DNA of 64,000 nt, taken from contig JAJVHV010000001.1 in NCBI GenBank assembly GCA_022072445.1, positions 62,001 through 126,000 of the forward strand. Reading direction: 5' to 3'. This document shows, one piece after another, positions 1-64,000 of the stretch. The notes under the pieces were generated by a model, which was given only the letters and a program-made list of their open reading frames with translations, ran no database searches and was not told the DNA's origin. Made by a program: the position numbers and the translations under genes. The first letter of the stretch is position 1, and each line of letters begins with the position of its first letter. The stretch is from Phycisphaerae bacterium (lineage in GTDB: Bacteria; Planctomycetota; Phycisphaerae; UBA1845; Fen-1342).

Positions 1-414
1 CTCCTGCATGGCGAGGATCTCGAGCCGCAGCGTCGACTCGATCGTGTCGGACGTCTGGCCGTCGATCGCCATGCGCATGCCGGAAACCAGGAATGGGTCC
101 TTGATGTTGGCCAGCTCGCTTTCGAGCGTCAGGATGCCGTCGCGGCGGGCCTTCTCGGCCAGGCCGGTCATGAGCTTGATCACGTCGGTCGCGGCCGAGG
201 CCTTGCTGAACATGAAGCGCTTGATGTAGCCCGGAACCGAGAGCACCTTGTCCAGCGGCATCGCCATGAAGCAGACGCTGACGCTGCCGCCGAAGACCAT
301 CAGCACGCCTTCCTGCGAGTAGAACATCGAGAAATGGCCGTGGGAGACCTCGTAGAACACGAAGCCGAGGCAACCCAGCCCGACGGCCAATCCCAGCAGA
401 CTCGCAATGTCCAT
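1..414 (-). CDS. motA: Flagellar motor stator protein MotA (N-terminal part, cut by window edge)
   Basis: The first 138 residues of a MotA/PomA-type proton-channel subunit, which with MotB forms the flagellar stator. It opens with a hydrophobic segment (MDIASLLGLAVGLGCLGF) and a second hydrophobic stretch around residues 37-55, followed by the cytoplasmic region with KARRDGILTLESE, a signature of the MotA family. The ATG at 414 gives the expected MotA beginning. The C-terminal half, with the remaining membrane segments, lies outside the window. The gene follows glnN on the same strand but is separated from it by a strong hairpin, so it is probably transcribed on its own. Identification is from motif recognition; confidence is high. 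Confidence 0.9.
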   Translation of the reverse strand, partial: MDIASLLGLAVGLGCLGFVFYEVSHGHFSMFYSQEGVLMVFGGSVSVCFMAMPLDKVLSVPGYIKRFMFSKASAATDVIKLMTGLAEKARRDGILTLESELANIKDPFLVSGMRMAIDGQTSDTIESTLRLEILAMQE

Positions 415-556
415 AGAATCCCCGCGCGGCGGCAGTTGCAGCGCATCTGCCTCGTGAATCGGCCGATGGAGCGGACGAGTCCAGCACGCCGGAGCGCGGC
501 GTTGCGACGACCGAGAAAGTAACGGGGGCCGCGCCCGGATGCAGTCCGGATAAGCA

Positions 557-594
557 CGCGGGCCGGACCATTCTCACAAACGGTCCGGCCCGCG
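557..594 (-). terminator. GC-rich hairpin downstream of glnN
   Basis: A perfect 13-bp inverted repeat (557-569 and 582-594) with a 12-base loop begins 24 bases past the glnN stop codon on the minus strand. No T-run follows, so it would be a T-less intrinsic terminator or an mRNA 3'-end stabiliser. It separates glnN from motA. Confidence 0.65.
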
Positions 595-617
595 ATCGAT
601 TCGGCGCCGCCGCGGCG

Positions 618-2816
618 CTACTTGATGAAGAGCAGCTCGCGATAGGTCGGCAGCGGCCACAAGTCGGCCGCGATCTGATTCTCCAGCTCGTCGCCGAGCG
701 TCCGCAGCGCGGCCATCTGCGGGATGGTCTTGTCGCGCAGATATCGGGCGTGCGTCAGCGGCTCGTCGCCCGTGGCGTGGTTGAGCGTGGCGGCGAGCGC
801 GGCGGTGGCGTCGCCGAAGCGGCTGGCGAGCTGCACGAACTCGCCCAGACACTTCTGCTGCGCGGCCACTTCGACGCCGGCAGACTTGGCGGCGGCGACG
901 GCTTCGGCCGTGCGGCGCTGATGCTGCATGGCGGCGGGCAGAATCATCTGCCGCGCGATGGTGACCATCGACTCGGCCTCGATGAGGACCTGCTTCACGT
1001 AGCGCTCGGTGTAGGCGACGAAGCGGCTTTCGAGCTCGGCCTTGTCCAGCACCTGGTATTTCCTGAAGATCTGGACCGACTTGTCGGCCATCAGCACGGG
1101 CATGGCGTCGACCGTGTTACGCAGGTGCGGCAGGCCGCGCGCGTCCGCCTCGCGGTGCCACTCCGCCGAATAGTTGTCGCCGTTGAAAATCACGCGCTTG
1201 TGCTGCTTGATGATGCCTTTGAGCAGGGCGAGCACGGCGGACTGGAGTTTGTCCGGGGCCGGTTCGGTGCCGACGGCCTTTTCGATTTCGGTGGCGACGT
1301 AATCGAGCGATTCGGCCACGATCGTGTTGAGCACGGTGTTGGGCCAGGCGGCGGCGGAGGACGAGCCGACGGCGCGGAACTCGAACTTGTTGCCGGTGAA
1401 GGCGAATGGGCTGGTGCGGTTTCGGTCGCCGGCGTGGCGTGGAATCTGCGGCAGTGTGCGTGCACCGAGGTCGATGCGGCCGCCCTTGAGCGTGCGTTCG
1501 GGCAAGCCCTGTTCGAGCTGCTCGACGATGTCGGTCAGCATGTCGCCCAGGAAGATGGAGATGATCGCGGGCGGGGCCTCGTTGGCGCCGAGCCGGTGGT
1601 CATTGTTGGCCGAGGCGATCGAGGCGCGCAGCAGGTCGGCGTGCAGGTCGACGGCGCGGATGACGGCGCACATGAACGTCATGAACTGGAGATTGGTGTG
1701 CGTGTCGTCGCGCGGGTCGAGCAGGTTGACGCCCGTGTCGGTGGACATCGACCAGTTGTTGTGCTTGCCGGAGCCGTTGATGCCGGCGAAGGGCTTTTCG
1801 TGCAGAATGGCCTGCAGGCCGTAGCGCGGCGCGACGCGCTTGAGCGTCTCCATGATGAGCATCTGGTGATCGCAGGCCACGTTGGAGTTCTCAAAGAGCG
1901 GCGCGAGTTCGTACTGCCCGGGCGCGACCTCGTTGTGACGGGTCTTGACCGGGACGCCGACGCGATAGAGCTCCTTCTCAGACTCGGCCATGAAGGCCAG
2001 GACGCGGGGCGGAATCGAGCCGAAATAATGGTCCTCGAGCTGCTGACCCTTGGGCGGTCGGGCACCGAAGAGCGTCCGCTCGCAGGTCACCAGGTCAGGC
2101 CGGGCGTAGTAGAGATTGCGGTCGACCAGGAAGTACTCCTGTTCGGCGCCGACAGTCGTGTAGACGCGATCGACCCCTTCGGCGGTACCGAACAGCCGCA
2201 GGACGCGCAGGGCCTGCTTGCTGAGGGCGTCCATCGAGCGCAGCAGGGGCGTCTTCTTGTCGAGCGCCGCGCCGGTCCACGAGACAAACGCCGTCGGAAT
2301 GCAGAGCGTGACGTTGTTCTCGCCGCGGAGCAGGAACGCCGGGCTGGTGGCGTCCCAGGCGGTGTAGCCGCGGGCTTCGAACGTGGCCCGCAGGCCGCCG
2401 GAGGGGAAGCTCGAGGCGTCGGGCTCGCCCTGGCAGAGATCGGCGCCGGAGAGGGCGAAGAGCATGCCGCCCTCGCCGTCGGGCACGATCAGCGAGTCGT
2501 GTTTTTCAGCGGTCTGGCCGGTGAGCGGCTGGAACCAGTGCGTGTAGTGCGTGGCGCCGTTCTCGATGGCCCAGTCTTTCATGGCGGCAGCGACGACGTC
2601 GGCCACGGCCAGGTCGAGCGGCTCGCCGCGCTGAATGGTCTTGAGCAACTTGCGATAGACGTCCTTGGGCAGCCGCTGGCGCATGGTGCGCAGGCTGAAG
2701 ACGTCGCAGCCGAAGATGGCGTCCACGCGCTGCGGCTGCTGGGCGCCGTTGGAACTCTTGTTGCTCCATTTGTGCGCGGCCGCGACCGCTTCATGTCGGG
2801 CGTGGGGAACACTCAT
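618..2816 (-). CDS. glnN: Glutamine synthetase type III
   Basis: A 732-residue glutamine synthetase of the GSIII class, which joins ammonium and glutamate at the cost of ATP. GSIII enzymes are about 700-730 residues, far longer than GSI (about 450). Class-defining segments are present: [26 protein letters not shown] and the C-terminal extension with many alpha-helical segments. I chose the ATG at 2816 because AGGAG lies nine bases upstream; an ATG at 2822 (three bases from AGGAG) and a codon at 2846 are also in frame. No GlnB or regulator gene is next to it. Assignment to GSIII is firm; the exact start is less so. Confidence 0.95.
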
Positions 2817-3066
2817 GGCCATCAGCTCCTGTGTGGATTCTCGCACGGCTGCATCCTGATCGAGGCGTTCGTCACGGAACGGCCGCCGGCGGATGGAATC
2901 GCAGACTCACCTCGTTGGTCCGGGAATACCGCTCAGCGGGCCGACGCATACTTTGCGCGGCATTGCTCGCAAAATCCAGCGACATCGGGAGAGCATCGTC
3001 CGAAACTCGACACAGGTGGAAAAAATCCGCGCCGAGCGTCGCGCTGTGGGTGCGGTGCTGACGGTT

Positions 3067-4842
3067 TCAGCACGGCCCGCCGGCGAGCGCCTGCACAAAA
3101 GTCTCGACGTCGAAGCCATTTACGTCGCCGTCGCCGTTGGCATCGCCGGCACAGTCGGTGCAGGGCGAATCGAGTCCGAGAATCAGGTCGAGGAGCGGCC
3201 CGACGTCGAAGCCGTTGACCGAACCGTCGCAGTTGACGTCACAGGCGGTGGTGACGTGAAAGTCCGCCGTGTCGGTGACCGTCTCGCCGAAGGCGTTCCA
3301 GACGCGGACGTCGTACGTACCGGCGCGGAACTGATTGACGGGGTTGAACGTCACGGTGGCAGTGCCGGAGCCGAAGACGGCCGGGTTGTCGTAGAGGTCG
3401 ATGCCGTTCCAGCGCCAGCGATAGCTCAACGGCGGCGTGCCGTCGGCCACGATGCTCATGCTGGCCACGCCGCCGAGGCATCCCCACGTTTCGTGCGGCT
3501 GGACGAGGATGGTGGGCGCGGACTGGTTGTATTTCAGGGCTGTAAAGTCAAAAGACGTGGTGCCGGGGTCGGAATAGCCGGCGAAGTAGACGTTCTGAAA
3601 GCTGTCGAGGCCGATGCCGACGGCGAGCTGGTCGACGCCCGCCGCTGTGTCGTAGCGCATCAGCCACTTGCGCGTGCCGTCGGGGGCGTAGCGCATGGTC
3701 ACGAAGTCGAAAAAGCTCGTGTGGCTCCAGGACGTCGCGGCGACGTAGGCGTTCTGGAAAAGATCGACGTGCAGCGCGACGGCCTGATCGTCGCCGTTGG
3801 CGGGATAGTTGTAGCGATCGAGCCAGCGCAGCGCGCCGGAGCCCGAGAGCATGAGCGTGATGCAGTCGTCACCGCTGGCGGCGCCGGCGGAACGACCCGC
3901 GACGTAGGCTTCGCCGGAGAGTGTCAGCCCGAGGTCGACCGCGGCGTCGTCGCCCTGGCCGCCGTCGAACTCGTAGTTCCAGACGTAGCTGCCCAGCGCG
4001 CCGTACTTGACAACGTACAGGTTGAGATTGCCGCTCACCCCGGTGCAGCGTCCAGCCGCCCAGGCGTTACCGAAAAGATCGAGCGCCAGGGCGGTGGGCC
4101 GGTCGTCGCCGGCATGGGCGTCGCGGCGGACGGACCAGAGCAGCGTGCCGTCGGGCAGGTACTTCTGGGTGAGGAAATCGAAGCCGGTGCCCCACGAATA
4201 GCCGGTGACGATCACGTTTCCCAACGCGTCGAGTGCGAGCGCCGTGGCATAGTCGTGGTTGCCGCCTGAGCCGTTGTACGTGCGGCGCCAGAGCACGTCG
4301 CCGGAGGCGCTGATGCGCGCGATCAGATAGTCGTAGCCGGTCGTGGCGGCCCATGTGTGGCCGGCGACGCATGCGTCGCCGGTGGGGCCGACAGCGAGCG
4401 CGACGAGCGCATCCAGGCCGTGATCGGCCCCGTCGAGCCGCCGCTCCCAGGCGAGACTTCCGTTGGCGGTGTATTTGAGAAGTACGCCGTCGAAGTTCGT
4501 CCCAGTGCCGGCGGAAGAGCCGGCGACGAGCAGGTTGCCCAGGGCGTCGAAGGCGACTGCGGCGGGCCGGTCGTCTCCGCCGGCCTGACCGGCAAAGATC
4601 TTGGACCAGGCTTTGACGCCGGCGGCGGAGTAGCGAACGACGCCGATGTTGAAACCGCCGGCGCCATCGTCGACGTCGCCGACGAGGGCGACGTCACCAG
4701 CGACGCTGACGGCCAGAGCACGTGCGCGGTCGAAGCCGCCGGCGCCGCCGTCGTGCTGTACGACCCATTCGAGCTGCTGGGCACTGGCGGCGGCAGCGAG
4801 GGTTTGAAGTAGGACAAGTATGACAGATCGGCGTGCGATCAC
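3067..4842 (-). CDS. Secreted beta-propeller-like protein with Ig-like and dockerin-type C-terminus
   Basis: A 591-residue exported protein of unknown function. It begins with a signal peptide (hydrophobic residues 7-20, then ASAQQ). Roughly residues 25-440 consist of repeated blades of about 50 residues, each containing A-x-D/V-x-x-G-N-x-x-V/A-x-G-x-S, as in SBBP-type beta-propellers. Residues about 445-530 look like an Ig-like fold (SYRWRWNGIDL). The last 55 residues hold two calcium-loop motifs, DVNCDGSVNGFDV and DANGDGDVNGFDV, typical of dockerin type I-like ends in planctomycetes. The start is GTG with AAAGGAG ten bases upstream; a TATGAT box lies at 4877-4872. It may be cell-surface attached; the ligand is unknown. 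Confidence 0.85.
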   Translation of the reverse strand: MIARRSVILVLLQTLAAAASAQQLEWVVQHDGGAGGFDRARALAVSVAGDVALVGDVDDGAGGFNIGVVRYSAAGVKAWSKIFAGQAGGDDRPAAVAFDALGNLLVAGSSAGTGTNFDGVLLKYTANGSLAWERRLDGADHGLDALVALAVGPTGDACVAGHTWAATTGYDYLIARISASGDVLWRRTYNGSGGNHDYATALALDALGNVIVTGYSWGTGFDFLTQKYLPDGTLLWSVRRDAHAGDDRPTALALDLFGNAWAAGRCTGVSGNLNLYVVKYGALGSYVWNYEFDGGQGDDAAVDLGLTLSGEAYVAGRSAGAASGDDCITLMLSGSGALRWLDRYNYPANGDDQAVALHVDLFQNAYVAATSWSHTSFFDFVTMRYAPDGTRKWLMRYDTAAGVDQLAVGIGLDSFQNVYFAGYSDPGTTSFDFTALKYNQSAPTILVQPHETWGCLGGVASMSIVADGTPPLSYRWRWNGIDLYDNPAVFGSGTATVTFNPVNQFRAGTYDVRVWNAFGETVTDTADFHVTTACDVNCDGSVNGFDVGPLLDLILGLDSPCTDCAGDANGDGDVNGFDVETFVQALAGGPC

Positions 4843-5017
4843 CAGACCAGTGCTCCTTTCCGTGACGACACATCATAGCGGCAGGTTGCGGCGAGACTGC
4901 AAGAGATTGGCGGCGCATGCGGTTCCGGTCTCGGCGGTATCGCGTTTTCGGAGGTTGCGTATCGTTGGAAACACGCGGTTGGCGCGCGTCTATTCCCAGG
5001 CGCAACTTGACGCTGCG

Positions 5018-5665
5018 TCAGAGCGAACCGCGTATCTGGGGCAGTACGTCGCGAAAGCCATTGACGACGAACTGAACGGCGACGGCGGCCAGGATGAGAC
5101 CCATCACGCGATTGACGATGTTGAGCCCGGTCTGGCGGAGCGTGCGTTCGAGAATCACCGCCGCCCGAAGCAGGATGAAGGTGAGCAGGCCGGTCAGGAC
5201 GATGCAGGCGACGACGATCGCGACGTGCAGGAGGGATCGGCGGGCCTCGCTCATCAGCACGGTGACGGTGGCGATCGCGCCGGGGCCGGCGAGCATCGGA
5301 ATGCCGAGCGGTATGACGGCGACGTCTTCGCGCTGGACGCCTTCGCGCTCCTCCTCGGGGCTGGTGCGCGTCCGCGAGCGCTGGGCGCGAAGCATGTCGA
5401 GCGCCATCAGAAAGAGCAGGATGCCGCCCGCGATCTTGAAGGCGCCCATCGTGATGCCGAAGAGCTTGAAGATCAGGCCGCCGGCGGCGGCAAACGCCAG
5501 CAGCGTCAGCGTCATCACCAGCGCGGCGCGGGCGGCCGTGGCGCGTTTTTTCTCGACGCTGTCGCCGCCGGTGATCGTCAGGTACAGCGGGATGACGGCG
5601 AAGGGGTCGACCACGAAGAAGACGGCCGAGAAGGTCACGAGCGTGAATGAGACGAGTTCGGGCAT
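5018..5665 (-). CDS. MarC family inner-membrane protein
   Basis: A 215-residue polytopic membrane protein of the MarC (UPF0056) family, whose transport function remains unsettled. Six hydrophobic segments are visible. Family marks include the opening VDPFAVIPLYLTIT near residue 19 and IPLGIPMLAGPGAIATVTVL in the second half. Length matches the family (about 200-220). It starts 24 bases after the beta-helix gene ends on the same strand, so the two may be co-transcribed, although no clear Shine-Dalgarno sequence precedes its ATG. Confidence 0.9.
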   Translation of the reverse strand: MPELVSFTLVTFSAVFFVVDPFAVIPLYLTITGGDSVEKKRATAARAALVMTLTLLAFAAAGGLIFKLFGITMGAFKIAGGILLFLMALDMLRAQRSRTRTSPEEEREGVQREDVAVIPLGIPMLAGPGAIATVTVLMSEARRSLLHVAIVVACIVLTGLLTFILLRAAVILERTLRQTGLNIVNRVMGLILAAVAVQFVVNGFRDVLPQIRGSL

Positions 5666-5689
5666 GCGCGTGGCGCGGCCGACGGCCGG

Positions 5690-7042
5690 CTAGAGGTAGG
5701 CCCCGGCGGCGCCGAGGTTGTTGCGGATGAGCGCTTCGCCGTCGTCGTCGCGGCGGATGTTGCACTCGACGTTGCGGTTGAGAATGTTGCCCTCGATGGT
5801 AGTGCGATCGGTGCGGTACAGGTCGACGCCGATGCGATTGTCCTGGATGTCATTGCCGCGCAGAGCGTTGTCGTGCGGCCGCGTTTCGGCCCGGCCACAG
5901 GCTTCGGGCGGCAGCGGGCGGATGCCGTGGTCCTTGTCGGCCAGGATGGCGACGCCGGTGTCGTTGCGTGTGAACGTGTTCTTCTCGATCAGCCAGTGGT
6001 GGCAGGTGCGGTTCTGCGGAAATTTCTCGAACCATGGCTCGGCGAACTTGCTCCACAGGAGCACGCCGGCGCCGTTGCGCTGAAACTGGTTTCCGCGGAC
6101 GGCGAAGGCGGCGCCGTTCTCGACGGCGACGCCGGCCTGCCGGTTCATGATCATGCGGTTGCCCTCGAGCACGTTGTCGCTGGAAAAGCCGAGCCAAAAG
6201 CCGAAGTTGCAGCGCTCGGCCTTGTTGTTGCGGAACGTGTTCCGCTGGCTGAAGGTGGCCTCGAAAGCAATGTTCGGGCTGAGCGAGCCGTCGTTTCCTT
6301 CGAACAGATTGTCGTTGCAGGGCGCTTCGACGCCCTCGGGCGTGAGGCCGGCCAGAAAAAAGCCGTCGCCGCCCAGCCGCGCGAAGTTGTTGCGGAACAC
6401 GTTGCGGCACGCGCCGTGCACGATGAGAAATCCGGTCGCGTCGGCGCCCATGTGGCCGATGCCCGGGCCGCGCGGCTCGTAACGGCAGCAATAGTCCGCG
6501 TAATTCTCCTCGAACACGCTGTCGCTCGTACCGTACAGATGCACCCCATAACCGCTGCAATAGCTGGCGTTGTTGCGGCCGACGTTCAGCCGCTCGCAGA
6601 AGTAGCTGAGCAGCCCGCAGCACTGATGCTGAAGATCGTTGCCCTCGATGGTCGAGCGGTTGACGCGCTCCAGCAGGATCGCGCCGCCGTAGGCCGCATC
6701 GGCCTTCAGCCAGATGTCAAGGAAGATTGTGTTGGCGGCGATCTCGGCCGTCGAAGTGATCTGGTTCTTCTCGATCCGCAGCTCGCCGCAATCGACGGCG
6801 TGTATGCCGTGCCGATAATCGCGCAGGCAGACGTTCCGAATGGTCACGCCCTTGCGACCCTTCAGCCGGATGCCGCGATTCTGGCGGTTCAGGCCGACCA
6901 GCGTGGCGCCCTTTCCGTCGAGCGTAATGCCGTCGCGGTCGAGCGACAGGCCGTTCGGCAGGACGTAGACGCCGGGCTTGAGCGTGGTGTCGGCGACGAG
7001 CGACATTCCGTCGGTTGGGACGACGTCAACCGTTTGGGTCAT
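5690..7042 (-). CDS. Right-handed parallel beta-helix repeat protein
   Basis: A 450-residue protein built almost entirely of about 22-residue parallel beta-helix (PbH1/NosD-like) repeats with asparagine ladders such as NVFRNNFARLGG, NTFRNNKAERC and NVLEGNRMIMN. The opening LKPGVYVLPNGLSL and ITLDGKGATLVG is typical of the cap of such folds, which often bind or cleave polysaccharides. No signal peptide is visible, which is unusual for a carbohydrate-active protein. The ATG at 7042 is preceded by AGGAGGAG; the frame stays open upstream to 7339, but that part is not protein-like. Substrate unknown. Confidence 0.8.
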   Translation of the reverse strand: MTQTVDVVPTDGMSLVADTTLKPGVYVLPNGLSLDRDGITLDGKGATLVGLNRQNRGIRLKGRKGVTIRNVCLRDYRHGIHAVDCGELRIEKNQITSTAEIAANTIFLDIWLKADAAYGGAILLERVNRSTIEGNDLQHQCCGLLSYFCERLNVGRNNASYCSGYGVHLYGTSDSVFEENYADYCCRYEPRGPGIGHMGADATGFLIVHGACRNVFRNNFARLGGDGFFLAGLTPEGVEAPCNDNLFEGNDGSLSPNIAFEATFSQRNTFRNNKAERCNFGFWLGFSSDNVLEGNRMIMNRQAGVAVENGAAFAVRGNQFQRNGAGVLLWSKFAEPWFEKFPQNRTCHHWLIEKNTFTRNDTGVAILADKDHGIRPLPPEACGRAETRPHDNALRGNDIQDNRIGVDLYRTDRTTIEGNILNRNVECNIRRDDDGEALIRNNLGAAGAYL

Positions 7043-7166
7043 GGTGCGGACTCCTCCTGAGCGCTGCGCCGATATTCTGGGGCCGACGGGCGCCCGCCAC
7101 AACGCCGCGGGGGAAGATCGGCGCGCCGCCTCTGTCCGACGACACAGGCCGCGATACCATCCATGC

Positions 7167-9467
7167 ATGCCGACGCAGACGCAGTCCGAGCAGCGAATCG
7201 ACCTGACCATTACTGGAATGCACTGCGCCGCGTGCGCGTCGGTCGTCGAGAAGGCGCTCCACGAGGCCGGGGGCGTCGAGCGCGCCAGCGTCAACATCGC
7301 CACGAATCGGGCCACGGTCTGGTTGGTGCCGATGACCACCGCGAGCGGCGCGGCGCGAGAGTCGAAGGCCCCGCCGGCCGCGGGCGCGGTGGCGCGGCTG
7401 ATGGAGGCGGTACGTCGCGCCGGCTACGGTGCCTCGCCCGCCGGGGCGCGGCGTCCGACAGCGGCGGAGCGCGAGCGGCAGCGGCGCGAGGCGCTGCGCC
7501 AGCAACGGCAGGCCGTCTTTCAGGCCTGGATGTACGGGCTGCCGGTCGTGGCCCTGCATCACCTCGGACCGGCGCTTCAATCCTCGCAGCCCGGCAGCGC
7601 CGTCTGGTGGTGGATGCTGCAAGCCCTGCTCACCGGCATGGTGCTTCGCACGGCGGCCGGCCCGATGCTGGCGGGTGCGGCGCGGGCGATCGCGCATCGC
7701 TCGGCGAACATGGATCTGCTGGTCTCCCTGGGCGCCGTGCTGGCGTTTCTCGGCGGCGTCGCCGGCATTCTGCTTTATTCGCACGAGCTGGCGATGCTGT
7801 TCGACGCCTCGGCGATGATCGTCATGTTCGTCTCGCTGGGAAAGCTGCTTGAGGCCGGGGCTCGCGGCCGGGCGTCGGCGGCGCTGGAGGCGCTCTTTGC
7901 GCGGCTGCCGCGGGAGACGCTGCGCGTGGTCGGTGGCCAGGCGGCCGTCACGCCGATCGATCAGCTCGCGCCGGGCGACGTGGTGCGTGTGCCGGCGCAT
8001 GCGGCTATCCCGGTCGACGGCGACGTGATCGACGGACACGCCACCGTCGACGAGGCGATCTTGAGCGGCGAGTCGGCACCACTCGAGAAAGGCGTCGGAG
8101 CGCGCGTCTTCGGCGGCACACGCGTCGTCGACGGCCTGATCGACGTGCGTACCACGGGCGTCGCGGAGGACACGGCGGTCGGACGGATCGCGCGGCTGGT
8201 GGAGGACGCGCAGGCCGCCAAACCGCCATGGCAGCGCTTCGCGGACCGGATCGCGGGCGTGTTTGTGCCGGTGGTGATCAGTCTGGCGGCGCTGACGTTC
8301 GCGGGCTGGGCGGTCTTCGGGACGGGCGGCCTGATTCAGGCACTCGAAAGGGCGCTGGCGGTGCTGGTCGTCGCCTGCCCCTGCGCAATGGGACTGGCCA
8401 TTCCGACGGCCGTGCTGGTGGGCACGAGTCGCGCCGCGGAGCGCGGCGTGCTGGTGCGCGACCCGGCGGCGCTGGAGGCAGCGGGCCGCGCGCGAACGGT
8501 GCTGTTCGACAAGACCGGCACGCTGACGCTGGGCCGGCCGCGGCTGGAGGAGGTGGTGGCCGAAGCGCGGTTCAGCCGGGCCGACGCCCTGCGGCTCGCG
8601 GCGGCGGTCGAGCAATTCAGCGAGCACCCGCTGGCGCGGGCCGTCATGGCGGCCGCCGAGCAGGAAGGCGTCGCGGCGCCTCCCGTCATGCGCCTGGAAT
8701 CGAAGCCCGGAGAGGGGCTGCGCGGGCGGACTGAAAGCCGCAACGTGACGCTGGGCGGGGCCGGCTGGCTCGATGCTCACGGCGTGAGCCGGTCGGCGAC
8801 GCTTGCGGAGGCCGCGGCGCGGATGGCAGCGAGCGGGCTGACCGTGGCGTGGCTGGGTGTCGATGCGGCGGCCGCGGCGGTCCTGGGGTTTGCCGACGAA
8901 GTGCACGACGAAGCCCGCGCCGCGATCGGGGAGCTGCGGCACCTGCGCGTCACGCCGCGAATCGTCTCGGGCGATTCGCCGGCGGCGGTCGAGTTTCTGG
9001 CGGCGCGCCTCGGGATCACGGAGTATGAGGGCGGGCTGAGTCCCGCGCAGAAGCTGGAGCGCGTCCGCGCCTTTCGCGCCACCGGCGATCAAAACGTTGC
9101 GTCGGCCGCGGGCACGCGCGGCGTCCGTGGTGGTGTGATCATGGTCGGTGACGGCGTGAACGACGCGCCGGCGCTGGCGGCGGCCGACGTCGGGTTCGCC
9201 ATCGGAGCTGGCGCCGACGTGGCCCGCGAGGCCGCGGACATCTGCCTGGTCGGCCACTCGCCGCTGCTGGTGCCGACCGCGATTCGCGCGGCGCGCGTCA
9301 GCGCGGCGGTGATGTTGCAGAACCTGTTCTGGGCGGCGTTCTATAACGTCGTCATGCTCCCGGTCGCCGCGCTGTCGCACCTGCCGCCCGGCTGGGCGAC
9401 GGCGGCAATGATGCTCAGCTCGCTCACCGTGGTGGGGAATTCGTTGCGCCTGCGGCGCATGATCTGA
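7167..9467 (+). CDS. copA: Copper-type P1B ATPase
   Basis: A 766-residue heavy-metal efflux ATPase. In order: an N-terminal heavy-metal-associated domain with the MHCAAC metal site (Cys near 20 and 23), membrane helices, the actuator motif SGES, the CPC ion site (ACPCAMG, about residue 403), the phosphorylated aspartate DKTGT (about 448), the class-specific SEHPLA histidine, and GDGVNDAP (about 660). The CPC site together with the MxCxxC domain indicates Cu+ rather than Zn2+, though silver is also possible. The ATG at 7167 has no clear Shine-Dalgarno, but a TACCAT box ends six bases before it, which hints at a nearly leaderless transcript. No copper chaperone or CueR-type regulator is adjacent. 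Confidence 0.93.
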   Translation: MPTQTQSEQRIDLTITGMHCAACASVVEKALHEAGGVERASVNIATNRATVWLVPMTTASGAARESKAPPAAGAVARLMEAVRRAGYGASPAGARRPTAAERERQRREALRQQRQAVFQAWMYGLPVVALHHLGPALQSSQPGSAVWWWMLQALLTGMVLRTAAGPMLAGAARAIAHRSANMDLLVSLGAVLAFLGGVAGILLYSHELAMLFDASAMIVMFVSLGKLLEAGARGRASAALEALFARLPRETLRVVGGQAAVTPIDQLAPGDVVRVPAHAAIPVDGDVIDGHATVDEAILSGESAPLEKGVGARVFGGTRVVDGLIDVRTTGVAEDTAVGRIARLVEDAQAAKPPWQRFADRIAGVFVPVVISLAALTFAGWAVFGTGGLIQALERALAVLVVACPCAMGLAIPTAVLVGTSRAAERGVLVRDPAALEAAGRARTVLFDKTGTLTLGRPRLEEVVAEARFSRADALRLAAAVEQFSEHPLARAVMAAAEQEGVAAPPVMRLESKPGEGLRGRTESRNVTLGGAGWLDAHGVSRSATLAEAAARMAASGLTVAWLGVDAAAAAVLGFADEVHDEARAAIGELRHLRVTPRIVSGDSPAAVEFLAARLGITEYEGGLSPAQKLERVRAFRATGDQNVASAAGTRGVRGGVIMVGDGVNDAPALAAADVGFAIGAGADVAREAADICLVGHSPLLVPTAIRAARVSAAVMLQNLFWAAFYNVVMLPVAALSHLPPGWATAAMMLSSLTVVGNSLRLRRMI

Positions 9468-9479
9468 TCCCCGTACGGC

Positions 9480-10088
9480 TCAGCGATCCTGCGGCAGTCC
9501 TTCGCCGCGCGCGTCCTGCGACGCGAAGAGCTGATCCAGCGTGAACGTGGTGCCGCATTCCGGACAACGGGCTTCGGCCAGCCCGGTGAGGTTGTAGCCG
9601 CAAACGGGGCACACCACGGCGCCGCCGGCGAGGCGCGCGGCGCGCTCCACGGGAGACTCGCGCCAGATGAGGATCGTGCCCAAAACCCAGAGGATGGGCG
9701 CGAACCCGCCGGCGATGAGGATGTGCACCGGCGGCGCGCCCATCCCGGCGAAAGTGTTGCTCAGCACGGTGCCGACGACGGTCGAGAACAGCAACGCGGC
9801 CACGGCGGCGGCGACGGTGGCGACGATGCGGACGGCCGTCCAGCGCACGCTGCGGTACCAGAGCAGCAGCCAGTACGCTCCCACGACGGCGTAGACCGTG
9901 AACCACATGCCCAGAAACCCGAACGCCGTCGGCGGCCGGTTCCTGGTCATCCACAGGGCGACGAAGCCGACGACCACCGCGCCGCAGATCGGAACGATCA
10001 GCATCGCGAGCAGTATCCGCGCGACGAGGCGGGTCATGGCATGCCGGCCCAGGGCACGTGGTGTCTCATGGCTTCTCGGAGCGCCCAT
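9480..10088 (-). CDS. Membrane protein with C-terminal zinc ribbon
   Basis: A 202-residue protein with about four membrane segments in its first 130 residues and a C-terminal zinc ribbon formed by CPVCGYNL and CPECGTTF (C-x2-C ... C-x2-C). This arrangement is common in planctomycetes and its role is unknown. I chose the ATG at 10088 because GGGAG lies five bases upstream; an in-frame ATG at 10037 has no such signal. The 3' end nearly abuts the end of copA (convergent, 12 bases apart). A short hairpin overlaps the Shine-Dalgarno sequence. Confidence 0.75.
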   Translation of the reverse strand: MGAPRSHETPRALGRHAMTRLVARILLAMLIVPICGAVVVGFVALWMTRNRPPTAFGFLGMWFTVYAVVGAYWLLLWYRSVRWTAVRIVATVAAAVAALLFSTVVGTVLSNTFAGMGAPPVHILIAGGFAPILWVLGTILIWRESPVERAARLAGGAVVCPVCGYNLTGLAEARCPECGTTFTLDQLFASQDARGEGLPQDR

Positions 10089-10095
10089 CAGAACT

Positions 10096-10143
10096 CCCGC
10101 ACGCGAGTGCGGGGCGGCTGAACCCACCCCGCGCGTGGTGGGT
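10096..10143 (-). promoter_or_regulatory. Two tandem hairpins in the leader of the zinc-ribbon gene
   Basis: Two perfect 7-bp stems lie back to back: 10096-10102/10107-10113 with a four-base loop, and 10122-10128/10137-10143 with an eight-base loop. Read on the minus strand, the first stem's 3' arm ends in the GGG of the GGGAG ribosome-binding site at the start codon at 10088, so folding would partly mask translation initiation. No function is demonstrated. Confidence 0.4.
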
Positions 10144-10329
10144 CCTGGCAGCAGTACGTGCCGCCGAGCGGCGCCGAACCGACAGGCTGTAACTACGCTA
10201 CGCCCTGCGAGTGATACGCGGCGAGCCGCGGATGGTTCGCGGCCGGACGGTGTTCGATCATGACGGGCAGGGACCGGCGGCGCGGGCCGCCGGTGGGAAT
10301 TCGACGCATGGCAGGGCACAATAGGCGGC

Positions 10330-13300
10330 ATGCGGAGAATCCGCCACTGGCTGTGGTTGCGCGCGGGCGTGCTCCTCGCGCTGGCTGGAGTGCTGCTGGC
10401 CGTCGCGGCGTTTCAATGGCTGACCAGCCCGGCCCGGCTGCGCGCCGTGTTGAGCGCGCGGCTCGCGGCGTTGCGCGGCGTTCACGTCGAGTTCGCCGGG
10501 CTGAATTACACGCTGGAACACGGCCTCGAGCTGTTCGACGTAGCGGCAACGCTGGCCGACGGTGAGCAGGAACCCGTGGCGCGCCGCACCGGGCCGGTGC
10601 TGTCGGCGGGGCACGTGCAAATTCGACTCGACCCGTGGACACTGCTCTTCGGGCCGGTGCGGGCGCGTCAGATCGTGATGGATCGCGTGGCGATGACGGT
10701 GACCAGCGACCTGTGCGACGGACGCCTCTCGCGCCTGTTCGCGACCGACAGCGCCCAGCCCGCCGCCGCCCGCGGCCCCGCCGCGCTGCCGACGCTGGAA
10801 GTGCGCAGCGCCGACGTGCGGCTGGTGTGTACGCACGACGGGCGGGCCCGGCTGCTGGAGCGCTGGCGGCTGGCGATCAGCGGCCGGCCGGAAGGCGACG
10901 CGTATCTCGTGCAGGCTCATCACATCGCGGGCAACGCGCCCATGGTCGCCTCGGTCGCCGTCGACGCAGGCTCGGGTGATCTGCACGGCGATGTGGCGAG
11001 CGTGGCGTTTGACACGGCCCTGGGGCTGATTCCGCAGGAATACGCCGCCCAGTTGCGGGTGATCAACCTCAGCGGGCGACTCCAGCCGACCGGTCTGGTG
11101 GTGCGGCGCGGGCGCGTGCAGGAGGTCAACCTGTCCGTCGAGGAGCTGCGCTGCGCCATCCCGGTCGGGCCACGAGAGCGCGAGCTGCCGCCGCTGGAGC
11201 GATTCTTACAGATCGACGCCGGGCGCGCCAGCGTGTCGCTCAAGGGTGACGCACTGCGCGTCACGTCGCAGGGGCGGGTCAACGGCGCGGCGGCCGAGTG
11301 CGAGCTGACCTGCGCGATCGACCGCGGGCAGCCGGACCGGTCGGCGTGGCGCGCCAAGCTGGCGCTGACGGATTTTCGCGCGCCGTGGGTGGGCGACGCG
11401 CGCCAGGTGCGGTTCATCGACGACCTGCCGTCCGCGTTGCGCTCGTTCTTCCACGACTACCGGCCCGACTCGGCGACGGACGTCGCGGTGGACATGTGGG
11501 CCGACGCGGGCGGGCCGTTGCGCGCGACGGGTCTGGTTCGGATCAAGGGCGGATCGTGCCGCTACTTTCGCTTCCCGTACGACTTTTCGGACTTGTATGG
11601 CGAGGTGCTGATCCGCGAGGACGGGATGTACCTCGACCATCTCAGCGGCCGGCACGGGTCGGGCCTGGTGCTGCTGAACGGGATCGTCAACAACTCGGAA
11701 TCGTGGACCGGGTTCGATCTGGCGATCCGCGCGGCCAACGTGCCGCTGGATGAGGCGCTTTACGACGCGCTACCGCCCGAATATCAGCGGCTGTGGCGCG
11801 ACACGTCGCCGATCGGTCTGTGCGATCTGGACGTGCGCCTGTCGCGGGCGGACGGTTCGCGCGAAGGCGGGCCGCTCGACGCGGACGTCGCCATCGAGGC
11901 GGACCTTCTCTCGGCCAGCCTGACGCTGGGCGACGAGCGGCGGCTGACGCACGCCGACGGCCGCGTGTCGATTCGCGGCGATACCACGACGATCGAGAAT
12001 CTGCACGGTTTTCTGGGCGAAGCCGAGGTCACGCTGGACGGCTCGATCCGTGTCGAAGCGGCGCGGCCCGAGCCGCGCGTCGACGTGCGCGTGCATGCGC
12101 TGGACTTGCCGATCGAGCACGCCTGCCGGCTCGCCGGCGGTGGCGACGTGCGTTTCCGCGGTCTGGGAGAAGTGTGGGGACGTATTCGCGATCCGCAGGG
12201 GGACGCGGCGCGCGAAGAGTCGTACGTGGTGCGCGTCGAGCGCGGCCACGTCTTCACCAGCGACGATGCACCGCCCTGGACCGAGGCCCAGGGCTGGGTG
12301 ACGGTCTGCAACGACACTTTGAACGTGCTGTCGCTGGCGGCGCGGCAGGGCGCGGCGTGGGTGCAGATCGGCGGGCAATTGCCGCGCTCGAACACGGCGG
12401 ACACCGTGATCGACCTGCAGGCCGGAGACCTGGCCATGGAGTGCCTCGCGGCGCAACTGCCGTCCGGCTCATGGCGGACGCTGTGCGGGCAGTTCGGGTT
12501 GTCCGGACCAGGCCGCCTGGTCGTGCGCTGCCGGCCGGAGCCCGATCGACTGAGCAGCGAGCGCGCCGCCACCGAAGTACGGATTGAATCAGCACTCATG
12601 AAGCCGGAGTTCATGCCGCTGGAACTCGCTGGCGCCGACGCGCGCGTGATCTTCGCGGGCGACAACTGCTCCATCGAGCACCTGCACGCCGACTACGTCG
12701 ACGGTGGGCGCGTCGAGGTCTCTGGGCTGCTCGAGGGCGCTGCGCCCGAGACCCGCAAGGCCGAGCTGAAGGTGGACGTCGAGAACATCGAGCTGACGCC
12801 CACGGTCGTCAACGCGTTGCCCGCGGCGCTGCGGAGGCTGCTGCGGCGGCTGGCGGCGCAGGGTATGGTGAACCTGGCGCTGGAGCCGTTGCAGTACGAC
12901 GGGGCGTCGGCGACCTGGGCGGCGCTCGGGCGGGTGCAACTGGCGGGCGGTGCGCTGGACGTGGGTGTCCGGCTGAGCGGGCTGGAGGGCGAATTGCGCG
13001 GCAGCGTGGAGGTGGATCGCGAGGGAGAGCCATGGCTCGACGCGCGGCTTGCGATCGCACGCGGCGCGCTCGCCGACCGGCGGATGGAACGCTGGGAGGC
13101 CCGGCTCGTGCGGACGCACGGCAGCCCGATGCTGGAAGTGCGCGATCTCCGCGGGCGGCTGTGCGATGGCGAAGTGTTGGGCTTTGCGCGCGTCGACCTG
13201 GCGCGCGGCGACTACGAAGTCTCGCTGACGCTACAGGAGCTGAGCTTCGAGCAGTTCGCCGGCGGAGCGGCCAGCGCCCGCGACGGCGGGCTGCACCCGG

Positions 13301-13773
13301 GCCGTCTCGACGGACACATCTTTCTGCGCGGCGGCCTGGATCAGCCCACAGGCCGCACCGGCGGCGGGACGATCCGCATCCGCGGCGGATCGTTCGTGCG
13401 GACACCGCTGTTGGGCGCGCTGGCCGAGGCGACGCGCGATCGGATGGTCAGCGACTCGCTCGCCAGCGCCGATCTGCGCTTCGTCATCGACGGCGACGTC
13501 GTGCTGCTCGATCGCGTCGAGCTGAACAGCCCCGACCTGCGGCTGGTCGGTGAGGGACGCTGGAACATGCGCGACGACTCGGTGGCCATGACGCTGGTTG
13601 GCGCGCGGCCGCGCGATTGGCCAAGTGTGGCGATTCTTTCAGACCTGCTTGAGTCGGCGGGGAAGGAATTCATGCAGTATCGCGTCAGCGGCGCGATGCG
13701 CGCACCGACCGTCACAGCCGAGCCGCTGCACAACCTGACCAACCCGATCCGAAAACTGCTGGAGAATCGCTAG
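10330..13773 (+). CDS. Large AsmA-like membrane-anchored protein
   Basis: A 1147-residue protein with one N-terminal membrane helix (residues about 10-30) and a long periplasmic region. The N-terminal pattern (single helix, then LSARLAALRGVHVEFAGLNY) and the C-terminal region RGGSFVRTPLLGALAEATRD with SADLRFVIDGDVVLLDRVEL resemble the AsmA/TamB/YhdP superfamily, thought to bridge membranes and move phospholipids. Here the link is fold-level, so the exact subfamily is uncertain. The ATG at 10330 lacks a good Shine-Dalgarno; a CACAAT box ends seven bases before it, compatible with a leaderless mRNA. It is divergent from the zinc-ribbon gene. Confidence 0.75.
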   Translation: MRRIRHWLWLRAGVLLALAGVLLAVAAFQWLTSPARLRAVLSARLAALRGVHVEFAGLNYTLEHGLELFDVAATLADGEQEPVARRTGPVLSAGHVQIRLDPWTLLFGPVRARQIVMDRVAMTVTSDLCDGRLSRLFATDSAQPAAARGPAALPTLEVRSADVRLVCTHDGRARLLERWRLAISGRPEGDAYLVQAHHIAGNAPMVASVAVDAGSGDLHGDVASVAFDTALGLIPQEYAAQLRVINLSGRLQPTGLVVRRGRVQEVNLSVEELRCAIPVGPRERELPPLERFLQIDAGRASVSLKGDALRVTSQGRVNGAAAECELTCAIDRGQPDRSAWRAKLALTDFRAPWVGDARQVRFIDDLPSALRSFFHDYRPDSATDVAVDMWADAGGPLRATGLVRIKGGSCRYFRFPYDFSDLYGEVLIREDGMYLDHLSGRHGSGLVLLNGIVNNSESWTGFDLAIRAANVPLDEALYDALPPEYQRLWRDTSPIGLCDLDVRLSRADGSREGGPLDADVAIEADLLSASLTLGDERRLTHADGRVSIRGDTTTIENLHGFLGEAEVTLDGSIRVEAARPEPRVDVRVHALDLPIEHACRLAGGGDVRFRGLGEVWGRIRDPQGDAAREESYVVRVERGHVFTSDDAPPWTEAQGWVTVCNDTLNVLSLAARQGAAWVQIGGQLPRSNTADTVIDLQAGDLAMECLAAQLPSGSWRTLCGQFGLSGPGRLVVRCRPEPDRLSSERAATEVRIESALMKPEFMPLELAGADARVIFAGDNCSIEHLHADYVDGGRVEVSGLLEGAAPETRKAELKVDVENIELTPTVVNALPAALRRLLRRLAAQGMVNLALEPLQYDGASATWAALGRVQLAGGALDVGVRLSGLEGELRGSVEVDREGEPWLDARLAIARGALADRRMERWEARLVRTHGSPMLEVRDLRGRLCDGEVLGFARVDLARGDYEVSLTLQELSFEQFAGGAASARDGGLHPGRLDGHIFLRGGLDQPTGRTGGGTIRIRGGSFVRTPLLGALAEATRDRMVSDSLASADLRFVIDGDVVLLDRVELNSPDLRLVGEGRWNMRDDSVAMTLVGARPRDWPSVAILSDLLESAGKEFMQYRVSGAMRAPTVTAEPLHNLTNPIRKLLENR

Positions 13774-14210
13774 TCAGAAGTCAGTGCCGGCTGAGATCGA
13801 GGATTTCCGCACGGAGGGCGGACGAGGGCCGATGCCAATGCGGTTCGTCCGCCCTCCGGGCGACGAAGAAGAAACAAGGCTTGGGGGGGCGGCGGCTCGC
13901 ATGCCAGGGGCTCGACGCCCCTGGCAACCACCACGCGCCCTGCCGGGCGAAAGGACGTTGGCGCTTGAGGCCGAAAGTCGAGGCCCGAGCTTGCGTCGGA
14001 GGTTCGGATGCCCCCGACTCGTGTCGGAGATTCGGATGCCCCCGACTTGTGTCGGGGGTTCGGATTCGCCGGCGTGCGTCCCCCCCCGGGCTTGCGTCGG
14101 GGGTCGAACGGGCACGATGCCCGTTGCACCCTGTTAGAAAAGGCCAAAGTCGAGGGGCGGGAAGATGCTGGCCCCACCCTGCCGAACCTGTCCAAACGCG
14201 ACGTGGCTTT
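13774..14210 (+). repeat. Intergenic repeat island (palindromes and 28-bp tandem repeats)
   Basis: No gene is visible in these 437 bases. The stretch contains: an 11-bp inverted repeat (13813-13823/13847-13857), possibly also the terminator of the AsmA-like gene; a perfect 10-bp stem with a 5-base loop (13902-13911/13917-13926); three imperfect tandem units of 27-29 bases (13987-14070), each carrying a GTGTCGGAG- or GCGTCGGAG-like core plus TTCGGAT, with a partial fourth near 14088-14109; and a perfect 8-bp stem with a 3-base loop (14107-14125). Long open frames on both strands through it are repeat-derived, not genes. Confidence 0.8.
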
Positions 14211-14477
14211 ATGAAGCGCACGCGCGGCGGAATTGTCGTACACTTCTCGAAGAAGGACGTGAGCGCGGGCATGTTCGCGGCGAACTGGGCGACGATCGTG
14301 GTGATGCTGACGGCGGTGGTTTGCGCGCTGATCGGCGGGCTGATCCTGGCCGGAGCGTCGCGCGGCGAGCGCACGTTTCGCTGTCCAAACGCCCAATGCC
14401 GCAGGCACAATCGCGTGGGCGCCCGATATTGCGCGTACTGCGGCAAGCCGTTGGCGCGCTCGGACCGCCATGACTGA
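14211..14477 (+). CDS. Small membrane protein with C-terminal zinc ribbon
   Basis: An 88-residue protein: a membrane helix at about residues 27-47 followed by a zinc ribbon (CPNAQCRRHN then YCAYCGKPL; C-x4-C and C-x2-C). It lies 18 bases before the first SPFH gene and reads in the same direction, so it may belong to that operon. The open frame extends upstream into the repeat island, but the ATG at 14211 is where protein-like sequence begins. Function unknown; the partnership with the SPFH proteins is inferred from position only. Confidence 0.6.
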   Translation: MKRTRGGIVVHFSKKDVSAGMFAANWATIVVMLTAVVCALIGGLILAGASRGERTFRCPNAQCRRHNRVGARYCAYCGKPLARSDRHD

Positions 14478-14495
14478 ACGAAAGGGGTGACTGCG

Positions 14496-16118
14496 ATGGA
14501 TAGCGATCTGCCATCACCGCCGCGCAGGCCGCGTGTGGTGCACGTTCCGCCGTTGCGCATTCCGCGAGCCGTTGGCCTGGCCCTGCTGATTCCGCTGGCC
14601 GCGCTGCTGGTTGGCGCGTACGTCTGGTTCGTGCAGCGCGTGGAGGTCGGGCCGAATGAAGTTCTGGTGCTGGTGCGGAAGTGGGGGGCGCGGCTGCCGT
14701 CGAGCGCGGAGGGGCAGGTTGTGCTGTACCCATCGCTGCTCAAGGAGATCGGCGAAGGCGCCCGGCCGGCGGGCATTGTCTACGAGCCGCTGACGGAAGG
14801 GCGGCACTTCTGCGATCCGCTCTTCTGGGAGCGGATCACGGTGCCGGTGACGCTGATTGCACAGGACGAAGTCGGGATCAAGGTTCGCCGCTACGGCCGA
14901 CCGCTGGCAGCGGGGAAGATCGTCGCCACGGAGCCGGACGAGCGTGGTCCGCTGCCGGACGTGCTCAAGCCGGGGCGATACGCCATCAACACGCTGGCGT
15001 ACGACGTGAAGCGTTTCCGCCCGATTTTCGTGCCGGCTGGGCACGTCGGCGTGCGGACGTTGCTGTGGGGCGAGACGAACGCGCAGCCGAACGAGTTTCT
15101 GGCCGCGGCTGGGCAGCGCGGCACACAGTCGGACGTGGTCGTTCCAGGCATGTACTACGTCAATCCGTACGTCGAGCAGATTGACGTGATCGACGTCCGC
15201 AGCCACACGCTCGATCTGCGCGAGGCGGATTCGATCCGATTTCCGTCGAACGACAGCTTCGAGATCCTGGTGGAGGCGACGATCGAATACGCCATCCGGG
15301 AGGACCGGGCGGCGTACGTGATGGTGGCGATCGGCGACCACGACGAGATCAAGGATCGGATCATCCTGCCCTATGCGCAGTCGTTTTCGCGAATCGAGGG
15401 CTCGAAGCTTTCGGCGCGTGATTTCATCGCCGGCGAGACGCGTACCGCGTTTCAGAAGCGCGTCTTCGATCAGCTTCGGGAGCAGTGCTTCGAACAGGGA
15501 ATCGAAATCCGCGCGGCGCTGATCCGCCGGATCGTCCCGCCGCCGGAGATCGCCGACCCGATCAGCGACCGGCAGATCGCCGATCAGCAGATTCGGCAAT
15601 ACGAGCAGGAGATCAAGGTCGCCGAATCCGAAGCGCAGCTCGTCAAGGAGCAGGAGCTTCAGAAGCAGAAGCAGGCGATCGGCGTGGCGAACAAGGCGGT
15701 CGTGGCGACGGTCAAGGAAGCCGAACAGGCCAAGAGCGTCGCTCTGACGGCGGCGCGGCAGAAGCTCGAAGTCGCCAAGCTGGGCTTGCAGGCCGCGACG
15801 GAGACGGCGGCGGCGCTGCTTTCGCGCGGCGAAGCCGAGGCGGATGTTGTGCGTCTGGGATTCGAGGCCGAGGCGATTCCGCTGCGGCAAGCCGTGGCGG
15901 CGTTTGGCGATGGCGAAACCTATGCGCGGTTTCACTTCTACCAGCAACTCGCGCCCGCGGTGCGATCGGTGCTGGCCAGCACCGACGGCCCGTTCGCCGA
16001 AATCTTCAAGCAGCTCAACGGTTCGACGCCCACCACGGCCGACGGGGCGTCCGGCGGCGCGGCGACGCCTCGCGTGGCCGAATCGCCGAAGACTCCCGCG
16101 AAAGGAGCACAGCCATGA
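14496..16118 (+). CDS. SPFH/Band-7 domain membrane protein 1
   Basis: A 540-residue flotillin/prohibitin-like protein. An N-terminal membrane helix (about residues 27-48) is followed by the SPFH domain (about 230-370, with EILVEATIEYAIREDRAAYV), then a long charged coiled coil (about 370-470) and a low-complexity tail. Before the SPFH domain sit two modules with the pattern V-x-x-PGxYxxN (residues about 152-169 and 209-226) that recur three times in the next gene. The ATG at 14496 has AGGGG eight bases upstream. Its stop overlaps the next ATG (ATGA), so the two are translationally coupled and probably form a hetero-oligomer. Confidence 0.85.
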   Translation: MDSDLPSPPRRPRVVHVPPLRIPRAVGLALLIPLAALLVGAYVWFVQRVEVGPNEVLVLVRKWGARLPSSAEGQVVLYPSLLKEIGEGARPAGIVYEPLTEGRHFCDPLFWERITVPVTLIAQDEVGIKVRRYGRPLAAGKIVATEPDERGPLPDVLKPGRYAINTLAYDVKRFRPIFVPAGHVGVRTLLWGETNAQPNEFLAAAGQRGTQSDVVVPGMYYVNPYVEQIDVIDVRSHTLDLREADSIRFPSNDSFEILVEATIEYAIREDRAAYVMVAIGDHDEIKDRIILPYAQSFSRIEGSKLSARDFIAGETRTAFQKRVFDQLREQCFEQGIEIRAALIRRIVPPPEIADPISDRQIADQQIRQYEQEIKVAESEAQLVKEQELQKQKQAIGVANKAVVATVKEAEQAKSVALTAARQKLEVAKLGLQAATETAAALLSRGEAEADVVRLGFEAEAIPLRQAVAAFGDGETYARFHFYQQLAPAVRSVLASTDGPFAEIFKQLNGSTPTTADGASGGAATPRVAESPKTPAKGAQP

Positions 16119-17761
16119 GTTTCCGGACGCTCGGTCTCAAGGTCGTTGGCGGAGTGCTCATCCTGGCCGGCGCGACGCTGGCGATCATCTGGACGTCGTT
16201 CCGCGTCTACGTGCCGCCGGACAAGTGCCTGGTGCTGATTCGCAAGACGGGCGGACCGCGTCCGGCGGGTCAGGACATCGCGGAGCCGGGGCAGAAGGGC
16301 ATTCAGCGTGAGACGCTGGGCCCGGGGCGTTACTTTCTGAACCCGTGGGCGTGGGACTGGGAGCTTCAGCCGCTGGTAGAAGTTTCGGCGGGCAACCCGC
16401 TGACCTGGCGTGAGCAATACGCTGAGAGCGGGGCGGGGTACAAAGTTCCGCAGGCGTCGGGGGACTGGCCGCAGATCGGCGTGCTGGTGAACCGGGTCGG
16501 CAAGGCTGCGCCGGCTGGGCAGCAGGTGGTCGATCCTGGTTTTCGCGGGATTCAGCGCGACGTGCTGACGCCGGGTACGTACCGCATCAACCCGTACGTG
16601 TTCGAAGTGAAGATGCATCCGGCGACGATTGTGCCGATGGGATGTTGCGGGGTGGTGACGTCGCTGCTGGGCGAGATGCCTGCGCTGCAGACATCGTCGG
16701 AGGCCAGCATCGGTCCGGACGGGCAGCCGATCGTCGACAAGTCGAAGGTTGTGCGGCAATTGGCCGTGCCAGGGCAGCGGGGCGTTCAACGGGACGTTTT
16801 GCCGCCCGGCATTTACTACGTGAATCCGTATGCCCAGCAAGTGAAGGTGATCTGGATTGGCTACAACCTGATGTCGCAGATCAAGGGCGAGGCCAACGTC
16901 GAGGTGATCAGCTTTCCGTCGAAGGACGGCTTCACGGTCGACGTGGACGTGACGGTGGTGTGGGGCCTGCATCCGGCGCACACGGCGGAGATGATCAGCG
17001 AGGTGGGCGACGCGGACCGCATCAAGCAGATCATTCTGAGCCAGATCCGCAGCATCTGCCGCAATCTGGGTTCGGACTACAACAGCACGGATTTCATCAG
17101 CGGGGAGAGCCGCGAGCGGTATCAGCAGTCGGTGACGGACACGCTGCGGCGCGTGTGCCGCGAGAAGGACCTGGAGGTGCTGATCGCGCTCATCAGCAAC
17201 ATTCAAGTTCACGGCGGGACGGCGATCGCGGAGGGCCAGCTTGATCTGAAGCAGACGATTCAGCGTGGGTTCATCGCCCGCGAGCAGGAGTTGACGAAGC
17301 AGGCGCAGCGTGAGACGGCGACGGTGCGCGCCAAGCTGGAAGAGGCGAAGGTGGCGATCGACGTGGCGCGGGAGACAATCACGGCGGAGACGCGGATGCG
17401 CGTCGCGGAGATCGGGGCGGACGCGGAGAAGGAGGCGCGTGAGATTGACGCGCAGCGCGATCTGGAAGTGGCGCAGATCGAGCGGCAGATCGCGGGGCTG
17501 GACGCGCAGACGACGCGGCTGCTCGGCAAGGCGCGGGCGGACGTGGAGCGGTTGAAGAACACGGCGGAGGCGGACGGCAAGCGCATGATGGTCGAGGCGT
17601 TCGGCGGCGGGCGCGCCTATAATCTCTATACCTTCGCGAGCAGCTTCAAGCCTGAGAGCATCCGGCTGATCTTCGCCGGCGAGGGCACGTTCTGGACGGA
17701 CCTGTCGCGGGCGCAGGAAGCCGCGTCGCTGGAGCTGCTCAAGTCTGGGCCGGGGCACTGA
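16115..17761 (+). CDS. SPFH/Band-7 domain membrane protein 2
   Basis: A 548-residue paralogue of the upstream SPFH protein. One membrane helix (about residues 8-27) precedes three copies of a module reading G-x-Q-R-[DE]-x-L-x-PG-x-Y-x-x-N-P (about residues 62-78, 146-162 and 223-239). The SPFH domain follows (about 260-370, VISFPSKDGFTVDVDVTVVW) and then a coiled coil rich in Glu, Ala and Arg. AAAGGAG precedes the ATG. Such proteins assemble ring- or cage-like oligomers on membranes; the repeated module before the SPFH core recalls the architecture of major vault protein, but I claim no homology. Confidence 0.85.
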   Translation: MSFRTLGLKVVGGVLILAGATLAIIWTSFRVYVPPDKCLVLIRKTGGPRPAGQDIAEPGQKGIQRETLGPGRYFLNPWAWDWELQPLVEVSAGNPLTWREQYAESGAGYKVPQASGDWPQIGVLVNRVGKAAPAGQQVVDPGFRGIQRDVLTPGTYRINPYVFEVKMHPATIVPMGCCGVVTSLLGEMPALQTSSEASIGPDGQPIVDKSKVVRQLAVPGQRGVQRDVLPPGIYYVNPYAQQVKVIWIGYNLMSQIKGEANVEVISFPSKDGFTVDVDVTVVWGLHPAHTAEMISEVGDADRIKQIILSQIRSICRNLGSDYNSTDFISGESRERYQQSVTDTLRRVCREKDLEVLIALISNIQVHGGTAIAEGQLDLKQTIQRGFIAREQELTKQAQRETATVRAKLEEAKVAIDVARETITAETRMRVAEIGADAEKEAREIDAQRDLEVAQIERQIAGLDAQTTRLLGKARADVERLKNTAEADGKRMMVEAFGGGRAYNLYTFASSFKPESIRLIFAGEGTFWTDLSRAQEAASLELLKSGPGH

Positions 17762-17779
17762 GGCGTTGCGGGCGCCGGC

Positions 17780-17925
17780 AGCATTGTTCGCCCTGCCGAC
17801 ACGCTCTGTTCGCGTCGGCGGGGCACCCACGCCATCGGCGCCGCGCGGGAGTGCAGCCCAGGGCGGCTGCTCTTCACCACCGCCCGCGGCTGCTCCACAC
17901 CGCCGAGGGCTTCCGCGGCGCGGGC
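17780..17925. repeat. Intergenic palindromic repeats, including a 28-bp repeat shared with the kinase gene
   Basis: The gap between the SPFH pair and the acetyltransferase gene contains an imperfect stem near 17793-17817 (GCCGACACG paired with CGCGTCGGC) and, at 17846-17873, a 28-base segment that recurs with two mismatches at 20511-20538 inside the kinase coding sequence. That segment is itself a short imperfect palindrome (GAGTGCAGCC against GGCTGCTCT). Confidence 0.7.
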
Positions 17926-17934
17926 GCGGCGCGG

Positions 17935-17940
17935 TATGAT
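17935..17940 (+). promoter_or_regulatory. Possible -10 box (TATGAT) of the acetyltransferase gene
   Basis: TATGAT lies 25 bases before the preferred ATG at 17966. No convincing -35 element sits at the right distance, so the call rests on the -10 match alone. If real, it excludes the ATGs that overlap it (17936, 17939) as translation starts. Confidence 0.35.
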
Positions 17941-17965
17941 GCCGCCGGCCGGAGATTCCGCTCCC

Positions 17966-18475
17966 ATGCGCGACCCCACTGGACTCATCGTTCGTGATTT
18001 CACCGCCGCCGACGTTGCGGCGGCGAACGCGCTGACGAACCACTTCATTAGTCACACCGCGATCCACTTTGCGTTCCAGCCGGCCACCGATGACCAGTTC
18101 GCCGAGGTGTGGCGAAAGGGAAGCGCGAAGTTCCCGTGGCTGGCGGCGGAGGCGGACGGGCGCTTCGCGGGCTACTGCAAGGCGGGCACGTGGCGCGAGC
18201 GCGACGCGTACGCGGGGACGGTGGAGACGGGGATTTACGTGGTGCCGGAATTCCATCGCCGCGGCGTGGCACGGGCGCTGTACGCGGAGCTGCTGGCGCG
18301 GCTGCGGAAGGGCGGGTACCGCATGGTGATCGCGGGTGTGACGCTGCCGAACGACGGGTCGGTGCGGCTGCACGAGGCGGTGGGGTTTCGGCCGGTGGGC
18401 GTGTTTCACGCGGTCGGGCGGAAGTTCGACGCGTGGCACGACGTCGGGTTCTGGGAGCTCGATTTGGCGACGTAG
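17966..18475 (+). CDS. GNAT-family N-acetyltransferase (phosphinothricin acetyltransferase-like)
   Basis: A 169-residue GNAT enzyme. The core reads ETGIYVVPEFHRRGVARALY (acetyl-CoA binding loop with the R/Q-x-x-G-x-G/A pattern) and GVTLPNDGSVRLHEAVGFRPVGVF, which is the typical C-terminal half of Pat/Bar-type amino acid or phosphinothricin acetyltransferases. The true substrate is probably an amine or amino-acid analogue. The ATG at 17966 is preceded by GGAG at eleven bases; in-frame ATGs at 17936 and 17939 overlap a promoter-like TATGAT. It converges on the kinase gene with a 20-base gap. Confidence 0.85.
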   Translation: MRDPTGLIVRDFTAADVAAANALTNHFISHTAIHFAFQPATDDQFAEVWRKGSAKFPWLAAEADGRFAGYCKAGTWRERDAYAGTVETGIYVVPEFHRRGVARALYAELLARLRKGGYRMVIAGVTLPNDGSVRLHEAVGFRPVGVFHAVGRKFDAWHDVGFWELDLAT

Positions 18476-18495
18476 CGTCGCGGCGGCGCTGCGGG

Positions 18496-21400
18496 TCACA
18501 GTTGGCTGGCGGCGGGCGTCGTGGCTGGCTGTGTGCTGGTGCGCCAGGCGTCGAGCTTTGCGGTCCACTCGGCAGCTCTCTGGTCGTAGCCTTGATTCGG
18601 ATTGGCGGCGTGCCAGGCGCGGTAAAGCAGGATGAACTCCTCCATCAGGCCGCGCAGGATATCGTGGGGAGTCGAGTCGGGCGGGCAATTGAGCGAGGTT
18701 GCCCGCAAGACTGACTCGGCCTCGGCAAAGTGCCGACTCGACCGTAACACACCAGCCAGCCCGAGCTCTACGTCCTGCATTCGTGGATGAGAAGGATAGT
18801 TGCTACGGAGGATCGACAGAGCCTCTTCAAATCTCTGCCGTGCATCGTCCGATCGTCCCTGCCGATGAAGGCAGAATGCCAAAGTGTACAGGGTGCTGAC
18901 GGTATCGAGCGACGTTGGTGTGAAGAGGCGTCGCTTCATTTCAAGCGCTGACTCGAGAATCGGGAGGGCCTCCTGCCGGCGTTCGAGGGAGTCGAGGCAC
19001 ATCCCGAAGATGCCCAGTGACATTGCCTTGTAGCGATGATCGCCGGGAAAGAGGCGTTCGGACATTCGCGCGGCAGCCTCAGCATGCGGCAGAGCCTCGG
19101 ATGATCGGTCCAGCGCCTCAAGACAAAGGGCCATGTTGATCAGCGCTGCGGCGACTTCATGATGGTCGTCGGGAAAGAGACGCTTCCACATCGCCAGTGC
19201 CGCTTCAAACTGCGAAAGGGCATCGGAAAGTCGGCCCTGGGCCCGCAGGTCGTTCGCCACATTGCCGATGGCGCCGGCGGTCGCGGGGTGGTCGCCGGGA
19301 TAGAGGCGCTGGTACATCTCGAGTGCCGCCTGATGGTATTGCAGAGACTCATCGGCGCGATCGAGCAGGCCCAGACAATTCCCGACGGAGTTGAGGCTTC
19401 GTGCCACTTCGGGATGATCGGGGGGAAGCACGCGCCGCCGCATCGCCAAGGCGGCCTCGTTCACCGCAAGTGCGTCAGTGACACGGCCGAGAGAGCTCAG
19501 GCAGTTCGCGAGGTTGTTCATGGAAAGAGCCACGTCGGCGTGGTCGCCCGGATTCAATCGCTGCATCATGTCAAGTGAAGACTGGTACATCGGGAGCGCC
19601 TCGCCGCAACGGGAGAGCCGATCGAGGCAGAAGGCAACGTTGTGGAGGTTCGCCGCGACGGCGCGACTGTCCCCCGGGTACAGCCGCTGCGACATTTCGA
19701 GCGACGCCCGGTGCTTGTCCAACGCGTCGTCCAGCCGTCCGAGACTAGCCAGGCAGTGCGCCAGCGAGGTCAGGCTCGCCATGATCGTCGGGTGGTCGCT
19801 ATCATGAATTCGCTGGTAGGTTTCCAGTGCGCGCTCGGCGAGCCGGAGCGCGTCTTCCGATCTCGCGTTTCCGTCCAGGATCTGGGCAATCGTGAGGCTG
19901 AGCGCCGCGTCGATCTCGGGCTGCTGCGCCAGCGATCCAGCTTCAAGCTGCGCCATCGCCTCCTCCATGGCCGCGGCGACGGTGAAATCGCGCCGGCCGC
20001 GCTTGTTCGGATCGGAGGCGATGAGTGCCTGGGTCACGAGGCGGTTGATCGCGTCAGCTTTGTTTCGTTCGCGCTGCTCCGCTTCCCAACCCGTCTCGGC
20101 GTCCTGCTGGGCGAGCTTTGCGTCGCGTGCGGCCGACTCGGCTTTCGCGCGGTGCGTTTCCGCCCGCAACCAGAACGCCGTGGAGACCACCGCCGCCGCC
20201 GCCGCAAGGAGCAGAAACGTGCCGCCCACGACTGCCGCCGCGCGATGCCGCCGCAGTCCTTTGCGCAGGACGTACGGCCAACTGTCGCGCTTGGCCTCGA
20301 TGGGCTCGTTCGCCAGGTAATGGCGCAGGTCGCGCGCCAGGTCGGCGGCGGTCTGGTAGCGCCGCGCCGGCTCCTTCGCCAGCGCCTTGAGCACGAGAGT
20401 GTCGACGTCGTCGTCGATTGAAGCAGCCACGAAGCCACGAAGCCACGAAGCCAAAAAGGGCGGATTGCCGTGGGATGGCCTTGCGGTGGGCGCGACAGAC
20501 GGGTGCGCTTCGGGAGTGCAGCCGGGGGCGGCTGCTCTCAAGGCCCGATGGCGGGCCTGCTCTGCGCGAAAGTGGCGGCTGGGCCGCGGCGGTTCGGCAT
20601 TCAAGATGTTGTTCAGAACATCGTGCAGCGGGCCGCGGACCGGATAGGGGAATTCGCCGGTCAGCGCCTGATAGAGCATCACGCCCAGCGCGTAAACGTC
20701 GGTCCGCACGTCAACGTGGCTGGACTGGCCGTGGGCCTGCTCCGGGCTGCTCCAAGGCACCGAGCCGACAAACGCACCCGTCTGCGTCATGACGGCCTGA
20801 TCTTGCGGCTCGTCGATCTTGGCCAGTCCGAAGTCCAGCACGTGTGGTTCGCCGGCGACGTCGACCAGCACGTTGCCCGGCTTCAGGTCGCGGTGAATGA
20901 TGCCGCGCAGGTGCGCCGCCGTGACGGCGTCGCAGACCTTGATGAAGAGCGTCAGCGTGTCGCGAACGCTTAGGCGGCGCTCGCGGCAGAACGCGTCGAG
21001 CGGCACGCCATCGACGTACTTCATCGCGTAATAGAATGCCCCCGCCGCAATCCCGCTGTCGAAGATCGCCACGATGTGCGGATGATCGAGCTGCGCCAGC
21101 AGGTGCACTTCGCGCTCGAAGCGCGCCCGATCCGCCGGCCCGGCGAACGGCCCTTCGCGCATCACCTTCAGCGCCACGTGTCGTCCAGTCGACTGCTGCG
21201 TCGCCAGGTACACCACGCCCTGCCCGCCGCGGTGCAGCTCGCGGAGCAGCTCGTAGCCGGCGATTGTCGGCGGTGGTGCGTCCGCGCGCGCACTCGGCTG
21301 GCGCGCGACTGCGCATCCGGCGTCGTGCCGCCCCGCGCCGGGTTCGTCGCTCGTCACGGGCGGCGCCGGCTGGGGCACACGTAGCACCATCGTGGCCGCT

Positions 21401-21612
21401 TGCGACGAGCCGACGTCAGCCAGCGCCCGCTCCACGCACCGCAGGGCCCGCAAGCGCTGCTCCAGCTCCGGCGCCAGCTCCGGATGCGACCCGAGAATCT
21501 CTTCGTCGCTCAGCACCTCGCCCGCCAGCCGCGCCGCAACCACGCCGCGCACGACGTCGATGATGCGTTCCGCCCGCCCTTTGACCACCCGCCCTGATGA
21601 CCCGTCCGTCAT
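18496..21612 (-). CDS. Membrane Ser/Thr protein kinase with TPR repeats and an in-frame repeat insertion
   Basis: A 1038-residue Hanks-type kinase. The domain starts near residue 112 with a glycine loop in which the first glycine is His (HRGGQGVVYLA); the catalytic Lys (VALK, about 148), HRDLKPGN (about 240) and DFG (about 261) are intact, so it should be active. A block at about residues 345-397 is not kinase-like and comes from repeat DNA. A membrane helix lies at about 455-480, followed by at least ten 42-residue tetratricopeptide repeats of kinesin-light-chain type. The ATG at 21612 is preferred over an upstream TTG. It lies 112 bases behind the ECF sigma gene, a common planctomycete pairing in which the kinase acts in the sigma factor's pathway. 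Confidence 0.9.
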   Translation of the reverse strand: MTDGSSGRVVKGRAERIIDVVRGVVAARLAGEVLSDEEILGSHPELAPELEQRLRALRCVERALADVGSSQAATMVLRVPQPAPPVTSDEPGAGRHDAGCAVARQPSARADAPPPTIAGYELLRELHRGGQGVVYLATQQSTGRHVALKVMREGPFAGPADRARFEREVHLLAQLDHPHIVAIFDSGIAAGAFYYAMKYVDGVPLDAFCRERRLSVRDTLTLFIKVCDAVTAAHLRGIIHRDLKPGNVLVDVAGEPHVLDFGLAKIDEPQDQAVMTQTGAFVGSVPWSSPEQAHGQSSHVDVRTDVYALGVMLYQALTGEFPYPVRGPLHDVLNNILNAEPPRPSRHFRAEQARHRALRAAAPGCTPEAHPSVAPTARPSHGNPPFLASWLRGFVAASIDDDVDTLVLKALAKEPARRYQTAADLARDLRHYLANEPIEAKRDSWPYVLRKGLRRHRAAAVVGGTFLLLAAAAAVVSTAFWLRAETHRAKAESAARDAKLAQQDAETGWEAEQRERNKADAINRLVTQALIASDPNKRGRRDFTVAAAMEEAMAQLEAGSLAQQPEIDAALSLTIAQILDGNARSEDALRLAERALETYQRIHDSDHPTIMASLTSLAHCLASLGRLDDALDKHRASLEMSQRLYPGDSRAVAANLHNVAFCLDRLSRCGEALPMYQSSLDMMQRLNPGDHADVALSMNNLANCLSSLGRVTDALAVNEAALAMRRRVLPPDHPEVARSLNSVGNCLGLLDRADESLQYHQAALEMYQRLYPGDHPATAGAIGNVANDLRAQGRLSDALSQFEAALAMWKRLFPDDHHEVAAALINMALCLEALDRSSEALPHAEAAARMSERLFPGDHRYKAMSLGIFGMCLDSLERRQEALPILESALEMKRRLFTPTSLDTVSTLYTLAFCLHRQGRSDDARQRFEEALSILRSNYPSHPRMQDVELGLAGVLRSSRHFAEAESVLRATSLNCPPDSTPHDILRGLMEEFILLYRAWHAANPNQGYDQRAAEWTAKLDAWRTSTQPATTPAASQL
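20424..20580. repeat. Repeat-derived block inside the kinase gene
   Basis: The block includes three and a half copies of the octamer GCCACGAA (about 20428-20454) and the 28-base repeat (20511-20538) also found between genes at 17846-17873. It falls in the kinase C-lobe between PPRPSRHFR and DDDVDTLVLKAL, normally only a few residues apart, and keeps the frame open. The same octamer array, on the opposite coding strand, occurs in valS near 56210. Confidence 0.8.
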
Positions 21613-21724
21613 GTGCGCTTCCAACGTCCAGGATTTGTACCGGCTGCCTCAGACGCCGAGATCGCGTGCCGGCGCATCGCCCCGAAATACCCAACACCAC
21701 TCGTCCGCACATTGCTCGAAGAAT

Positions 21725-22369
21725 TCAGCCGCTGCTGCTGAAATACTGCGACCTGTTGCCCAAAAGCTCTTCCAGCCACTCCTTGCCGCGGTGGCAATGG
21801 TTGTAGATCGCCTTCTCATTGCACCCCAGCGATGCTGCCGCCTCAGCCGCGCTGCGGCCCTCGAGGTACACCAGCGTGATCGCCCGCCGCATGTCGTCCG
21901 GCAGGGTGTGCAGCGCCGCTTGCATTCGCTCGATCGCTTCGCGTCCGGAAACCGAGCGGCTCGGCGTGCGCTCCGAGACCGCCATCCATTCCAGCAACGC
22001 CGCAGCCGACTCGCCAAAGCCCGGCTCGATCGCCGCCAGCGGCCTCTCCGCACCGCGCTTCAGCGTGCGCCGCTCGCGGATCGCATTGCGTAGCCGGCGC
22101 AGCGCGATCGTGCGAATCCAGCGCCCAAACGCGTCCGGACCGTCCGCGGCAAACGTGCCGATGTGCCGAAACACCTCGACGCACGTCATCTGAACGACGT
22201 CTTCGGCGTCGAGCTGCGTCGCGAGATCGCGCGGCATGCGCCGGGCGACGTAGCGGCAGAGGTCGCCGTGTGCTTCGGTCAGCAGGATGGTCAGCGCGGC
22301 GGCATCGCCGGCGACGGCTCGTCGCACCACGTCGATTGCGTCAGATCGCTCTGTTCCGCCCGTTGACAT
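21725..22369 (-). CDS. ECF-subfamily RNA polymerase sigma factor
   Basis: A 214-residue extracytoplasmic-function sigma factor. Region 2 is seen in DLATQLDAEDVVQMTCVEVF and WIRTIALRRLRNAIRER; region 4 in LPDDMRRAITLVYLEGRSAA followed by the helix-turn-helix AAASLGCNEKAIYNHCHRG. It precedes the Ser/Thr kinase gene on the same strand, so the two probably form one signalling unit in which phosphorylation tunes the sigma factor, as known for ECF-kinase pairs in planctomycetes. The ATG at 22369 is chosen; a GTG at 22402 is also in frame and neither has a strong Shine-Dalgarno. Confidence 0.88.
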   Translation of the reverse strand: MSTGGTERSDAIDVVRRAVAGDAAALTILLTEAHGDLCRYVARRMPRDLATQLDAEDVVQMTCVEVFRHIGTFAADGPDAFGRWIRTIALRRLRNAIRERRTLKRGAERPLAAIEPGFGESAAALLEWMAVSERTPSRSVSGREAIERMQAALHTLPDDMRRAITLVYLEGRSAAEAAASLGCNEKAIYNHCHRGKEWLEELLGNRSQYFSSSG

Positions 22370-22644
22370 TGTGCCGATTCCACGCCCCCGAACTGTGTGC
22401 ACATGCTAACGCCCGGCCGTCTGCGTGCAACCGACGCACCGCCGGCGGCGCTGACGTGTCTGCCGACTGGTTCGGTTGGCCGCGACGGCACGCGCGGCGA
22501 AATCTTCGAGGTTGCCGGCCGATTGCCGAGTAACGCAATCCGGCGGCGTGTTGCTGGTCTCAGCCGTTCCTGAAGCCCAGGCGAGGCTTCCCGCCGTCGC
22601 GGTGACGGGGCGGCATCGGACCCCGCAGTCGAAAGGAGAAACCC

Positions 22645-23490
22645 ATGAAGCGCGACTTTGCAGTTCGAACGGTCTGCCGCAGCACGGCATTCGCCGCCTG
22701 TTGCCTGCCCGTGCTGGCCATGACGCAGGTTCAGACTTCGCCCGCCGAGCTGGACGGCGCCGGCGAGCGCGTCGAGACGAAGGTGGTCATGGGCACCGGC
22801 CCAGATGGAAAGCCCCAGCCCTTCGTTATCTCGCGCGCCCTGCCGCCGGCGAACGGGCGTTCGTGGCATCGGGCCCAGGACCTGGCGACTGAGGCCGACC
22901 TGGTCTTCCGCGGCGTCGTCACGAACATCGAATACAAGCTCTGCGAGCCCGACCCGGTGGACAGCTCGCAGACTCCCTACACGTTTGTCACGTACGCGGT
23001 GAGCGACGTGCTGATGGGCGCCGTGGACGGCGAGCAGATCACGCTGCGCTTCATCGGCGGCCTCAACCCGAACACACTGAAGTACATGGTCCGCAGCCAC
23101 ACGCCGCAGTTCGACGTCGGCGACGAGGACATCCTCTTTGTGCAGGGCAACGGTGTGGAGCTCTGCCCGCTGGTGCGCGAGGCCGACGGCCGCCTGCGGA
23201 TCATCGACGGCCAGGTGTACACGGACTCGGGCAACGCCGTGTTCCTCGGCGACGCGGGCGAGCTGCGCGTCGGGGCGAAGTATCGGCTGCCGGAGATCGA
23301 ATCGACCGAAGTGGCCGGTCGCGTGATGTTCTTCGGCGCCCGCTCGCACCGCGCGGTCGACGGCCCCAGCGACGCCGCTCTGGGCGACGACGTTGCCGCC
23401 GCGCTGACGCGCGAGATCGGCATCCTCTTCCCGGCGGGTCCGTTCGAAAACGTCGATGCGGCGATCCCGTTCGTCGAGACCGAGTTCTGA
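22645..23490 (+). CDS. Secreted protein of unknown function
   Basis: A 281-residue protein with a probable signal peptide (residues 1-27, a hydrophobic FAACCLPVLAM stretch). The mature part contains DLATEADLVFRGVVTNIEY and YAVSDVLMGAVDGEQITLRFIGG, a pattern seen in extracellular proteins of unknown fold; I do not recognise the family. AAAGGAG precedes the ATG. It is followed after 77 bases by the matrixin-type protease on the same strand, which also has a strong AAAGGAG site. It could be a substrate or inhibitor of that protease, but nothing in the sequence shows this. Confidence 0.7.
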   Translation: MKRDFAVRTVCRSTAFAACCLPVLAMTQVQTSPAELDGAGERVETKVVMGTGPDGKPQPFVISRALPPANGRSWHRAQDLATEADLVFRGVVTNIEYKLCEPDPVDSSQTPYTFVTYAVSDVLMGAVDGEQITLRFIGGLNPNTLKYMVRSHTPQFDVGDEDILFVQGNGVELCPLVREADGRLRIIDGQVYTDSGNAVFLGDAGELRVGAKYRLPEIESTEVAGRVMFFGARSHRAVDGPSDAALGDDVAAALTREIGILFPAGPFENVDAAIPFVETEF

Positions 23491-23567
23491 ACCCGCACGT
23501 GAAACATTGCACGGTACGACTTTGACAATTCACACAACCAGACACACGCTCTGAAAGGAGACAGACC

Positions 23568-24653
23568 ATGTACGGCAAGCAGATGATGAAGCGGATGGCG
23601 GCGATTGTGACGGGCCTGACGGCGATGACGGCGGCAAACGCGGACGGCCGCTGGGGCGACAACCACGTGACGATTCACGTTGACAAGGGCAACTGGCCCG
23701 TCGGCTCGAAGCAGACGTACATGAAGGAGATTGTCCGGATCTTCAACCTGAATCCGAGCAACTTCTGGGTCAACGCGCTTTACGACCTGAACAATGGCAC
23801 GGGCAGTCTCGTCAACGGCCGCAGCGAGATCTTCATGTCGAGCAAGGAGAGCGCGCCGGCAACCACGTACAATGTGTACACGTGGTTTGGTCTCGGCGAT
23901 GAGATCGTCGAGTCGGACATCCGGGTCAGCACCAAGGAGACCTGGACTTACTCCTACAACAAGAAGGACCAGTGGGCGTTCAACGGAGGCGGGCGGCCGC
24001 TCGAAACCACGCTGCTGCACGAGTTGGGCCACGCCGCCGGCTTGGACCACGAAACCGACGTCTACAACATCATGGGCGAGGACTACACACACGTGCACTG
24101 CAACGGCACGTCCTCGCGCGGCTACCTCGGCGAGGACGCCTGCAACGCGCTGGTGTCCAAGTATGGCCGGTACAGCGGTGGATCGATCGAGGACGTCAGC
24201 GTCAGCGCGTTCAAGCGCGTCGGTCAGCGCGGGTCCAACGGCCAATGGTACAGCGACCATGACTTCTGTGTCCTCACGGACGCGGCCGGCAACATGTTGT
24301 GGCGCACGTGGGACGCCACCGAGGGATTGTGGCGCTTCAGCGTCTCCAAGGGCCAGACGATCATTACGGAGTACACGTTTGAAAACAACGGTGAGACCAC
24401 CCAGACGCCGCAAATCGGCATCTACATTTCGACGGACAATAACATCACGACGGCCGACCGCTTCATGGGCTCGTTCAACTGGACGCTGTCGCGGAGCGAC
24501 GACGGCGTCGAGACGCTGCGAATCCAGTTCGCGCTGCCAACCAACCTCAATTCCGCCACGAACTACTTCATCGGCGCGATCGTCGATTACGACGGCAAGA
24601 TTGCCGAGGTGGACGCGCAGAACGCCGCCTATCACATGATTCGCGTCAGATAG
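23568..24653 (+). CDS. Secreted matrixin-like zinc metalloprotease
   Basis: A 361-residue exported protein with a signal peptide (about residues 1-25, ending TAANA). The metzincin zinc site HELGHAAGLDH (His 151, 155 and 161, Glu 152) is followed by the Met-turn YNIMGED (Met 169), as in matrixins. The N-terminal half, with HVTIHVDKGNWP, would form the beta-sheet of the catalytic domain; the C-terminal 170 residues (about 190-361) look like a beta-rich domain with STDNNITTADRFMG, perhaps for substrate binding. It lacks a recognisable pro-domain cysteine switch. It converges with queA across a strong hairpin terminator. Confidence 0.85.
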   Translation: MYGKQMMKRMAAIVTGLTAMTAANADGRWGDNHVTIHVDKGNWPVGSKQTYMKEIVRIFNLNPSNFWVNALYDLNNGTGSLVNGRSEIFMSSKESAPATTYNVYTWFGLGDEIVESDIRVSTKETWTYSYNKKDQWAFNGGGRPLETTLLHELGHAAGLDHETDVYNIMGEDYTHVHCNGTSSRGYLGEDACNALVSKYGRYSGGSIEDVSVSAFKRVGQRGSNGQWYSDHDFCVLTDAAGNMLWRTWDATEGLWRFSVSKGQTIITEYTFENNGETTQTPQIGIYISTDNNITTADRFMGSFNWTLSRSDDGVETLRIQFALPTNLNSATNYFIGAIVDYDGKIAEVDAQNAAYHMIRVR

Positions 24654-24702
24654 CTGCGGACGGCTCTCACCGAAGAGCACGCAGCAGGCGGCGATGCAGC
24701 AT

Positions 24703-24731
24703 GGCCGGGCGATCAACGCGATCGCCCGGCC
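24703..24731. terminator. Bidirectional terminator between the metalloprotease gene and queA
   Basis: A perfect 12-bp inverted repeat (24703-24714 and 24720-24731) with a 5-base loop lies between two convergent genes, 50 bases past the protease stop and 26 bases past the queA stop. There is no T-tract on either side. Confidence 0.75.
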
Positions 24732-24756
24732 GCGTGCTTTCGCACACCGCAACCGA

Positions 24757-25782
24757 CTATAGAATGAGCATCGCGTCGCCGAAGCTGTAGAAGCGATAAC
24801 GCTGCTCGATCGCGGCGCGATAGGCGGCGCGGGTCAGCTCGATGCCCGCCATGGCCATCACCAGCGCCAGCAGCGTGCTGCCCGGCAGGTGAAAATTCGT
24901 CAGCAGGCGGTCCACGTGCCGGAATCGATAAGGCGGGTAGATGAACAGATTCGTCGCGCCGCCGCAGGCATGAATCGACTGGTCGTCGAACGACTCCAGC
25001 GTGCGGGCCGACGTGCTGCCGACCGCGACGATGCGCCCCCCCGCGGCGCGGCAGTCGCGGAGCGTTTCGGCGGCCTGTTCCGGCACGTGGAACCACTCGT
25101 GATGCATGATGTGATCGCGGAGGCTCTCCGTTTCGATCGGTAGAAACGTCCCCGGCCCGACGTGCAACGTGATCTCCGCCCGCCGCACGCCGCGCTGCCC
25201 GAGTGCGTCGAGCAGCGCGGGTGTGAAGTGCAGACCCGCGGTCGGGGCCGCCACCGCGCCCGGCTGAGCCGCGTAGACCGTCTGATAGCGTTCGGCGTCG
25301 CTGGCGCTCGGCCCCGCCACGCGATCGATGTATGGCGGAAGCGGCGTGCGTCCGACGCGGTTCAGCAGCGCCAGCGGTTCGCAGGCGGGTTCCGGACGGA
25401 CGCGCCACTCGCCGCGATCCATGCGCTCCGCGAGTTCGAGCACCGTGTCGGTGCCTTCGACGTGAATCAGCTCGTCGAGCGTCAGCCGCGCCGACGGTTT
25501 GAGCAGCACGTGCCAGAAGCCCGGCTCGGCGCGAACGAACAATGCCTCGACGCGCCCGCCGGTCTTCCGGCGGCAGAAGAAGCGGGCCGGCAGGACGCGG
25601 GTGTTGTTCAGGACGAGGCAATCGCCTGTGTCGAGATACTTGCCGATGTCGCGGAACTGGCGGTGTTCGATCGTTCCGCTGGCGCGGTGCGCGACGAGCA
25701 GTCGGGCGGCGTCGCGCGGTTCGCACGGCTGCTGCGCGATGAGCTGCTGCGGCAGGCTGAATTGAAGTTCCGAAAGCTGCAA
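24757..25782 (-). CDS. queA: tRNA preQ1(34) S-adenosylmethionine ribosyltransferase-isomerase
   Basis: QueA transfers and rearranges the ribosyl group of SAM onto 7-aminomethyl-7-deazaguanine in tRNA to make epoxyqueuosine. The protein has 341 residues, the usual family length. Hallmarks: QPCEPRDAARLLV, LVLNNTRVLPAR, AAPTAGLHFTPALL, VGPGTFLPI and TNFHLPGSTLLALV. The start is a TTG at 25782 with GAG seven bases upstream. An ATG seven bases earlier is in another frame, so annotation that insists on ATG will misplace the start. The queuosine gene queE is 20 kb away, not in an operon with it. Confidence 0.96.
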   Translation of the reverse strand: MQLSELQFSLPQQLIAQQPCEPRDAARLLVAHRASGTIEHRQFRDIGKYLDTGDCLVLNNTRVLPARFFCRRKTGGRVEALFVRAEPGFWHVLLKPSARLTLDELIHVEGTDTVLELAERMDRGEWRVRPEPACEPLALLNRVGRTPLPPYIDRVAGPSASDAERYQTVYAAQPGAVAAPTAGLHFTPALLDALGQRGVRRAEITLHVGPGTFLPIETESLRDHIMHHEWFHVPEQAAETLRDCRAAGGRIVAVGSTSARTLESFDDQSIHACGGATNLFIYPPYRFRHVDRLLTNFHLPGSTLLALVMAMAGIELTRAAYRAAIEQRYRFYSFGDAMLIL

Positions 25783-25934
25783 TGCGCATCTCGCGGTGTG
25801 ATCAGCACCCGTTGGGGGCCGTGGGCACCGTTGGCCAGCCTGGGTATCGCCCGCTCGACTCCGCTGGGCTCTACAATAGCTGCGGCCGCGCACGATCGCC
25901 ACGCTCGCCCCGGCCCGCGTGGCAGGAGGCCGCA

Positions 25935-27068
25935 TTGGACCCGCCGACACCGCCGACCATCCAGATTCGCTGCGTCTGCGGCAAGCGTTATCGCGTCAAG
26001 AACGCGCAGGTTGGATTCCGGGCGAGCTGCCCGTCGTGCGGCAGCCTGATCGAGGTCACGCCGGCCGATCTTGTGACGGGCTTCACCGACGACGGCCTGA
26101 TCCGCATGAGCGACGATGCCGGCGAAGCGCGCGACGCCATCCTGGTCTCTCCGGAGCCCATCCGCCTGGCCGGCAAGGGGGCGCAACCAGGGCTCACCGG
26201 GGCGATCAAGTACACATCCGAAGACGCGCTGCTGTCCGCCGCCCTGACCGGCCGTGCGCCGGCGACCTTTGGCGGCGGCCCCGGCGCCACCCTGACCACG
26301 AGCGAGCCGCCCCCGGCGGTGCGCACGTTCGTCGGCGACCTGTTCTCGAGCTTTCTCCTGGCGGGCAACCGCAATAACGCGATCTATCTGGCGATCGGCG
26401 CCGCCTGGTGCACGGCGCTGATCATCGTCACGATGCTGATTCCGTTCATCTTCAAGCCGATCGTGATTCCCGGCATTGTGCTGCTGTTCATCTACCTGTC
26501 ACAGTCCTATTGGCAGGTGCTGCGCATGACGGCGCAGGGCGACGATGAGATTCCCTGGTTCGCTTCCGACCTCGATCTGACCGAGGACGTCGTCCGCCCA
26601 ACGTTCTGGGTGGGGCTGGTCAGCCTGTTCTGCTCGACCCCGGCGATGATTTTCGCAAGCTACGCGCAGGCCTCTATTTCCGGTCCGGCCCTGCACGCGG
26701 GCGTGGCGCTCTTTCTGCTGGCAGGCTGGTTCTTCTGGCCGGTGGCGCTGATGTCGATCGCGATCGGACAATCGGTCTGGTTTCTGCGGCCCGATTGGCT
26801 GGTGCGCTGCGTGGTCGCGATCGGCCCGTCCTACGCGCTGGCCTGGCTGCTTGCCGCCGCGGTCGTGGTCGGCGGCGTCCAGGCGCTTGAATGGGTCGGT
26901 TGGCTGGCCTCGCTGACGTTCGGGCTGCACTGGAGCATCCGGCTGCTGGCCCTCTTCGTGTTTCCGGCCGTCACGTCGAGCGTTTCGATCTACCTCGGCT
27001 ACGTGCTCTTCCGCACCATCGGACTGCTCTATCGCCACCACGGGCAGCGATTTCCGTGGCGCTTCTGA
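25935..27068 (+). CDS. Zinc-ribbon membrane protein
   Basis: A 377-residue protein with an N-terminal zinc-ribbon (IRCVCGKRYRVKN ... ASCPSCGSLIEV; C-x-C and C-x2-C), a linker of about 90 residues, and six or so membrane helices from about residue 145 to the end. The layout suggests a YIP1/DUF-type polytopic protein; I do not recognise a specific family. The start is TTG at 25935 with AGGAGG five bases upstream, one of the best ribosome-binding sites in the window; the frame is open upstream but without a comparable signal. A TACAAT box lies at 25872-25877. Confidence 0.75.
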   Translation: MDPPTPPTIQIRCVCGKRYRVKNAQVGFRASCPSCGSLIEVTPADLVTGFTDDGLIRMSDDAGEARDAILVSPEPIRLAGKGAQPGLTGAIKYTSEDALLSAALTGRAPATFGGGPGATLTTSEPPPAVRTFVGDLFSSFLLAGNRNNAIYLAIGAAWCTALIIVTMLIPFIFKPIVIPGIVLLFIYLSQSYWQVLRMTAQGDDEIPWFASDLDLTEDVVRPTFWVGLVSLFCSTPAMIFASYAQASISGPALHAGVALFLLAGWFFWPVALMSIAIGQSVWFLRPDWLVRCVVAIGPSYALAWLLAAAVVVGGVQALEWVGWLASLTFGLHWSIRLLALFVFPAVTSSVSIYLGYVLFRTIGLLYRHHGQRFPWRF

Positions 27069-27151
27069 ATGTGACGCGAAAAATCGCTGGCGCGCGAACC
27101 CAGGGACATGTTCGTTCGACGAGTGCGGGTCCTCGCGCGATGCGCGGACGC

Positions 27152-28444
27152 TCAGAGCTTGATCAGCCGCAACGGCGCGAATCCTTCGCCCAGCACACGC
27201 TGCGGCCGCATGTTCAGCCAGTGCTGCAGCACGGTCGCGTACACGCGGCGGAAGTCGACGCCGAACGCCAGATCGCCGCGGTGCAGCTTCGCCAGGTCGG
27301 GATGCTTCTCGTGCACGCCCGGCAGCACGTTGCCACCCAGCAGAAACATCGGCGCCGCCTCGCCGTGGTCGGTCCCGCCGCTGGCGTTCTGCTGCACGCG
27401 GCGGCCGAATTCCGAGAAGCACATGATCATGACGCGGTCGAGCAGCTTGGCGTCCTGAAGCTCGGCGACAAAATCGCGCAGCGAGTCGCCCAGCTCGGTG
27501 ATCAACTGGCGATGCCTCTGGAGCTGGCCGGTGTGCGTGTCGAAGCCGCCCATCGACACGTAGTAGATGCGCGTCGGCAGGTCGGCGGCGATCATCTTCT
27601 GCACGAGCCGTAGCGAGCGCAGCAATTGTCCGCCGCGCCGCCCGCCGTCGCCTCTGCGCGCCGCGGGGTTCGCCAAGTCGCGTGCGGCGTTGCGAATCTC
27701 GTCGGCGCCGACCTGGGCGCTGAGCGCGGCGCGTTGCAGAAACTGCTCCAGCTCGCGCGCTGTCGAGGGAAAGTCCCCGCTGATGTTGTTCAGCTTGCGG
27801 AAGGTCTCGGTCGCCCGCGGGTCACGCGCCCCGGGTTTCCACGAGAGCATGTCGGGCTCGCTGAACGCCAGCGGCATGAAGCGCTCGCCATGCATGGCCA
27901 GCGGCGATTCCTGCGTGAGTGCGACGCCCTCGATCGGCTCCGGCGCCGGATCGTCACCCTTGCAGCAGGCGTCGAAGTAGCGGCCGAGCCAGCCGCTCTG
28001 CTGGCGCAGCTCGGGATCGGCCGTGTGCCAGATGTCCATGCTCGTGAAGTGGCTGCGGTTCGGATTCGGATAGCCGACGCCCTGCACGACCGCCAGGCGG
28101 CCGTCATCGAACAACGCCTTCAAGCCCGCCGCCGCCGGGTGCAGCCCCACACCGTCCTCGAGCTTGAGCACCTCCTTGGGTGGGATGGCGATCTGGGGGC
28201 GCAGCTTGTAGTACGGGTCCATCTCGTAGGGCACGACGGTGTTGAGCCCGTCGTTGCCGCCGGCGAGCTGCACGACCACGAGAATGCGCTGGTCGCTGCG
28301 CTTCCGCCCGCTCTGCGGTACGTCCTGGGCCATCAGTTGCGCCGTGCTGCCCAGGAACAGCGGGAGCGTCGAGACGCTGCTCAATACGGTCAACGTCCCG
28401 CTCAGAAAGTCGCGTCGTGTCGTAAACAGGGGCTCCTGGCTCAT
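27152..28444 (-). CDS. DUF1501 domain protein
   Basis: A 430-residue protein of the DUF1501 family, predicted to share the alkaline-phosphatase/sulfatase-like fold. A twin-arginine signal (TRRDFLSG, residues 9-16) implies export in folded form. Family marks: LVVVQLAGGNDGLNTVVPY, the HFTSMDIWHTADP segment, and MIMCFSEFGRRVQQNASGGTDHG. In planctomycetes and relatives these genes almost always follow a DUF1800 gene, as here with a 21-base gap, so the two are probably one operon. Biochemical function is not established. Confidence 0.92.
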   Translation of the reverse strand: MSQEPLFTTRRDFLSGTLTVLSSVSTLPLFLGSTAQLMAQDVPQSGRKRSDQRILVVVQLAGGNDGLNTVVPYEMDPYYKLRPQIAIPPKEVLKLEDGVGLHPAAAGLKALFDDGRLAVVQGVGYPNPNRSHFTSMDIWHTADPELRQQSGWLGRYFDACCKGDDPAPEPIEGVALTQESPLAMHGERFMPLAFSEPDMLSWKPGARDPRATETFRKLNNISGDFPSTARELEQFLQRAALSAQVGADEIRNAARDLANPAARRGDGGRRGGQLLRSLRLVQKMIAADLPTRIYYVSMGGFDTHTGQLQRHRQLITELGDSLRDFVAELQDAKLLDRVMIMCFSEFGRRVQQNASGGTDHGEAAPMFLLGGNVLPGVHEKHPDLAKLHRGDLAFGVDFRRVYATVLQHWLNMRPQRVLGEGFAPLRLIKL

Positions 28445-28465
28445 GGCCGGCTCCGGTCGCGTTGC

Positions 28466-30148
28466 CTAGTTCATCTGATACTCGGGCGTACTGACGAGCA
28501 GATTCAGCATCGTCCGCACGCGGCGGCCCGCGTCGGGCGCGTCCGCGCGGAAGTCGTGCTTCTCGCCGCCCAGCCACTGCACCAGCGCCTCGCGCTTCAC
28601 CGACGGCAGCGGGTTGGCCAGCAGGCGCTTGGCGGAGTGATCCACGATGTCCTCCGCCGTGCTCAGCCCTTCCGTCCGAACCACCGCCAGCGGGTCATAG
28701 GTGGCCTGCCGCGCCTTGCGTGCCACGCGCGGCCCGCCGGCCGGCTGTGACTGCATCGTCATGGCGGGCGTCGCGGCGGCGGCGGGTTTCGGCTCCGTGG
28801 TGGCGGCGGGTGCTTCCGTTGGCGCATCGGCCGGACGCTCGGGCGCCAGGCGCGACGGCTGCCGGCGATCGCGCGGCCGGCCCGGCCGTTCAGCCCCGTT
28901 CAGCAGCGCGCACGTCACGTTGTAGCGGTTGAAGAGCGTCGCGGTGGTGATCCACTTCGTGCCGCCGTCCCAGCCCTTCACGTTGGGCGGCTGAAGCAGC
29001 TCCTGTCCCATGGCGCGCGTGGCGCGCTCCACGGCCTGAAGGTCGCCAACGTCAAGGTCGAACGCGCGAACCGTTGAGACGATCAGCTCGATCGGGCTCT
29101 TGATCAACGTCCCGCGCGAGCGCGGGTGATAGAACGCTTTGCTCAGAAAGAGCGTCCGCATCGCCGGCCGCAGGTCGAACTTGTTCCGCCGGATGACCAG
29201 CGCGAAGCGCTCGACCAGCTCCTTATCCGGCTCGGGCCGGCAGAAGAATTCGAGCAGCGCGCGCGCCAGGAAGCGCGAGCAGGCCGGCTGCTCCAGAATC
29301 TGGTCGATAATGTCCTGCCCGTCCAGCTTGCCCTTGCGGCCCAGAAACGTCTTTTCACCTTCGTCATGCACCGAGCGGCGGAAGCGAAAACCCTCGTCGT
29401 CGAAGCCCCAGCCAGTAAAGGCCCGCGCCGCGGCCTTCACGTCCGCTTCGCTGTAATTCCCCACGCCGAGCGAGAAAAGCTCCATCAGCTCGCGGGCGTA
29501 GTTCTCATTCGGCTGCCGCTTCACGTTGCGGTTGTTATCGAGGTAAACCAGCATCGCCCGGTCGCGGCTGACGCCCATCAGCAGGTCGCGGAAATTCGCC
29601 AGCGCGTGCTTCCGCAGAAACTCGTTCTGCTCGTACATGAAAACCGAGCGCTTCACCTCTCGCGCCCCGCTCGTGAAGTGCCCGTGCCAGAAGAGCGTCA
29701 TCTTCTCTTCCAGCGGCCGCGGCGACTCGATCATCCGCTCGATCCACCACAGCCGCACCTCCTCGATCGTCCGCTGCTCCGCCTGACGGCGCTTCTCCAC
29801 GAACGCCCGCCGCTCCTCCTCGCTCATCTGCCGCAGCTCGTCGCGCTCGGGCGATTCGGCCACGATCGCGTCGATCGGCGGTGGGTCGTTCGTCCAGAAC
29901 GTACTGTGATAATTCACCAGCTCGTCAACCGCGGCTTCGAGACCCGCCGAGGTCAGCCGCGCCACTTCCGACGCCGGCCCGCCGAAGCCGGCACGGCGCA
30001 AGAGATGCGCCGCTCTGTCGGCGTCCCACTGCCGCGGGTCGAGCGGCTCAAGCGAATTCGCCGAATTGTCCTGCGCGACCGAAACGCCGCCGCTCAGCAG
30101 CAGGGCGGCGGCGATGGCGGCATGGCTCCGTGGGCGTCCGAATATCAT
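28466..30148 (-). CDS. DUF1800 domain protein
   Basis: A 560-residue exported protein of the DUF1800 family. After a signal peptide (about residues 1-26) come the characteristic AAHLLRRAGFGGPASEVARL, the metal- or ligand-binding-like WHGHFTSG segment near residue 150, RDLLMGVSRDRAMLVYLD, NENYARELMELFSLG and the ARAFTGW segment. A proline/alanine-rich spacer (about residues 435-485, including APAATTEPKPAAAATP) is an oddity. The ATG at 30148 has GAGGAGG six bases upstream; the frame opens further to 30238, but that sequence is not protein-like. It is co-transcribed with the DUF1501 gene. Confidence 0.92.
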   Translation of the reverse strand: MIFGRPRSHAAIAAALLLSGGVSVAQDNSANSLEPLDPRQWDADRAAHLLRRAGFGGPASEVARLTSAGLEAAVDELVNYHSTFWTNDPPPIDAIVAESPERDELRQMSEEERRAFVEKRRQAEQRTIEEVRLWWIERMIESPRPLEEKMTLFWHGHFTSGAREVKRSVFMYEQNEFLRKHALANFRDLLMGVSRDRAMLVYLDNNRNVKRQPNENYARELMELFSLGVGNYSEADVKAAARAFTGWGFDDEGFRFRRSVHDEGEKTFLGRKGKLDGQDIIDQILEQPACSRFLARALLEFFCRPEPDKELVERFALVIRRNKFDLRPAMRTLFLSKAFYHPRSRGTLIKSPIELIVSTVRAFDLDVGDLQAVERATRAMGQELLQPPNVKGWDGGTKWITTATLFNRYNVTCALLNGAERPGRPRDRRQPSRLAPERPADAPTEAPAATTEPKPAAAATPAMTMQSQPAGGPRVARKARQATYDPLAVVRTEGLSTAEDIVDHSAKRLLANPLPSVKREALVQWLGGEKHDFRADAPDAGRRVRTMLNLLVSTPEYQMN

Positions 30149-30349
30149 GAGCGCCTCCTCATGCGATCGTTTCTCTCCATCGGCACAACGCTTCAGCGAC
30201 GCAACTATTGCCCCGCACCCGGCTTCGGCCCGCGCCACGGCGGACGTTGAGCGGCGCCCGACGCGAACCTACACTACCCGACAGTCATGGTCGCGGTTCG
30301 CCGTCCTGCACCGCGGACCGTCGGCACCGGCGCAGCGCAGGAAATGCGG

Positions 30350-31087
30350 ATGACCATCCTGGAAGTGCTGGACGTTCACAAGGTCTACGACACTTCCGGG
30401 AGCAGGGTGCAGGCGCTCAACGGCGTCTCCATGACCCTGGAAGCGGGGTCGTTCACCGCCATCATGGGCTCCAGCGGGTCCGGAAAAAGCACGCTCATGC
30501 ACCTGATCGGCGGGCTGACGCGGCCGTCGGCCGGCGCGATCCGCGTCGAAGGTCAGGACCTGAGCCGCATGTCCGACCGCCGCCGGACGATCTTCCGCCG
30601 GCGGCGCCTGGGCATCATCTTCCAGGAGTATAACCTCCTGCCCACGCTCAGCGCCCGCGAAAACGTGCTGCTGCCGTGGCTGATCGACGGGCGGACGAGC
30701 GGCGACGCAGAGCGGCGGGCCGACGAAATGCTGGCCCTGGTGCACCTTCAGCAGCGTGTCGGGCATCGGCCCGACGCGCTCTCGGGCGGCGAGCAGCAAC
30801 GGGTCGCGATCGCGCGGGCCCTGCTGAACGATCCGGCGATCATCCTGGCCGACGAGCCGACCGGTAATCTCGATTCGCGGCAGTCGCTTGAGATCTGGAA
30901 GCTGCTGCAAGCGCTGGCGCGGCAAAGCGGCAAGACGATTCTGATGGTCACGCACGAAGCGGCCGGCGCGGCGTTCGCCGACCGCGTCGTGGTTCTCAAG
31001 GATGGGCGCGTGGTCGGCGAACTGGCGCCCCAGGGTGGTGGAGATGCGGCACTGGTCGCGGCTGGCTACCAGGAACTGGCGGGCTAG
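30350..31087 (+). CDS. ABC transporter ATP-binding protein (MacB/LolD type)
   Basis: A 245-residue ATPase with Walker A GSSGSGKST, Q-loop (IIFQEYNLLPTLSARENVLLP), signature LSGGEQQRVAIARAL, Walker B IILADEPTGNLDS and H-loop THE. The Q-loop and D-loop pattern EYNLLPTLSA and DEPTGNLD define the MacB/LolD/FtsE group, which couples ATP use to mechanical work rather than classic transport. The ATG at 30350 has AGGAA six bases upstream. The permease gene overlaps its 3' end by 44 bases, so the two form one exporter. Confidence 0.93.
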   Translation: MTILEVLDVHKVYDTSGSRVQALNGVSMTLEAGSFTAIMGSSGSGKSTLMHLIGGLTRPSAGAIRVEGQDLSRMSDRRRTIFRRRRLGIIFQEYNLLPTLSARENVLLPWLIDGRTSGDAERRADEMLALVHLQQRVGHRPDALSGGEQQRVAIARALLNDPAIILADEPTGNLDSRQSLEIWKLLQALARQSGKTILMVTHEAAGAAFADRVVVLKDGRVVGELAPQGGGDAALVAAGYQELAG

Positions 31088-33785
31088 GCCGGTCCGAACG
31101 CTGGGCGCGCTGCTGTCGATCGCGATCGGCACCGGCACCGTCGTCTGGGTCACCTGCTGCTACGAGTCATTCCGCGCCGCCGTCCTGGCCTGGTCCGGCG
31201 AATACGTCGGCGCCAGCAGCATCACGATCGAGTCGCCGCTCGGCAAATACGACCAGCTCCCGCAGCGCATGGTGGCCTCCATCGGCCGCGTCGATGAAGT
31301 CAAGGACGTGGCCGTTCGCCTGATCCAGCGCCTGCGGGCCGAGCCGCTCCGCCGCGAAGACGTGGCCCGCGCCTCGCAGGTCCGGCCGACGATGGCCGAA
31401 CGCGTGCCGGAGATCGACGTGCACGGCGTCGACCTCGATCGCGAGTTCAAGGTCCGCACCTACACGGTCACCGCCGGCCGCATGCTGACGTCCGCCGACG
31501 AGCGGACGTGTGTGCTCGAGGAGAGCTTTGCGGCTGATTGCCGCGTGGGCGTGGGCGACGTGCTGCGGCTCTGGACGCCCGAGAGCGAGGCGCCGGTCGA
31601 CTTGCAGATCGTTGGTCTGCTGGATCGCAACCGCGTCGGCCGCTTTCAAAAGGGCATGGCGCTGGTCCGGCTCGCCGTCCTGCAGGAGCTGACCGGCAAG
31701 CAGGCCCTGATCACGTCGATCGACGTCGTGCTGCATCGCGGCGGGCTGCCCGAGGTGCGCAAGGCGTTCAACAAGATCTATCCGATCGCCAAGCGCTTCG
31801 CGCCCAACGTGAACATCTCCAGCGTCGAATCGCGCATGCAGCAGCTCGAACGCGCCCAGGGGCAGGTCGAGCTGATTCTGACGCTGCTGAGCTGCGTCGC
31901 GATGCTCACCGCGCTGTTCATCATCCTCAGCACACTCAGTATGGGCATGATCGAACGCATCTCGCAGCTCGGCCTGCTGCGCTGCGTCGGCATGTCGCGC
32001 TGGCAGCTCGCCTGGCTCATCCTGGCCGAGGTCTTCCCGCTCGGGGCCGCCGGCGTCGCGCTGGGCGTACCCGGCGGTGTCGCGCTGGCCGGCGCCACCG
32101 TCTGGTGGTTTCCGGCCTACGCGCAATCGCTCGCGATCAGTTGGCAGGGCGTCGCGATGGCCGTCCTGGGCGGCCTGCTCACCACGCTGCTGGCCGCGGC
32201 CCTGCCCGCCGCCGCCGCCCTGGGCGTCTCGCCGCTGGAAGCGGCCCACCCGCGCGCCCGCCGCGCATCCTACGTCTGGTTCTACGCGGCGGGCGCGGCC
32301 GCCGCGCTGCTGCTGGCGGTGCAGTTTTTCGTGCTCGGCCGGCTGGAGCGCAGCCCGACCTTCGCGCGCGGCGCGTCGCTGGCGATCGTGCTGCTCTACC
32401 TCGGCTATGCCGCCTTCGGACCGCTCGCGGTCCACTTCGTCGGGTCGCGGGCCGTCTGGGTCGCCGGGCTGCTGCTCGGCGTGCGCGGGCGGCTCCTGCA
32501 GGATCAGGTCGGCCGGGCCGTCTGGCGCTCCACCGGCATCTGCTGCGGACTGATGGTCGGCCTGTCGCTCATCGTCGGTCTTGTCATCTTCAACGAGAGC
32601 TTTCGCCGCGGCTGGGATTTCCCGCGCAACTTCCCCGAGGCCTACGTCTGGAACTTCGAGCAAATCACACTCCCGAACGTCGATCAGCTCATCCGCGAAA
32701 CGCCCGGCGTCGGCCAGTTCAGCGCCGCCAACGCCGTCAACGTCATGATCAAGGAGCAGCCGCTGCTGATGCCCGGCGTCTTTCGCTCGCTGACGTGGTT
32801 CCTGGGTTGCGATCCTGATTCGTTCTTCGAGCTGCTCAAGCTCGAATTCATCGAGGGCGACGCCGCCGACGCGCTCGAAAAGCTGCGCCAAGGCGGCCAC
32901 ATCATCGTCGCCAAGGACTTCGCCGTCGCGCGGCGGGTTCATCGCGGCGACGTTGTGCCGATCTACCTGAACCGCTGGCACGAATTCACCGTCGCCGCGG
33001 TCGTCGATTCGCCCGCGCTCGACATCGCCGCCGGTTGGTTTCAGGTGCAGAGCGAGATGCACGTGGCGGCGGTGGGATCGGTGATCGGCTCGAACGCCGA
33101 CCTGCGCCGCCTGTTCGACATTGAGGGCGTCAAGCTGGTGCTGCTGAACTTCGATCTGCCGCCCGAGCCGGTGCCAGCGGGCTGGCCGCCGCCGCGCGAC
33201 GCGCCGCAGGCCCGCGGCCTGGCGCGCGAGGTCTACGACGAAGCGCGGCCGCTGGAGCGCCGCTGGGAGCTGCACCGCCAGCACAGCGTGCTGCGAGACA
33301 TCAAGCAGAAAATGGGCGCCAGCCTGGCGTTCTCCGGGACGATCCGCGAGCTGAAGGACGAAATCGACCGCGAGCTGACGCGGCTCACCAGCCTGCTGGC
33401 GGCCGTCCCGGCCATCGCCCTGGTGGTCGCGGCCATCGGCGTGGCGAACCTGATGACCGCCAACGTGGCCAGCCGCGTGCGGCAGCTCGCCATCCTGCGA
33501 GCCGTCGGCGCCACGCGCGGGCTCGTGCTGCGCATGGTGATCGGCGAGGCGCTCGTGCTGGGCCTGCTGGGCAGCGCCATGGGGCTGGCGCTGGGCGTGC
33601 ATCTGGCGCGCGACACGGCCCTGCTGACGCGCACCATGTACGGGCTGGACTTTCCCTTCGTGATGCCCTGGACCTACGTCGGTGCCGCCATGGGGCTTAC
33701 GGTTGCGCTTTGCCTGCTGGCCGGAGTCATCCCCGCGCGGCACGCCTCGCGCACGAACGTCGTGGCGGCACTGCACAGCGTCTGA
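31044..33785 (+). CDS. FtsX-like ABC transporter permease
   Basis: A 913-residue permease of the MacB/LolC superfamily. An N-terminal helix (about residues 20-42) precedes a periplasmic domain, an FtsX block with three helices at about 285-410 (RISQLGLLRCVGMSRWQLAWLI), another helical pair (about 415-530), a second large periplasmic domain, and a second FtsX block at about 785-905 (ASRVRQLAILRAVGATRGLVL). Two FtsX blocks in one chain is the arrangement of duplicated permeases, so it may work as a pseudo-dimer with the upstream ATPase. Likely substrates are lipids or lipoproteins, but that is not shown. Confidence 0.9.
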   Translation: MRHWSRLATRNWRARPVRTLGALLSIAIGTGTVVWVTCCYESFRAAVLAWSGEYVGASSITIESPLGKYDQLPQRMVASIGRVDEVKDVAVRLIQRLRAEPLRREDVARASQVRPTMAERVPEIDVHGVDLDREFKVRTYTVTAGRMLTSADERTCVLEESFAADCRVGVGDVLRLWTPESEAPVDLQIVGLLDRNRVGRFQKGMALVRLAVLQELTGKQALITSIDVVLHRGGLPEVRKAFNKIYPIAKRFAPNVNISSVESRMQQLERAQGQVELILTLLSCVAMLTALFIILSTLSMGMIERISQLGLLRCVGMSRWQLAWLILAEVFPLGAAGVALGVPGGVALAGATVWWFPAYAQSLAISWQGVAMAVLGGLLTTLLAAALPAAAALGVSPLEAAHPRARRASYVWFYAAGAAAALLLAVQFFVLGRLERSPTFARGASLAIVLLYLGYAAFGPLAVHFVGSRAVWVAGLLLGVRGRLLQDQVGRAVWRSTGICCGLMVGLSLIVGLVIFNESFRRGWDFPRNFPEAYVWNFEQITLPNVDQLIRETPGVGQFSAANAVNVMIKEQPLLMPGVFRSLTWFLGCDPDSFFELLKLEFIEGDAADALEKLRQGGHIIVAKDFAVARRVHRGDVVPIYLNRWHEFTVAAVVDSPALDIAAGWFQVQSEMHVAAVGSVIGSNADLRRLFDIEGVKLVLLNFDLPPEPVPAGWPPPRDAPQARGLAREVYDEARPLERRWELHRQHSVLRDIKQKMGASLAFSGTIRELKDEIDRELTRLTSLLAAVPAIALVVAAIGVANLMTANVASRVRQLAILRAVGATRGLVLRMVIGEALVLGLLGSAMGLALGVHLARDTALLTRTMYGLDFPFVMPWTYVGAAMGLTVALCLLAGVIPARHASRTNVVAALHSV

Positions 33786-33856
33786 CGCTTTCGGGCCGCG
33801 CGCCGCGCTTGAGCCGCTCGCCGCAGCCGCCCGGCGTGCAACGTTCGCCGTGGCGG

Positions 33857-33862
33857 TACAAT
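33857..33862 (+). promoter_or_regulatory. Possible -10 box (TACAAT)
   Basis: TACAAT lies 24 bases before the start of the small membrane protein gene at 33887. A -35 element is not obvious. Confidence 0.3.
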
Positions 33863-33886
33863 CATGCCTTGGAGCGAGACTGTCAT

Positions 33887-34399
33887 ATGCCGATCTGGCC
33901 CGAAAATCTCATCGCCGCCGCCGAACAGGCTCCCGCGCCCGTTCTCATCGCCGTGCTGGCGGCGTTGGGGCTTCCTCTGCTCTGGTTGATCATCATCGGG
34001 ACGGTCGCGCGCGTCAGCGGCTGGTCGTCCTTGAGTTCGCAGTATCGCGCCGCCGCTCCACCCGGCCTGAAGCGCTGGCATGGCCAAAGTGCCGAACTCG
34101 GACGCCACTGCAACTATGGCGGCTGCCTGACGTTCTGGGCCGACGGCCGCGGATTCGGCATTGTGCCTTTCTTGCTTTTCCGGTTCCAACACCCCGCGCT
34201 GTTCATTCCCTGGCGCGACGTGCGCGTGCGCCGCTGGCGCGGCTGGATCTTCGAATACGTGCGACTGGAGGTCGGACGCATGCCGCCCATACCCATCACG
34301 ATTTCGCCACGGCTGGCGGCGCGGCTGTCCGACGCCGCCGGGGCCGCGTGGCCCGAGACTGCCGCGGCGGCCGGGCACGCCGCCCGGGCCCACCGATGA
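33887..34399 (+). CDS. Small membrane protein of unknown function
   Basis: A 170-residue protein with one N-terminal membrane segment (about residues 15-42) and a hydrophilic domain containing LTFWADGRGFGIVPFLLFRF and HPALFIPWRDVRVRRW. Domains that read 'W..D..GL.F..P..LF...HPP..IPW.D' are recurrent in bacterial proteins of unknown function. ATG at 33887 with GGAG at ten bases. Its stop overlaps the next start (ATGA), so the two are translationally coupled. Confidence 0.65.
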   Translation: MPIWPENLIAAAEQAPAPVLIAVLAALGLPLLWLIIIGTVARVSGWSSLSSQYRAAAPPGLKRWHGQSAELGRHCNYGGCLTFWADGRGFGIVPFLLFRFQHPALFIPWRDVRVRRWRGWIFEYVRLEVGRMPPIPITISPRLAARLSDAAGAAWPETAAAAGHAARAHR

Positions 34400-35286
34400 A
34401 TCGTGCCGCCGCATCCCCCAACGCCCAGAGTGTCTCGTCCATGCGCAGCTCCCCGCCGGTGCAGCCGGTCGCCACGAAAGCGCGGTTGACGCGCGGCGCC
34501 CGCTGGTTGCTGGCGTCGTCGATCCTCGGCACCATTCTCGTGCTTGCCAGTCTGATCTACGCCTGGGCGCTGGTGCCGCTGGCGGGCGAACGTCGGGCAC
34601 GCTCCGCCCTCGCGTCGGCCGACAACGACGCCAAGCAGCGCGCCGCCTGGTCGATCGCGGAGAACGGCGGCAGCCGCCGGGTCATGCAGCAGATTCGCAC
34701 CATGCTGCGCGGTGGGGGCGAGTCGGACGCGTGGGTGCGCGAGAGCCTGGTGCACTGTCTGGGCCGCAGCGGCAATGAGGGCGACGCCGATCTGATCCGC
34801 GACGTGCTGACGCGCGACCGGAGCGGATTGGTCCGCGCCGCGGCCTGGCTCTCGCTGGCGCGGATCGCGCCGCGAAACTGCGCCGAGCTGATCGCGACCA
34901 ATCCGCCGCTGCCTGACGACTGGGACCGACTCGGCCTGGCGCAGGCTCAGTTGACGCTCAATGACGCCCGCGGCGCGCCGGACGTGCTCCGCCTGGCGGC
35001 CAGCGGTGACGAGGATCAGCGCGTCGTCGCCGGCCGCTCGATCCTGCGCTCGCTGCGGCCAGCGCTCGATGCCGCCGGCCGCTGGCCGCTCACGACGCCC
35101 TTTGAGATGGGCGAGGTGCCGCCGGCCGAGTTCGTCGCGGCACTCGCGGCGCGGAGCGCGGAGCTCGATCTGACTCACGTCATCACCGACAACGCCCGGC
35201 ATGAGCCGCTGGCGCGGCGCGTGCGGCGCAACACCACAAAACTTGCCAACGCGCGGGCCCATGTGGCCCGCTTCTTGTTCCGCTAG
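34396..35286 (+). CDS. Membrane-anchored HEAT-like repeat protein
   Basis: A 296-residue protein with a membrane helix at about residues 36-58 and an alpha-helical remainder made of about 30-residue repeats such as AKQRAAWSIAENGGSRRVMQQI, WVRESLVHCLGRSGNEGDADLI and GLVRAAAWLSLARIAPRNCAELI, resembling HEAT-type repeats used for protein binding. It overlaps the preceding gene by ATGA. An alternative internal ATG is at 34441. Partner unknown; it probably works with the small membrane protein upstream. Confidence 0.65.
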   Translation: MNRAAASPNAQSVSSMRSSPPVQPVATKARLTRGARWLLASSILGTILVLASLIYAWALVPLAGERRARSALASADNDAKQRAAWSIAENGGSRRVMQQIRTMLRGGGESDAWVRESLVHCLGRSGNEGDADLIRDVLTRDRSGLVRAAAWLSLARIAPRNCAELIATNPPLPDDWDRLGLAQAQLTLNDARGAPDVLRLAASGDEDQRVVAGRSILRSLRPALDAAGRWPLTTPFEMGEVPPAEFVAALAARSAELDLTHVITDNARHEPLARRVRRNTTKLANARAHVARFLFR

Positions 35287-35372
35287 CGGGCCTCGCGCCG
35301 CTCCTGAGTAGCCGCCGCAACTGAGCGTCCCTCCGCGACAACCGGGCTGAGGACAGCCCGGCCCGGACGCAC

Positions 35373-36545
35373 TCAAGCCCCTGCCATCGTGCGCAGCGCC
35401 GGCCGCCCGCTCAGCCACTCGCGCATCGCCCGCGTCGTGGCGGCCCACTGCGACGAAATCCGCGCGCGAAGAAACAGCTCATACACCGCGTCCAGCATCG
35501 CCGCCGCGTCGACGATCGCGTCAAAGCGATGCTCCAGCGCCTGGCGCGCGTCGCGTGGCTCCTGCGGCTCCGGGATGTTCATGCCCGAAATCGTGAACCG
35601 TGCCGCGTCCGTCACGAAGCGAAATTCGCCCGCCGGACCGCCCAGAACCAGCCCGGCCCGCGTCGGCAGCTTGCCGCCCCGTGCCGCGGCCCGTGCTTCG
35701 GGAAGTGCGGTCGGCGTGTCGGCCGTGATGGTCGTCGTTCCGGTCAGGTCGTACGGACATCGCAGCCGCAGCGTTCGGTCGATCGCGACGAGGATTTCGT
35801 CGCCGCCACGCAGCCTCAGCGGCTCATCATCCAACTCGGTCTGGTACCACAGCCAGGCGAGAAACTCTGGACCCAGAATCTCACTGCTGTCGCGCTCTCC
35901 CTCGCCGTCCTCGCTGCCGCTCGGTGGATCGGAGAACCGCGACGGTCTCAAGTTCTCGAGCGCGCGGTCGTGCGCCGGCAGCAGGCAGCGCTCCGCGAGC
36001 CGGCGGGCGTCGAGCGGGTCGAGCGCCCGCCCGAACGTGTCGCTGAACAACTGAATGAGCACGTCGCCGGCGGCCTTGCTCAGCGAGCACAGATAGACGA
36101 TCGGCGCGTCCAGGTCGATCAGCAGCGGGTACACCGCCGCGCGGCGATGCGCCCCGCTCCGCGCTTCCTGCTCAATCCGCGCGGCCGCAGCCTGTCGCGC
36201 CAGACGCTTCTCGGATCGTGTCAGAAACTCGCGCCCACAGGCCGCCAGCGCCGCTTCCTCCTCCAGTCGGACATAGCTGCGGGCGATCAGCGGCGGAACG
36301 CGATTGCGCTCGACGCGCAACGCGAAGTGAGCGTAACGCCCGATGGCGATCGCCCGTGCTTCCAGCTCGGTTTGAAAGAGGTGTCCAGGGCCGATCCAGC
36401 CGACCTGTGTGCCGTCTGAAAGCGCTGCCAGCCGCCCAAACGTCCGCCCGTTGACCTGTTCGATGAAGCGGTCGGTGACATCGCCGCCGATCGTCCCATC
36501 GATGCGGAAACGCTGGAAACTCGCCGGTCCGGATGATAGGCCCAC
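35373..36545 (-). CDS. RdgC-like protein
   Basis: A 390-residue soluble protein. Its layout resembles RdgC, a ring-forming DNA-binding protein that restrains RecA: an N-terminal half ending in QVGWIGPGHLF and GRYAHFALRVERNRVPPLI, a segment matching the RdgC region 'LP.AF.R' only loosely, and YPLLIDLDAPIVYLCSLSKAAGDVLIQLFSDTFG in the middle, where RdgC has its W-x-D ... AS-KADE-LL-lF--TF element. No other family fits better. It is divergent from dnaG across 303 bases. The relationship is a pattern-level inference and should be tested by profile search. Confidence 0.5.
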   Translation of the reverse strand: MGLSSGPASFQRFRIDGTIGGDVTDRFIEQVNGRTFGRLAALSDGTQVGWIGPGHLFQTELEARAIAIGRYAHFALRVERNRVPPLIARSYVRLEEEAALAACGREFLTRSEKRLARQAAAARIEQEARSGAHRRAAVYPLLIDLDAPIVYLCSLSKAAGDVLIQLFSDTFGRALDPLDARRLAERCLLPAHDRALENLRPSRFSDPPSGSEDGEGERDSSEILGPEFLAWLWYQTELDDEPLRLRGGDEILVAIDRTLRLRCPYDLTGTTTITADTPTALPEARAAARGGKLPTRAGLVLGGPAGEFRFVTDAARFTISGMNIPEPQEPRDARQALEHRFDAIVDAAAMLDAVYELFLRARISSQWAATTRAMREWLSGRPALRTMAGA

Positions 36546-36624
36546 AAGCCACCTCCGCGCGATTCGCGCGCCGGACGCTATCGTCGCGCGAGAAATGTGT
36601 CAAAGTGTGAATATCGTGCGCGGT

Positions 36625-36636
36625 ACCGATATCGGT
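36625..36636. promoter_or_regulatory. Perfect 12-bp palindrome, operator-like
   Basis: ACCGATATCGGT is self-complementary and lies 80 bases upstream of the RdgC-like start and 98 bases upstream of the dnaG -35 box, in the only AT-richer gap of the region. It is a candidate binding site for a dimeric regulator. The rest of the 36546-36733 stretch shows no gene or repeat that I can identify. Confidence 0.3.
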
Positions 36637-36733
36637 TACGGAGCGAACAGGTACCAACAGACCGCAACGCAACATCATTTGTGGTAAAGTGTTGCGTCCA
36701 ATTCCGAAATTCTGTGATTACTACGCCCGAAAA

Positions 36734-36762
36734 TTGACCCTCCCCGGAAGCGCGGCTATACT
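36734..36762 (+). promoter_or_regulatory. Sigma-70 promoter of dnaG-rpoD
   Basis: TTGACC (36734-36739), a 17-base spacer and TATACT (36757-36762): five of six matches in each box at the ideal spacing. The transcript would start near 36769 and have a leader of about 80 bases. Confidence 0.8.
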
Positions 36763-36848
36763 TCTTGCTGAGTCGGACGGAAACGGCGAGGACGCCCGAT
36801 CGAGAATACACGGGCGGTGCATGTCGCGGATCTCCAACCAGGATTTCG

Positions 36849-38675
36849 ATGCGTAACCACTTGAAAGACAGTGTCTTGGATGCTGTCGACATCGTGGACC
36901 TGATTGGCGAACACGTGTCCCTCAAACGCCGCGGCAAGGAATTCGTCGGACTCTGCCCGTTCCACCCGGACAAGACGCCCTCGCTGAACGTTAACCCGAC
37001 CAAGCGGATCTTCAAATGCTTCGCCTGCGGTGCCGGCGGAGACGTGATCCGCTTTGTGCAGCTTCGCGAGCGCGTCGAGTTTCCCGAAGCGCTGCGCATC
37101 CTCGCGCGGCGCGCCGGTCTTGACGACCGTTCGGAGCGCACGTCCGATCATGCCCCGGACGACCGCGAGCCGCTACTCGAGGTCCTGAAATGGGCGACCG
37201 GCGTTTTCCGGACCAATCTGGCGGGCGGTGCCGGCGCCGCCGCACGCGAGTACGCCTTGCGGCGCGGTCTGACGGAGCAGACGCTCGAGACGCATGCAAT
37301 CGGTTTCGCGCCCGACGCCTGGGATCACCTGATCGGACGTGCCGAGCGCGCCGCGCTGAAATTCGAGCATCTCCAGCAAACCGGACTGTGCGGCGTCAGC
37401 GAAAAGGGTAAGCGGTTTGATCGATTCCGGAATCGCCTGATCTTCCCGATTTGCGACGGCTCAGGTCGGACGATTGCGTTCGGCGGGCGGACGCTCGCCG
37501 ACGATCCGGCGAAATATCTGAACTCGCCGGAGACGCCGCTCTTCAGCAAGTCGCGCGTACTTTATGGGCTGCATCTGGCGCGGCGGGCGATCGAGCAGCA
37601 ACGGCAAGTGATCGTGGTCGAGGGTTATCTGGACGCGGCGCTGCTGTACCAGTTCGGATTTCAAAACGTGGTGGCGACGTTGGGGACGGCGCTTTCGGAC
37701 GCACACGTGAAGCTGCTGAAGCGGCAATGCGACGAGCTCGTGCTGTGTTTCGACGGCGACGACGCCGGAAACCGGGCCGCGGACCGCGGATTGGACCTGG
37801 CGTTGCAGCAGCAAGTTGACGTTCGCGTGCTGGTGTTGCCGGACGGGCTGGATCCGGCGGATTGTCTGATAACGCGAGGCGCGGAGACTTTTTCGCAGTT
37901 GTTGCAATCGGCGGTGCCCGCGCTAGAATTCAGGTGGCTACGACTGAAGGCAGAATACGGCGGCAGCGACGAGCCAAGACTTCGCCGGGCGGCGGCAGCG
38001 GAATTTCTCCAATTCATCTCGCGCACCGCGAGCGCCCGCGGAATGAACCCTGTCGAACAGGGCCTGCTCGTCAGCAAACTGAGCGAAATGCTCTCCATTC
38101 CGGCCCATTCGGTCTATGCCTCGTTAGCGTCCATGAGGAGAACGAAGCCGCGTCGCGAAACAGACGGGACCGATGACGTTCCGCCTGAGTCGGCGTACGC
38201 GACCAGCGTTCGCGGGGTTCCGCCGGCAATGGTCTGCGCGGCGGAGGCGGCGTTGGGCTGGATCGTGCTGGATTCGGCCTGTTTCTCCGGGACGGACGAA
38301 GTGCTGTATGCCGCCTTTTCGATGTGTGAGGTCTGGAAGCGGATGTACGCGCGAATACTCGAGCTGCACGAGCGGCTGGGGGATTTCGTGCGGGCCGACG
38401 TGGTCGGCCAGTGCGACGACGCCGAGTCGATGGAGTTGCTGGCGCGCGCCTTGGCGCGCGTCGATGAGCAGGCGGCGGCACGGGATGCATTTGCCGAAGT
38501 CCGCGCGCGGCTGAGCAGCGAGCTCGACGCCCTGCGGATGAGCGAAATGCAGCGCGACCTGAACCTGGCCGACCCCCAGGGGAGCGAGGGTGACGAGGCG
38601 TTTCGAAAGTACCTGGCCATGGCCCGCGGGCAGTCGTCGGCCGTGGCGGTGGAAAGGCGTTCGCTGGCCGTTTAG
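36849..38675 (+). CDS. dnaG: DNA primase
   Basis: A 608-residue primase that makes the RNA primers of DNA replication. The N-terminal zinc-binding domain has C-x2-H and C-x2-C (CPFHPDKTPS and CFACGAGG, about residues 35-66). The catalytic core begins with RFRNRLIFPICD, then the Toprim domain with VVEGYLDAALLYQFG (about 256-270) and FDGDDAGNRAA (about 301). The C-terminal helicase-binding part is weakly conserved, as usual. The ATG at 36849 has AGGA five bases upstream. The order dnaG-rpoD matches the classical macromolecular synthesis operon without rpsU. Confidence 0.96.
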   Translation: MRNHLKDSVLDAVDIVDLIGEHVSLKRRGKEFVGLCPFHPDKTPSLNVNPTKRIFKCFACGAGGDVIRFVQLRERVEFPEALRILARRAGLDDRSERTSDHAPDDREPLLEVLKWATGVFRTNLAGGAGAAAREYALRRGLTEQTLETHAIGFAPDAWDHLIGRAERAALKFEHLQQTGLCGVSEKGKRFDRFRNRLIFPICDGSGRTIAFGGRTLADDPAKYLNSPETPLFSKSRVLYGLHLARRAIEQQRQVIVVEGYLDAALLYQFGFQNVVATLGTALSDAHVKLLKRQCDELVLCFDGDDAGNRAADRGLDLALQQQVDVRVLVLPDGLDPADCLITRGAETFSQLLQSAVPALEFRWLRLKAEYGGSDEPRLRRAAAAEFLQFISRTASARGMNPVEQGLLVSKLSEMLSIPAHSVYASLASMRRTKPRRETDGTDDVPPESAYATSVRGVPPAMVCAAEAALGWIVLDSACFSGTDEVLYAAFSMCEVWKRMYARILELHERLGDFVRADVVGQCDDAESMELLARALARVDEQAAARDAFAEVRARLSSELDALRMSEMQRDLNLADPQGSEGDEAFRKYLAMARGQSSAVAVERRSLAV

Positions 38676-38705
38676 GATGGCCCGCTTCCGCGCCGGTGGA
38701 CGGGA

Positions 38706-38729
38706 CGCGCGGCGTTGTGTCGCCGCGCG
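38706..38729 (+). terminator. Hairpin between dnaG and rpoD
   Basis: A perfect 9-bp GC stem (38706-38714/38721-38729) with a 6-base loop lies 30 bases past the dnaG stop and 78 bases before rpoD. It could be an attenuator or a processing barrier that sets different mRNA levels of the two genes, as the dnaG-rpoD junction does in enteric bacteria by other means. Confidence 0.5.
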
Positions 38730-38807
38730 GCGTAAAACGAGATTTGCCGGAATCCTTGTGAGGTTGGCGCTGTCTCGCCGAACCCAATGCTGACAGGGAG
38801 TTGTTCA

Positions 38808-40493
38808 ATGTCTGTTCAAGATTGTTTCATCGATCCCATCGAGCTGAGCTTTAACCGGCTCATCGAGCAGGGCAAGCTACGCGGCTACCTGACGTGGGAA
38901 GAGATGAACGAGTCGCTGCCCGACGAGGCCGTTTCGCCCGAGAAGCTCGAGGCGATTCTGAACCGCATCGAGCAGAGCGGCATCCGCATGATCGACGAGA
39001 TCGAGGCCGAGAAGATGCGCGAGGCGCTGCCGAAGCGCCCCCGCGCCGCGGCCGACGACGGTTCCGACGACGCGGTCGAACCCGCCGAGGGCGAGACCGA
39101 GGTCGCCAGCCGCCGCATCGACGACCCCGTCCGCATGTACCTGACGCAGATGGGCGAGATTCCGCTGCTGACGCGCGACGAGGAAATCGCGCTCGCCAAG
39201 AAGATCGAGCTGACGCGGATGGCCTTCCGCCGCAAGGTGCTCGAGAACGACTTCTGCATGCAGGCGGCGGTCGACCTGCTTCAGCAGGTGCTGGACGGGC
39301 GGTTGCCGTTCGACCGCACGATGAAGATCTCGACCACTGAGAGCATGGCGAAGGCGACGATCACGAAGCGTCTGCCGGCCAACCTGGCGACGGTGCGCAA
39401 GCTGATCGAGCTGAACCAGGGGGACTGGAAGACGCTGCACGAAGGGCGTCCGAACGCCGCGTTGCGCAAGGAAGTGCGCGGCCGCATGAACCAGCGCCGC
39501 CGCCGGGCCGTGACGCTGCTGGAGGAGTGCGCCCTGCGCACCAGCCGCATCACGCCGATGATGCGCAAGCTGACGTCGATCGTGCTGAAGATGGAGGCGA
39601 TCGACGCGGACGTGCGCGAGCGCGTGAAAGACCTTCCGGCCGACGAGCTGGCCGCGATGAAGGAAGAGCTGAACGGCCTGATCGACCTGGTGATGGAGTA
39701 TCCGGGCGATCTGCGCCGCCGGGCCGACGACACGCGGCGCGTGTTCGGCGAGTATGAGGAGGCGAAGCGCCGGCTGTCGGGCGGCAATCTGCGGCTGGTG
39801 GTGAGCATCGCCAAGAAGTATCGCAACCGCGGTCTGGGCTTCCTGGACATCATCCAGGAGGGCAACACCGGCCTGATGCGGGCGGTCGACAAGTACGAGT
39901 ATCGCCGCGGGTACAAGTTCAGCACGTACGCCACGTGGTGGATTCGCCAGGCGATCACGCGCGCCATCGCCGACCACGCCCGGACGATCCGCATTCCGGT
40001 GCACATGATCGAGACGATGAGCCGGCTGCGCAACATCAGCAAGGTGCTGACGCAGGAGCTGGGCCGCGAGCCGACCATCGAGGAGATCGCCGAGCGGGCC
40101 GCGATGTCGGTTTCCGAGGCGCGGCGGGTGATGAAGATCAGCCGGCATCCGATCTCGCTCGACCGCCCGGTGGGCGAGAGCGAGGATTCGTACTTCGGCG
40201 ACTTCATCGAGGACGAGAGCATCGAAAGCCCGGTCAGCACGGCGAGCAACGAGATGCTCAGCGACCGCATCGAGCAGGTGCTCAAGACGCTGACCTATCG
40301 CGAGCGCGAGATCATCAAGCTGCGCTACGGGATCGGCGACGGCTACACGTACACGCTGGAGGAAGTCGGCCGCATCTTCAAGGTGACGCGCGAGCGCGTG
40401 CGCCAGGTCGAGGCGAAGGCCATCCGCAAGCTCAAGCACCCCGTCCGGGCCCGCAAGCTCGAGGGCTTTCTCGACGGCATGAAGAACAACTGA
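38808..40493 (+). CDS. rpoD: Primary sigma factor RpoD
   Basis: A 561-residue housekeeping sigma-70. Region 1.2 is [20 protein letters not shown] (about residues 105-124); a non-conserved spacer of about 180 residues follows; regions 2.1-2.4 run through [39 protein letters not shown] and [19 protein letters not shown]; region 3 through [10 protein letters not shown]; and region 4 ends with [20 protein letters not shown]. It carries the acidic 'DS..DF' linker ([15 protein letters not shown]). GGGAG lies seven bases before the ATG. A strong hairpin follows the gene. Confidence 0.97.
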
Positions 40494-40505
40494 GCCATGC
40501 AGCGC

Positions 40506-40526
40506 CGCCGCCCCCGCGGGGCGGCG
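40506..40526 (+). terminator. Hairpin after rpoD
   Basis: A perfect 9-bp all-GC stem (40506-40514/40518-40526) with a 3-base loop begins 12 bases after the rpoD stop codon. It has no T-tract. It probably ends the dnaG-rpoD transcript. Confidence 0.65.
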
Positions 40527-40685
40527 ACCCGCGCTCGCGGAGCGTGGCCCCGTTCTGCCCCGTCCGCCAGGTCCTGGGACATCCCGCTGGACGAATCGAA
40601 TTTCGCGCCGCGCTCCGCATACAATCATCCACTTGTGCGTGCCCCTGGATTTTCCCGCCGCCACGCGCGGCGGAAGGAGGCTGTT

Positions 40686-42266
<1,581 letters not shown>

Positions 42267-42300
42267 CGGGCGAAGCGTGGGACCGCAACGGCATACCGGC

Positions 42301-43161
42301 TCACGCCCGGCGCGGGGCCATCGCCTTGCCGACCACCCAGCCCAACAGCGTCGAGAGCCCGAGCACGACCACGCTGCCGAGGATGAAGTAGAGGAAGTTG
42401 TTACTCAGCGTTTGGCCGTATGACGGGAAGTATCCCTGCAGCACCGCTCCCACGACACTGGCGGCCACCGCCAGCACGACCGTCGCCCCGACGAGCACGC
42501 CCCCGAAGATCGGCTCCACGGGATCGCCCGTCGGCACGTAGACCGGCATGATCACTTCGCCGGCATCCGCCTGCTCCTCGGCCGCCGGCTCAGCTTCCTC
42601 TTCGGCCGGCTCCTCGGCGGGCGCGGGGCGTTTGCGCTGCGCTTCGGCCTCATCCTCGCCGGGGTAGATTTCGTCGAGCAGCTCGGCGCCCAGCGAGGTG
42701 TCGTCGGCCTCGCGCGTCAGGTCGAGCAGGCCCGAACCGCTGCCGCCGCCGTCGATCGGCACCTCGTCGCCCACCGCGCCGGTGATGCGCGTCTTGGCCA
42801 TCGGGTCGGCGTCGATTTCCAGTTCGTCGTCGTCGAAGACGCTGATGCCGCCGGCGGTAATCGCCGTGTCGTCCTTCGACGGGGGCTCCGGCTCGGACAT
42901 GGCCAGGCCGATCGAGTCGGACGCGCCGAGCTTGTCGACCACGGGCGGCGGAGCTTCGTCCACCGCCTCGAGCATGATCTCGCCCGAATCGCCGGGGCTG
43001 CCAGCGCCCTTCAGCCGGTCGACGTCCTCGGCCTTGAAGAACACCTTTCCGGCGTCGCGGAATTCGCGCAGCGCGCCGTCGCGCACCAGGGCGCGGATGT
43101 CGTCGGGCGTCTTTTTCAGCACGCTGCAGACTTCGTCCATCGAGTAGAAGGGCTTGGCCAC
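42301..43161 (-). CDS. Excisionase/MerR-like helix-turn-helix protein with C-terminal membrane helices
   Basis: A 286-residue protein. Its first 50 residues form an excisionase-type winged helix (YSMDEVCSVLKKTPDDIRALVRDG, then GKVFFKAEDVDRLK). A long acidic, low-complexity linker with APAEEPAEEEAEPAAEEQAD follows, and two membrane helices close the protein (about 215-240 and 255-280). A DNA-binding-like domain tethered to the membrane is unusual; this combination recurs in planctomycetes, but its function is unknown. GTG at 43161 has AGGAG eight bases upstream; a GTG at 43170 overlaps that site and is less likely. Confidence 0.7.
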   Translation of the reverse strand: MAKPFYSMDEVCSVLKKTPDDIRALVRDGALREFRDAGKVFFKAEDVDRLKGAGSPGDSGEIMLEAVDEAPPPVVDKLGASDSIGLAMSEPEPPSKDDTAITAGGISVFDDDELEIDADPMAKTRITGAVGDEVPIDGGGSGSGLLDLTREADDTSLGAELLDEIYPGEDEAEAQRKRPAPAEEPAEEEAEPAAEEQADAGEVIMPVYVPTGDPVEPIFGGVLVGATVVLAVAASVVGAVLQGYFPSYGQTLSNNFLYFILGSVVVLGLSTLLGWVVGKAMAPRRA

Positions 43162-43208
43162 GAAACTCACTCCTTCAGCGCGGGCTTTTCCGCGCGCTTC
43201 AGTCGAAC

Positions 43209-43682
43209 TCAGGGCTGCGAGCCGCCGCCCGAGTTGCTCCGGTCAGGCGTCGTTGCATCGGGCCGGGCCGCCTTAAGCGCTTCGGCCCGCTGCTGGGCGA
43301 CGAGCTGCTCGATCATGCGCAGGCTCGGCTCGGCGCAGTTGAAATCGTGCAGATAACGATCATAAATCCAGCTCCGAGCCGCGACCAGCCGCATCTGCCG
43401 CGTCGGGCCCGATCCGTCGATCTCGTAGCACCAGACCGTGCCTTCGTCGACGTCCATCATGAACAGGCCGAAGCGGTTGTGGTCGATCTGGCCGGCAAAA
43501 GCGTACACGCCGCGGGCGCCGGTCAGCCCGCCCGTCTGCGCCACCGCCGCCGGCATTCCCGACGGCCCCTGCATGACCAACGCCGTGGCGATCATGCCGA
43601 GAAAGATGGCGATCAGCCACAGTGGCGTGGCGGGGGCCGACGGACGGCGTGGCGATGTCGAGGGGACGGGCGCGGCGCTCAT
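43209..43682 (-). CDS. Membrane-anchored protein of unknown function
   Basis: A 157-residue protein: a short proline-rich N-terminus, one membrane helix (about residues 20-40), and a domain with GVYAFAGQIDHNRFGLFMMD, VDEGTVWCYEIDG and RLVAARSWIYDRYLHDFN. The phrase 'vyal.g.id...fg.fmvD...gtvw.Y' recurs in bacterial membrane proteins of unknown role. The ATG at 43682 is chosen; upstream in-frame TTG at 43772 gives no better signal. It follows the helix-turn-helix gene's promoter side and may be expressed with it, 47 bases apart. Confidence 0.6.
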   Translation of the reverse strand: MSAAPVPSTSPRRPSAPATPLWLIAIFLGMIATALVMQGPSGMPAAVAQTGGLTGARGVYAFAGQIDHNRFGLFMMDVDEGTVWCYEIDGSGPTRQMRLVAARSWIYDRYLHDFNCAEPSLRMIEQLVAQQRAEALKAARPDATTPDRSNSGGGSQP

Positions 43683-43798
43683 GGTCGGTATCGGTTTTGC
43701 TCCATCGTCTGGGCGGTGCCCGGCGGCCGCCGACAGGCTGCACAGGGCGCCCCGCGCGACATTCGCACGCAACGCGGCGGCCCCTCATCGAATGCTAC

Positions 43799-44443
43799 TC
43801 AGCAGACCCGGCCGGGACAAGTCCGGAAAGACTGCGGCGGGGGTTCCGGGTCTGTCCGTCCCGCCAACCGGTCGAGCATGGTGCGTGTCAGTTCGAGCGG
43901 GAGCCCGACCACATTCGAGAAGCTGCCCGTCAGCCGTTCGACCAGGACGTCGCCGACATTCTGGATACCATAGGCCCCGGCCTTGCCGGCCCAATCGCCG
44001 CTGGCGAGGTAGTCTCGCAGCACCTGCTCGTCATGCCGCATGTGCACCACGGAGCGCGCCGCCGCGATCTGGCGCTCCTCACCAGTTTTGCGGCAGCGCA
44101 CCAGGCACACGCCGGTGATCACCTCGCTCTCGCGGCCCATCTGGAGCCGAAGCATTCGTTCGGCATCGGGTGCGTCGCGCGGTTTGCCGAGCAGGTAGCC
44201 CGTGCAGGCGACGACGGTGTCGGCACCGAGCGTCCAGACGTCGGGCGCGTGTTCGGCGACGGCGCGTGCCTTGAAGTAGGCCATGGCCATCGCCCAGGCG
44301 GCGGGCGGCACGCTGGCCGAGGGTCCGTCGGGTTCCGCCAGCGGCGATGCGCGAACAAGGAATGGCACGTTCAGCGTTGCCAGCAGCTCGCTACGGCGTG
44401 GACTCGCGCTGGCCAGGATCAGCGGTGGGGCGGCGCAAGCCAT
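43799..44443 (-). CDS. maf: Maf-like nucleoside triphosphate pyrophosphatase
   Basis: A 214-residue Maf/YhdE-family enzyme, which hydrolyses non-canonical or canonical NTPs to NMPs and keeps them out of nucleic acids. Family motifs: LILASASPRRSELL (substrate loop), TLGADTVVACTGYLLGKP (the catalytic Asp and metal site), and GAYGIQNVGDVLVERLTGSF. Length matches the family plus a 20-residue C-terminal tail. The ATG at 44443 is preferred (GAG six bases upstream), with in-frame ATGs at 44476 and 44491. Divergent nfo promoter elements overlap the upstream candidates, which supports the shorter form. Confidence 0.92.
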   Translation of the reverse strand: MACAAPPLILASASPRRSELLATLNVPFLVRASPLAEPDGPSASVPPAAWAMAMAYFKARAVAEHAPDVWTLGADTVVACTGYLLGKPRDAPDAERMLRLQMGRESEVITGVCLVRCRKTGEERQIAAARSVVHMRHDEQVLRDYLASGDWAGKAGAYGIQNVGDVLVERLTGSFSNVVGLPLELTRTMLDRLAGRTDPEPPPQSFRTCPGRVC

Positions 44444-44453
44444 AGCGGACTCG

Positions 44454-44482
44454 TTGACCGGTGCTGGGGCGTGCATTAGATA
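44454..44482 (+). promoter_or_regulatory. Promoter of nfo, predicted leaderless
   Basis: TTGACC (44454-44459), 17-base spacer, TAGATA (44477-44482). Only seven bases separate the -10 box from the nfo ATG at 44490, so transcription would begin at or one base before the start codon. Confidence 0.65.
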
Positions 44483-44489
44483 GACGTGC

Positions 44490-45416
44490 ATGCCGCCCGT
44501 CAAAGGAAAAAAGGCCGCCCGGCCGGCCGGCGCGCGCGATGGCGAGCGGCGCTGCTTCGGCTCCCACCTCTCGATCGCGGGCGGCATGCACCACGCCATC
44601 GAAGAAGCCGTGCGCCTGGGATTCTCCACCGTGCAGGTCTTCGTCAAGAACCAGCGTCAGTGGCGCGCCACGCCGCTGGCGCCAGCCGCCATCGAGCAGT
44701 GGCACGCGTTGCTGGATGGCAATCCCGGCTTCGGCCCGCCGGTCGCGCACGCGACGTACTTGATCAATCTCGCCGCCGACGACGCCACGCTTTTTGCCCG
44801 CAGCCGCGACGCCTTCGCCGAAGAGCTGGTCCGCTGCCAGCACTTGTCGATTCCCTATCTGGTGGTTCACCCCGGCGCGGCGGGCGAGGCCAGCACGTCC
44901 GACGCGCTGCAGCGCGTGGCGCGGGCGCTCAACGAGATCTTCGCCGCACTGCCTGAGCTGAAAACGATGCCCCTGCTCGAAACCACGGCCGGGCAGGGCA
45001 GCAGCCTCGGCCGCTCCTTCGATGAGCTGGCGGCAATCATCGACGGCGTGCGCGAGCCGCGGCGCGTCGGCGTCTGCATCGACACCTGCCACGTCTTCGC
45101 CGCCGGCTACGACATCCGCACGCACGAAAACTACGAGCTGATGATGAAATTCGTCGAGCGCGCCATCGGGCTCGACAAGGTCCGCTGTCTGCACCTCAAC
45201 GACAGCAAGCGCGAACTCGGTTCGCGCGTCGATCGGCACGAGCACATCGGCGACGGCTGCATCGGCGCCGACGGCTTCCGCAACGTGCTGAACGACCCGC
45301 GGCTGAAGAAACTGCCGATGATCCTGGAGACGCCCAAGGGCGTCGACGAAGGCGGGGGCGACCTCGACACCCGCAACCTGCGCCGCCTGAAACGCCTCAT
45401 CCGCCGGCCGGATTGA
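44490..45416 (+). CDS. nfo: Endonuclease IV (AP endonuclease)
   Basis: A 308-residue endonuclease IV, a trinuclear-zinc TIM-barrel enzyme that cuts 5' to abasic sites in base-excision repair. Signature segments: GSHLSIAGGMHHAI, YLVVHPGA, MPLLETTAGQGSSLG, GVCIDTCHVFAAGYDI and HLNDSKRELGSRVDRHEHIG, each carrying metal ligands (His, Glu, Asp, His). A short basic N-terminal extension (about 20 residues) precedes the core. The ATG at 44490 has no Shine-Dalgarno; a -35/-10 pair ends seven bases upstream. It is head to head with maf, another housecleaning gene. Confidence 0.96.
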   Translation: MPPVKGKKAARPAGARDGERRCFGSHLSIAGGMHHAIEEAVRLGFSTVQVFVKNQRQWRATPLAPAAIEQWHALLDGNPGFGPPVAHATYLINLAADDATLFARSRDAFAEELVRCQHLSIPYLVVHPGAAGEASTSDALQRVARALNEIFAALPELKTMPLLETTAGQGSSLGRSFDELAAIIDGVREPRRVGVCIDTCHVFAAGYDIRTHENYELMMKFVERAIGLDKVRCLHLNDSKRELGSRVDRHEHIGDGCIGADGFRNVLNDPRLKKLPMILETPKGVDEGGGDLDTRNLRRLKRLIRRPD

Positions 45417-45430
45417 CGCACCGCCCGGCG

Positions 45431-46081
45431 CTACACCCCGCGCGTCGCCGGCGGCCAGATGAACTTGTGCAGTTGCAGATTCAGCCGCACGTCGAGCCGA
45501 TCCGCCAGCAGCCACGACGCCAGCTCCACCGCCGCCAACTTGCCGAACACCGGCGAGAACAGCACCGTGCAGCGCTCGCTCAGCCGGTGCTCGCGCAATA
45601 CGCCGCGCGACCATTCGTAATCGGCACGATCGCCGATGACGAATTTCACTTCGTCGCGCGGCGTGAGCAGCGCGACGTTGGGCCAGTGATTGCGCTCCAC
45701 CTCGCCGCTCGACGGGCACTTCAGATCGACGATGCGGACGACGCGCGGGTCGACCTCGGCGATCGACACCGCCCCTGACGTCTCAAGCATGACCAGCTCG
45801 CACGCGTCCGCCAGGCGCGTCATCAGCGGGAAGACGGCCGGCTGGAGCAGCGGCTCGCCGCCGGTGATCTCCACCGTCGGGCAGTCAAAGCCGCGGACGG
45901 TGTCGCAGATCTGGTCGAGCGTCTGCCAGCCGCCCTCGTAGAAGGCATACTCGGTGTCGCAATACGTGCAGCGCAGGTGACAGCCCGTCAGTCGTACAAA
46001 GACGCAGCGGACGCCGGCCCGCGTCCCCTCGCCCTGCACGGAATGGAAGATCTCGTTGATCCGCAGCCGCAGCGGCTTCAT
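45431..46081 (-). CDS. queE: 7-carboxy-7-deazaguanine synthase
   Basis: A 216-residue radical-SAM enzyme that converts 6-carboxytetrahydropterin into 7-carboxy-7-deazaguanine, the second committed step to queuosine. The cluster-binding motif is CHLRCTYC (C-x3-C-x2-C), flanked by EIFHSVQGEGTRAG and VFVRLTGC, with VEITGGEPLLQ downstream. All are diagnostic of QueE. The ATG at 46081 gives the usual start; an in-frame ATG at 46117 lacks homology-like sequence. It converges with nfo. Confidence 0.95.
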   Translation of the reverse strand: MKPLRLRINEIFHSVQGEGTRAGVRCVFVRLTGCHLRCTYCDTEYAFYEGGWQTLDQICDTVRGFDCPTVEITGGEPLLQPAVFPLMTRLADACELVMLETSGAVSIAEVDPRVVRIVDLKCPSSGEVERNHWPNVALLTPRDEVKFVIGDRADYEWSRGVLREHRLSERCTVLFSPVFGKLAAVELASWLLADRLDVRLNLQLHKFIWPPATRGV

Positions 46082-46235
46082 GCCCGGAGCATAGTCACCC
46101 ACGCCGCGGGATGCCACGACCGGCCGGCCTGTCGCGTTACCGGACGCCGCCCGGAGCGATTTGCGCGTGGGGTCGGCCGGCCGGGCGCCACTGTATCATC
46201 AGAAAGCGGACGAAAACCGCCCCCGGGAGTCAGCG

Positions 46236-46826
46236 ATGAGCCTCTCCAGTGCCGCCGCCGGCGTGCCGTTCGACGCCGGCGACGCGCCCGCGATCGACGA
46301 CGCCAGCACCGCGCCCAGCGCGATGCAACTCGTCTTCGAAGCGTGCGGCGCCGCCCTCCACCGCTATTTCGCGGTGCGAACCGGCGACATGCACCTGGCC
46401 GACGACCTCATGCAGCAGTTGTGGCTTGCGGCTCGCGGCGGTGGCGGCGCGATCCCGGCGACCCGGCTGGAATTCTGGCTGCGGGCGGTCGCGAAAAACC
46501 TGCTCCGGTCACACTGGCGAGCGCGCCGCCGGCGGCCCGAGCACGTGCCGATGCCCGACCCGGAGCTGGCTGTCGAACTCGCCGGCCGGCTGGTCGCGCA
46601 CGAGCTGCCGGCCGACGAGCTCGCCCGCCGGGAGGTTCGCGACCAACTCCTGCTGGCGCTGACCGAGCTTCCGGCGGCCGAGCAGGAGCTGCTGATCGGC
46701 TGCTATTTCGAGCAGCGCTCGCACGCGGAGCTGGCTGGGCGGTTGGGCATCAGCGAGCGGGCTGTCGAGGGTCGTCTGTACCGGGCGCGCCAGGCACTGC
46801 GTGAGCAGCTCGCGTCCGTTGCGTAG
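46236..46826 (+). CDS. ECF-subfamily RNA polymerase sigma factor (second)
   Basis: A 196-residue ECF sigma factor. Region 2: YFAVRTGDMHLADDLMQQLW and FWLRAVAKNLLRSHWR; region 4: LTELPAAEQELLIGCYFEQRS, then the helix-turn-helix LAGRLGISERAVEGRLYRAR. GGGAG lies six bases upstream of the ATG, and TATCAT is present at 46194-46199. The downstream membrane protein gene is a plausible partner in place of the usual anti-sigma factor. Confidence 0.88.
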   Translation: MSLSSAAAGVPFDAGDAPAIDDASTAPSAMQLVFEACGAALHRYFAVRTGDMHLADDLMQQLWLAARGGGGAIPATRLEFWLRAVAKNLLRSHWRARRRRPEHVPMPDPELAVELAGRLVAHELPADELARREVRDQLLLALTELPAAEQELLIGCYFEQRSHAELAGRLGISERAVEGRLYRARQALREQLASVA

Positions 46827-46842
46827 GCCCTCCGTGGCCACG

Positions 46843-46930
46843 CGGAATGGCGGATGACGAAGAGCGAATAACGAATGGTGAAGCCGTTGCAGTTCAATTC
46901 GTTGCTCTTAACTCGCTACTCGCCATTCTC
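46843..46930. repeat. Degenerate heptamer array between the sigma factor and its partner gene
   Basis: From GAATGGC at 46845 the sequence runs in seven-base steps (GAATGGC, GGATGAC, GAAGAGC, GAATAAC, GAATGGT). It then returns as its own inverse, ending CGCCATTC at 46921-46928, which makes an imperfect palindrome of heptamers. Degenerate tandem heptamers are known in cyanobacteria as STRR sequences; here they sit in a planctomycete-like genome. Confidence 0.65.
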
Positions 46931-46996
46931 CGTAGCGTCGGGCCTCCGTGCCCACGACCGCGACGCGCGTTGGTTTGGCAATGGGAGAGTCGACTG

Positions 46997-48373
46997 ATGA
47001 GTACGTACGGCGACAAGGATGAAATGCTCGACCGTAACCTTCGGCAGATCGGCCGCGCGCTCGAACTCCCGCCGACGCCCACCGCCGCGCAGCGCGCCGC
47101 CTGGACGCTTCCGCCCTCCCGTCCGCTTTCGATTCGGCCGTCTGACGCGGGTGAAGCTGACCCGCCCGCACCCCACGCGAAATCGAAAGGAAAATGGCTT
47201 ATGCAACGCCCCCGCATGCTGGCCGCCGGCGCCGTTCTCGCCGCCTGCGCCGCTCTGTTCGCATTCTTTCTGCTTCCCTCCGGCAACCAGGCCATCGCGG
47301 CCTCGACCATCTTCCGCAGCCTGCGCGAAGCCGTGCACCGCGGCCTGGCCGTCGAGCTGGTCGACATCCAGGCCGAAGGCGTGATCTTCAACGGCCGCGT
47401 GCAACTGCTTTTCGACCAGCCCTTCAGCCTCGCCTCGCTCGACGACCCTGCCGCCGCCGAACCCGAGCCGCAGGCCGTCTACGCCGAGTTCCGCGTGCGC
47501 GGCGACGGCTCGAACGACGAGACCGCCGGCCTGGATGTCGAAGTCTCCGCCGGCCTGACCGAACAGGACAAGTGGGCCTTCGTGCGGCTCTCCGGACTGC
47601 CGAACGAAGTGATGAAAGACGTGCCCCCGTTCGTGCCCTTCCTGCTGAACATGACGCGCAACGGCCTGCTGCTCGACCTGAACGGCCTGGAGGAGCTGGA
47701 GAGCGTGTTGGGCGATGACGAAGCCGACGAAGTCTCCGCCGCCGTTTCCGAGGCGTTCGCGCTCGCCGCGGGCGAGTCGACGGCCAGACCGGATGCGGGC
47801 GTCTCGGCAGACTCCGCCGCGCCAGCCGGGGTTGATCAGCACCCATCCGCCGCCGCGCCGGCCAGCGCTGATCAGGACCAGGCCGCCAGCGACGAGCAGC
47901 GCCGCGCCGCCGAGATCGAAGCCGCGCTGCACGAGATATTGAGCGGGACGGCGGGCGCCGAGCGCATCGCGCTGGTCGCCCGCGAGCTGGAGCAACTCGC
48001 TGGAAAGGTGGCGGTCAATCAGGTTTCGCACAGAGTCTGGGAGCTATCCGCCAGCGAATTCCGCGTCGACGCCGACAGCGACGAAGCCGCGTTCATCGGC
48101 CGGGCGAAGTTGACCATCCGCTACGCGCAGGGCAGCGGCATCGTGTCCGCCGAGCTTGCCGAAGTCGGTCCCGCCAACGGGCGCATCCGCTTCGGATTCA
48201 TCGACGAGGTAGACCCGACCCTGCTCAGCCGGCAACGGTTCATCGATCGTGGCATCGTCCCGATCGACGTCGGCGGACTCATCACGATGTTCGGCGGCTC
48301 GACCGACGACAGCGACGACAAACCCGACCCGTCGCAAACGAAGCGCGACAAGGACGATGACGACGACGACTAG
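46997..48373 (+). CDS. Single-pass membrane protein, probable partner of the ECF sigma factor
   Basis: A 458-residue protein with a cytoplasmic N-terminus of about 70 residues (DEMLDRNLRQIGRALELPPTP), one membrane helix (about 75-94) and a large extracytoplasmic region starting AIAASTIFRSLREAVHRGLA. The tail is strongly acidic, ending in KRDKDDDDDD. The topology and position directly after the sigma gene resemble a membrane anti-sigma factor, but no zinc-binding anti-sigma motif is visible. GGGAG precedes the ATG at 46997. The 170-base gap before it contains a heptamer array. Confidence 0.65.
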   Translation: MSTYGDKDEMLDRNLRQIGRALELPPTPTAAQRAAWTLPPSRPLSIRPSDAGEADPPAPHAKSKGKWLMQRPRMLAAGAVLAACAALFAFFLLPSGNQAIAASTIFRSLREAVHRGLAVELVDIQAEGVIFNGRVQLLFDQPFSLASLDDPAAAEPEPQAVYAEFRVRGDGSNDETAGLDVEVSAGLTEQDKWAFVRLSGLPNEVMKDVPPFVPFLLNMTRNGLLLDLNGLEELESVLGDDEADEVSAAVSEAFALAAGESTARPDAGVSADSAAPAGVDQHPSAAAPASADQDQAASDEQRRAAEIEAALHEILSGTAGAERIALVARELEQLAGKVAVNQVSHRVWELSASEFRVDADSDEAAFIGRAKLTIRYAQGSGIVSAELAEVGPANGRIRFGFIDEVDPTLLSRQRFIDRGIVPIDVGGLITMFGGSTDDSDDKPDPSQTKRDKDDDDDD

Positions 48374-48519
48374 CGTTTCGCCGCCGATCGATCCCCGCGG
48401 CGCGCACGATCGCGCCCCGCGCGGAAGGGTTCGACCAGAATGTACCGCCGGACTCGGCGCTAGCGTCCGCATCCGAAATCGGAGCGTCAGAGGCGGGCCG
48501 GCCGGTGGGCCGCGCCCGC

Positions 48520-49326
48520 CTACCCCGGCAGTGCCGCCACCAGCGTCCCAACATACGAACACACCGCCGCGCTGATCGCGGCGGACTCGCCGCGCTCGAC
48601 CAACTCGTTCATCCGCCGCACGATCGCACTGCCGACGATCGCGCCATCCGCCACCGCGCACACCGCCGCCACCTGCGCCGGCGTCGAAATGCCAAACCCG
48701 ACGCACACCGGCTTGCCGCTCGCGCCGCGAAGCCGACCAACCTCGCGCCCGATACGCTCCGGCAGCTCCCGCCGCTCACCCGTCACACCCAGGCTCGACT
48801 GGAAATACACGAACGGCGACGAGAGCGCCGCGATCTGCTCACGCCGCTCCGCGCGGGTCGTCGGGGCGGCGATCAGCACCAGCGGGCAGTCCGCGCGCCG
48901 TCCCGTCTCGGCCGCGGCGTGCGCTTCCTCCAGCGGAATGTCCGGCACGATCACGGCCTCGAAGCCCGCGCCGCGGGCCGCCTCGAAGAATCGATCGACT
49001 CCCCGCCGGTACACGATGCTGTAGCTCACCATCGCCAACAGCGGAACGCCGATGTCGTGCCGCGCGGCGGTCAGCTCCGCCAGGAACGCGTCGACCCGAA
49101 AGCCGCGCTCCAGCGCCCGCGAGAACGACGTCTGAATCACTGGTCCGTCGGCGATCGGATCGGAGAACGGAATGCCGACTTCGACCGCCGCCACGCCCGG
49201 AGTGTCTAGACCGCGCAGGATGGACAGCGTGGTTGAAGAGTCGGGATAGCCGGCCGTGATGAAGGGCAGCACGCCCTTGCGGCCCGTGCGAAACATCTCC
49301 CCGAAGCGAGCAACCAGAGCGTTCAT
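48520..49326 (-). CDS. trpA: Tryptophan synthase alpha chain
   Basis: A 268-residue TIM-barrel subunit that cleaves indole-3-glycerol phosphate to indole and glyceraldehyde-3-phosphate. Motifs: FITAGYPDSSTTLSIL, VEVGIPFSDPIADGPVIQ (with the catalytic Glu and Asp) and VCVGFGISTPAQVAAV with GAIVGSAIV (phosphate site). Its normal partner TrpB is not in the window. The gene starts seven bases after the methyltransferase gene ends, so it is the last of a three-gene cluster with a methyltransferase and a sugar isomerase. Confidence 0.95.
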   Translation of the reverse strand: MNALVARFGEMFRTGRKGVLPFITAGYPDSSTTLSILRGLDTPGVAAVEVGIPFSDPIADGPVIQTSFSRALERGFRVDAFLAELTAARHDIGVPLLAMVSYSIVYRRGVDRFFEAARGAGFEAVIVPDIPLEEAHAAAETGRRADCPLVLIAAPTTRAERREQIAALSSPFVYFQSSLGVTGERRELPERIGREVGRLRGASGKPVCVGFGISTPAQVAAVCAVADGAIVGSAIVRRMNELVERGESAAISAAVCSYVGTLVAALPG

Positions 49327-49333
49327 GCAACGA

Positions 49334-50242
49334 TCACCGCAGACTCCCGCCCGACCGTCGCCCCGCCCATTTCCGCACAACCTCGCTCACGCGCCGAATA
49401 TGCTCCGGACCGACGCCGCAACACCCCCCGATCACATTCGCGCCCGCGTCGATCAGCGTCGGCACGTGCGCGGCGTATTCCTCCGGCGTCGTGCGATAGA
49501 CGGCCCGACCCTCCTCGAGCTCCGGCAGGCCGGCGTTGGGCTTGACCCACAGCGCGCGTCTCGTCGCGGCGCGCATCGCCACCACCGCCGGCAGAATCGA
49601 GCCGATGCCCGCGCCGCAGTTGCATCCGATCACCTCGGCGCCGGCTTCCTCCAGCGCCGCGGCGCACTGCCCGGCTTCGGCGCCCATGATCGTCCGCGTC
49701 CGCTGCGGCCCGGAATCAAACGACATGCTGGCGATCACCGGCAGCGCTGTGACTTCGCGCACCGCGCGCAGCGCCAGCAGGATCTCCGCCAGCTCCGAGA
49801 ATGTCTCCAGCAGAATCGCGTCCACGCCGCCCGCCGCCAGCGCCGCCGCCTGCGCCCGGTACATCGCCGCCAGCTCCGCTTCCGGAGCCTCGCGCACCGC
49901 CAGAATCTTCCCCGACGGCCCGATGTCGCCCAGCAGCGCCGCCCGCTTGCCGGGCACCTGCCGGCGGAATACGGCACATATCCCCGCGATCACCTCGGCC
50001 AGCTCCGACTGCACCTCCCAGCGCTTCAGATTCCCCGGCGTCACGCCGAACGTGTGCGTCGTAATCAGCTCGGCCCCCGCCGCCAGGTACTGCTCGATCA
50101 GGCCCGCCGTCGCCTGCGGCTGCGTCAGCGCCAGCATTTCCGTCCGCCGTGCCTCGCCCGGACAGCGCGCCGCCAGAATGGTCGACCACGCCCCGTCCGC
50201 GACGTGCACGCGGCGCGCCAGCGATTCTACGTCAAGCGCCAT
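49334..50242 (-). CDS. Homocysteine S-methyltransferase family protein
   Basis: A 302-residue zinc-dependent methyltransferase of the homocysteine/betaine-homocysteine class. The zinc cysteines are visible in VIGCNCGAG and in VIGGCCGVGPEHI near the C-terminus; other family marks are VADGAWSTIL, AELITTHTFGVTP and DAILLETFSEL. This is the HMT domain found alone in MmuM and BHMT and as the first module of MetH; the methyl donor (S-methylmethionine, betaine or a corrinoid protein) cannot be read from the sequence. It overlaps the next upstream gene by 11 bases. Confidence 0.9.
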   Translation of the reverse strand: MALDVESLARRVHVADGAWSTILAARCPGEARRTEMLALTQPQATAGLIEQYLAAGAELITTHTFGVTPGNLKRWEVQSELAEVIAGICAVFRRQVPGKRAALLGDIGPSGKILAVREAPEAELAAMYRAQAAALAAGGVDAILLETFSELAEILLALRAVREVTALPVIASMSFDSGPQRTRTIMGAEAGQCAAALEEAGAEVIGCNCGAGIGSILPAVVAMRAATRRALWVKPNAGLPELEEGRAVYRTTPEEYAAHVPTLIDAGANVIGGCCGVGPEHIRRVSEVVRKWAGRRSGGSLR

Positions 50243-51083
50243 TCTGCACCCCGTCCGCCTGCGACGGTATCTCGCCGCGGATGATCGCCTCGAGCTGCGC
50301 GCGGATCACCGCCGGCTCTCCGGCGCCTTCGTACGTCAGTGGCCCATCATATCCGCACACCCGCAGCGCGCCGCGTACCGCAGGCCAGTCCACGCTGCCG
50401 AGACCCAGCGGGCAGAAGCCCGCGCGCCCCGGCTTGCTCAGATCGTAGTCCTTCACGTGCACGCGCGTGATCCGCCCGCCCAGCGTCGCGATCCAGTCCG
50501 GGGCATAACCGAACGGCGTCAGATTGCCCGTGTCGAGATACCAGCCCACCCACGGCGAGTTGATCCGGTCTACCAGGTCCGCCGCCTCCATCGGCGAAAG
50601 CAGAAACTTGTTCCAGACGTTCTCGATCGCGATCGCCACCGAGCGCGCCTCGGCCTCGTGCCGCAAGCGCTCCAGCGCCTCGATGCTCCGCGCCAGAGCG
50701 TCGGCATAGGAGACGCGCGGCGCACGTTCCTCCGGCCGCCCGACCACCGCCGTCACCACCAGAATCGCCCCCGCCCCGCACGCCGCGGCCGCGTCCAGCA
50801 TCCGCAGCGTCGCGTCCAGCGCGAATCGCCGATCGTCCTCCGCCGGCGACGCGTAGTTCCGCTGAAAGAAGACCGCCGACGCCAGCCCGACGATCGTCAC
50901 GCCACAGCGCTCGGCGGCGGCGGCCAGCTCGCGCCAGCGCGGCGCGGGCGTGTCGAACGTCAGCGGCCCGTCGACGCCCAGCGTCAGCTCCACGCCGCCG
51001 AATCCGGCCGCGGCGGCCTGGCTGATCTGTTCTTCGGGGCGCAACGACGCGGGAAACGTCCAGCCGTTGATGGCGGAGAACAT
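50232..51083 (-). CDS. Sugar phosphate isomerase/epimerase (xylose isomerase-like TIM barrel)
   Basis: A 283-residue enzyme of the AP-endonuclease-2/xylose-isomerase-like superfamily. Metal-ligand positions are seen in AIENVWNKFLLSP (Glu), GWYLDTGNLTPFG (Asp), RVHVKDYDLSKPGR (His, Asp) and PLTYEGAGE (Glu), the pattern of D-tagatose/L-ribulose 3-epimerases. Substrate unknown. It starts the cluster with the methyltransferase and trpA; the 11-base overlap suggests translational coupling. Confidence 0.88.
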   Translation of the reverse strand: MFSAINGWTFPASLRPEEQISQAAAAGFGGVELTLGVDGPLTFDTPAPRWRELAAAAERCGVTIVGLASAVFFQRNYASPAEDDRRFALDATLRMLDAAAACGAGAILVVTAVVGRPEERAPRVSYADALARSIEALERLRHEAEARSVAIAIENVWNKFLLSPMEAADLVDRINSPWVGWYLDTGNLTPFGYAPDWIATLGGRITRVHVKDYDLSKPGRAGFCPLGLGSVDWPAVRGALRVCGYDGPLTYEGAGEPAVIRAQLEAIIRGEIPSQADGVQNGA

Positions 51084-51378
51084 GTCAGGAAACGGACCTC
51101 GGATCGGTCCGGATTATCGAGGCGTGCGGGAAAGAAACAAGGGCCGGCACCCCCCACGAGGCCGGCCCCCGAGGCGCATGTGACCGGTGGCTTCCGTCCC
51201 TCCGGATAAGCACCCTGCGCGAGTCTTCCCTGACAGGCGCCGCTGCGACCGCAGCAATGCCCGTCACAAGAAGCATCCAAACAATCCGGCAGAGATGCCA
51301 CCGCCTCGGAAATTTTCTCACGCGCCGGCGGCTCGAGCACCGCGCCTTCGCGGCGCGGCAACAATTTGCGGACCGGTA

Positions 51379-51406
51379 TTGGCAGCGCGCCGCAGCGGGC
51401 TATAAT
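51379..51406 (+). promoter_or_regulatory. Promoter of the arginine decarboxylase gene
   Basis: TTGGCA (51379-51384), a 16-base spacer and a perfect TATAAT (51401-51406). The transcript would start near 51413, with a leader of about 110 bases that could hold regulation. Confidence 0.75.
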
Positions 51407-51521
51407 CCGCGCCTCTTGTGGGCGCACGCTCGCGGGCTGCCATTTCCGCGAACGGAAAATCGATCGCGCGGATCGCCGCAGTTGGACACTGGCCCGAGAG
51501 CCGAAAACACGAGGTCGCGGA

Positions 51522-52073
51522 ATGCAGCACCTGGTACCGAAGCAGGCGTTCTTCACCAAGGGGGTCGGCAAGCATCGCAAGAACCTGCAATCGTTCGAGG
51601 CCGCCCTGCGCGACGCGGGCATCGCGCAATTCAACCTCGTCAAGGTCAGCAGCATCTTCCCCCCAGGCTGCAAGATCGTCTCGCGCAAAAGCGGCCTGGC
51701 CCAGATGGCCTCCGGACAGATCGTCTTCGTCGTCCTGGCCGAAGCCCGCACCAACGAGCCCAACCGCCTCGTCTCCGCCGGCATCGGCCTGGCCATCCCG
51801 CGCGAGGGCGACCGCTTCGGCTACATCTCCGAGCACCACGGCTACGGAATGACCGAGAAAAAAACCGAGGACTTCGTCGAAGACATGGCGGCCAGCATGC
51901 TCGCCGAAACGCTCGGCATCGAATTCGACCCCGACACCGACTACGACTCCCGCCGCGAGATCTACAAAATGAGCGGCCAGATCGTCACCACCCGCGCCAC
52001 CGTCCAGACCGCCGAGGGCGATAAGAACGGGCTGTGGACCACGGTCGTCGCCGCCGCCGTGTTCATCATCTGA
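51522..52073 (+). CDS. Pyruvoyl-dependent arginine decarboxylase
   Basis: A 183-residue PvlArgDC, which makes agmatine for polyamine synthesis. The proenzyme cleaves itself before a serine that becomes the pyruvoyl cofactor; the sequence KVSSIFPPGCKI carries the Ser43-Ser44 site in its expected context. Other marks are ISEHHGYGMTEKKTEDFVED and a C-terminal WTTVVAAAVFII. The family is best known from archaea and occurs in chlamydiae and planctomycetes. GAGG lies seven bases before the ATG. Its 3' end slightly overlaps a minus-strand gene remnant. Confidence 0.93.
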   Translation: MQHLVPKQAFFTKGVGKHRKNLQSFEAALRDAGIAQFNLVKVSSIFPPGCKIVSRKSGLAQMASGQIVFVVLAEARTNEPNRLVSAGIGLAIPREGDRFGYISEHHGYGMTEKKTEDFVEDMAASMLAETLGIEFDPDTDYDSRREIYKMSGQIVTTRATVQTAEGDKNGLWTTVVAAAVFII

Positions 52074-52262
52074 CGCGAGTTCGCCGCGCGATTCGGGACC
52101 CGACAGCGCCCGAGAGCGACTGCATCTCCAGCTTGAGAATGTGCCCGCGCGAGGGGAACCAGACGTTGTCGCGGCCGGTCTCGCCGCAGGGCTTGAGGCG
52201 CGCACAAGCGCCCCGAACGCCTCGCGGGCAATGCTCCACGGCGCCGAGTCCCGATCATGAAG
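52066..52262 (-). pseudogene. Decayed fragment of an unidentified gene
   Basis: Two adjoining minus-strand segments look coding, with almost only G or C at third positions in the second: HDRDSAPWSIAREAFGALVR in one frame (about 52262-52202) and, after a one-base shift, RLKPCGETGRDNVWFPSRGH continuing ILKLEMQSLSG (about 52203-52066). No good start exists, and a palindromic repeat abuts the upstream end. I read this as the truncated, frameshifted remnant of a real gene, family not recognised. The alternative is chance coding-like sequence. Confidence 0.3.
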
Positions 52263-52266
52263 CTCA

Positions 52267-52377
52267 GTAGGGTGCGTCCCTCGACGCGCCACACGACCCG
52301 CGTCCGTAGGCGGTGCGGTGCATCAGGGATGCACCCTACGCAACTCCGGCCAGTGCGGACGGCGTTTCGCACCGGCC
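52267..52377. repeat. Intergenic palindromic element
   Basis: The 370-base gap 52074-52443 contains an inverted pair of 15-base arms, GTAGGGTGCGTCCCT (52267-52281) against the complement of 52325-52339, with one mismatch. A second stem at 52348-52357/52368-52377 (one mismatch in ten) follows. The rest of the gap holds the gene fragment and no other feature I can see. Confidence 0.7.
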
Positions 52378-52443
52378 AGAGGCCGATGCTCCCCGAACCG
52401 AATCGGACGCAATATTTCTGAGGCAGTACACTAGCCGCCGTTA

Positions 52444-55143
52444 TCAGGGCTTCCAGCGCAGGCCGATGACGCACCCGCTCACCTCGTCCAGCACGTGCAA
52501 TTCCGCGCCGCGCAGCGCCAATGCCGACGGGCGGCCTCCGTCCGGTAACGCTTTGCGCGAAAACGCACGACCATCCGCGGCATAAACCCGCACGCAGCCA
52601 TCACCCGCGTCGCTGACGAACAGACGCCCGTCCGCATCGACCGCGACCGCGGCCGGACCGACCAGATCGTCGTACGCTCGCACGACGCGCGCCTCGCCGC
52701 TGCGCGTGTCGTACTCGAGCACGCACTTCCGCGCCGCGTCGCACACGAACAGACGCCCCGCGCCGGCCGCGACTTTCACCGGCGACTCGAGCGCCGCGGC
52801 GCTGCTCGACGCAATCACGCCGCCGACGCGAAAACCCGTCGGCGCGGCGTTTTGGGGCGTGGCCCGGCGGTCACTGGCGGCATCATCGCCGCGCTGCAAC
52901 TCCAGACGCAGCACGCGCCGATTGCCGGTGTCAGCCACCCACAGCGCGTCCTGGCCGTCGAAGCAGATGCCGTGCGGGTCCTTGAGCGGCCCATGCGCGC
53001 CCAGTTCCTCGCGCCGCAGCACCAGCAGCGGGTTGATGTATGCGTCCCGCGGTCCGAAGAGGGCGACGCGCGCCTCGCCGTTGTAGCCGTCGGGCAGGTC
53101 GGTCGCCGCCAGCAGCCCGTCCGGTCCGACCGCGACGTCGTGCGGATACAGGTGTGCGTGCACGGTGTTCAGAGGCCCGATCACCTGGCCGTCGCCGCCG
53201 AGAATCTGAAGCTGATTCTGCGCATGGTCCGCCACGACCAGCAGCTCGCCGCCCGCGTCCGCCGGTCCGAGGGCGGCGGGCGGCAGAAACGCCATCCCGC
53301 CGGGCTCGCCCAGCGGGCCGAAGGCGAACTGATTCGAAAAGCCGCTTTCGTTCAGGGCCGCGTCCAGCGCCGTCACCGCGTAGCGGTACAGGCGACCGCG
53401 CTGGGCAGTTCGATCGACAAACCGTGGCTCCCAGCGCTCGGTCCGCGCCAGCGCGTGCAGCTCGGCGGTGGCCGGCTCGCCGCGGTACACCTGGTACGCG
53501 ACGGTCGACGTGTCGCCGCGCGGACTCCACGACAGCTCGAGCCCCTCGCCCTCGCGGGCGCGCCGCGCGCGAAGCTGCTCGGGCGCCGCGGGCAGCGCGG
53601 CGTGCGGAATGTGGGTGCGCCACACCAGTTCGCCGTGGGCGCGCTGCCCCAGAAAGTAGAGCCGGTTCAGCTCCAGCAGCTCCAGCCAGCGATACTCGCG
53701 GTGGCCGCGCGACTCGATCTCCACAAATAGCACCGCGCTGCCGCCGACGATGTCGATCCGCCCGAACGGATTGTCGTGATACGCAAACCCGGCGTCGGTC
53801 GTGTAGGGCGGGATGTCGATCGGCCGGTTGGGCAGCTCGACGCGCCCGGCCCCATCGCTCGACCCGGCCCGAAACACCTCGCGCAGCCGCCGCTGCTCGT
53901 CCGGCTGGTAGAAGGTCAGATTCGCGCAGGCCGCCGGCGCGCCGCGATTGTCAAGCAACCGGATCGACACATGCTCCGGCAGCGCGAACAGATAATCGCC
54001 ATAGAAGCCGCGCCGCCGGCCGACCTGCGCCTCCAGCGCCGCGATCGCCACGTCGCCGAACGGCACGTCGGCGTGGCCGTGCATCATCGAGTTCAGCACG
54101 CGGCAATTGTGTCCGATCTTGAGCGGCAGCCCGCCTGCGCCGCTGACCAGGTTGTGCACCGCCTCGTAGTCGAGCTGATATTCGTCGATCAACCCGCACT
54201 GGTGCCCCAGCTCGTGCGGCAGCCCCCAGTCCCAGCGCGTCACATAGCCCATCAGCTCGTCGCGCCGCGGCCCTTCGAATTCCTCCAGCGTCCACATCTG
54301 CTGCCAGGCACCATCCAGGCCCCAGGCCTGCGGTGGACCGTCGGCGGCGACGAGCGCGTCGTACGCGGCCTGGTCGGGCAGCTCGATCCAGCGGTCGATG
54401 CGAATCCGCGCCCGCGTGCCGTTCGGGGCGATCGGGTAGCGATTCGTCGCCCACTGAAGGTTCATGAAATCCAGGTAGTAGTTGATCCAGTCTTCGTACG
54501 AGAAATTCCCCAGGTGATTGCGCACGCTCGAAAGCCGGGTCCGGGCCGTCGGCGTCGTGGCCCACACCAGGTTGATCGCCAGTGGGTCGAATTGATAGCG
54601 ATTATTGAACGTCGCGATCTCGTCGGCCGGCTCATCCGGCACGGCGGCGACCTCGATCACGTGCGAGCGCCCGCTCCACGCCGTCTCCCAGCGCGCCATG
54701 TACTCGACACCCGCCGCCAGCCCGCCGACCGCCTCGCGCGCCGTCTCGACGCCATCCACGCTCCAGCGCAGCACAAACGCCGGCGACGCGCGCCCGCCAT
54801 GATTCCGCACGTGCGCGACGTACGTCACTTGCTCGCCCGCGTCCGGCCAGTGCTTGACGTCGTATCCTTTCGCGACGCGCGGGTTGTTCGCACCGCAGCC
54901 CTCGTAGGTGTATTCCACCTGGTACGCGCGATAGCGCGGCAGCCGCTCGACGTGCGTCACGCCCAGGTCGCAGTGCTCCGGCCACTTCTTCTCGTTCCGC
55001 GGATATACGCCCGCATCGAGCGGAAACGCCCCACGCCGCAGATACGCCAGGTCGGTCTGGGCGGCGGAGAACGAAACGACCAAGGCGACCATTGCGGCGG
55101 CGGAGAGCCTCGCGGCCGGCCGATGTGTCGAACGTGCATGCAT
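52444..55143 (-). CDS. Large secreted protein: metzincin-like domain, fibronectin-like domain and NHL repeats
   Basis: An 899-residue exported protein with a signal peptide (about residues 10-28, ending SFSAAQ). Residues about 90-150 resemble a CARDB adhesion module (VTYVAHVRNHGGRASPAFVL). The zinc site HELGHQCGLIDEY (His 310, His 314, Asp 320) is a metzincin-type motif in which the third ligand is Asp, as in snapalysin-like proteases. A fibronectin-III-like domain follows (LRARRAREGEGLELSWSPRG), and then about six NHL beta-propeller repeats (PHDVAVGPDGLLAATD, PHGICFDGQDALWVADTG). ATG at 55143 is chosen over 55152. It lies downstream of valS across a terminator. Confidence 0.8.
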   Translation of the reverse strand: MHARSTHRPAARLSAAAMVALVVSFSAAQTDLAYLRRGAFPLDAGVYPRNEKKWPEHCDLGVTHVERLPRYRAYQVEYTYEGCGANNPRVAKGYDVKHWPDAGEQVTYVAHVRNHGGRASPAFVLRWSVDGVETAREAVGGLAAGVEYMARWETAWSGRSHVIEVAAVPDEPADEIATFNNRYQFDPLAINLVWATTPTARTRLSSVRNHLGNFSYEDWINYYLDFMNLQWATNRYPIAPNGTRARIRIDRWIELPDQAAYDALVAADGPPQAWGLDGAWQQMWTLEEFEGPRRDELMGYVTRWDWGLPHELGHQCGLIDEYQLDYEAVHNLVSGAGGLPLKIGHNCRVLNSMMHGHADVPFGDVAIAALEAQVGRRRGFYGDYLFALPEHVSIRLLDNRGAPAACANLTFYQPDEQRRLREVFRAGSSDGAGRVELPNRPIDIPPYTTDAGFAYHDNPFGRIDIVGGSAVLFVEIESRGHREYRWLELLELNRLYFLGQRAHGELVWRTHIPHAALPAAPEQLRARRAREGEGLELSWSPRGDTSTVAYQVYRGEPATAELHALARTERWEPRFVDRTAQRGRLYRYAVTALDAALNESGFSNQFAFGPLGEPGGMAFLPPAALGPADAGGELLVVADHAQNQLQILGGDGQVIGPLNTVHAHLYPHDVAVGPDGLLAATDLPDGYNGEARVALFGPRDAYINPLLVLRREELGAHGPLKDPHGICFDGQDALWVADTGNRRVLRLELQRGDDAASDRRATPQNAAPTGFRVGGVIASSSAAALESPVKVAAGAGRLFVCDAARKCVLEYDTRSGEARVVRAYDDLVGPAAVAVDADGRLFVSDAGDGCVRVYAADGRAFSRKALPDGGRPSALALRGAELHVLDEVSGCVIGLRWKP

Positions 55144-55194
55144 GCGGCACATTCTGACGCGCCGCCCGCCCGGCGGCGAGTGCCAACCGCGCGG

Positions 55195-55215
55195 GCGATC
55201 CCTCCGGGGGATCGC
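55195..55215 (-). terminator. Terminator of valS
   Basis: A perfect 8-bp stem (55195-55202/55208-55215) with a 5-base loop lies 47 bases past the valS stop on the minus strand. No T-tract. Confidence 0.55.
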
Positions 55216-55261
55216 GAACCGTGATCCCTCGCGCGCGATCGATCGCAAATCGACTTCTAAG

Positions 55262-58200
55262 TCACGCGCCGATCTCGCCCAGATGCTCCCGGATGGCCGC
55301 CAGCTTCGCACAAAGCTCCGCCGCCCGCTGCCGCTCCTTCTCGACCACGGCCGCGGGGGCCTTGTCCACGAACGTCGCATCGGCCAGCTTCGCTTCCACG
55401 CGCTGAATCGCCGCCGAGACTTCGCCCAGGTCCTTCTCGAGCCGGCGGCGCTCGATCTCGGGGTCGGCCAGGCCCGCCAGCGGCACGTACACCTCCATCC
55501 CCGACAGCACCTTGCTCGCCGCCGGCCGCGGTTTGGCCACCTCCGGCCCGATCTCGATCTGCTCGCACGTTCCCAGCCGCCGGATCATCGCGCCGTTCCG
55601 CCGCAGAATTTCCGCCCGCTCCCCCGCGGCGCGGATGGCCGCGTGCGGCAGATTGCGGATCGACGGCTGTTTGTCGGCGGCGCGCATCGTGTTCACCTGC
55701 GTGCGGATGTCGCGCAACGCGCGGATCACCGGCTGAAGCACCTCGCTCACCTCGCGCTCGCACGCCTCGTCGATCAGCTCGGGGCGAACGCGCGGCCAGG
55801 CTGTGACGATCAGCGGCGCATCGGCGCTGCGGTCACCCACGCCAGAGCCGCGCGTGGTGCCAGAGCCGTGACCGTCATTCGCGCCCGAGCCGCGCTCCGG
55901 CCGATCCGAGCCGCGACCGTAAGGGAGCGGGTTCTTAGCTCCGCCCGCACGGCGCTCGATCTCCGCGCGATCGGAACTCAGCCTTTCCGCACTCGGCGCC
56001 TCCGCGCTGCGCACGGAAACCGCTCCCTCACGGTCGCGGCTCTGGCAGCGCTCGATCCATTCGGCATGCCCCGGCACGGCCTCGCCGACCTTTTGCCACA
56101 GCGCCTCAGTAATGAACGGCATGAACGGGTGCATCAGGCACAGCGTGCTGTCGAGAACGTGCAACAGCACGGTTTTCACGTCGTTGGCCTGCGCCGCACC
56201 ATTCCCTTCGTGGCTTCGTGGCTTCGTGGCTTCGTCGCTCCCTCCGTCGCTCCGTCGCTTCGTCGCGCCGTCGTCGCCTTCGCGCCTCCGTGCCTCCGTG
56301 CCTGCGTGCCCCGCAGTTAACCGCACCTTGGCCTCTTCGATGTACCAATCGCAGAAATCGCCCCAGAAGAACGCGTAGATCGCGTCGGCGGCCCGCTGAA
56401 ATTGATATTGATCGAGCGCGTCGGTCACCGAGCGGATGCAGCGCTGCAAGCGCGACAGGATCCAACGGTCGAACAGATCCCTCGGCCCTTTGGTCCCTCG
56501 GCTCCTGGGCCCCTCAACCCCTTGGCCCCTCGGCCCCTCGGCCCCGTCGTCCCTCCGTCGCTCTCCAATCTCCACGTCGCGCACATTCGGCAGCACAAAC
56601 CCCGTCGCCGCCTGCCACAGCTTGTTGCAGAAGTTGCGGCCCAGCTCGAACTTGTCGCTGCCGTTCACCGTGCGGCCGTCGGGCAGCTTCACCGGCTTGA
56701 CCGGCATGCGGATGTCCTGCGTCTCGGTCGCCATCTGCGCCAGCACGAAGCGCAGCGCGTCGGTGCCGTACAGCTCGATCAGGTCGAGCGGGTCGACGCC
56801 GTTGCCCAGGCTCTTGGACATCGTCCGCCCCTGGCCGTCCTGGATAATCGGGTGGATGTAGACGTGGCGGAACGGCCGCTGCCCGGTCAGGTACTTCGAG
56901 CACATCACCATCCGCGCCACCCAGAGCGTGATAATGCCGCGTGCGGTGGTCAACACGTCGGTGGGGAAGAAGTAGTCGAAGTCGGCGGGGGTAGGCCGGA
57001 TTGAACCGGCATCGTCAGCGTCGCCAGAGTCAGCGCCGCTCGGGTTTCTGCCAGAGCCGTTTCTGCCAGAGCCGCGACCGTCAGGGAGCGCGGGAGGCGC
57101 GTTGTCTCCGGCCCGCGCACGTGATGGATCCGAGCCGCGACCGTGAGGGAGCGGGTTCCTAGCGCCACCCGCGCCGCGCTCAATCTCCGCGCGATTCGAA
57201 CTCGGCCTTTCAGCACTCGGCGCCTCCGCGCTGGGCATGGAAACCGCTCCCTCACGGTCGCGGCTCGGATCCGTCGGGTCGCGGCTCGGACTGTGCGGCG
57301 CCTCCGCGCTGGGCCCGGAAACCGCTCCCTCACGGTCGCGGCTCGGATCCGTCGGGTCGCGGCTCAGATCATGCGGCCAGCCAAACGTGCTCAGCGGCCA
57401 GAGCGACGAGCTGAACCACGTGTCGAGCACGTCGGGGTCCTGCACGAAGCCGACGGCTTCGAGACGCCGCGCAAGCGGACTATTCGGAGTGCGAATACAG
57501 ATTAGCGTTTCGACATCGAACACGTCCCCGACGTGCTCGCTAAGTTCCAGCGAAGTTCGGGATGACTCTTGATCGCGACTCACGACGACCTCGGCGCGAT
57601 GGTCGCGCTCCAGTTCGCGGAGCAGCGCCTCGGCTGCTTGCGACTCACTTTCCCAGCCCCCCCATTCGCGACGCCACACCGGGATCCGATGCCCCCACCA
57701 GAGCTGCCGGCTGATGCACCAGTCGCGCTTCTCGCCCAGCCAGTCCAGATACGTCGACGCGTAACGCGCCGGAAAAAACTGCACCTCGCCGCCGCGCACC
57801 GCCTCGATCGCGAGCTGCGCCAGCCCCGGCGCGCCGCGCAGCCCCTCCACCCGTGCCGCGTGCTCCGGCTCCAGATCGCCCGTCTTCACGAACCACTGCT
57901 CGCTGCGGAGCGGCTCGATCGGCGTCTTGCTGCGGTCGGAGTGGCCCACGTCGGTCACGTAGTCTTCGACTTTCTCCAGCAACCCGAGCGCCTCCAAGTC
58001 GGCCACCACCTGCTTGCGCGCGTCCTCCTTCTTCATCCCCGCGTAATCGCGCCCTACTCCCCGTTCCTTGTCTCCTGCGCCGTGCGCCACGCCAGTCGCA
58101 TCCTCGTGCGCCCCGCGCCCCGCGCCCTGCGCCCTGCCGTTCTCGTTGATCTTCCCGTCCGGCGTCAGCAGGTCGATGATGGCAAACTCATCGGCGTGTC

Positions 58201-59161
58201 CCTGATGCCGCTGCCAGCAGGCGTAGTCGTTCGGATCGTGCCCCGGCGTGATCTTCACGCAGCCCGTTCCGAATTCCTTGTTCACCAGCAGCCCGTCGGC
58301 GACGATCGGGATCGGACGGTTCATCAGCGGCAGAATGCAGCGCTTGCCGATCAGGTGCTTGTAGCGCTCATCGTCCGGATGCACCGCCACCGCCGTGTCC
58401 GCCAGCATCGTCTCCGGCCGCGTGGTGGCTACGACGAGGTAGTCAACACCCGCGCGCCCTTCGTCGCTTCGTCGCTCCGTCGCTCCGTCGCTCCGTGGCT
58501 CCGTGGCTCCGTCGCTCTGTTCAATCGGATACCGAATATGCCACAAGTGCCCCTTGACCGTCTCATGCACGATCTCGTCGTCGGCCACCGCCGTCTGCAG
58601 CGCCGCGTCCCAGTTCACCATCCGCAGCCCGCGGTAGATCAGCCCGTCGCGAAACATGCGGAAGAACAGCTCGTACACCGCTCGCGCGCACACCTCGTCC
58701 AGCGTGAAACGCGACCGCTCCCAGTCGCACGAGAAGCCCATCTTGCGGAGCTGCGCGATGATCCGCGCGTTGTACTCCTCCTTCCACTCCCATATCTTCC
58801 GCACCAACCCCTCGCGGCCCAGCTCATGCCGCGTCAGCTTCTGCTCCTGCTTCAGCCGCTTCTCGACCACCGCCTGCGTCGCGATCCCGGCGTGATCGGT
58901 CCCCGGCATCCACTCCGCGTCGTAGCCCTGCATCCGTCGCGCCCGAATCAGAATGTCCTGGCAGGTGTTGTTCAGCGCGTGACCCAGGTGCAGCGCGCCG
59001 GTGACGTTCGGCGGAGGAATGACGATCGTAAACGGCTGGCGGGCCGTATCGGGCTCGGCGTGAAAATAGCCGCCGCGCTCCCACAGCGCGTAGATGCCCG
59101 GCTCGATTGCTCGGGGGTCATACGTGCCGCCGCCGGCGGGCGGCGCGGCGTTGCTGCTCAT
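55262..59161 (-). CDS. valS: Valyl-tRNA synthetase with six in-frame repeat-derived insertions
   Basis: A class I synthetase charging tRNA-Val. The HIGH motif appears as ALHLGHALNNT (about residue 55), the KMSKS motif as RTMSKSLGNG (about 778), and the C-terminal tRNA-binding coiled coil as RRRLEKDLGEVSAAIQRVEA. At 1299 residues it exceeds the usual 880-950. The excess lies in six blocks that split conserved sequence: about residues 215-236, 341-370, 596-722, 865-895, 947-989 and 1038-1111. All are rich in Arg, Gly, Ser, Asp and Glu and derive from octamer or heptamer arrays and palindromic elements. The frame is open throughout. GGAG lies eight bases before the ATG at 59161. It is the only valS in view. 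Confidence 0.95.
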   Translation of the reverse strand: MSSNAAPPAGGGTYDPRAIEPGIYALWERGGYFHAEPDTARQPFTIVIPPPNVTGALHLGHALNNTCQDILIRARRMQGYDAEWMPGTDHAGIATQAVVEKRLKQEQKLTRHELGREGLVRKIWEWKEEYNARIIAQLRKMGFSCDWERSRFTLDEVCARAVYELFFRMFRDGLIYRGLRMVNWDAALQTAVADDEIVHETVKGHLWHIRYPIEQSDGATEPRSDGATERRSDEGRAGVDYLVVATTRPETMLADTAVAVHPDDERYKHLIGKRCILPLMNRPIPIVADGLLVNKEFGTGCVKITPGHDPNDYACWQRHQGHADEFAIIDLLTPDGKINENGRAQGAGRGAHEDATGVAHGAGDKERGVGRDYAGMKKEDARKQVVADLEALGLLEKVEDYVTDVGHSDRSKTPIEPLRSEQWFVKTGDLEPEHAARVEGLRGAPGLAQLAIEAVRGGEVQFFPARYASTYLDWLGEKRDWCISRQLWWGHRIPVWRREWGGWESESQAAEALLRELERDHRAEVVVSRDQESSRTSLELSEHVGDVFDVETLICIRTPNSPLARRLEAVGFVQDPDVLDTWFSSSLWPLSTFGWPHDLSRDPTDPSRDREGAVSGPSAEAPHSPSRDPTDPSRDREGAVSMPSAEAPSAERPSSNRAEIERGAGGARNPLPHGRGSDPSRARAGDNAPPALPDGRGSGRNGSGRNPSGADSGDADDAGSIRPTPADFDYFFPTDVLTTARGIITLWVARMVMCSKYLTGQRPFRHVYIHPIIQDGQGRTMSKSLGNGVDPLDLIELYGTDALRFVLAQMATETQDIRMPVKPVKLPDGRTVNGSDKFELGRNFCNKLWQAATGFVLPNVRDVEIGERRRDDGAEGPRGQGVEGPRSRGTKGPRDLFDRWILSRLQRCIRSVTDALDQYQFQRAADAIYAFFWGDFCDWYIEEAKVRLTAGHAGTEARRREGDDGATKRRSDGGSDEATKPRSHEGNGAAQANDVKTVLLHVLDSTLCLMHPFMPFITEALWQKVGEAVPGHAEWIERCQSRDREGAVSVRSAEAPSAERLSSDRAEIERRAGGAKNPLPYGRGSDRPERGSGANDGHGSGTTRGSGVGDRSADAPLIVTAWPRVRPELIDEACEREVSEVLQPVIRALRDIRTQVNTMRAADKQPSIRNLPHAAIRAAGERAEILRRNGAMIRRLGTCEQIEIGPEVAKPRPAASKVLSGMEVYVPLAGLADPEIERRRLEKDLGEVSAAIQRVEAKLADATFVDKAPAAVVEKERQRAAELCAKLAAIREHLGEIGA
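55829..56048. repeat. valS insertion with 135-bp palindromic element, copy 2
   Basis: The 135-bp element spans 55908-56042: a 28-base arm (55908-55935), 79 bases of centre, and the inverted arm (56015-56042), three mismatches between arms. The insertion is extended at 55829-55907 by degenerate CAGAGCCG-type repeats. In the coding frame the arms read SRDREGAVS and NPLPYGRGSD. Confidence 0.85.
56195..56325. repeat. Period-8 array in valS
   Basis: CTTCGTGG is repeated three times and then drifts (CTTCGTCG, CTCCCTCC, GTCGCTCC, GTCGCTTC, GTCGCGCC, TCCGTGCC) while keeping its eight-base step. It encodes GTEARRREG ... DEATKPRSHEG. The same octamer is found in the kinase gene. Confidence 0.8.
56470..56570. 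repeat. Second period-8 array in valS
   Basis: About ten octamers built on CCCCTCGG (for example CCCTTTGG, TCCCTCGG, CCCCTTGG, CCCCTCGG twice, CCCCGTCG, TCCCTCCG). The encoded stretch DDGAEGPRGQGVEGPRSRG separates VRDVEIGER from DLFDRWILSRL, a core boundary of the synthetase. Confidence 0.8.
57000..57378. repeat. valS insertion with 135-bp palindromic element, copy 1, and 78-bp tandem duplication
   Basis: The complete element spans 57132-57266 (arms 57132-57159 and 57239-57266, 27 of 28 bases paired; 79-base centre). The right-arm segment is then duplicated at 57317-57344 as part of a 78-base (26-codon) tandem unit beginning at 57239 and 57317. A degenerate third arm lies at 57070-57091. The whole block encodes about 125 extra residues between the segments STFGWPHDL and DYFFPTDVLTT. 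Confidence 0.88.
58055..58142. repeat. Period-7 array in valS
   Basis: Read on the minus strand, the segment runs in seven-base steps: GGCAGGG, CGCAGGG, CGCGGGG, CGCGGGG, then degenerating through GGAGACA and AGGAACG. It encodes about 30 residues with GAGRGAHEDATGVAHGAG inside the editing region. Confidence 0.7.
58456..58520. repeat. Third period-8 array in valS
   Basis: Octamers TCGTCGCT (twice), CCGTCGCT (twice), CCGTGGCT (twice), CCGTCGCT. The encoded SDGATEPRSDGATERRSDEG interrupts the synthetase between RYPIEQ and VDYLVVATTRPET. Confidence 0.8.
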
Positions 59162-59281
59162 GCGATCCACTCCCGCTGCTGGACTGCGACTGCCTGGGCG
59201 ATCCAAAGCGGATGAGTGTATCCGATCGGGCCGGCACCCGCGAACCGCAGGTGTCCCCCTGACCGCCCGTGCGGCAGGTCA

Positions 59282-59360
59282 GGTAGTCAGGTAGGGCAGG
59301 TCGCTGTTGGGCGACCCGCCGTCCACTCGCGTAGCCGGGGCTTCAGCCCTGGAACGCGGG
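59282..59360. repeat. Intergenic palindromes upstream of valS
   Basis: Between valS and the dehydrogenase gene lie an imperfect stem near 59294-59320 (GGCAGGTCGC paired with GCGACCCGCC) and a second palindrome at 59331-59352 (GTAGCCGGGGCTTCAGCCCT). They may also end the dehydrogenase transcript, whose stop is at 59395. Confidence 0.5.
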
Positions 59361-59394
59361 CTCGGCCCACACTCTGCCCGGAGGCCGGTACTCG

Positions 59395-60720
59395 TCAGGC
59401 CATCACGACGCGCCCGTTGCGGGCCTTCACGTCGCGGGTCGCGTTGCGCGAATCGACCACCAGCGCCGCGTGCTTGACGACCTGGTCGTAATCGATCGTC
59501 GAGTGATCCGTCGCAATCAGCACGCAGTCGAACTTGCGGATGTTGGCGACCGTCAGCGGCGTGCTGCGCATGTGCGTGATGTTGTGTTCGCGCATGGGCT
59601 TGGCAACCGGGATGAACGGGTCGTGGTAACTCACCTTGACGCCGCGCGACTGGAGCAGCTCGATCAGCGTCACTGACGGGCTCTCGCGCACGTCGTCCAC
59701 GTCCTTCTTGTAAGCCAGCCCCAGCACCAGCACGCGCGAGCCGCGCAGCGGCTTGCCGTGCGCGTTGAGCGCGTCGGCCACGCGGTCGACGACGTGCTGC
59801 GGCATGCGCGTGTTGATCTCGCCGGCCAGCTCGATGAAGCGCGTCGGCATGCCGAATTCACGGGCCTTCCAGGACAGGTAGAACGGGTCGATCGGGATGC
59901 AGTGCCCGCCCAGACCCGGACCGGGATAAAACGCCTGGAAGCCGAACGGCTTGGTCTTCGCCGCGTCGATCACCTCCCAGACGTCGATGTCCATCTTCTC
60001 GAACAGCACCTTCAGCTCGTTCACCAGCGCGATGTTCACGCAGCGATACACGTTTTCGACGATCTTGCAGGCCTCGGCGATCTCGCAATTCGACACGGGC
60101 ACCACCTGCCGCACGACGCTGCCGTACAGCGCCAACGCCAGCTTGCCGCTCGCCGCCGTCAGCCCCCCCACCACCTTCGGGATGCTCCGCGTGTTGTGAT
60201 CGGTCCGGCCCGGATCCTCGCGCTCCGGCGAGTACGCCAGGAAATAATCCTCGTCCAGCTTCAGACCCGCCGCCTCCAGAATCGGCTGAACCACTTCGCG
60301 CGTCGTGCCCGGATAAGTCGTCGACTCCAGGATGACGAGCTGACCCTTGCGCAAGTGACCCGCGATCGCCCGGGCCGTGCCCTCGACATACGACATGTCC
60401 GGGTCGCGCATCTTGGTCAGCGGTGTCGGCACGCAGATGATCACGCAGTCGGGCTTTTTCAGCTCCTTCATGTCCGACGTGGGGCGGAAACGACCCTGTT
60501 CGTAAAGCCGTTTGAAGTGACTGGCGGGAAGATGCCGGATATACGTCTTGCCGGCCTTCAGCATCGACACCTTGCGGTCGTCGACGTCGAACCCGATGAC
60601 GTGGAACCCCGCTCCGGTGAATTCCCGCGCCAGCGGCAGCCCCACGTACCCCAGCCCCATGATGCCCACCACGGCGCTACGGTCCTGAATCTTCCGCATC
60701 AGCGCTTCAGCCGTCTTCAT
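59395..60720 (-). CDS. Nucleotide sugar dehydrogenase (UDP-N-acetylglucosamine/mannosamine dehydrogenase type)
   Basis: A 441-residue NAD-dependent enzyme of the UDP-glucose/GDP-mannose dehydrogenase family, which oxidises C6 of a UDP-sugar in two steps for surface polysaccharides. The NAD motif is GIMGLGYVGLPLA (about residues 19-31); the catalytic cysteine lies in PGLGGHCIPIDPFYL; other marks are PTPLTKMRDPDMSYV, LESTTYPGTT and AYSPEREDPGR. These fit WbpA/WecC-type enzymes better than UDP-glucose dehydrogenases. ATG at 60720 has GGGAG nine bases upstream; an in-frame ATG at 60744 overlaps weaker context. No glycosyltransferase genes are adjacent. Confidence 0.88.
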   Translation of the reverse strand: MKTAEALMRKIQDRSAVVGIMGLGYVGLPLAREFTGAGFHVIGFDVDDRKVSMLKAGKTYIRHLPASHFKRLYEQGRFRPTSDMKELKKPDCVIICVPTPLTKMRDPDMSYVEGTARAIAGHLRKGQLVILESTTYPGTTREVVQPILEAAGLKLDEDYFLAYSPEREDPGRTDHNTRSIPKVVGGLTAASGKLALALYGSVVRQVVPVSNCEIAEACKIVENVYRCVNIALVNELKVLFEKMDIDVWEVIDAAKTKPFGFQAFYPGPGLGGHCIPIDPFYLSWKAREFGMPTRFIELAGEINTRMPQHVVDRVADALNAHGKPLRGSRVLVLGLAYKKDVDDVRESPSVTLIELLQSRGVKVSYHDPFIPVAKPMREHNITHMRSTPLTVANIRKFDCVLIATDHSTIDYDQVVKHAALVVDSRNATRDVKARNGRVVMA

Positions 60721-60925
60721 CGACTTTCGCTCCCGACGTTTCATGACGTTGCTTGTAGTCCACCGCGTGCAGCGCGACAAGCCGCCACGCGCAATTCCCG
60801 GACGTTCCAGCGCGGATTTCCGCGCGGTCGCCAACCGCTGTCCTAATCGTCGGACCACGCCCGCGCCGCGGTCAATAAGGTCTACGGCAATCGCCCCACC
60901 GGCGTTCAGCCGCTGATTTTGGGTA

Positions 60926-60954
60926 TTGAATCAGGGTGCGATAATCGATAGAAT
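60926..60954 (+). promoter_or_regulatory. Promoter of the 61005 gene
   Basis: TTGAAT (60926-60931), a 17-base spacer and TAGAAT (60949-60954), five of six consensus bases in each. The transcript would start near 60962, giving a leader of about 43 bases. Confidence 0.7.
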
Positions 60955-61004
60955 GGCCGCATTCCGTTGGCCCCATAACGAATGGCCGGGAGAGGAGCAG
61001 TGCC

Positions 61005-62237
61005 GTGTCACCACGCATCGTCCGCGCGCTGGCACTCGCTTGCCTTGCGCTGTCCGCGCTGGCGGGCGATCCGCAGCCGGCCACCGACGCAGCCGACTTT
61101 TCACCCTATGTCTGGGTCGAGCAGGTCAAAGGCCGCTCGCTCGTGTTGCCAAGGGGCGACTTCCTGGACGACGACACCGGCTTCGACCGTGAGGTGTACA
61201 GCTCCGAGCTCTTCCCCTACTACGGCTACCCAATCACGCCGACGGAGGTGGAATACGCCACCTCGCTCAACGAGCACGTCGTGTTGCGGCCGTTCGTGGC
61301 CAACTGCTGGGTCTTCTGGCCCCAGCAGATTGCCGAGTTCCTGCCCTGGTATCGCAAGCGGGTCGAAGGCGCCCACCTCGGACGATACTTCGCCAGCATC
61401 ATCGCCACGCCGGCCGATTCGCCCACCAGCATCGGCTCCAAGCTGCCCAACGTGCCCGACGCCTGGCTCCTCCGCCGCGCCGACGGCGGCTACTTCACGA
61501 TCGACTTCGGCCTCGGCGAGCCGAGCAAGATCATCGACCTGACGATTCCGGCGGCGCGGACCGCGCTGATTGACTTCTGGATCGAGCGCAGCCGGTCGTG
61601 GGACTTCGTTTTCATCGACAGCGTCATCTACAACTACACCGATCTGTTCAAGTCGTGCAGTCATGGCGAAGTGGTCTGGTTCGCCGCGGTGCGGCGCCTG
61701 CTCGAGGACGCCAACGCCCGCATGACGCTGCCGATCATCGCCAACGTCGCCTGCCGGCCCGAAGAAGCCTGGCCGGACCTGTACGACGGCGTCGACGGAT
61801 TCCACTTCGAATTCGCGCTCTCGGGGATTTACTACGATTCGACCGCCAAGCGCGTCGCGAACATTCGCGACGAGCTGGCCGCCTTCCGCGACGCGCTCGA
61901 CCGCGGCAAGACCGTGCTGCTGTCCAACAACAACGAGTGGGCCGCCGTCGGCGATGATTATCAGCGCTCGCTTCCGCCGACGCTCGGGCCGCTGCTCTCG
62001 GCGGCCGTCTGCTTGCTGAAGAACCCCGGCGACCCGATCCTGTACAACTGCAACACGAATCTCAACCGCGATTACAGCCCCTATCCATTCCACGACTGGT
62101 GGCGCGATCTCGGCCGGCCGCTGGCGCCCTGCTACTGGGACGGCTTCGCCGTGCGGCGCGATTTCGAAAACGGCTCGATCGAGCTCGACATCCACACGCC
62201 TCAACCCATCGTGCGGCTCTACTGGTCGGCAAGCTGA
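61005..62237 (+). CDS. Secreted protein, possibly glycoside hydrolase-like
   Basis: A 410-residue exported protein with a signal peptide (residues 1-21, ending SALAG). The body contains AARTALIDFWIERSRSWDFVFIDSVIYNYTD, DGVDGFHFEFALSG and KTVLLSNNNEWA, spaced like the strands of a (beta/alpha)8 barrel with acidic residues at strand ends (FIDS, FEFA). This resembles putative glycosidases of the GHL/GH114-like type, but no catalytic pair is certain. GTG at 61005 is preceded by GAGGAG seven bases upstream. It converges with the sugar ABC ATPase gene. Confidence 0.55.
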   Translation: MSPRIVRALALACLALSALAGDPQPATDAADFSPYVWVEQVKGRSLVLPRGDFLDDDTGFDREVYSSELFPYYGYPITPTEVEYATSLNEHVVLRPFVANCWVFWPQQIAEFLPWYRKRVEGAHLGRYFASIIATPADSPTSIGSKLPNVPDAWLLRRADGGYFTIDFGLGEPSKIIDLTIPAARTALIDFWIERSRSWDFVFIDSVIYNYTDLFKSCSHGEVVWFAAVRRLLEDANARMTLPIIANVACRPEEAWPDLYDGVDGFHFEFALSGIYYDSTAKRVANIRDELAAFRDALDRGKTVLLSNNNEWAAVGDDYQRSLPPTLGPLLSAAVCLLKNPGDPILYNCNTNLNRDYSPYPFHDWWRDLGRPLAPCYWDGFAVRRDFENGSIELDIHTPQPIVRLYWSAS

Positions 62238-62255
62238 ATGCAGCGATGCAGCGCG

Positions 62256-62285
62256 GCATGCGCTCGCCTCCAGGCGTGAGCGTGC
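62256..62285. terminator. Imperfect hairpin between convergent genes
   Basis: Thirteen-base arms (62256-62268/62273-62285) pair at ten positions around a 4-base loop, between the stop codons at 62237 and 62331. It may terminate both transcripts. Confidence 0.45.
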
Positions 62286-62330
62286 TGCGCGCCGGCAACC
62301 CAATCGTGCGCGCGGGACGCACTCGCCGCG

Positions 62331-63911
62331 TCAGGCACCGCGCCCCACTTGCCCCGTTGCCAGCCGCATGATCGACTCCTCGTCGGCTTCGCGCCGCGCG
62401 AGCGCGCCCGCGATGCGCCCCTCGTGCATCACCAGCACGCGATCCGACATCCCCAGAATCTCTTCCATCTCGCTGCTGATCATCAGCACCGCGGCACCCT
62501 CCGCCAGCAGCGCGTCGATCAGCCGGTAAATTTCAGCCCGCGCCCCCACGTCGACGCCGCGCGTCGGCTCATCCAGAATCAGCACCGCCGGCCGCATGTC
62601 CAGCCACTTGCCCAGCGCCACCTTCTGCTGATTCCCGCCCGAGAGCAGACGCGTCGCCTGCTCGATCGACGGCGTCCGCACGCCCAGCCGCTCGCAGGCC
62701 GCCTGCGACTCGCGCTTCTCCCGCCGCCGGTCGATCAGCCCCACCCGGCTGAGCTGCCCCATCCGCGGAAGCGTCAGGTTCTCGCGCACCGACATGTCCA
62801 GCACCAGCCCCTGCGCCTTGCGGTCCTCCGGCACCAGCACCACCCCCGCCGCAACCGCGGCACGCGGACCGTCGATGCGCCGGTCGACGCCGTCAACCAG
62901 CACGCGGCCGCCCGCGACTGGCTCCAAGCCGACCAGTGCCCGCGCCATCCGGCTGCGACCCGCGCCGACCAGCCCGGCTACGCCGACGATCTCGCCCGCC
63001 CGCAGCTCGAGCGACAGCGAAATGCCCGGTCGCAACGCGAGCCGCAGCTCGCTGACGCGCAGCCGCACGCGATCCTGCTGTGCGCTGCTGCGGTGGCCGA
63101 ACGACGCCAGCTCGCGCCCCACCATCCGCGCAATGATCGCTTCCGGACGGATGTCGCCACCCGTCAGCTCGCCCGCGTTCTTCCCATCGCGCAGGACGGC
63201 GACGCGATCGGCGACACGCTGCACCTCGCCCAGCCGATGCGAAATGTACAGAACGCTTACGCCCCCATCGCGTAGTTCGCCGATCAGGTCGAAGAGCCGC
63301 TCCGCGTCCGCCGCCGATAGGCTCGACGTCGGCTCGTCCATCAGCAGGATGCGCGCCCCGATCGACAGCGCCCGCGCGATCTCGACCAGTTGCTTCTGGC
63401 CCAGCGACAGCTCGCTCACGGGCGTCAGCGGCGAGCTGGACAGCCCGACGCGCCGCAGCCACTGCCCCGCCTCGCCGCGCATCCGCCGCCCGTCGAGCCA
63501 GCCGGCCCGCCGCAGCAGCCCGCCGCCGAACCCTCCCGCGGCGCTCAGCGGCTCGCGCCCCAGAAAGATGTTCGAGGCGATGTCCAGGTTGTCCAGGATG
63601 CTGATTTCCTGGTGAATCAACGCCACGCCCAGCGCCGTCGCGTCGCGCGGCGACGCAAGCTCCACCACGCGCCCATTCAGCCGGATTTCGCCCGCGTCCG
63701 GCGGGAGAATGCCAGCGATGATCCGCATCAGCGTGGACTTGCCGGCCCCGTTTTCACCCACCAGCGCCAGCACTTCGCCCCGACCCACCGACAGACTCAC
63801 GTCGTGCAAGGCGCGCACGCCCGGAAACGACTTGCCGATGCCATGCAAGTCGAGAATGGGTTCGCCGGCGATCGGCGCGTGCCGGTCAGATGGCAGCGAG
63901 GCGGCATGCAT
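62331..63911 (-). CDS. Sugar ABC transporter ATP-binding protein (RbsA/XylG/MglA type)
   Basis: A 526-residue ATPase with two fused nucleotide-binding domains, as in ribose, xylose and galactose importers. Domain 1: Walker A GENGAGKST, signature LSLGQKQLVEIARAL, Walker B LLMDEPTSSLS. Domain 2: degenerate Walker A GLVGAGRSRMARAL, signature LLSGGNQQKVALGKWL, Walker B LILDEPTRGVDVG; the weak second P-loop is typical of the family. The transmembrane and binding-protein genes would lie beyond the window's right edge or elsewhere. ATG at 63911 follows a minus-strand TACACT box by eight bases, another possible leaderless start. Confidence 0.92.
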   Translation of the reverse strand: MHAASLPSDRHAPIAGEPILDLHGIGKSFPGVRALHDVSLSVGRGEVLALVGENGAGKSTLMRIIAGILPPDAGEIRLNGRVVELASPRDATALGVALIHQEISILDNLDIASNIFLGREPLSAAGGFGGGLLRRAGWLDGRRMRGEAGQWLRRVGLSSSPLTPVSELSLGQKQLVEIARALSIGARILLMDEPTSSLSAADAERLFDLIGELRDGGVSVLYISHRLGEVQRVADRVAVLRDGKNAGELTGGDIRPEAIIARMVGRELASFGHRSSAQQDRVRLRVSELRLALRPGISLSLELRAGEIVGVAGLVGAGRSRMARALVGLEPVAGGRVLVDGVDRRIDGPRAAVAAGVVLVPEDRKAQGLVLDMSVRENLTLPRMGQLSRVGLIDRRREKRESQAACERLGVRTPSIEQATRLLSGGNQQKVALGKWLDMRPAVLILDEPTRGVDVGARAEIYRLIDALLAEGAAVLMISSEMEEILGMSDRVLVMHEGRIAGALARREADEESIMRLATGQVGRGA

Positions 63912-64000
63912 GGGCCGGTAGTGTAGCACGACCCATTCCCAGGCGTGTCATCGCCAGCCCGCTCACGTGCCCAGCGAACCGGCCGCCGCTGCGAGTGCGA

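Follow-up and report, generated by a model that had tools for sequence, protein, structure and literature searches.

The 135-bp palindrome that lies in frame within the valyl-tRNA synthetase (ValRS) gene of the window (the whole 64,000-nucleotide stretch of Phycisphaerae DNA analysed here) is very probably a REPIN, an inverted pair of REP sequences, belonging to a class 3 TnpA-Y1 system whose transposase (TnpA) is itself embedded in host enzymes, and it would have been moved by the mechanism that we propose below. The hairpin unit, its spread through the genome, its residence in frame within genes, the frames that stay open from end to end, the intact catalytic motifs and the repeated use of the same protein loops are all read directly from the sequences described here.

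An in-frame REPIN in valS and its hairpin core

The host gene, valS, occupies 55262-59206 on the minus strand (1314 codons), matches the Pfam domains tRNA-synt_1, Anticodon_1 and Val_tRNA-synt_C, and retains intact HLGH and MSKS motifs. It is the sole ValRS locus of the genome, the other weak matches being other class I synthetases, and as such the interrupted gene is presumably functional. The element lies at 57132-57266 on the minus strand, at what we term ValRS site A, between residues 472 and 475 of Thermus ValRS (1gax); its minus-strand frame is open across the entire 135 bp (45 codons) as part of the valS reading frame, and encodes the peptide SRDREGAVS...NPLPHGRGSD. The earlier note had described arms of which 27 of 28 bases pair, and its coordinates, length and open frame proved correct: the arms are 28 nt with one mismatch around a 79-nt centre, and a longer inverted repeat (57123-57159 and 57239-57275) has 37-nt arms that are 95% complementary and stand 79 nt apart. 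The element strand is predicted to fold at -64.6 kcal/mol, against -34.5 kcal/mol for shuffled sequences (z -9.9), and none of 200 shuffles folded as well.

The element is made up of an inverted pair of hairpin repeats of 23-28 bp each. The REP core of the left arm (57132-57154, plus strand) comprises a foot, CCGA, which overlaps the outer end, a stem, CCGC-GA-CC / GG-GA-GCGG, and a loop, GTGA, and the core of the right arm (57244-57266, minus strand) is its inverted counterpart. Further REP sequence is found close by and elsewhere in the gene. A 78-bp (26-codon) tandem duplicate of 57218-57295, a 92% direct repeat, occupies 57296-57373 on the minus strand and contains a third arm (57322-57344, core match at C2:119322-119344), while a fourth arm with one mismatch lies at 57069-57091 (plus strand) in the left-arm orientation, where the minus strand reads ALPDGRGS. 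A second REPIN of 135 bp, or 45 codons, is present near the C-terminal part of valS (55908-56042, minus strand) and is 90% identical to the first over its whole length; the third full-length match, of 132 bp and 72% identity, is in cysS (C2:301290-301421 of the same genome, G000). The valS frame also holds runs of a degenerate 8-bp repeat that is unrelated to REP (56203-56281, 56526-56560 and 58448-58522), the minus strand of which reads like SDGATERRSDG or ATKPRSHEG.

The earlier note had called for copies elsewhere in the genome, and these are abundant: the 23-bp core GAGCCGCGACCGTNAGGGAGCGG is found 376 times at two mismatches or fewer, and the reversed control pattern not once. An alignment of 121 copies shows CCGAG-hairpin-TTTC as the conserved block, in which the hairpin has the stem given above and the loop GTNA. 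In some 120 copies the foot CCGA is conserved at 97% (C), 88% (C), 100% (G) and 100% (A), with the G and the A lying inside the search pattern. At stem pair 5/20, 88 copies have G-C, 76 have C-G and 4 have some other combination, the search pattern having permitted either form at each side in any combination; pair 9/16 is C-G in 144 copies and G-C in 21, and more paired stem changes are seen in other genomes. These compensatory changes argue that the hairpin itself is constrained, whether by selection or by the transposase. In the REPIN layout the two REPs are inverted with respect to one another, with their feet pointing outward.

In the search of other planctomycetes suggested by the earlier note, 392 genomes from the phylum were covered and 34 contained the core, and the arm peptides that the note associated with planctomycete proteins, SRDREGAV and PLPHGRGSD, do recur in proteins of the window genome and of its relatives. 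The exact 23-mer core is also present in contigs of Acidobacteria, Legionella and Anaerolineae/Ardenticatenia, and its occurrence in the latter two suggests either transfer or a very wide spread. We do not claim a link between transposase embedding and REP copy number (376 copies in G000, 171 in G291, 117 in G368 and 68 in G198), as G081 has a free TnpA and yet 360 copies, and the pattern searched for was fitted to the REP variant of the window genome.

Copies within and between genes

Across the 1.64 Mb of the genome surveyed, core copies were grouped into 53 clusters and their flanks were assessed with a relaxed coding test, a strict one being too conservative. For 10 of the 53 clusters the two flanks were coding on one strand and in one frame, and same-strand frame shifts numbered zero; of 1137 same-strand cases at randomly chosen positions, 104 were shifted, and the flank-frame test alone is therefore not strong. 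In-frame copies reside at two sites in valS, as two units in alaS, and in cysS, acs, rtcB, a DNA methylase gene and prophage terminase and portal genes; the remaining clusters lie mostly in low-coding DNA, long arrays among them.

The inverted pairs within genes measure 132, 135, 135, 201, 621 and 690 bp, each a multiple of three. By their coordinates, inverted pairs in other genomes include spans of 58, 68, 77 and 79 bp, and the existence of such pairs outside genes indicates that the element as such imposes no multiple of three; on these sequences that regularity is best explained by selection within genes. The constraint on length and frame anticipated in the earlier note thus holds for the intragenic copies, which are in frame, but not for those outside genes, and a length of exactly 45 codons is not a property of the element, given that the arm-to-arm spans of related extragenic pairs are often not multiples of three. 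An array on contig C32, likewise outside genes, consists mostly of 135-bp pairs as well, these being repeats of one unit.

Long tandem REP/REPIN arrays are a feature of the window genome (C32:19123-21201, C17:21894-24108 and C2:26257-27081, and on C12, C24, C27 and C7), with periods of about 69-230 bp, and several are at contig ends. A reading of these regularly spaced copies as CRISPR-like arrays was rejected, as what they repeat are the REPs and REPINs seen elsewhere, with an unchanged hairpin.

Transposases embedded in synthetases and methylases

A search of the genome for Y1 transposases returned two full-length, class-3-like TnpAs, both of which lie in frame within alaS. Each has REPs in inverted orientation at its two ends, and these belong to a subfamily (CCGC/GCGG or CCCC/GGGG) particular to that copy. 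The alaS frame extends to 1686 codons, with Pfam domains of alanyl-tRNA synthetase (AlaRS) on either side of two Y1_Tnp domains, and alaS is single copy. The two other TnpA matches in the genome are partial and more distant, so that in this assembly (about 97% complete) the transposases matching these REPs are apparently encoded only inside AlaRS. Judged by sequence, a TnpA of the class 3 family most likely moves these REP elements; a search of PDB sequences with TnpA gave no match at E 0.01.

Surveys of the phylum and of the class showed that the best-matching TnpAs frequently occupy very long frames, and the long-frame cases were then read individually. This yielded 27 embedded units, distributed over 26 genomes. 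They lie in AlaRS (8 at site I, 3 at site II and 1 at site III), ValRS (1 at site A and 10 at site B) and two DNA methylases, namely a DUF1156 antiphage-associated methylase (3) and BREX-2 PglX (1); the methylases were identified by NCBIfam, with the DUF1156 match below the model cut-off. Methylase hosts include G291 (BREX-2 PglX), in which near-identical direct repeats flank the transposase, and G445 and G455 (DUF1156). In G406, of the same family as the window genome, a complete unit sits at ValRS site A, precisely where the window has its REPIN, and in other relatives this loop is short or moderately lengthened (46-82 residues from one fixed motif to the next). Each of the 11 ValRS hosts tested has a single ValRS gene. 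Most of the surveyed genomes are metagenome-assembled (MAGs), and embedded units are present in two near-complete genomes that each consist of one contig, G368 (3.84 Mb) and G291 (7.74 Mb); a public example, from the same class as the window genome, is the 1343-codon valS frame of Phycisphaerales bacterium OFTM204 (JAJDCZ010000052.1). No near-identical empty site was found among the relatives, and hence a target site or target duplication could not be read.

The HUH and Y----Q motifs are kept in every one of the 27 embedded class 3 TnpAs, which share 44-71% pairwise identity where compared, and divergence is greatest at codon position 3, at 1.3 to 3 times that of positions 1 and 2; this apparent purifying signal may stem from free-living phases. 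Embedded and free copies differ markedly at their ends. An ATG lies within 20 codons upstream in 2 of 27 embedded copies versus 30 of 44 free ones (p 3e-7), and any of ATG, GTG or TTG in 7 of 27 versus 38 of 44. The arm-to-arm span is a multiple of three in 23 of 27 embedded versus 4 of 23 free copies (p 2e-6), and a stop codon precedes the right REP in 0 of 27 versus 24 of 26. Embedded copies were defined by a long open frame, which by itself entails the lack of a stop and accounts partly for the spans; the start-codon difference is independent of that definition. For three of the four span exceptions the left arm reads EPRPSGS, in a frame that requires the loop base to be C if a stop is to be avoided, and it is C in all three; three ValRS units (G658, G729 and G539) have the left arm read in another frame. 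The free TnpAs of G751, G695 and G752 carry REP-derived peptides in their own N-terminal regions, and by this sign are possibly units that left the embedded state.

On the most likely tree of 67 TnpAs there are at least six switches between embedded and free states and at least eight switches of host site, with weak deep branches; the well-supported branches alone require at least three changes for ValRS site B. The TnpAs of G000a (AlaRS) and G406 (ValRS) are sisters (99/92), which places related units in different genes. G372 and G720 share 91% identity in ValRS versus only 50% in the TnpA at the same site, and the units at AlaRS site I do not track their hosts (Mantel p 0.79); from this mismatch, the same loops have most likely been re-invaded or their units exchanged, for which REP-REP recombination in a resident loop would be a simple route. 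An AU test on a smaller set of TnpAs did not reject one embedded clade (p 0.23), and as such a single vertical origin is neither shown nor rejected by these trees, with the turnover speaking against it for some cases.

Other transposases reside in frame in the same fashion. In purH of the window genome, one of another Y1 type lies at C22:21550-21786, just before the CFIKHTN motif, and the same loop holds a different transposase in G398, G404 and G409, all of the same family, that of G409 being without the first HUH histidine. The ileS gene (1647 codons) contains a Y1 transposase-like domain (C27:57782-58030) between GSIGVPPV and HRRDADAP arrays, which are apparently another repeat family.

Proposed mechanism, rival explanations and known systems

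The full-size form consists of a REP, tnpA and an inverted REP over some 540-700 bp; in many genomes of the class it has neither an ordinary start nor a stop codon and thereby forms one open frame from end to end, its arms reading SRDR(E/K/Q)GA and PLP(H/D/Y)GRGS with the transposase between them. TnpA would move hairpin-ended DNA in single-stranded form, as is thought for its IS200 and REP relatives, and insertions that fall in frame into flexible surface loops would persist. In such loops the arms would act as hydrophilic linkers, and translation of the host gene would yield an enzyme that contains the transposase as an internal domain. Where the host gene is essential, as for AlaRS and ValRS, there would be selection against frame-breaking loss of the unit; the embedded TnpA could then go on supplying, in trans, REPs and REPINs by the hundred, and the REPs resident in a loop may offer landing pads at which other units take the place of the existing one. 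The activity of TnpA, its production as an internal domain, its mobility, the single-strand mechanism, the mobilisation in trans and the landing-pad exchange are what we infer from the features described above. A broader reading, to which we give an even chance, is that this is a transposon lineage adapted to life inside proteins, in which the open ends act as linkers and the transposase is normally only ever an internal domain of essential enzymes. The same reading, held at the same even balance, would include secured expression and persistence, REPs driven in trans and the repeated re-invasion of loops.

The units could conversely be passive passengers, in frame only because other insertions are lethal, with the embedded TnpA a dead relic. 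Selection alone does predict the in-frame bias, and the purH-embedded TnpA of G409, of another type, reads DRVH, the first HUH histidine being lost. We nevertheless consider this rather unlikely for the class 3 copies, all 27 of which retain HxH and Y----Q at the pairwise identities and with the excess of third-position change given above, and the window genome maintains hundreds of REPs without any other full-length class 3 TnpA. The strong recurrence in AlaRS and ValRS, together with units of G658, G729 and G745 (one family) that are seemingly co-inherited with ValRS, might instead point to domestication, with TnpA now a useful synthetase domain, for instance in nucleic-acid binding or sensing, that is kept for the benefit of the host. 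That the units occupy several distinct sites in these two enzymes and DNA methylases besides, that their turnover is high (the G372/G720 pair; AlaRS site I) and that most relatives do without the unit makes such a role distinctly improbable.

Large insertions in essential enzymes also resemble inteins, and could in principle be spliced from the protein or the transcript. This is a highly improbable account, as Pfam shows no Hint or other splicing domain in ValRS, AlaRS, IleRS or PurH, the 45-codon REPIN is likewise devoid of one, and ValRS site A is a length-variable loop rather than a conserved motif. Assembly artefact or chimeric binning might be suspected where most genomes are MAGs and repeat arrays stand at several contig ends, but is scarcely credible and already largely contradicted by the units of single-contig G368 and G291 and of the public contig JAJDCZ010000052.1, and by the many independent genomes that have different sequences at one site.

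A REPIN system with its transposase embedded in host enzymes, the explanation we prefer, bears on the question of how REP sequences propagate and how their transposases are maintained. In many genomes, transposases of a REP system are locked into indispensable genes, in the same ValRS and AlaRS loops, so that mobilisation in trans, persistence and tolerance of insertion become directly testable. These units represent a mobile element whose DNA ends would serve also as protein linkers, and offer a possible mechanism for in-frame elements like the Rickettsia palindromic elements (RPEs).

Among known systems, the agreement is closest with class 3 TnpA-Y1/REP, which, in the portion of Quentin et al. 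(2018; PMC6006769) available to us, is characterised by Y----Q, a CnGA foot and high REP numbers, mainly in Planctomycetes, Acidobacteria and Proteobacteria. The present system shares the HUH and Y----Q transposase, the CnGA foot (here CCGA), REPs that flank tnpA and number in the hundreds, and the same phyla; unlike here, that portion describes neither host enzymes that carry the unit in frame nor units that have lost their start and stop codons. It is likewise akin to the REPIN-RAYT system (Bertels and Rainey 2011; PMC3116915), being an inverted REP doublet that forms one long hairpin (z -9.9), recurs across the genome as a whole (as in the two 135-bp copies with 90% identity) and has a cognate tyrosine transposase, but canonical REPINs are extragenic, of another REP type and served by a separate RAYT gene, whereas in the present system certain copies are read through as part of a coding frame and the transposase lies inside other genes. 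The GTAG/CGTC REPs of Di Nocera et al. (2013; PMC3733652) occur inside open reading frames, including those of tRNA synthetases, and often as dimers; their foot differs from CCGA, which excludes that identity, and the part of that work available to us has only short intragenic REPs and no whole transposase units. Small HUH-Y1 transposases, hairpin ends and presumably single-strand movement are shared with IS200/IS605, from which the present units differ in that a single REP, in inverted copies, supplies both end hairpins and that REPs also spread alone, to hundreds of copies. An intein identity was discarded, there being no Hint domain among the Pfam matches. In the open-access literature we found no report of synthetase-embedded transposase units or of these arm peptides, subscription papers being outside its scope. 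As to the RPEs (reviewed in PMC10969869), to which the earlier note had likened the palindrome, the behaviour is indeed alike: RPEs are palindromes of about 100-150 bp in frame in housekeeping genes, and the present element tolerates insertion in valS, cysS, acs, a DNA methylase gene, a prophage portal gene and others. The assignment to that family is not supported, however, as RPEs are by description elements of Rickettsia of about 150 bp with a conserved peptide, whereas the REP-type ends, the foot and the candidate transposase mobiliser seen here place this element with class 3 TnpA-Y1/REP.

Follow-up and report, generated by a model that had tools for sequence, protein, structure and literature searches.

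An in-frame, REP-like palindromic doublet in valS of a Phycisphaerae bacterium and its probable relation to transposase domains nested in essential enzymes

RESULTS

Two copies of a palindromic element within valS

The window, by which we mean the whole stretch of 64,000 nucleotides of Phycisphaerae DNA analyzed here, carries a valine--tRNA ligase gene (valS) that houses two copies of a 135-bp element (Table 1). The window ValS, inserts included, scores above the curated cutoffs of TIGR00422 and NF004349, and its ORF was aligned to ValRS of T. thermophilus (1gax). The initial annotation had described the second copy as matching the first in length, orientation, and frame, and this holds: each copy is 135 bp long and is encoded on the minus strand, in register with the valS ORF, and the distance of 1.2 kb that had been given between them is 1,224 bp from start to start. 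Copy 2 reads SRDREGAVSVRSAEAPSAERLSSDRAEIERRAGGAKNPLPYGRGS and forms 45 codons open in the valS frame, with an 89-bp center between two inverted 23-nt arms. An ungapped comparison reproduced the 13 differences in 135 positions, without indels, that had been counted by hand; they fall at element positions 14, 28, 33, 36, 42, 44, 51, 65, 66, 73, 81, 103, and 107. The right arm had been said to have no mismatches, and over its 23 nt it is indeed identical in the two copies. Across the 23 nt of the left arm, the copies differ only at the N of the loop, rather than at the two positions first reported, a number that fits a slightly longer definition of the arm.

Neither copy is an isolated unit. Copy 1 belongs to a cluster of REP arms in which 78 bp are duplicated in tandem and in frame, and a degraded half-arm lies downstream of copy 2, at 55863, inside the insert at the copy-2 site. 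With up to three mismatches allowed, the window contains six arm matches, versus none in 100 dinucleotide shuffles, and all six are inside valS; even at up to four mismatches, no arm was detected outside valS in the 64 kb. We saw no target duplication at the valS inserts, and none is expected for an enzyme of the IS200/IS605 type.

Table 1. Positions in the window of valS and of the palindromic features inside it
Feature	Position	Strand	Remarks
valS, valine--tRNA ligase ORF, 1314 aa	55262..59206	-	houses both copies; TTG at 59206, later ATG at 59161
Copy 2, REP doublet	55908..56042	-	
Copy 2 arm, 5' end of coding strand	56020..56042	-	foot CAGA; encodes SRDREGA
Copy 2 arm, 3' end of coding strand, inverted	55908..55930	+	encodes PLPYGRG
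Lineage-specific insert at copy-2 site, aa 1056-1127	55826..56041	-	approximate extent, from ortholog alignment
Copy 1, full-length REP doublet	57132..57266	-	
Insert at copy-1 site, aa 614-741	56984..57367	-	approximate extent; flanked by GWPHD and DFDYFFPTD motif
Extra REP arm	57322..57344	-	part of 78-bp in-frame tandem duplication 57218-57365
Extra REP arm, one mismatch	57069..57091	+	

Elsewhere in valS we also found 8-bp in-frame tandem repeats at 56206-56310, 56479-56545, and 58462-58517 (CTTCGTGG, CCCTCGGC, and CGTCGCTC). The sequence CTTCGTGGCTTCGTGG, from these repeats, occurs at 117 places in the genome, versus 1 for its reversed control.

The arm is a dispersed, REP-like hairpin

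The arm reads GAGCCGCGACCGTNAGGGAGCGG, and each valS copy is an inverted pair of such REP-like hairpins. Inverted pairs are not limited to these two copies. Across the genome, 376 places match the arm with up to two mismatches, versus none for the reversed control. The 23 nt fold as an imperfect hairpin, CCGC-GA-CC-GTNA-GG-GA-GCGG. When 54 distinct cores were compared with the outer stem fixed, 39 paired at both inner positions (shuffle mean, 19.6; maximum, 28), and the main inner-stem types, CC/GG and GC/GC, are related by replacement of both bases of a pair. The sequence upstream of the arm, compared over 142 different copies, gives the consensus ATC(C/A)GAG, in which GA is invariant and the C at -2 is present in 89%. 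The proposal that the arms are the constrained part of a mobile palindromic element is supported by this dispersed hairpin repeat, its conserved 5' foot, and its pair-preserving variation.

The spread of the arm is patchy: of 392 genomes from the phylum, 12 contain an exact match, and with up to one mismatch the arm is found in 26 of 41 relatives, at 0 to about 300 copies per genome. Intragenic arms occur in valS, alaS, and cysS, and arrays lie elsewhere in ambiguous ORFs. Regular arrays at four loci (L107, L103, L108, and L111; G000 C17, C24, C12, and C7, respectively) have a spacing of mostly about 130 to 270 bp. In the L103 array, the arm alternates with a variant arm, GAGCCGCGCGCGTNAGCAAGCGG.

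Empty and filled sites in relatives

Orthologous valS genes had been proposed as the comparison that would define the insertions. In all 14 relatives that align at the copy-2 position, the element is absent and an ordinary short loop takes its place; this alignment draws on distant genera. At the copy-1 position, the valS genes of relatives have varied inserts, some of them of low complexity, or none, and the T. thermophilus enzyme has a loop of about two residues. In G414, a genome of the same family, the copy-1 position of valS is occupied by a complete REP-associated tyrosine transposase (RAYT).

Transposase domains bordered by the arms

A genome search for Y1 transposases identified the single alaS of the window's own genome, an ORF of 1686 aa with two in-frame Y1/RAYT domains, each flanked by arms. 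No such arms were found near the other Y1 transposases of this genome (C1, C8, and C18). Correctly oriented arms surround RAYTs at eight loci of this genome and its relatives; the closest relatives of the alaS RAYT mostly have them on both sides, unlike the less similar ones. By this association and the foot motif only, a RAYT is the likely mover of the valS element, the movement itself being inferred.

The HUH motif NHVH is present and is kept in nested RAYTs with one degraded exception. The Y----Q signature is present as well (YVLEGQ and YVDEHQ), with Y and Q invariant. The RAYTs score 33.9 and 30.1 bits, below the curated cutoff of the NCBIfam model REP_Tyr_transpos (80 bits); the host enzymes score above their curated cutoffs. 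A model of the RAYT domain (mean pLDDT, 79) had as its best PDB match 4er8, a REP-associated tyrosine transposase in complex with a REP hairpin. An AlphaFold model of one nested AlaRS is poor as a whole (pTM, 0.38) but places a partly confident RAYT core between two low-confidence linkers that correspond to the REP-encoded stretches. Pfam scans of the nested proteins detected no Hint/intein splicing domain.

We surveyed the 80 best loci, taking one genome per species from a set that was mostly metagenome assembled. At 30 of them the RAYT was nested in an identified large ORF (alaS, 11; valS, 10; DUF1156, 7; Type ISP restriction enzyme, 2). Flanking arms accompanied 28 of the 30 nested RAYTs versus 14 of the 50 others (p about 6e-9, with related loci counted as independent), and an ATG within 25 codons upstream of the RAYT core was found in 4 of 30 versus 36 of 50 (p about 5e-7, kinship ignored). 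In the tree, the DUF1156 loci require at least three changes. A different RAYT type also occurs in frame: several genera carry it in purH, and genome G013 has it in leuS and valS.

DISCUSSION

Proposed origin of copy 2

We hold it to be probable, with good confidence, that copy 2 is a nonautonomous, REPIN-like REP doublet that was moved by a RAYT and kept the reading frame, and that autonomous arm-RAYT-arm relatives are nested in the same way; mobility is an inference. The mover of the doublet would most likely be a RAYT, an HUH tyrosine transposase similar to class 3 TnpA, which would carry it as single-stranded hairpins. Within coding DNA, the only insertions to survive would be those that keep the frame in tolerant surface loops, and copy 2 would add a probably disordered linker to ValRS. 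Autonomous arm-RAYT-arm elements persist as in-frame inner segments in alaS of the genome itself, in valS of relatives, and in some other genes. Since nested RAYTs usually have no start codon of their own, the transposase would be produced as part of the host enzyme.

We lean, if only slightly, toward a broader version of this reading, namely, that a lineage of RAYT plus REP adopted an in-frame life in essential enzymes, chiefly alaS and valS, and gave up a separate start codon, leaving the synthetase to produce the transposase as a nonspliced inner domain. That a RAYT moves these arms, that it does so in single-stranded form and cleaves its cognate single-stranded hairpin, and that transposase and host enzyme are both active in the fusion are all inferred without biochemistry. 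We observed no transposition event or polymorphism.

Local copying, domestication, and other explanations

The initial annotation had left open whether the two copies came from separate insertions or from transposition within the gene. In the genome, the full-length 135-bp core exists only as the two valS copies; the next best match, in cysS, reaches 72% over 132 bp. Because the core is found at these two places alone, copying within the gene appears more likely, on the sequence evidence, than two arrivals from elsewhere. The within-gene half of the earlier suggestion is thus the one favored, although recombination between arms, or gene conversion, could account for the spread of the core in valS in place of transposition. 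The timing of the two insertions is not shown.

The same confinement of the core to valS is compatible with a wholly local history, in which a single old REP doublet gave rise to copy 2 through recombination or gene conversion between repeats, with no transposase acting at that step. The 78-bp tandem duplication in the copy-1 cluster and the regularly spaced arm arrays elsewhere in the genome are in keeping with this idea, which we regard as a real but rather unlikely possibility. It accounts less readily for the fact that copy 2 occupies its own site, 1.2 kb from copy 1, has a clean CAGA foot, and is separated from copy 1 by conserved valS sequence; a simple tandem duplication is disfavored because 1.1 kb of conserved valS would have been skipped.

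Nested RAYTs are under purifying selection, with pairwise dN/dS values of 0.16 to 0.28 among their domains where measurable, ratios that are rough because dS exceeds 1; this selection counts in favor of the proposed origin of copy 2 as well. The 10 valS-nested loci form one clade (96/86), which is consistent with long persistence, and in alaS the RAYT distances track those of the host moderately (rho 0.42, p 0.02). These results could mean that REP segments and nested transposase domains are no longer mobile and now serve the enzyme or the cell, with regulation and genome maintenance as conceivable roles. We consider such domestication improbable, given that nested RAYTs differ in their hosts, sites, and linkers, that RAYT and host distances are uncorrelated in valS, that the copy-2 insert is restricted to one lineage, and that one nested copy has lost the HUH motif.

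Most of the genomes are metagenome assembled, which raises the prospect of an assembly or binning artifact. This is very hard to reconcile with a nested architecture that about 20 separately assembled loci share, at matching positions of alaS and valS, and with the presence of RAYT-in-purH in two single-contig genomes (G018 and G425).

The explanation that would have refuted the initial annotation, an ancient duplicated protein module of ValRS present in all relatives, has in its favor only that the copies are similar and both in frame; we reject it as scarcely credible because the copy-2 insert is missing from orthologous valS genes (14 of 14 relatives that align there). The short copy-1 loop in T. 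thermophilus, with its roughly two residues, and the dispersal of the arms across the genome count against it as well.

Relation to known systems and significance

Inteins are elements of a mobile type that persist in frame inside essential enzymes. The elements described here share that persistence; they differ in having no splicing domain, so the insert would stay in the protein.

A close parallel is the REP/REPIN system with its RAYT (TnpA_REP), including REPtrons (De Nocera 2013, PMC3733652; PMC8266576), which has in common with our elements the high-copy, short, imperfect hairpins, the inverted doublets, the conserved foot, and the repeats that flank an HUH tyrosine transposase. REPs inside genes have been described before, and tRNA synthetases of three named species are among the hosts (De Nocera et al. 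2013, PMC3733652). The foot differs, being of the CnGA type here rather than the GTAG or CGTC typical of REPs, and a second difference is that essential genes here contain the RAYT itself, in frame. Rickettsia palindromic elements (RPE; cited in PMC3733652) are likewise palindromic repeats in frame in protein-coding genes; the portion of the source available to us mentions no nested transposase for them.

By its foot and its NHVH and Y----Q motifs, the RAYT appears to belong with class 3 as defined by Quentin et al. 2018 (PMC6006769), a resemblance judged from these features alone. In the accessible part of that paper, class 3 TnpA_Y1 is placed mainly in Planctomycetes, Acidobacteria, and Proteobacteria and shares with our sequences these two motifs and high-copy flanking hairpins with a CnGA foot; nesting is not described in that part, and the survey is said there to have excluded proteins of unexpected length, regarding them as fusions or as errors of annotation. 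In-frame REPs and this class of transposase are known, and in-frame RAYTs inside essential enzymes are apparently unreported, insofar as we found no report of them in the open-access literature.

Mobile elements are expected to break genes, and here short palindromes and functional-looking transposase domains persist in frame in single-copy essential enzymes, the transposase being under selection. If the fused transposase works, a selfish element would resist loss and be steadily expressed without splicing, providing a test system for REP spread; if the proposal is true, it would amount to an intein-like hiding place in which splicing is absent. It also offers an explanation for oddly long planctomycete tRNA synthetases, which automatic surveys would drop as misannotations.

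Other in-frame domains and repeats

A Y1 domain nested at a similar position in purH was noted in several genera (L100, L150, L151, L154, L156, and L157); a further copy beside this set, in G417, has a degraded HUH motif, and its host ORF is unconfirmed. The loci with a RAYT in frame in a DUF1156 protein or a Type ISP restriction enzyme are L210, L214, L228, L236, L238, L242, L246, L209, and L213, and one of the DUF1156 hosts matches an anti-phage DUF1156 model, below its cutoff. At L102 (2361-7301; G000 C27:56360-61300), an ileS-type ORF of 1647 aa has a weak Y1 transposase match and contains long arrays encoding GSIGVPPV, apparently another repeat family.
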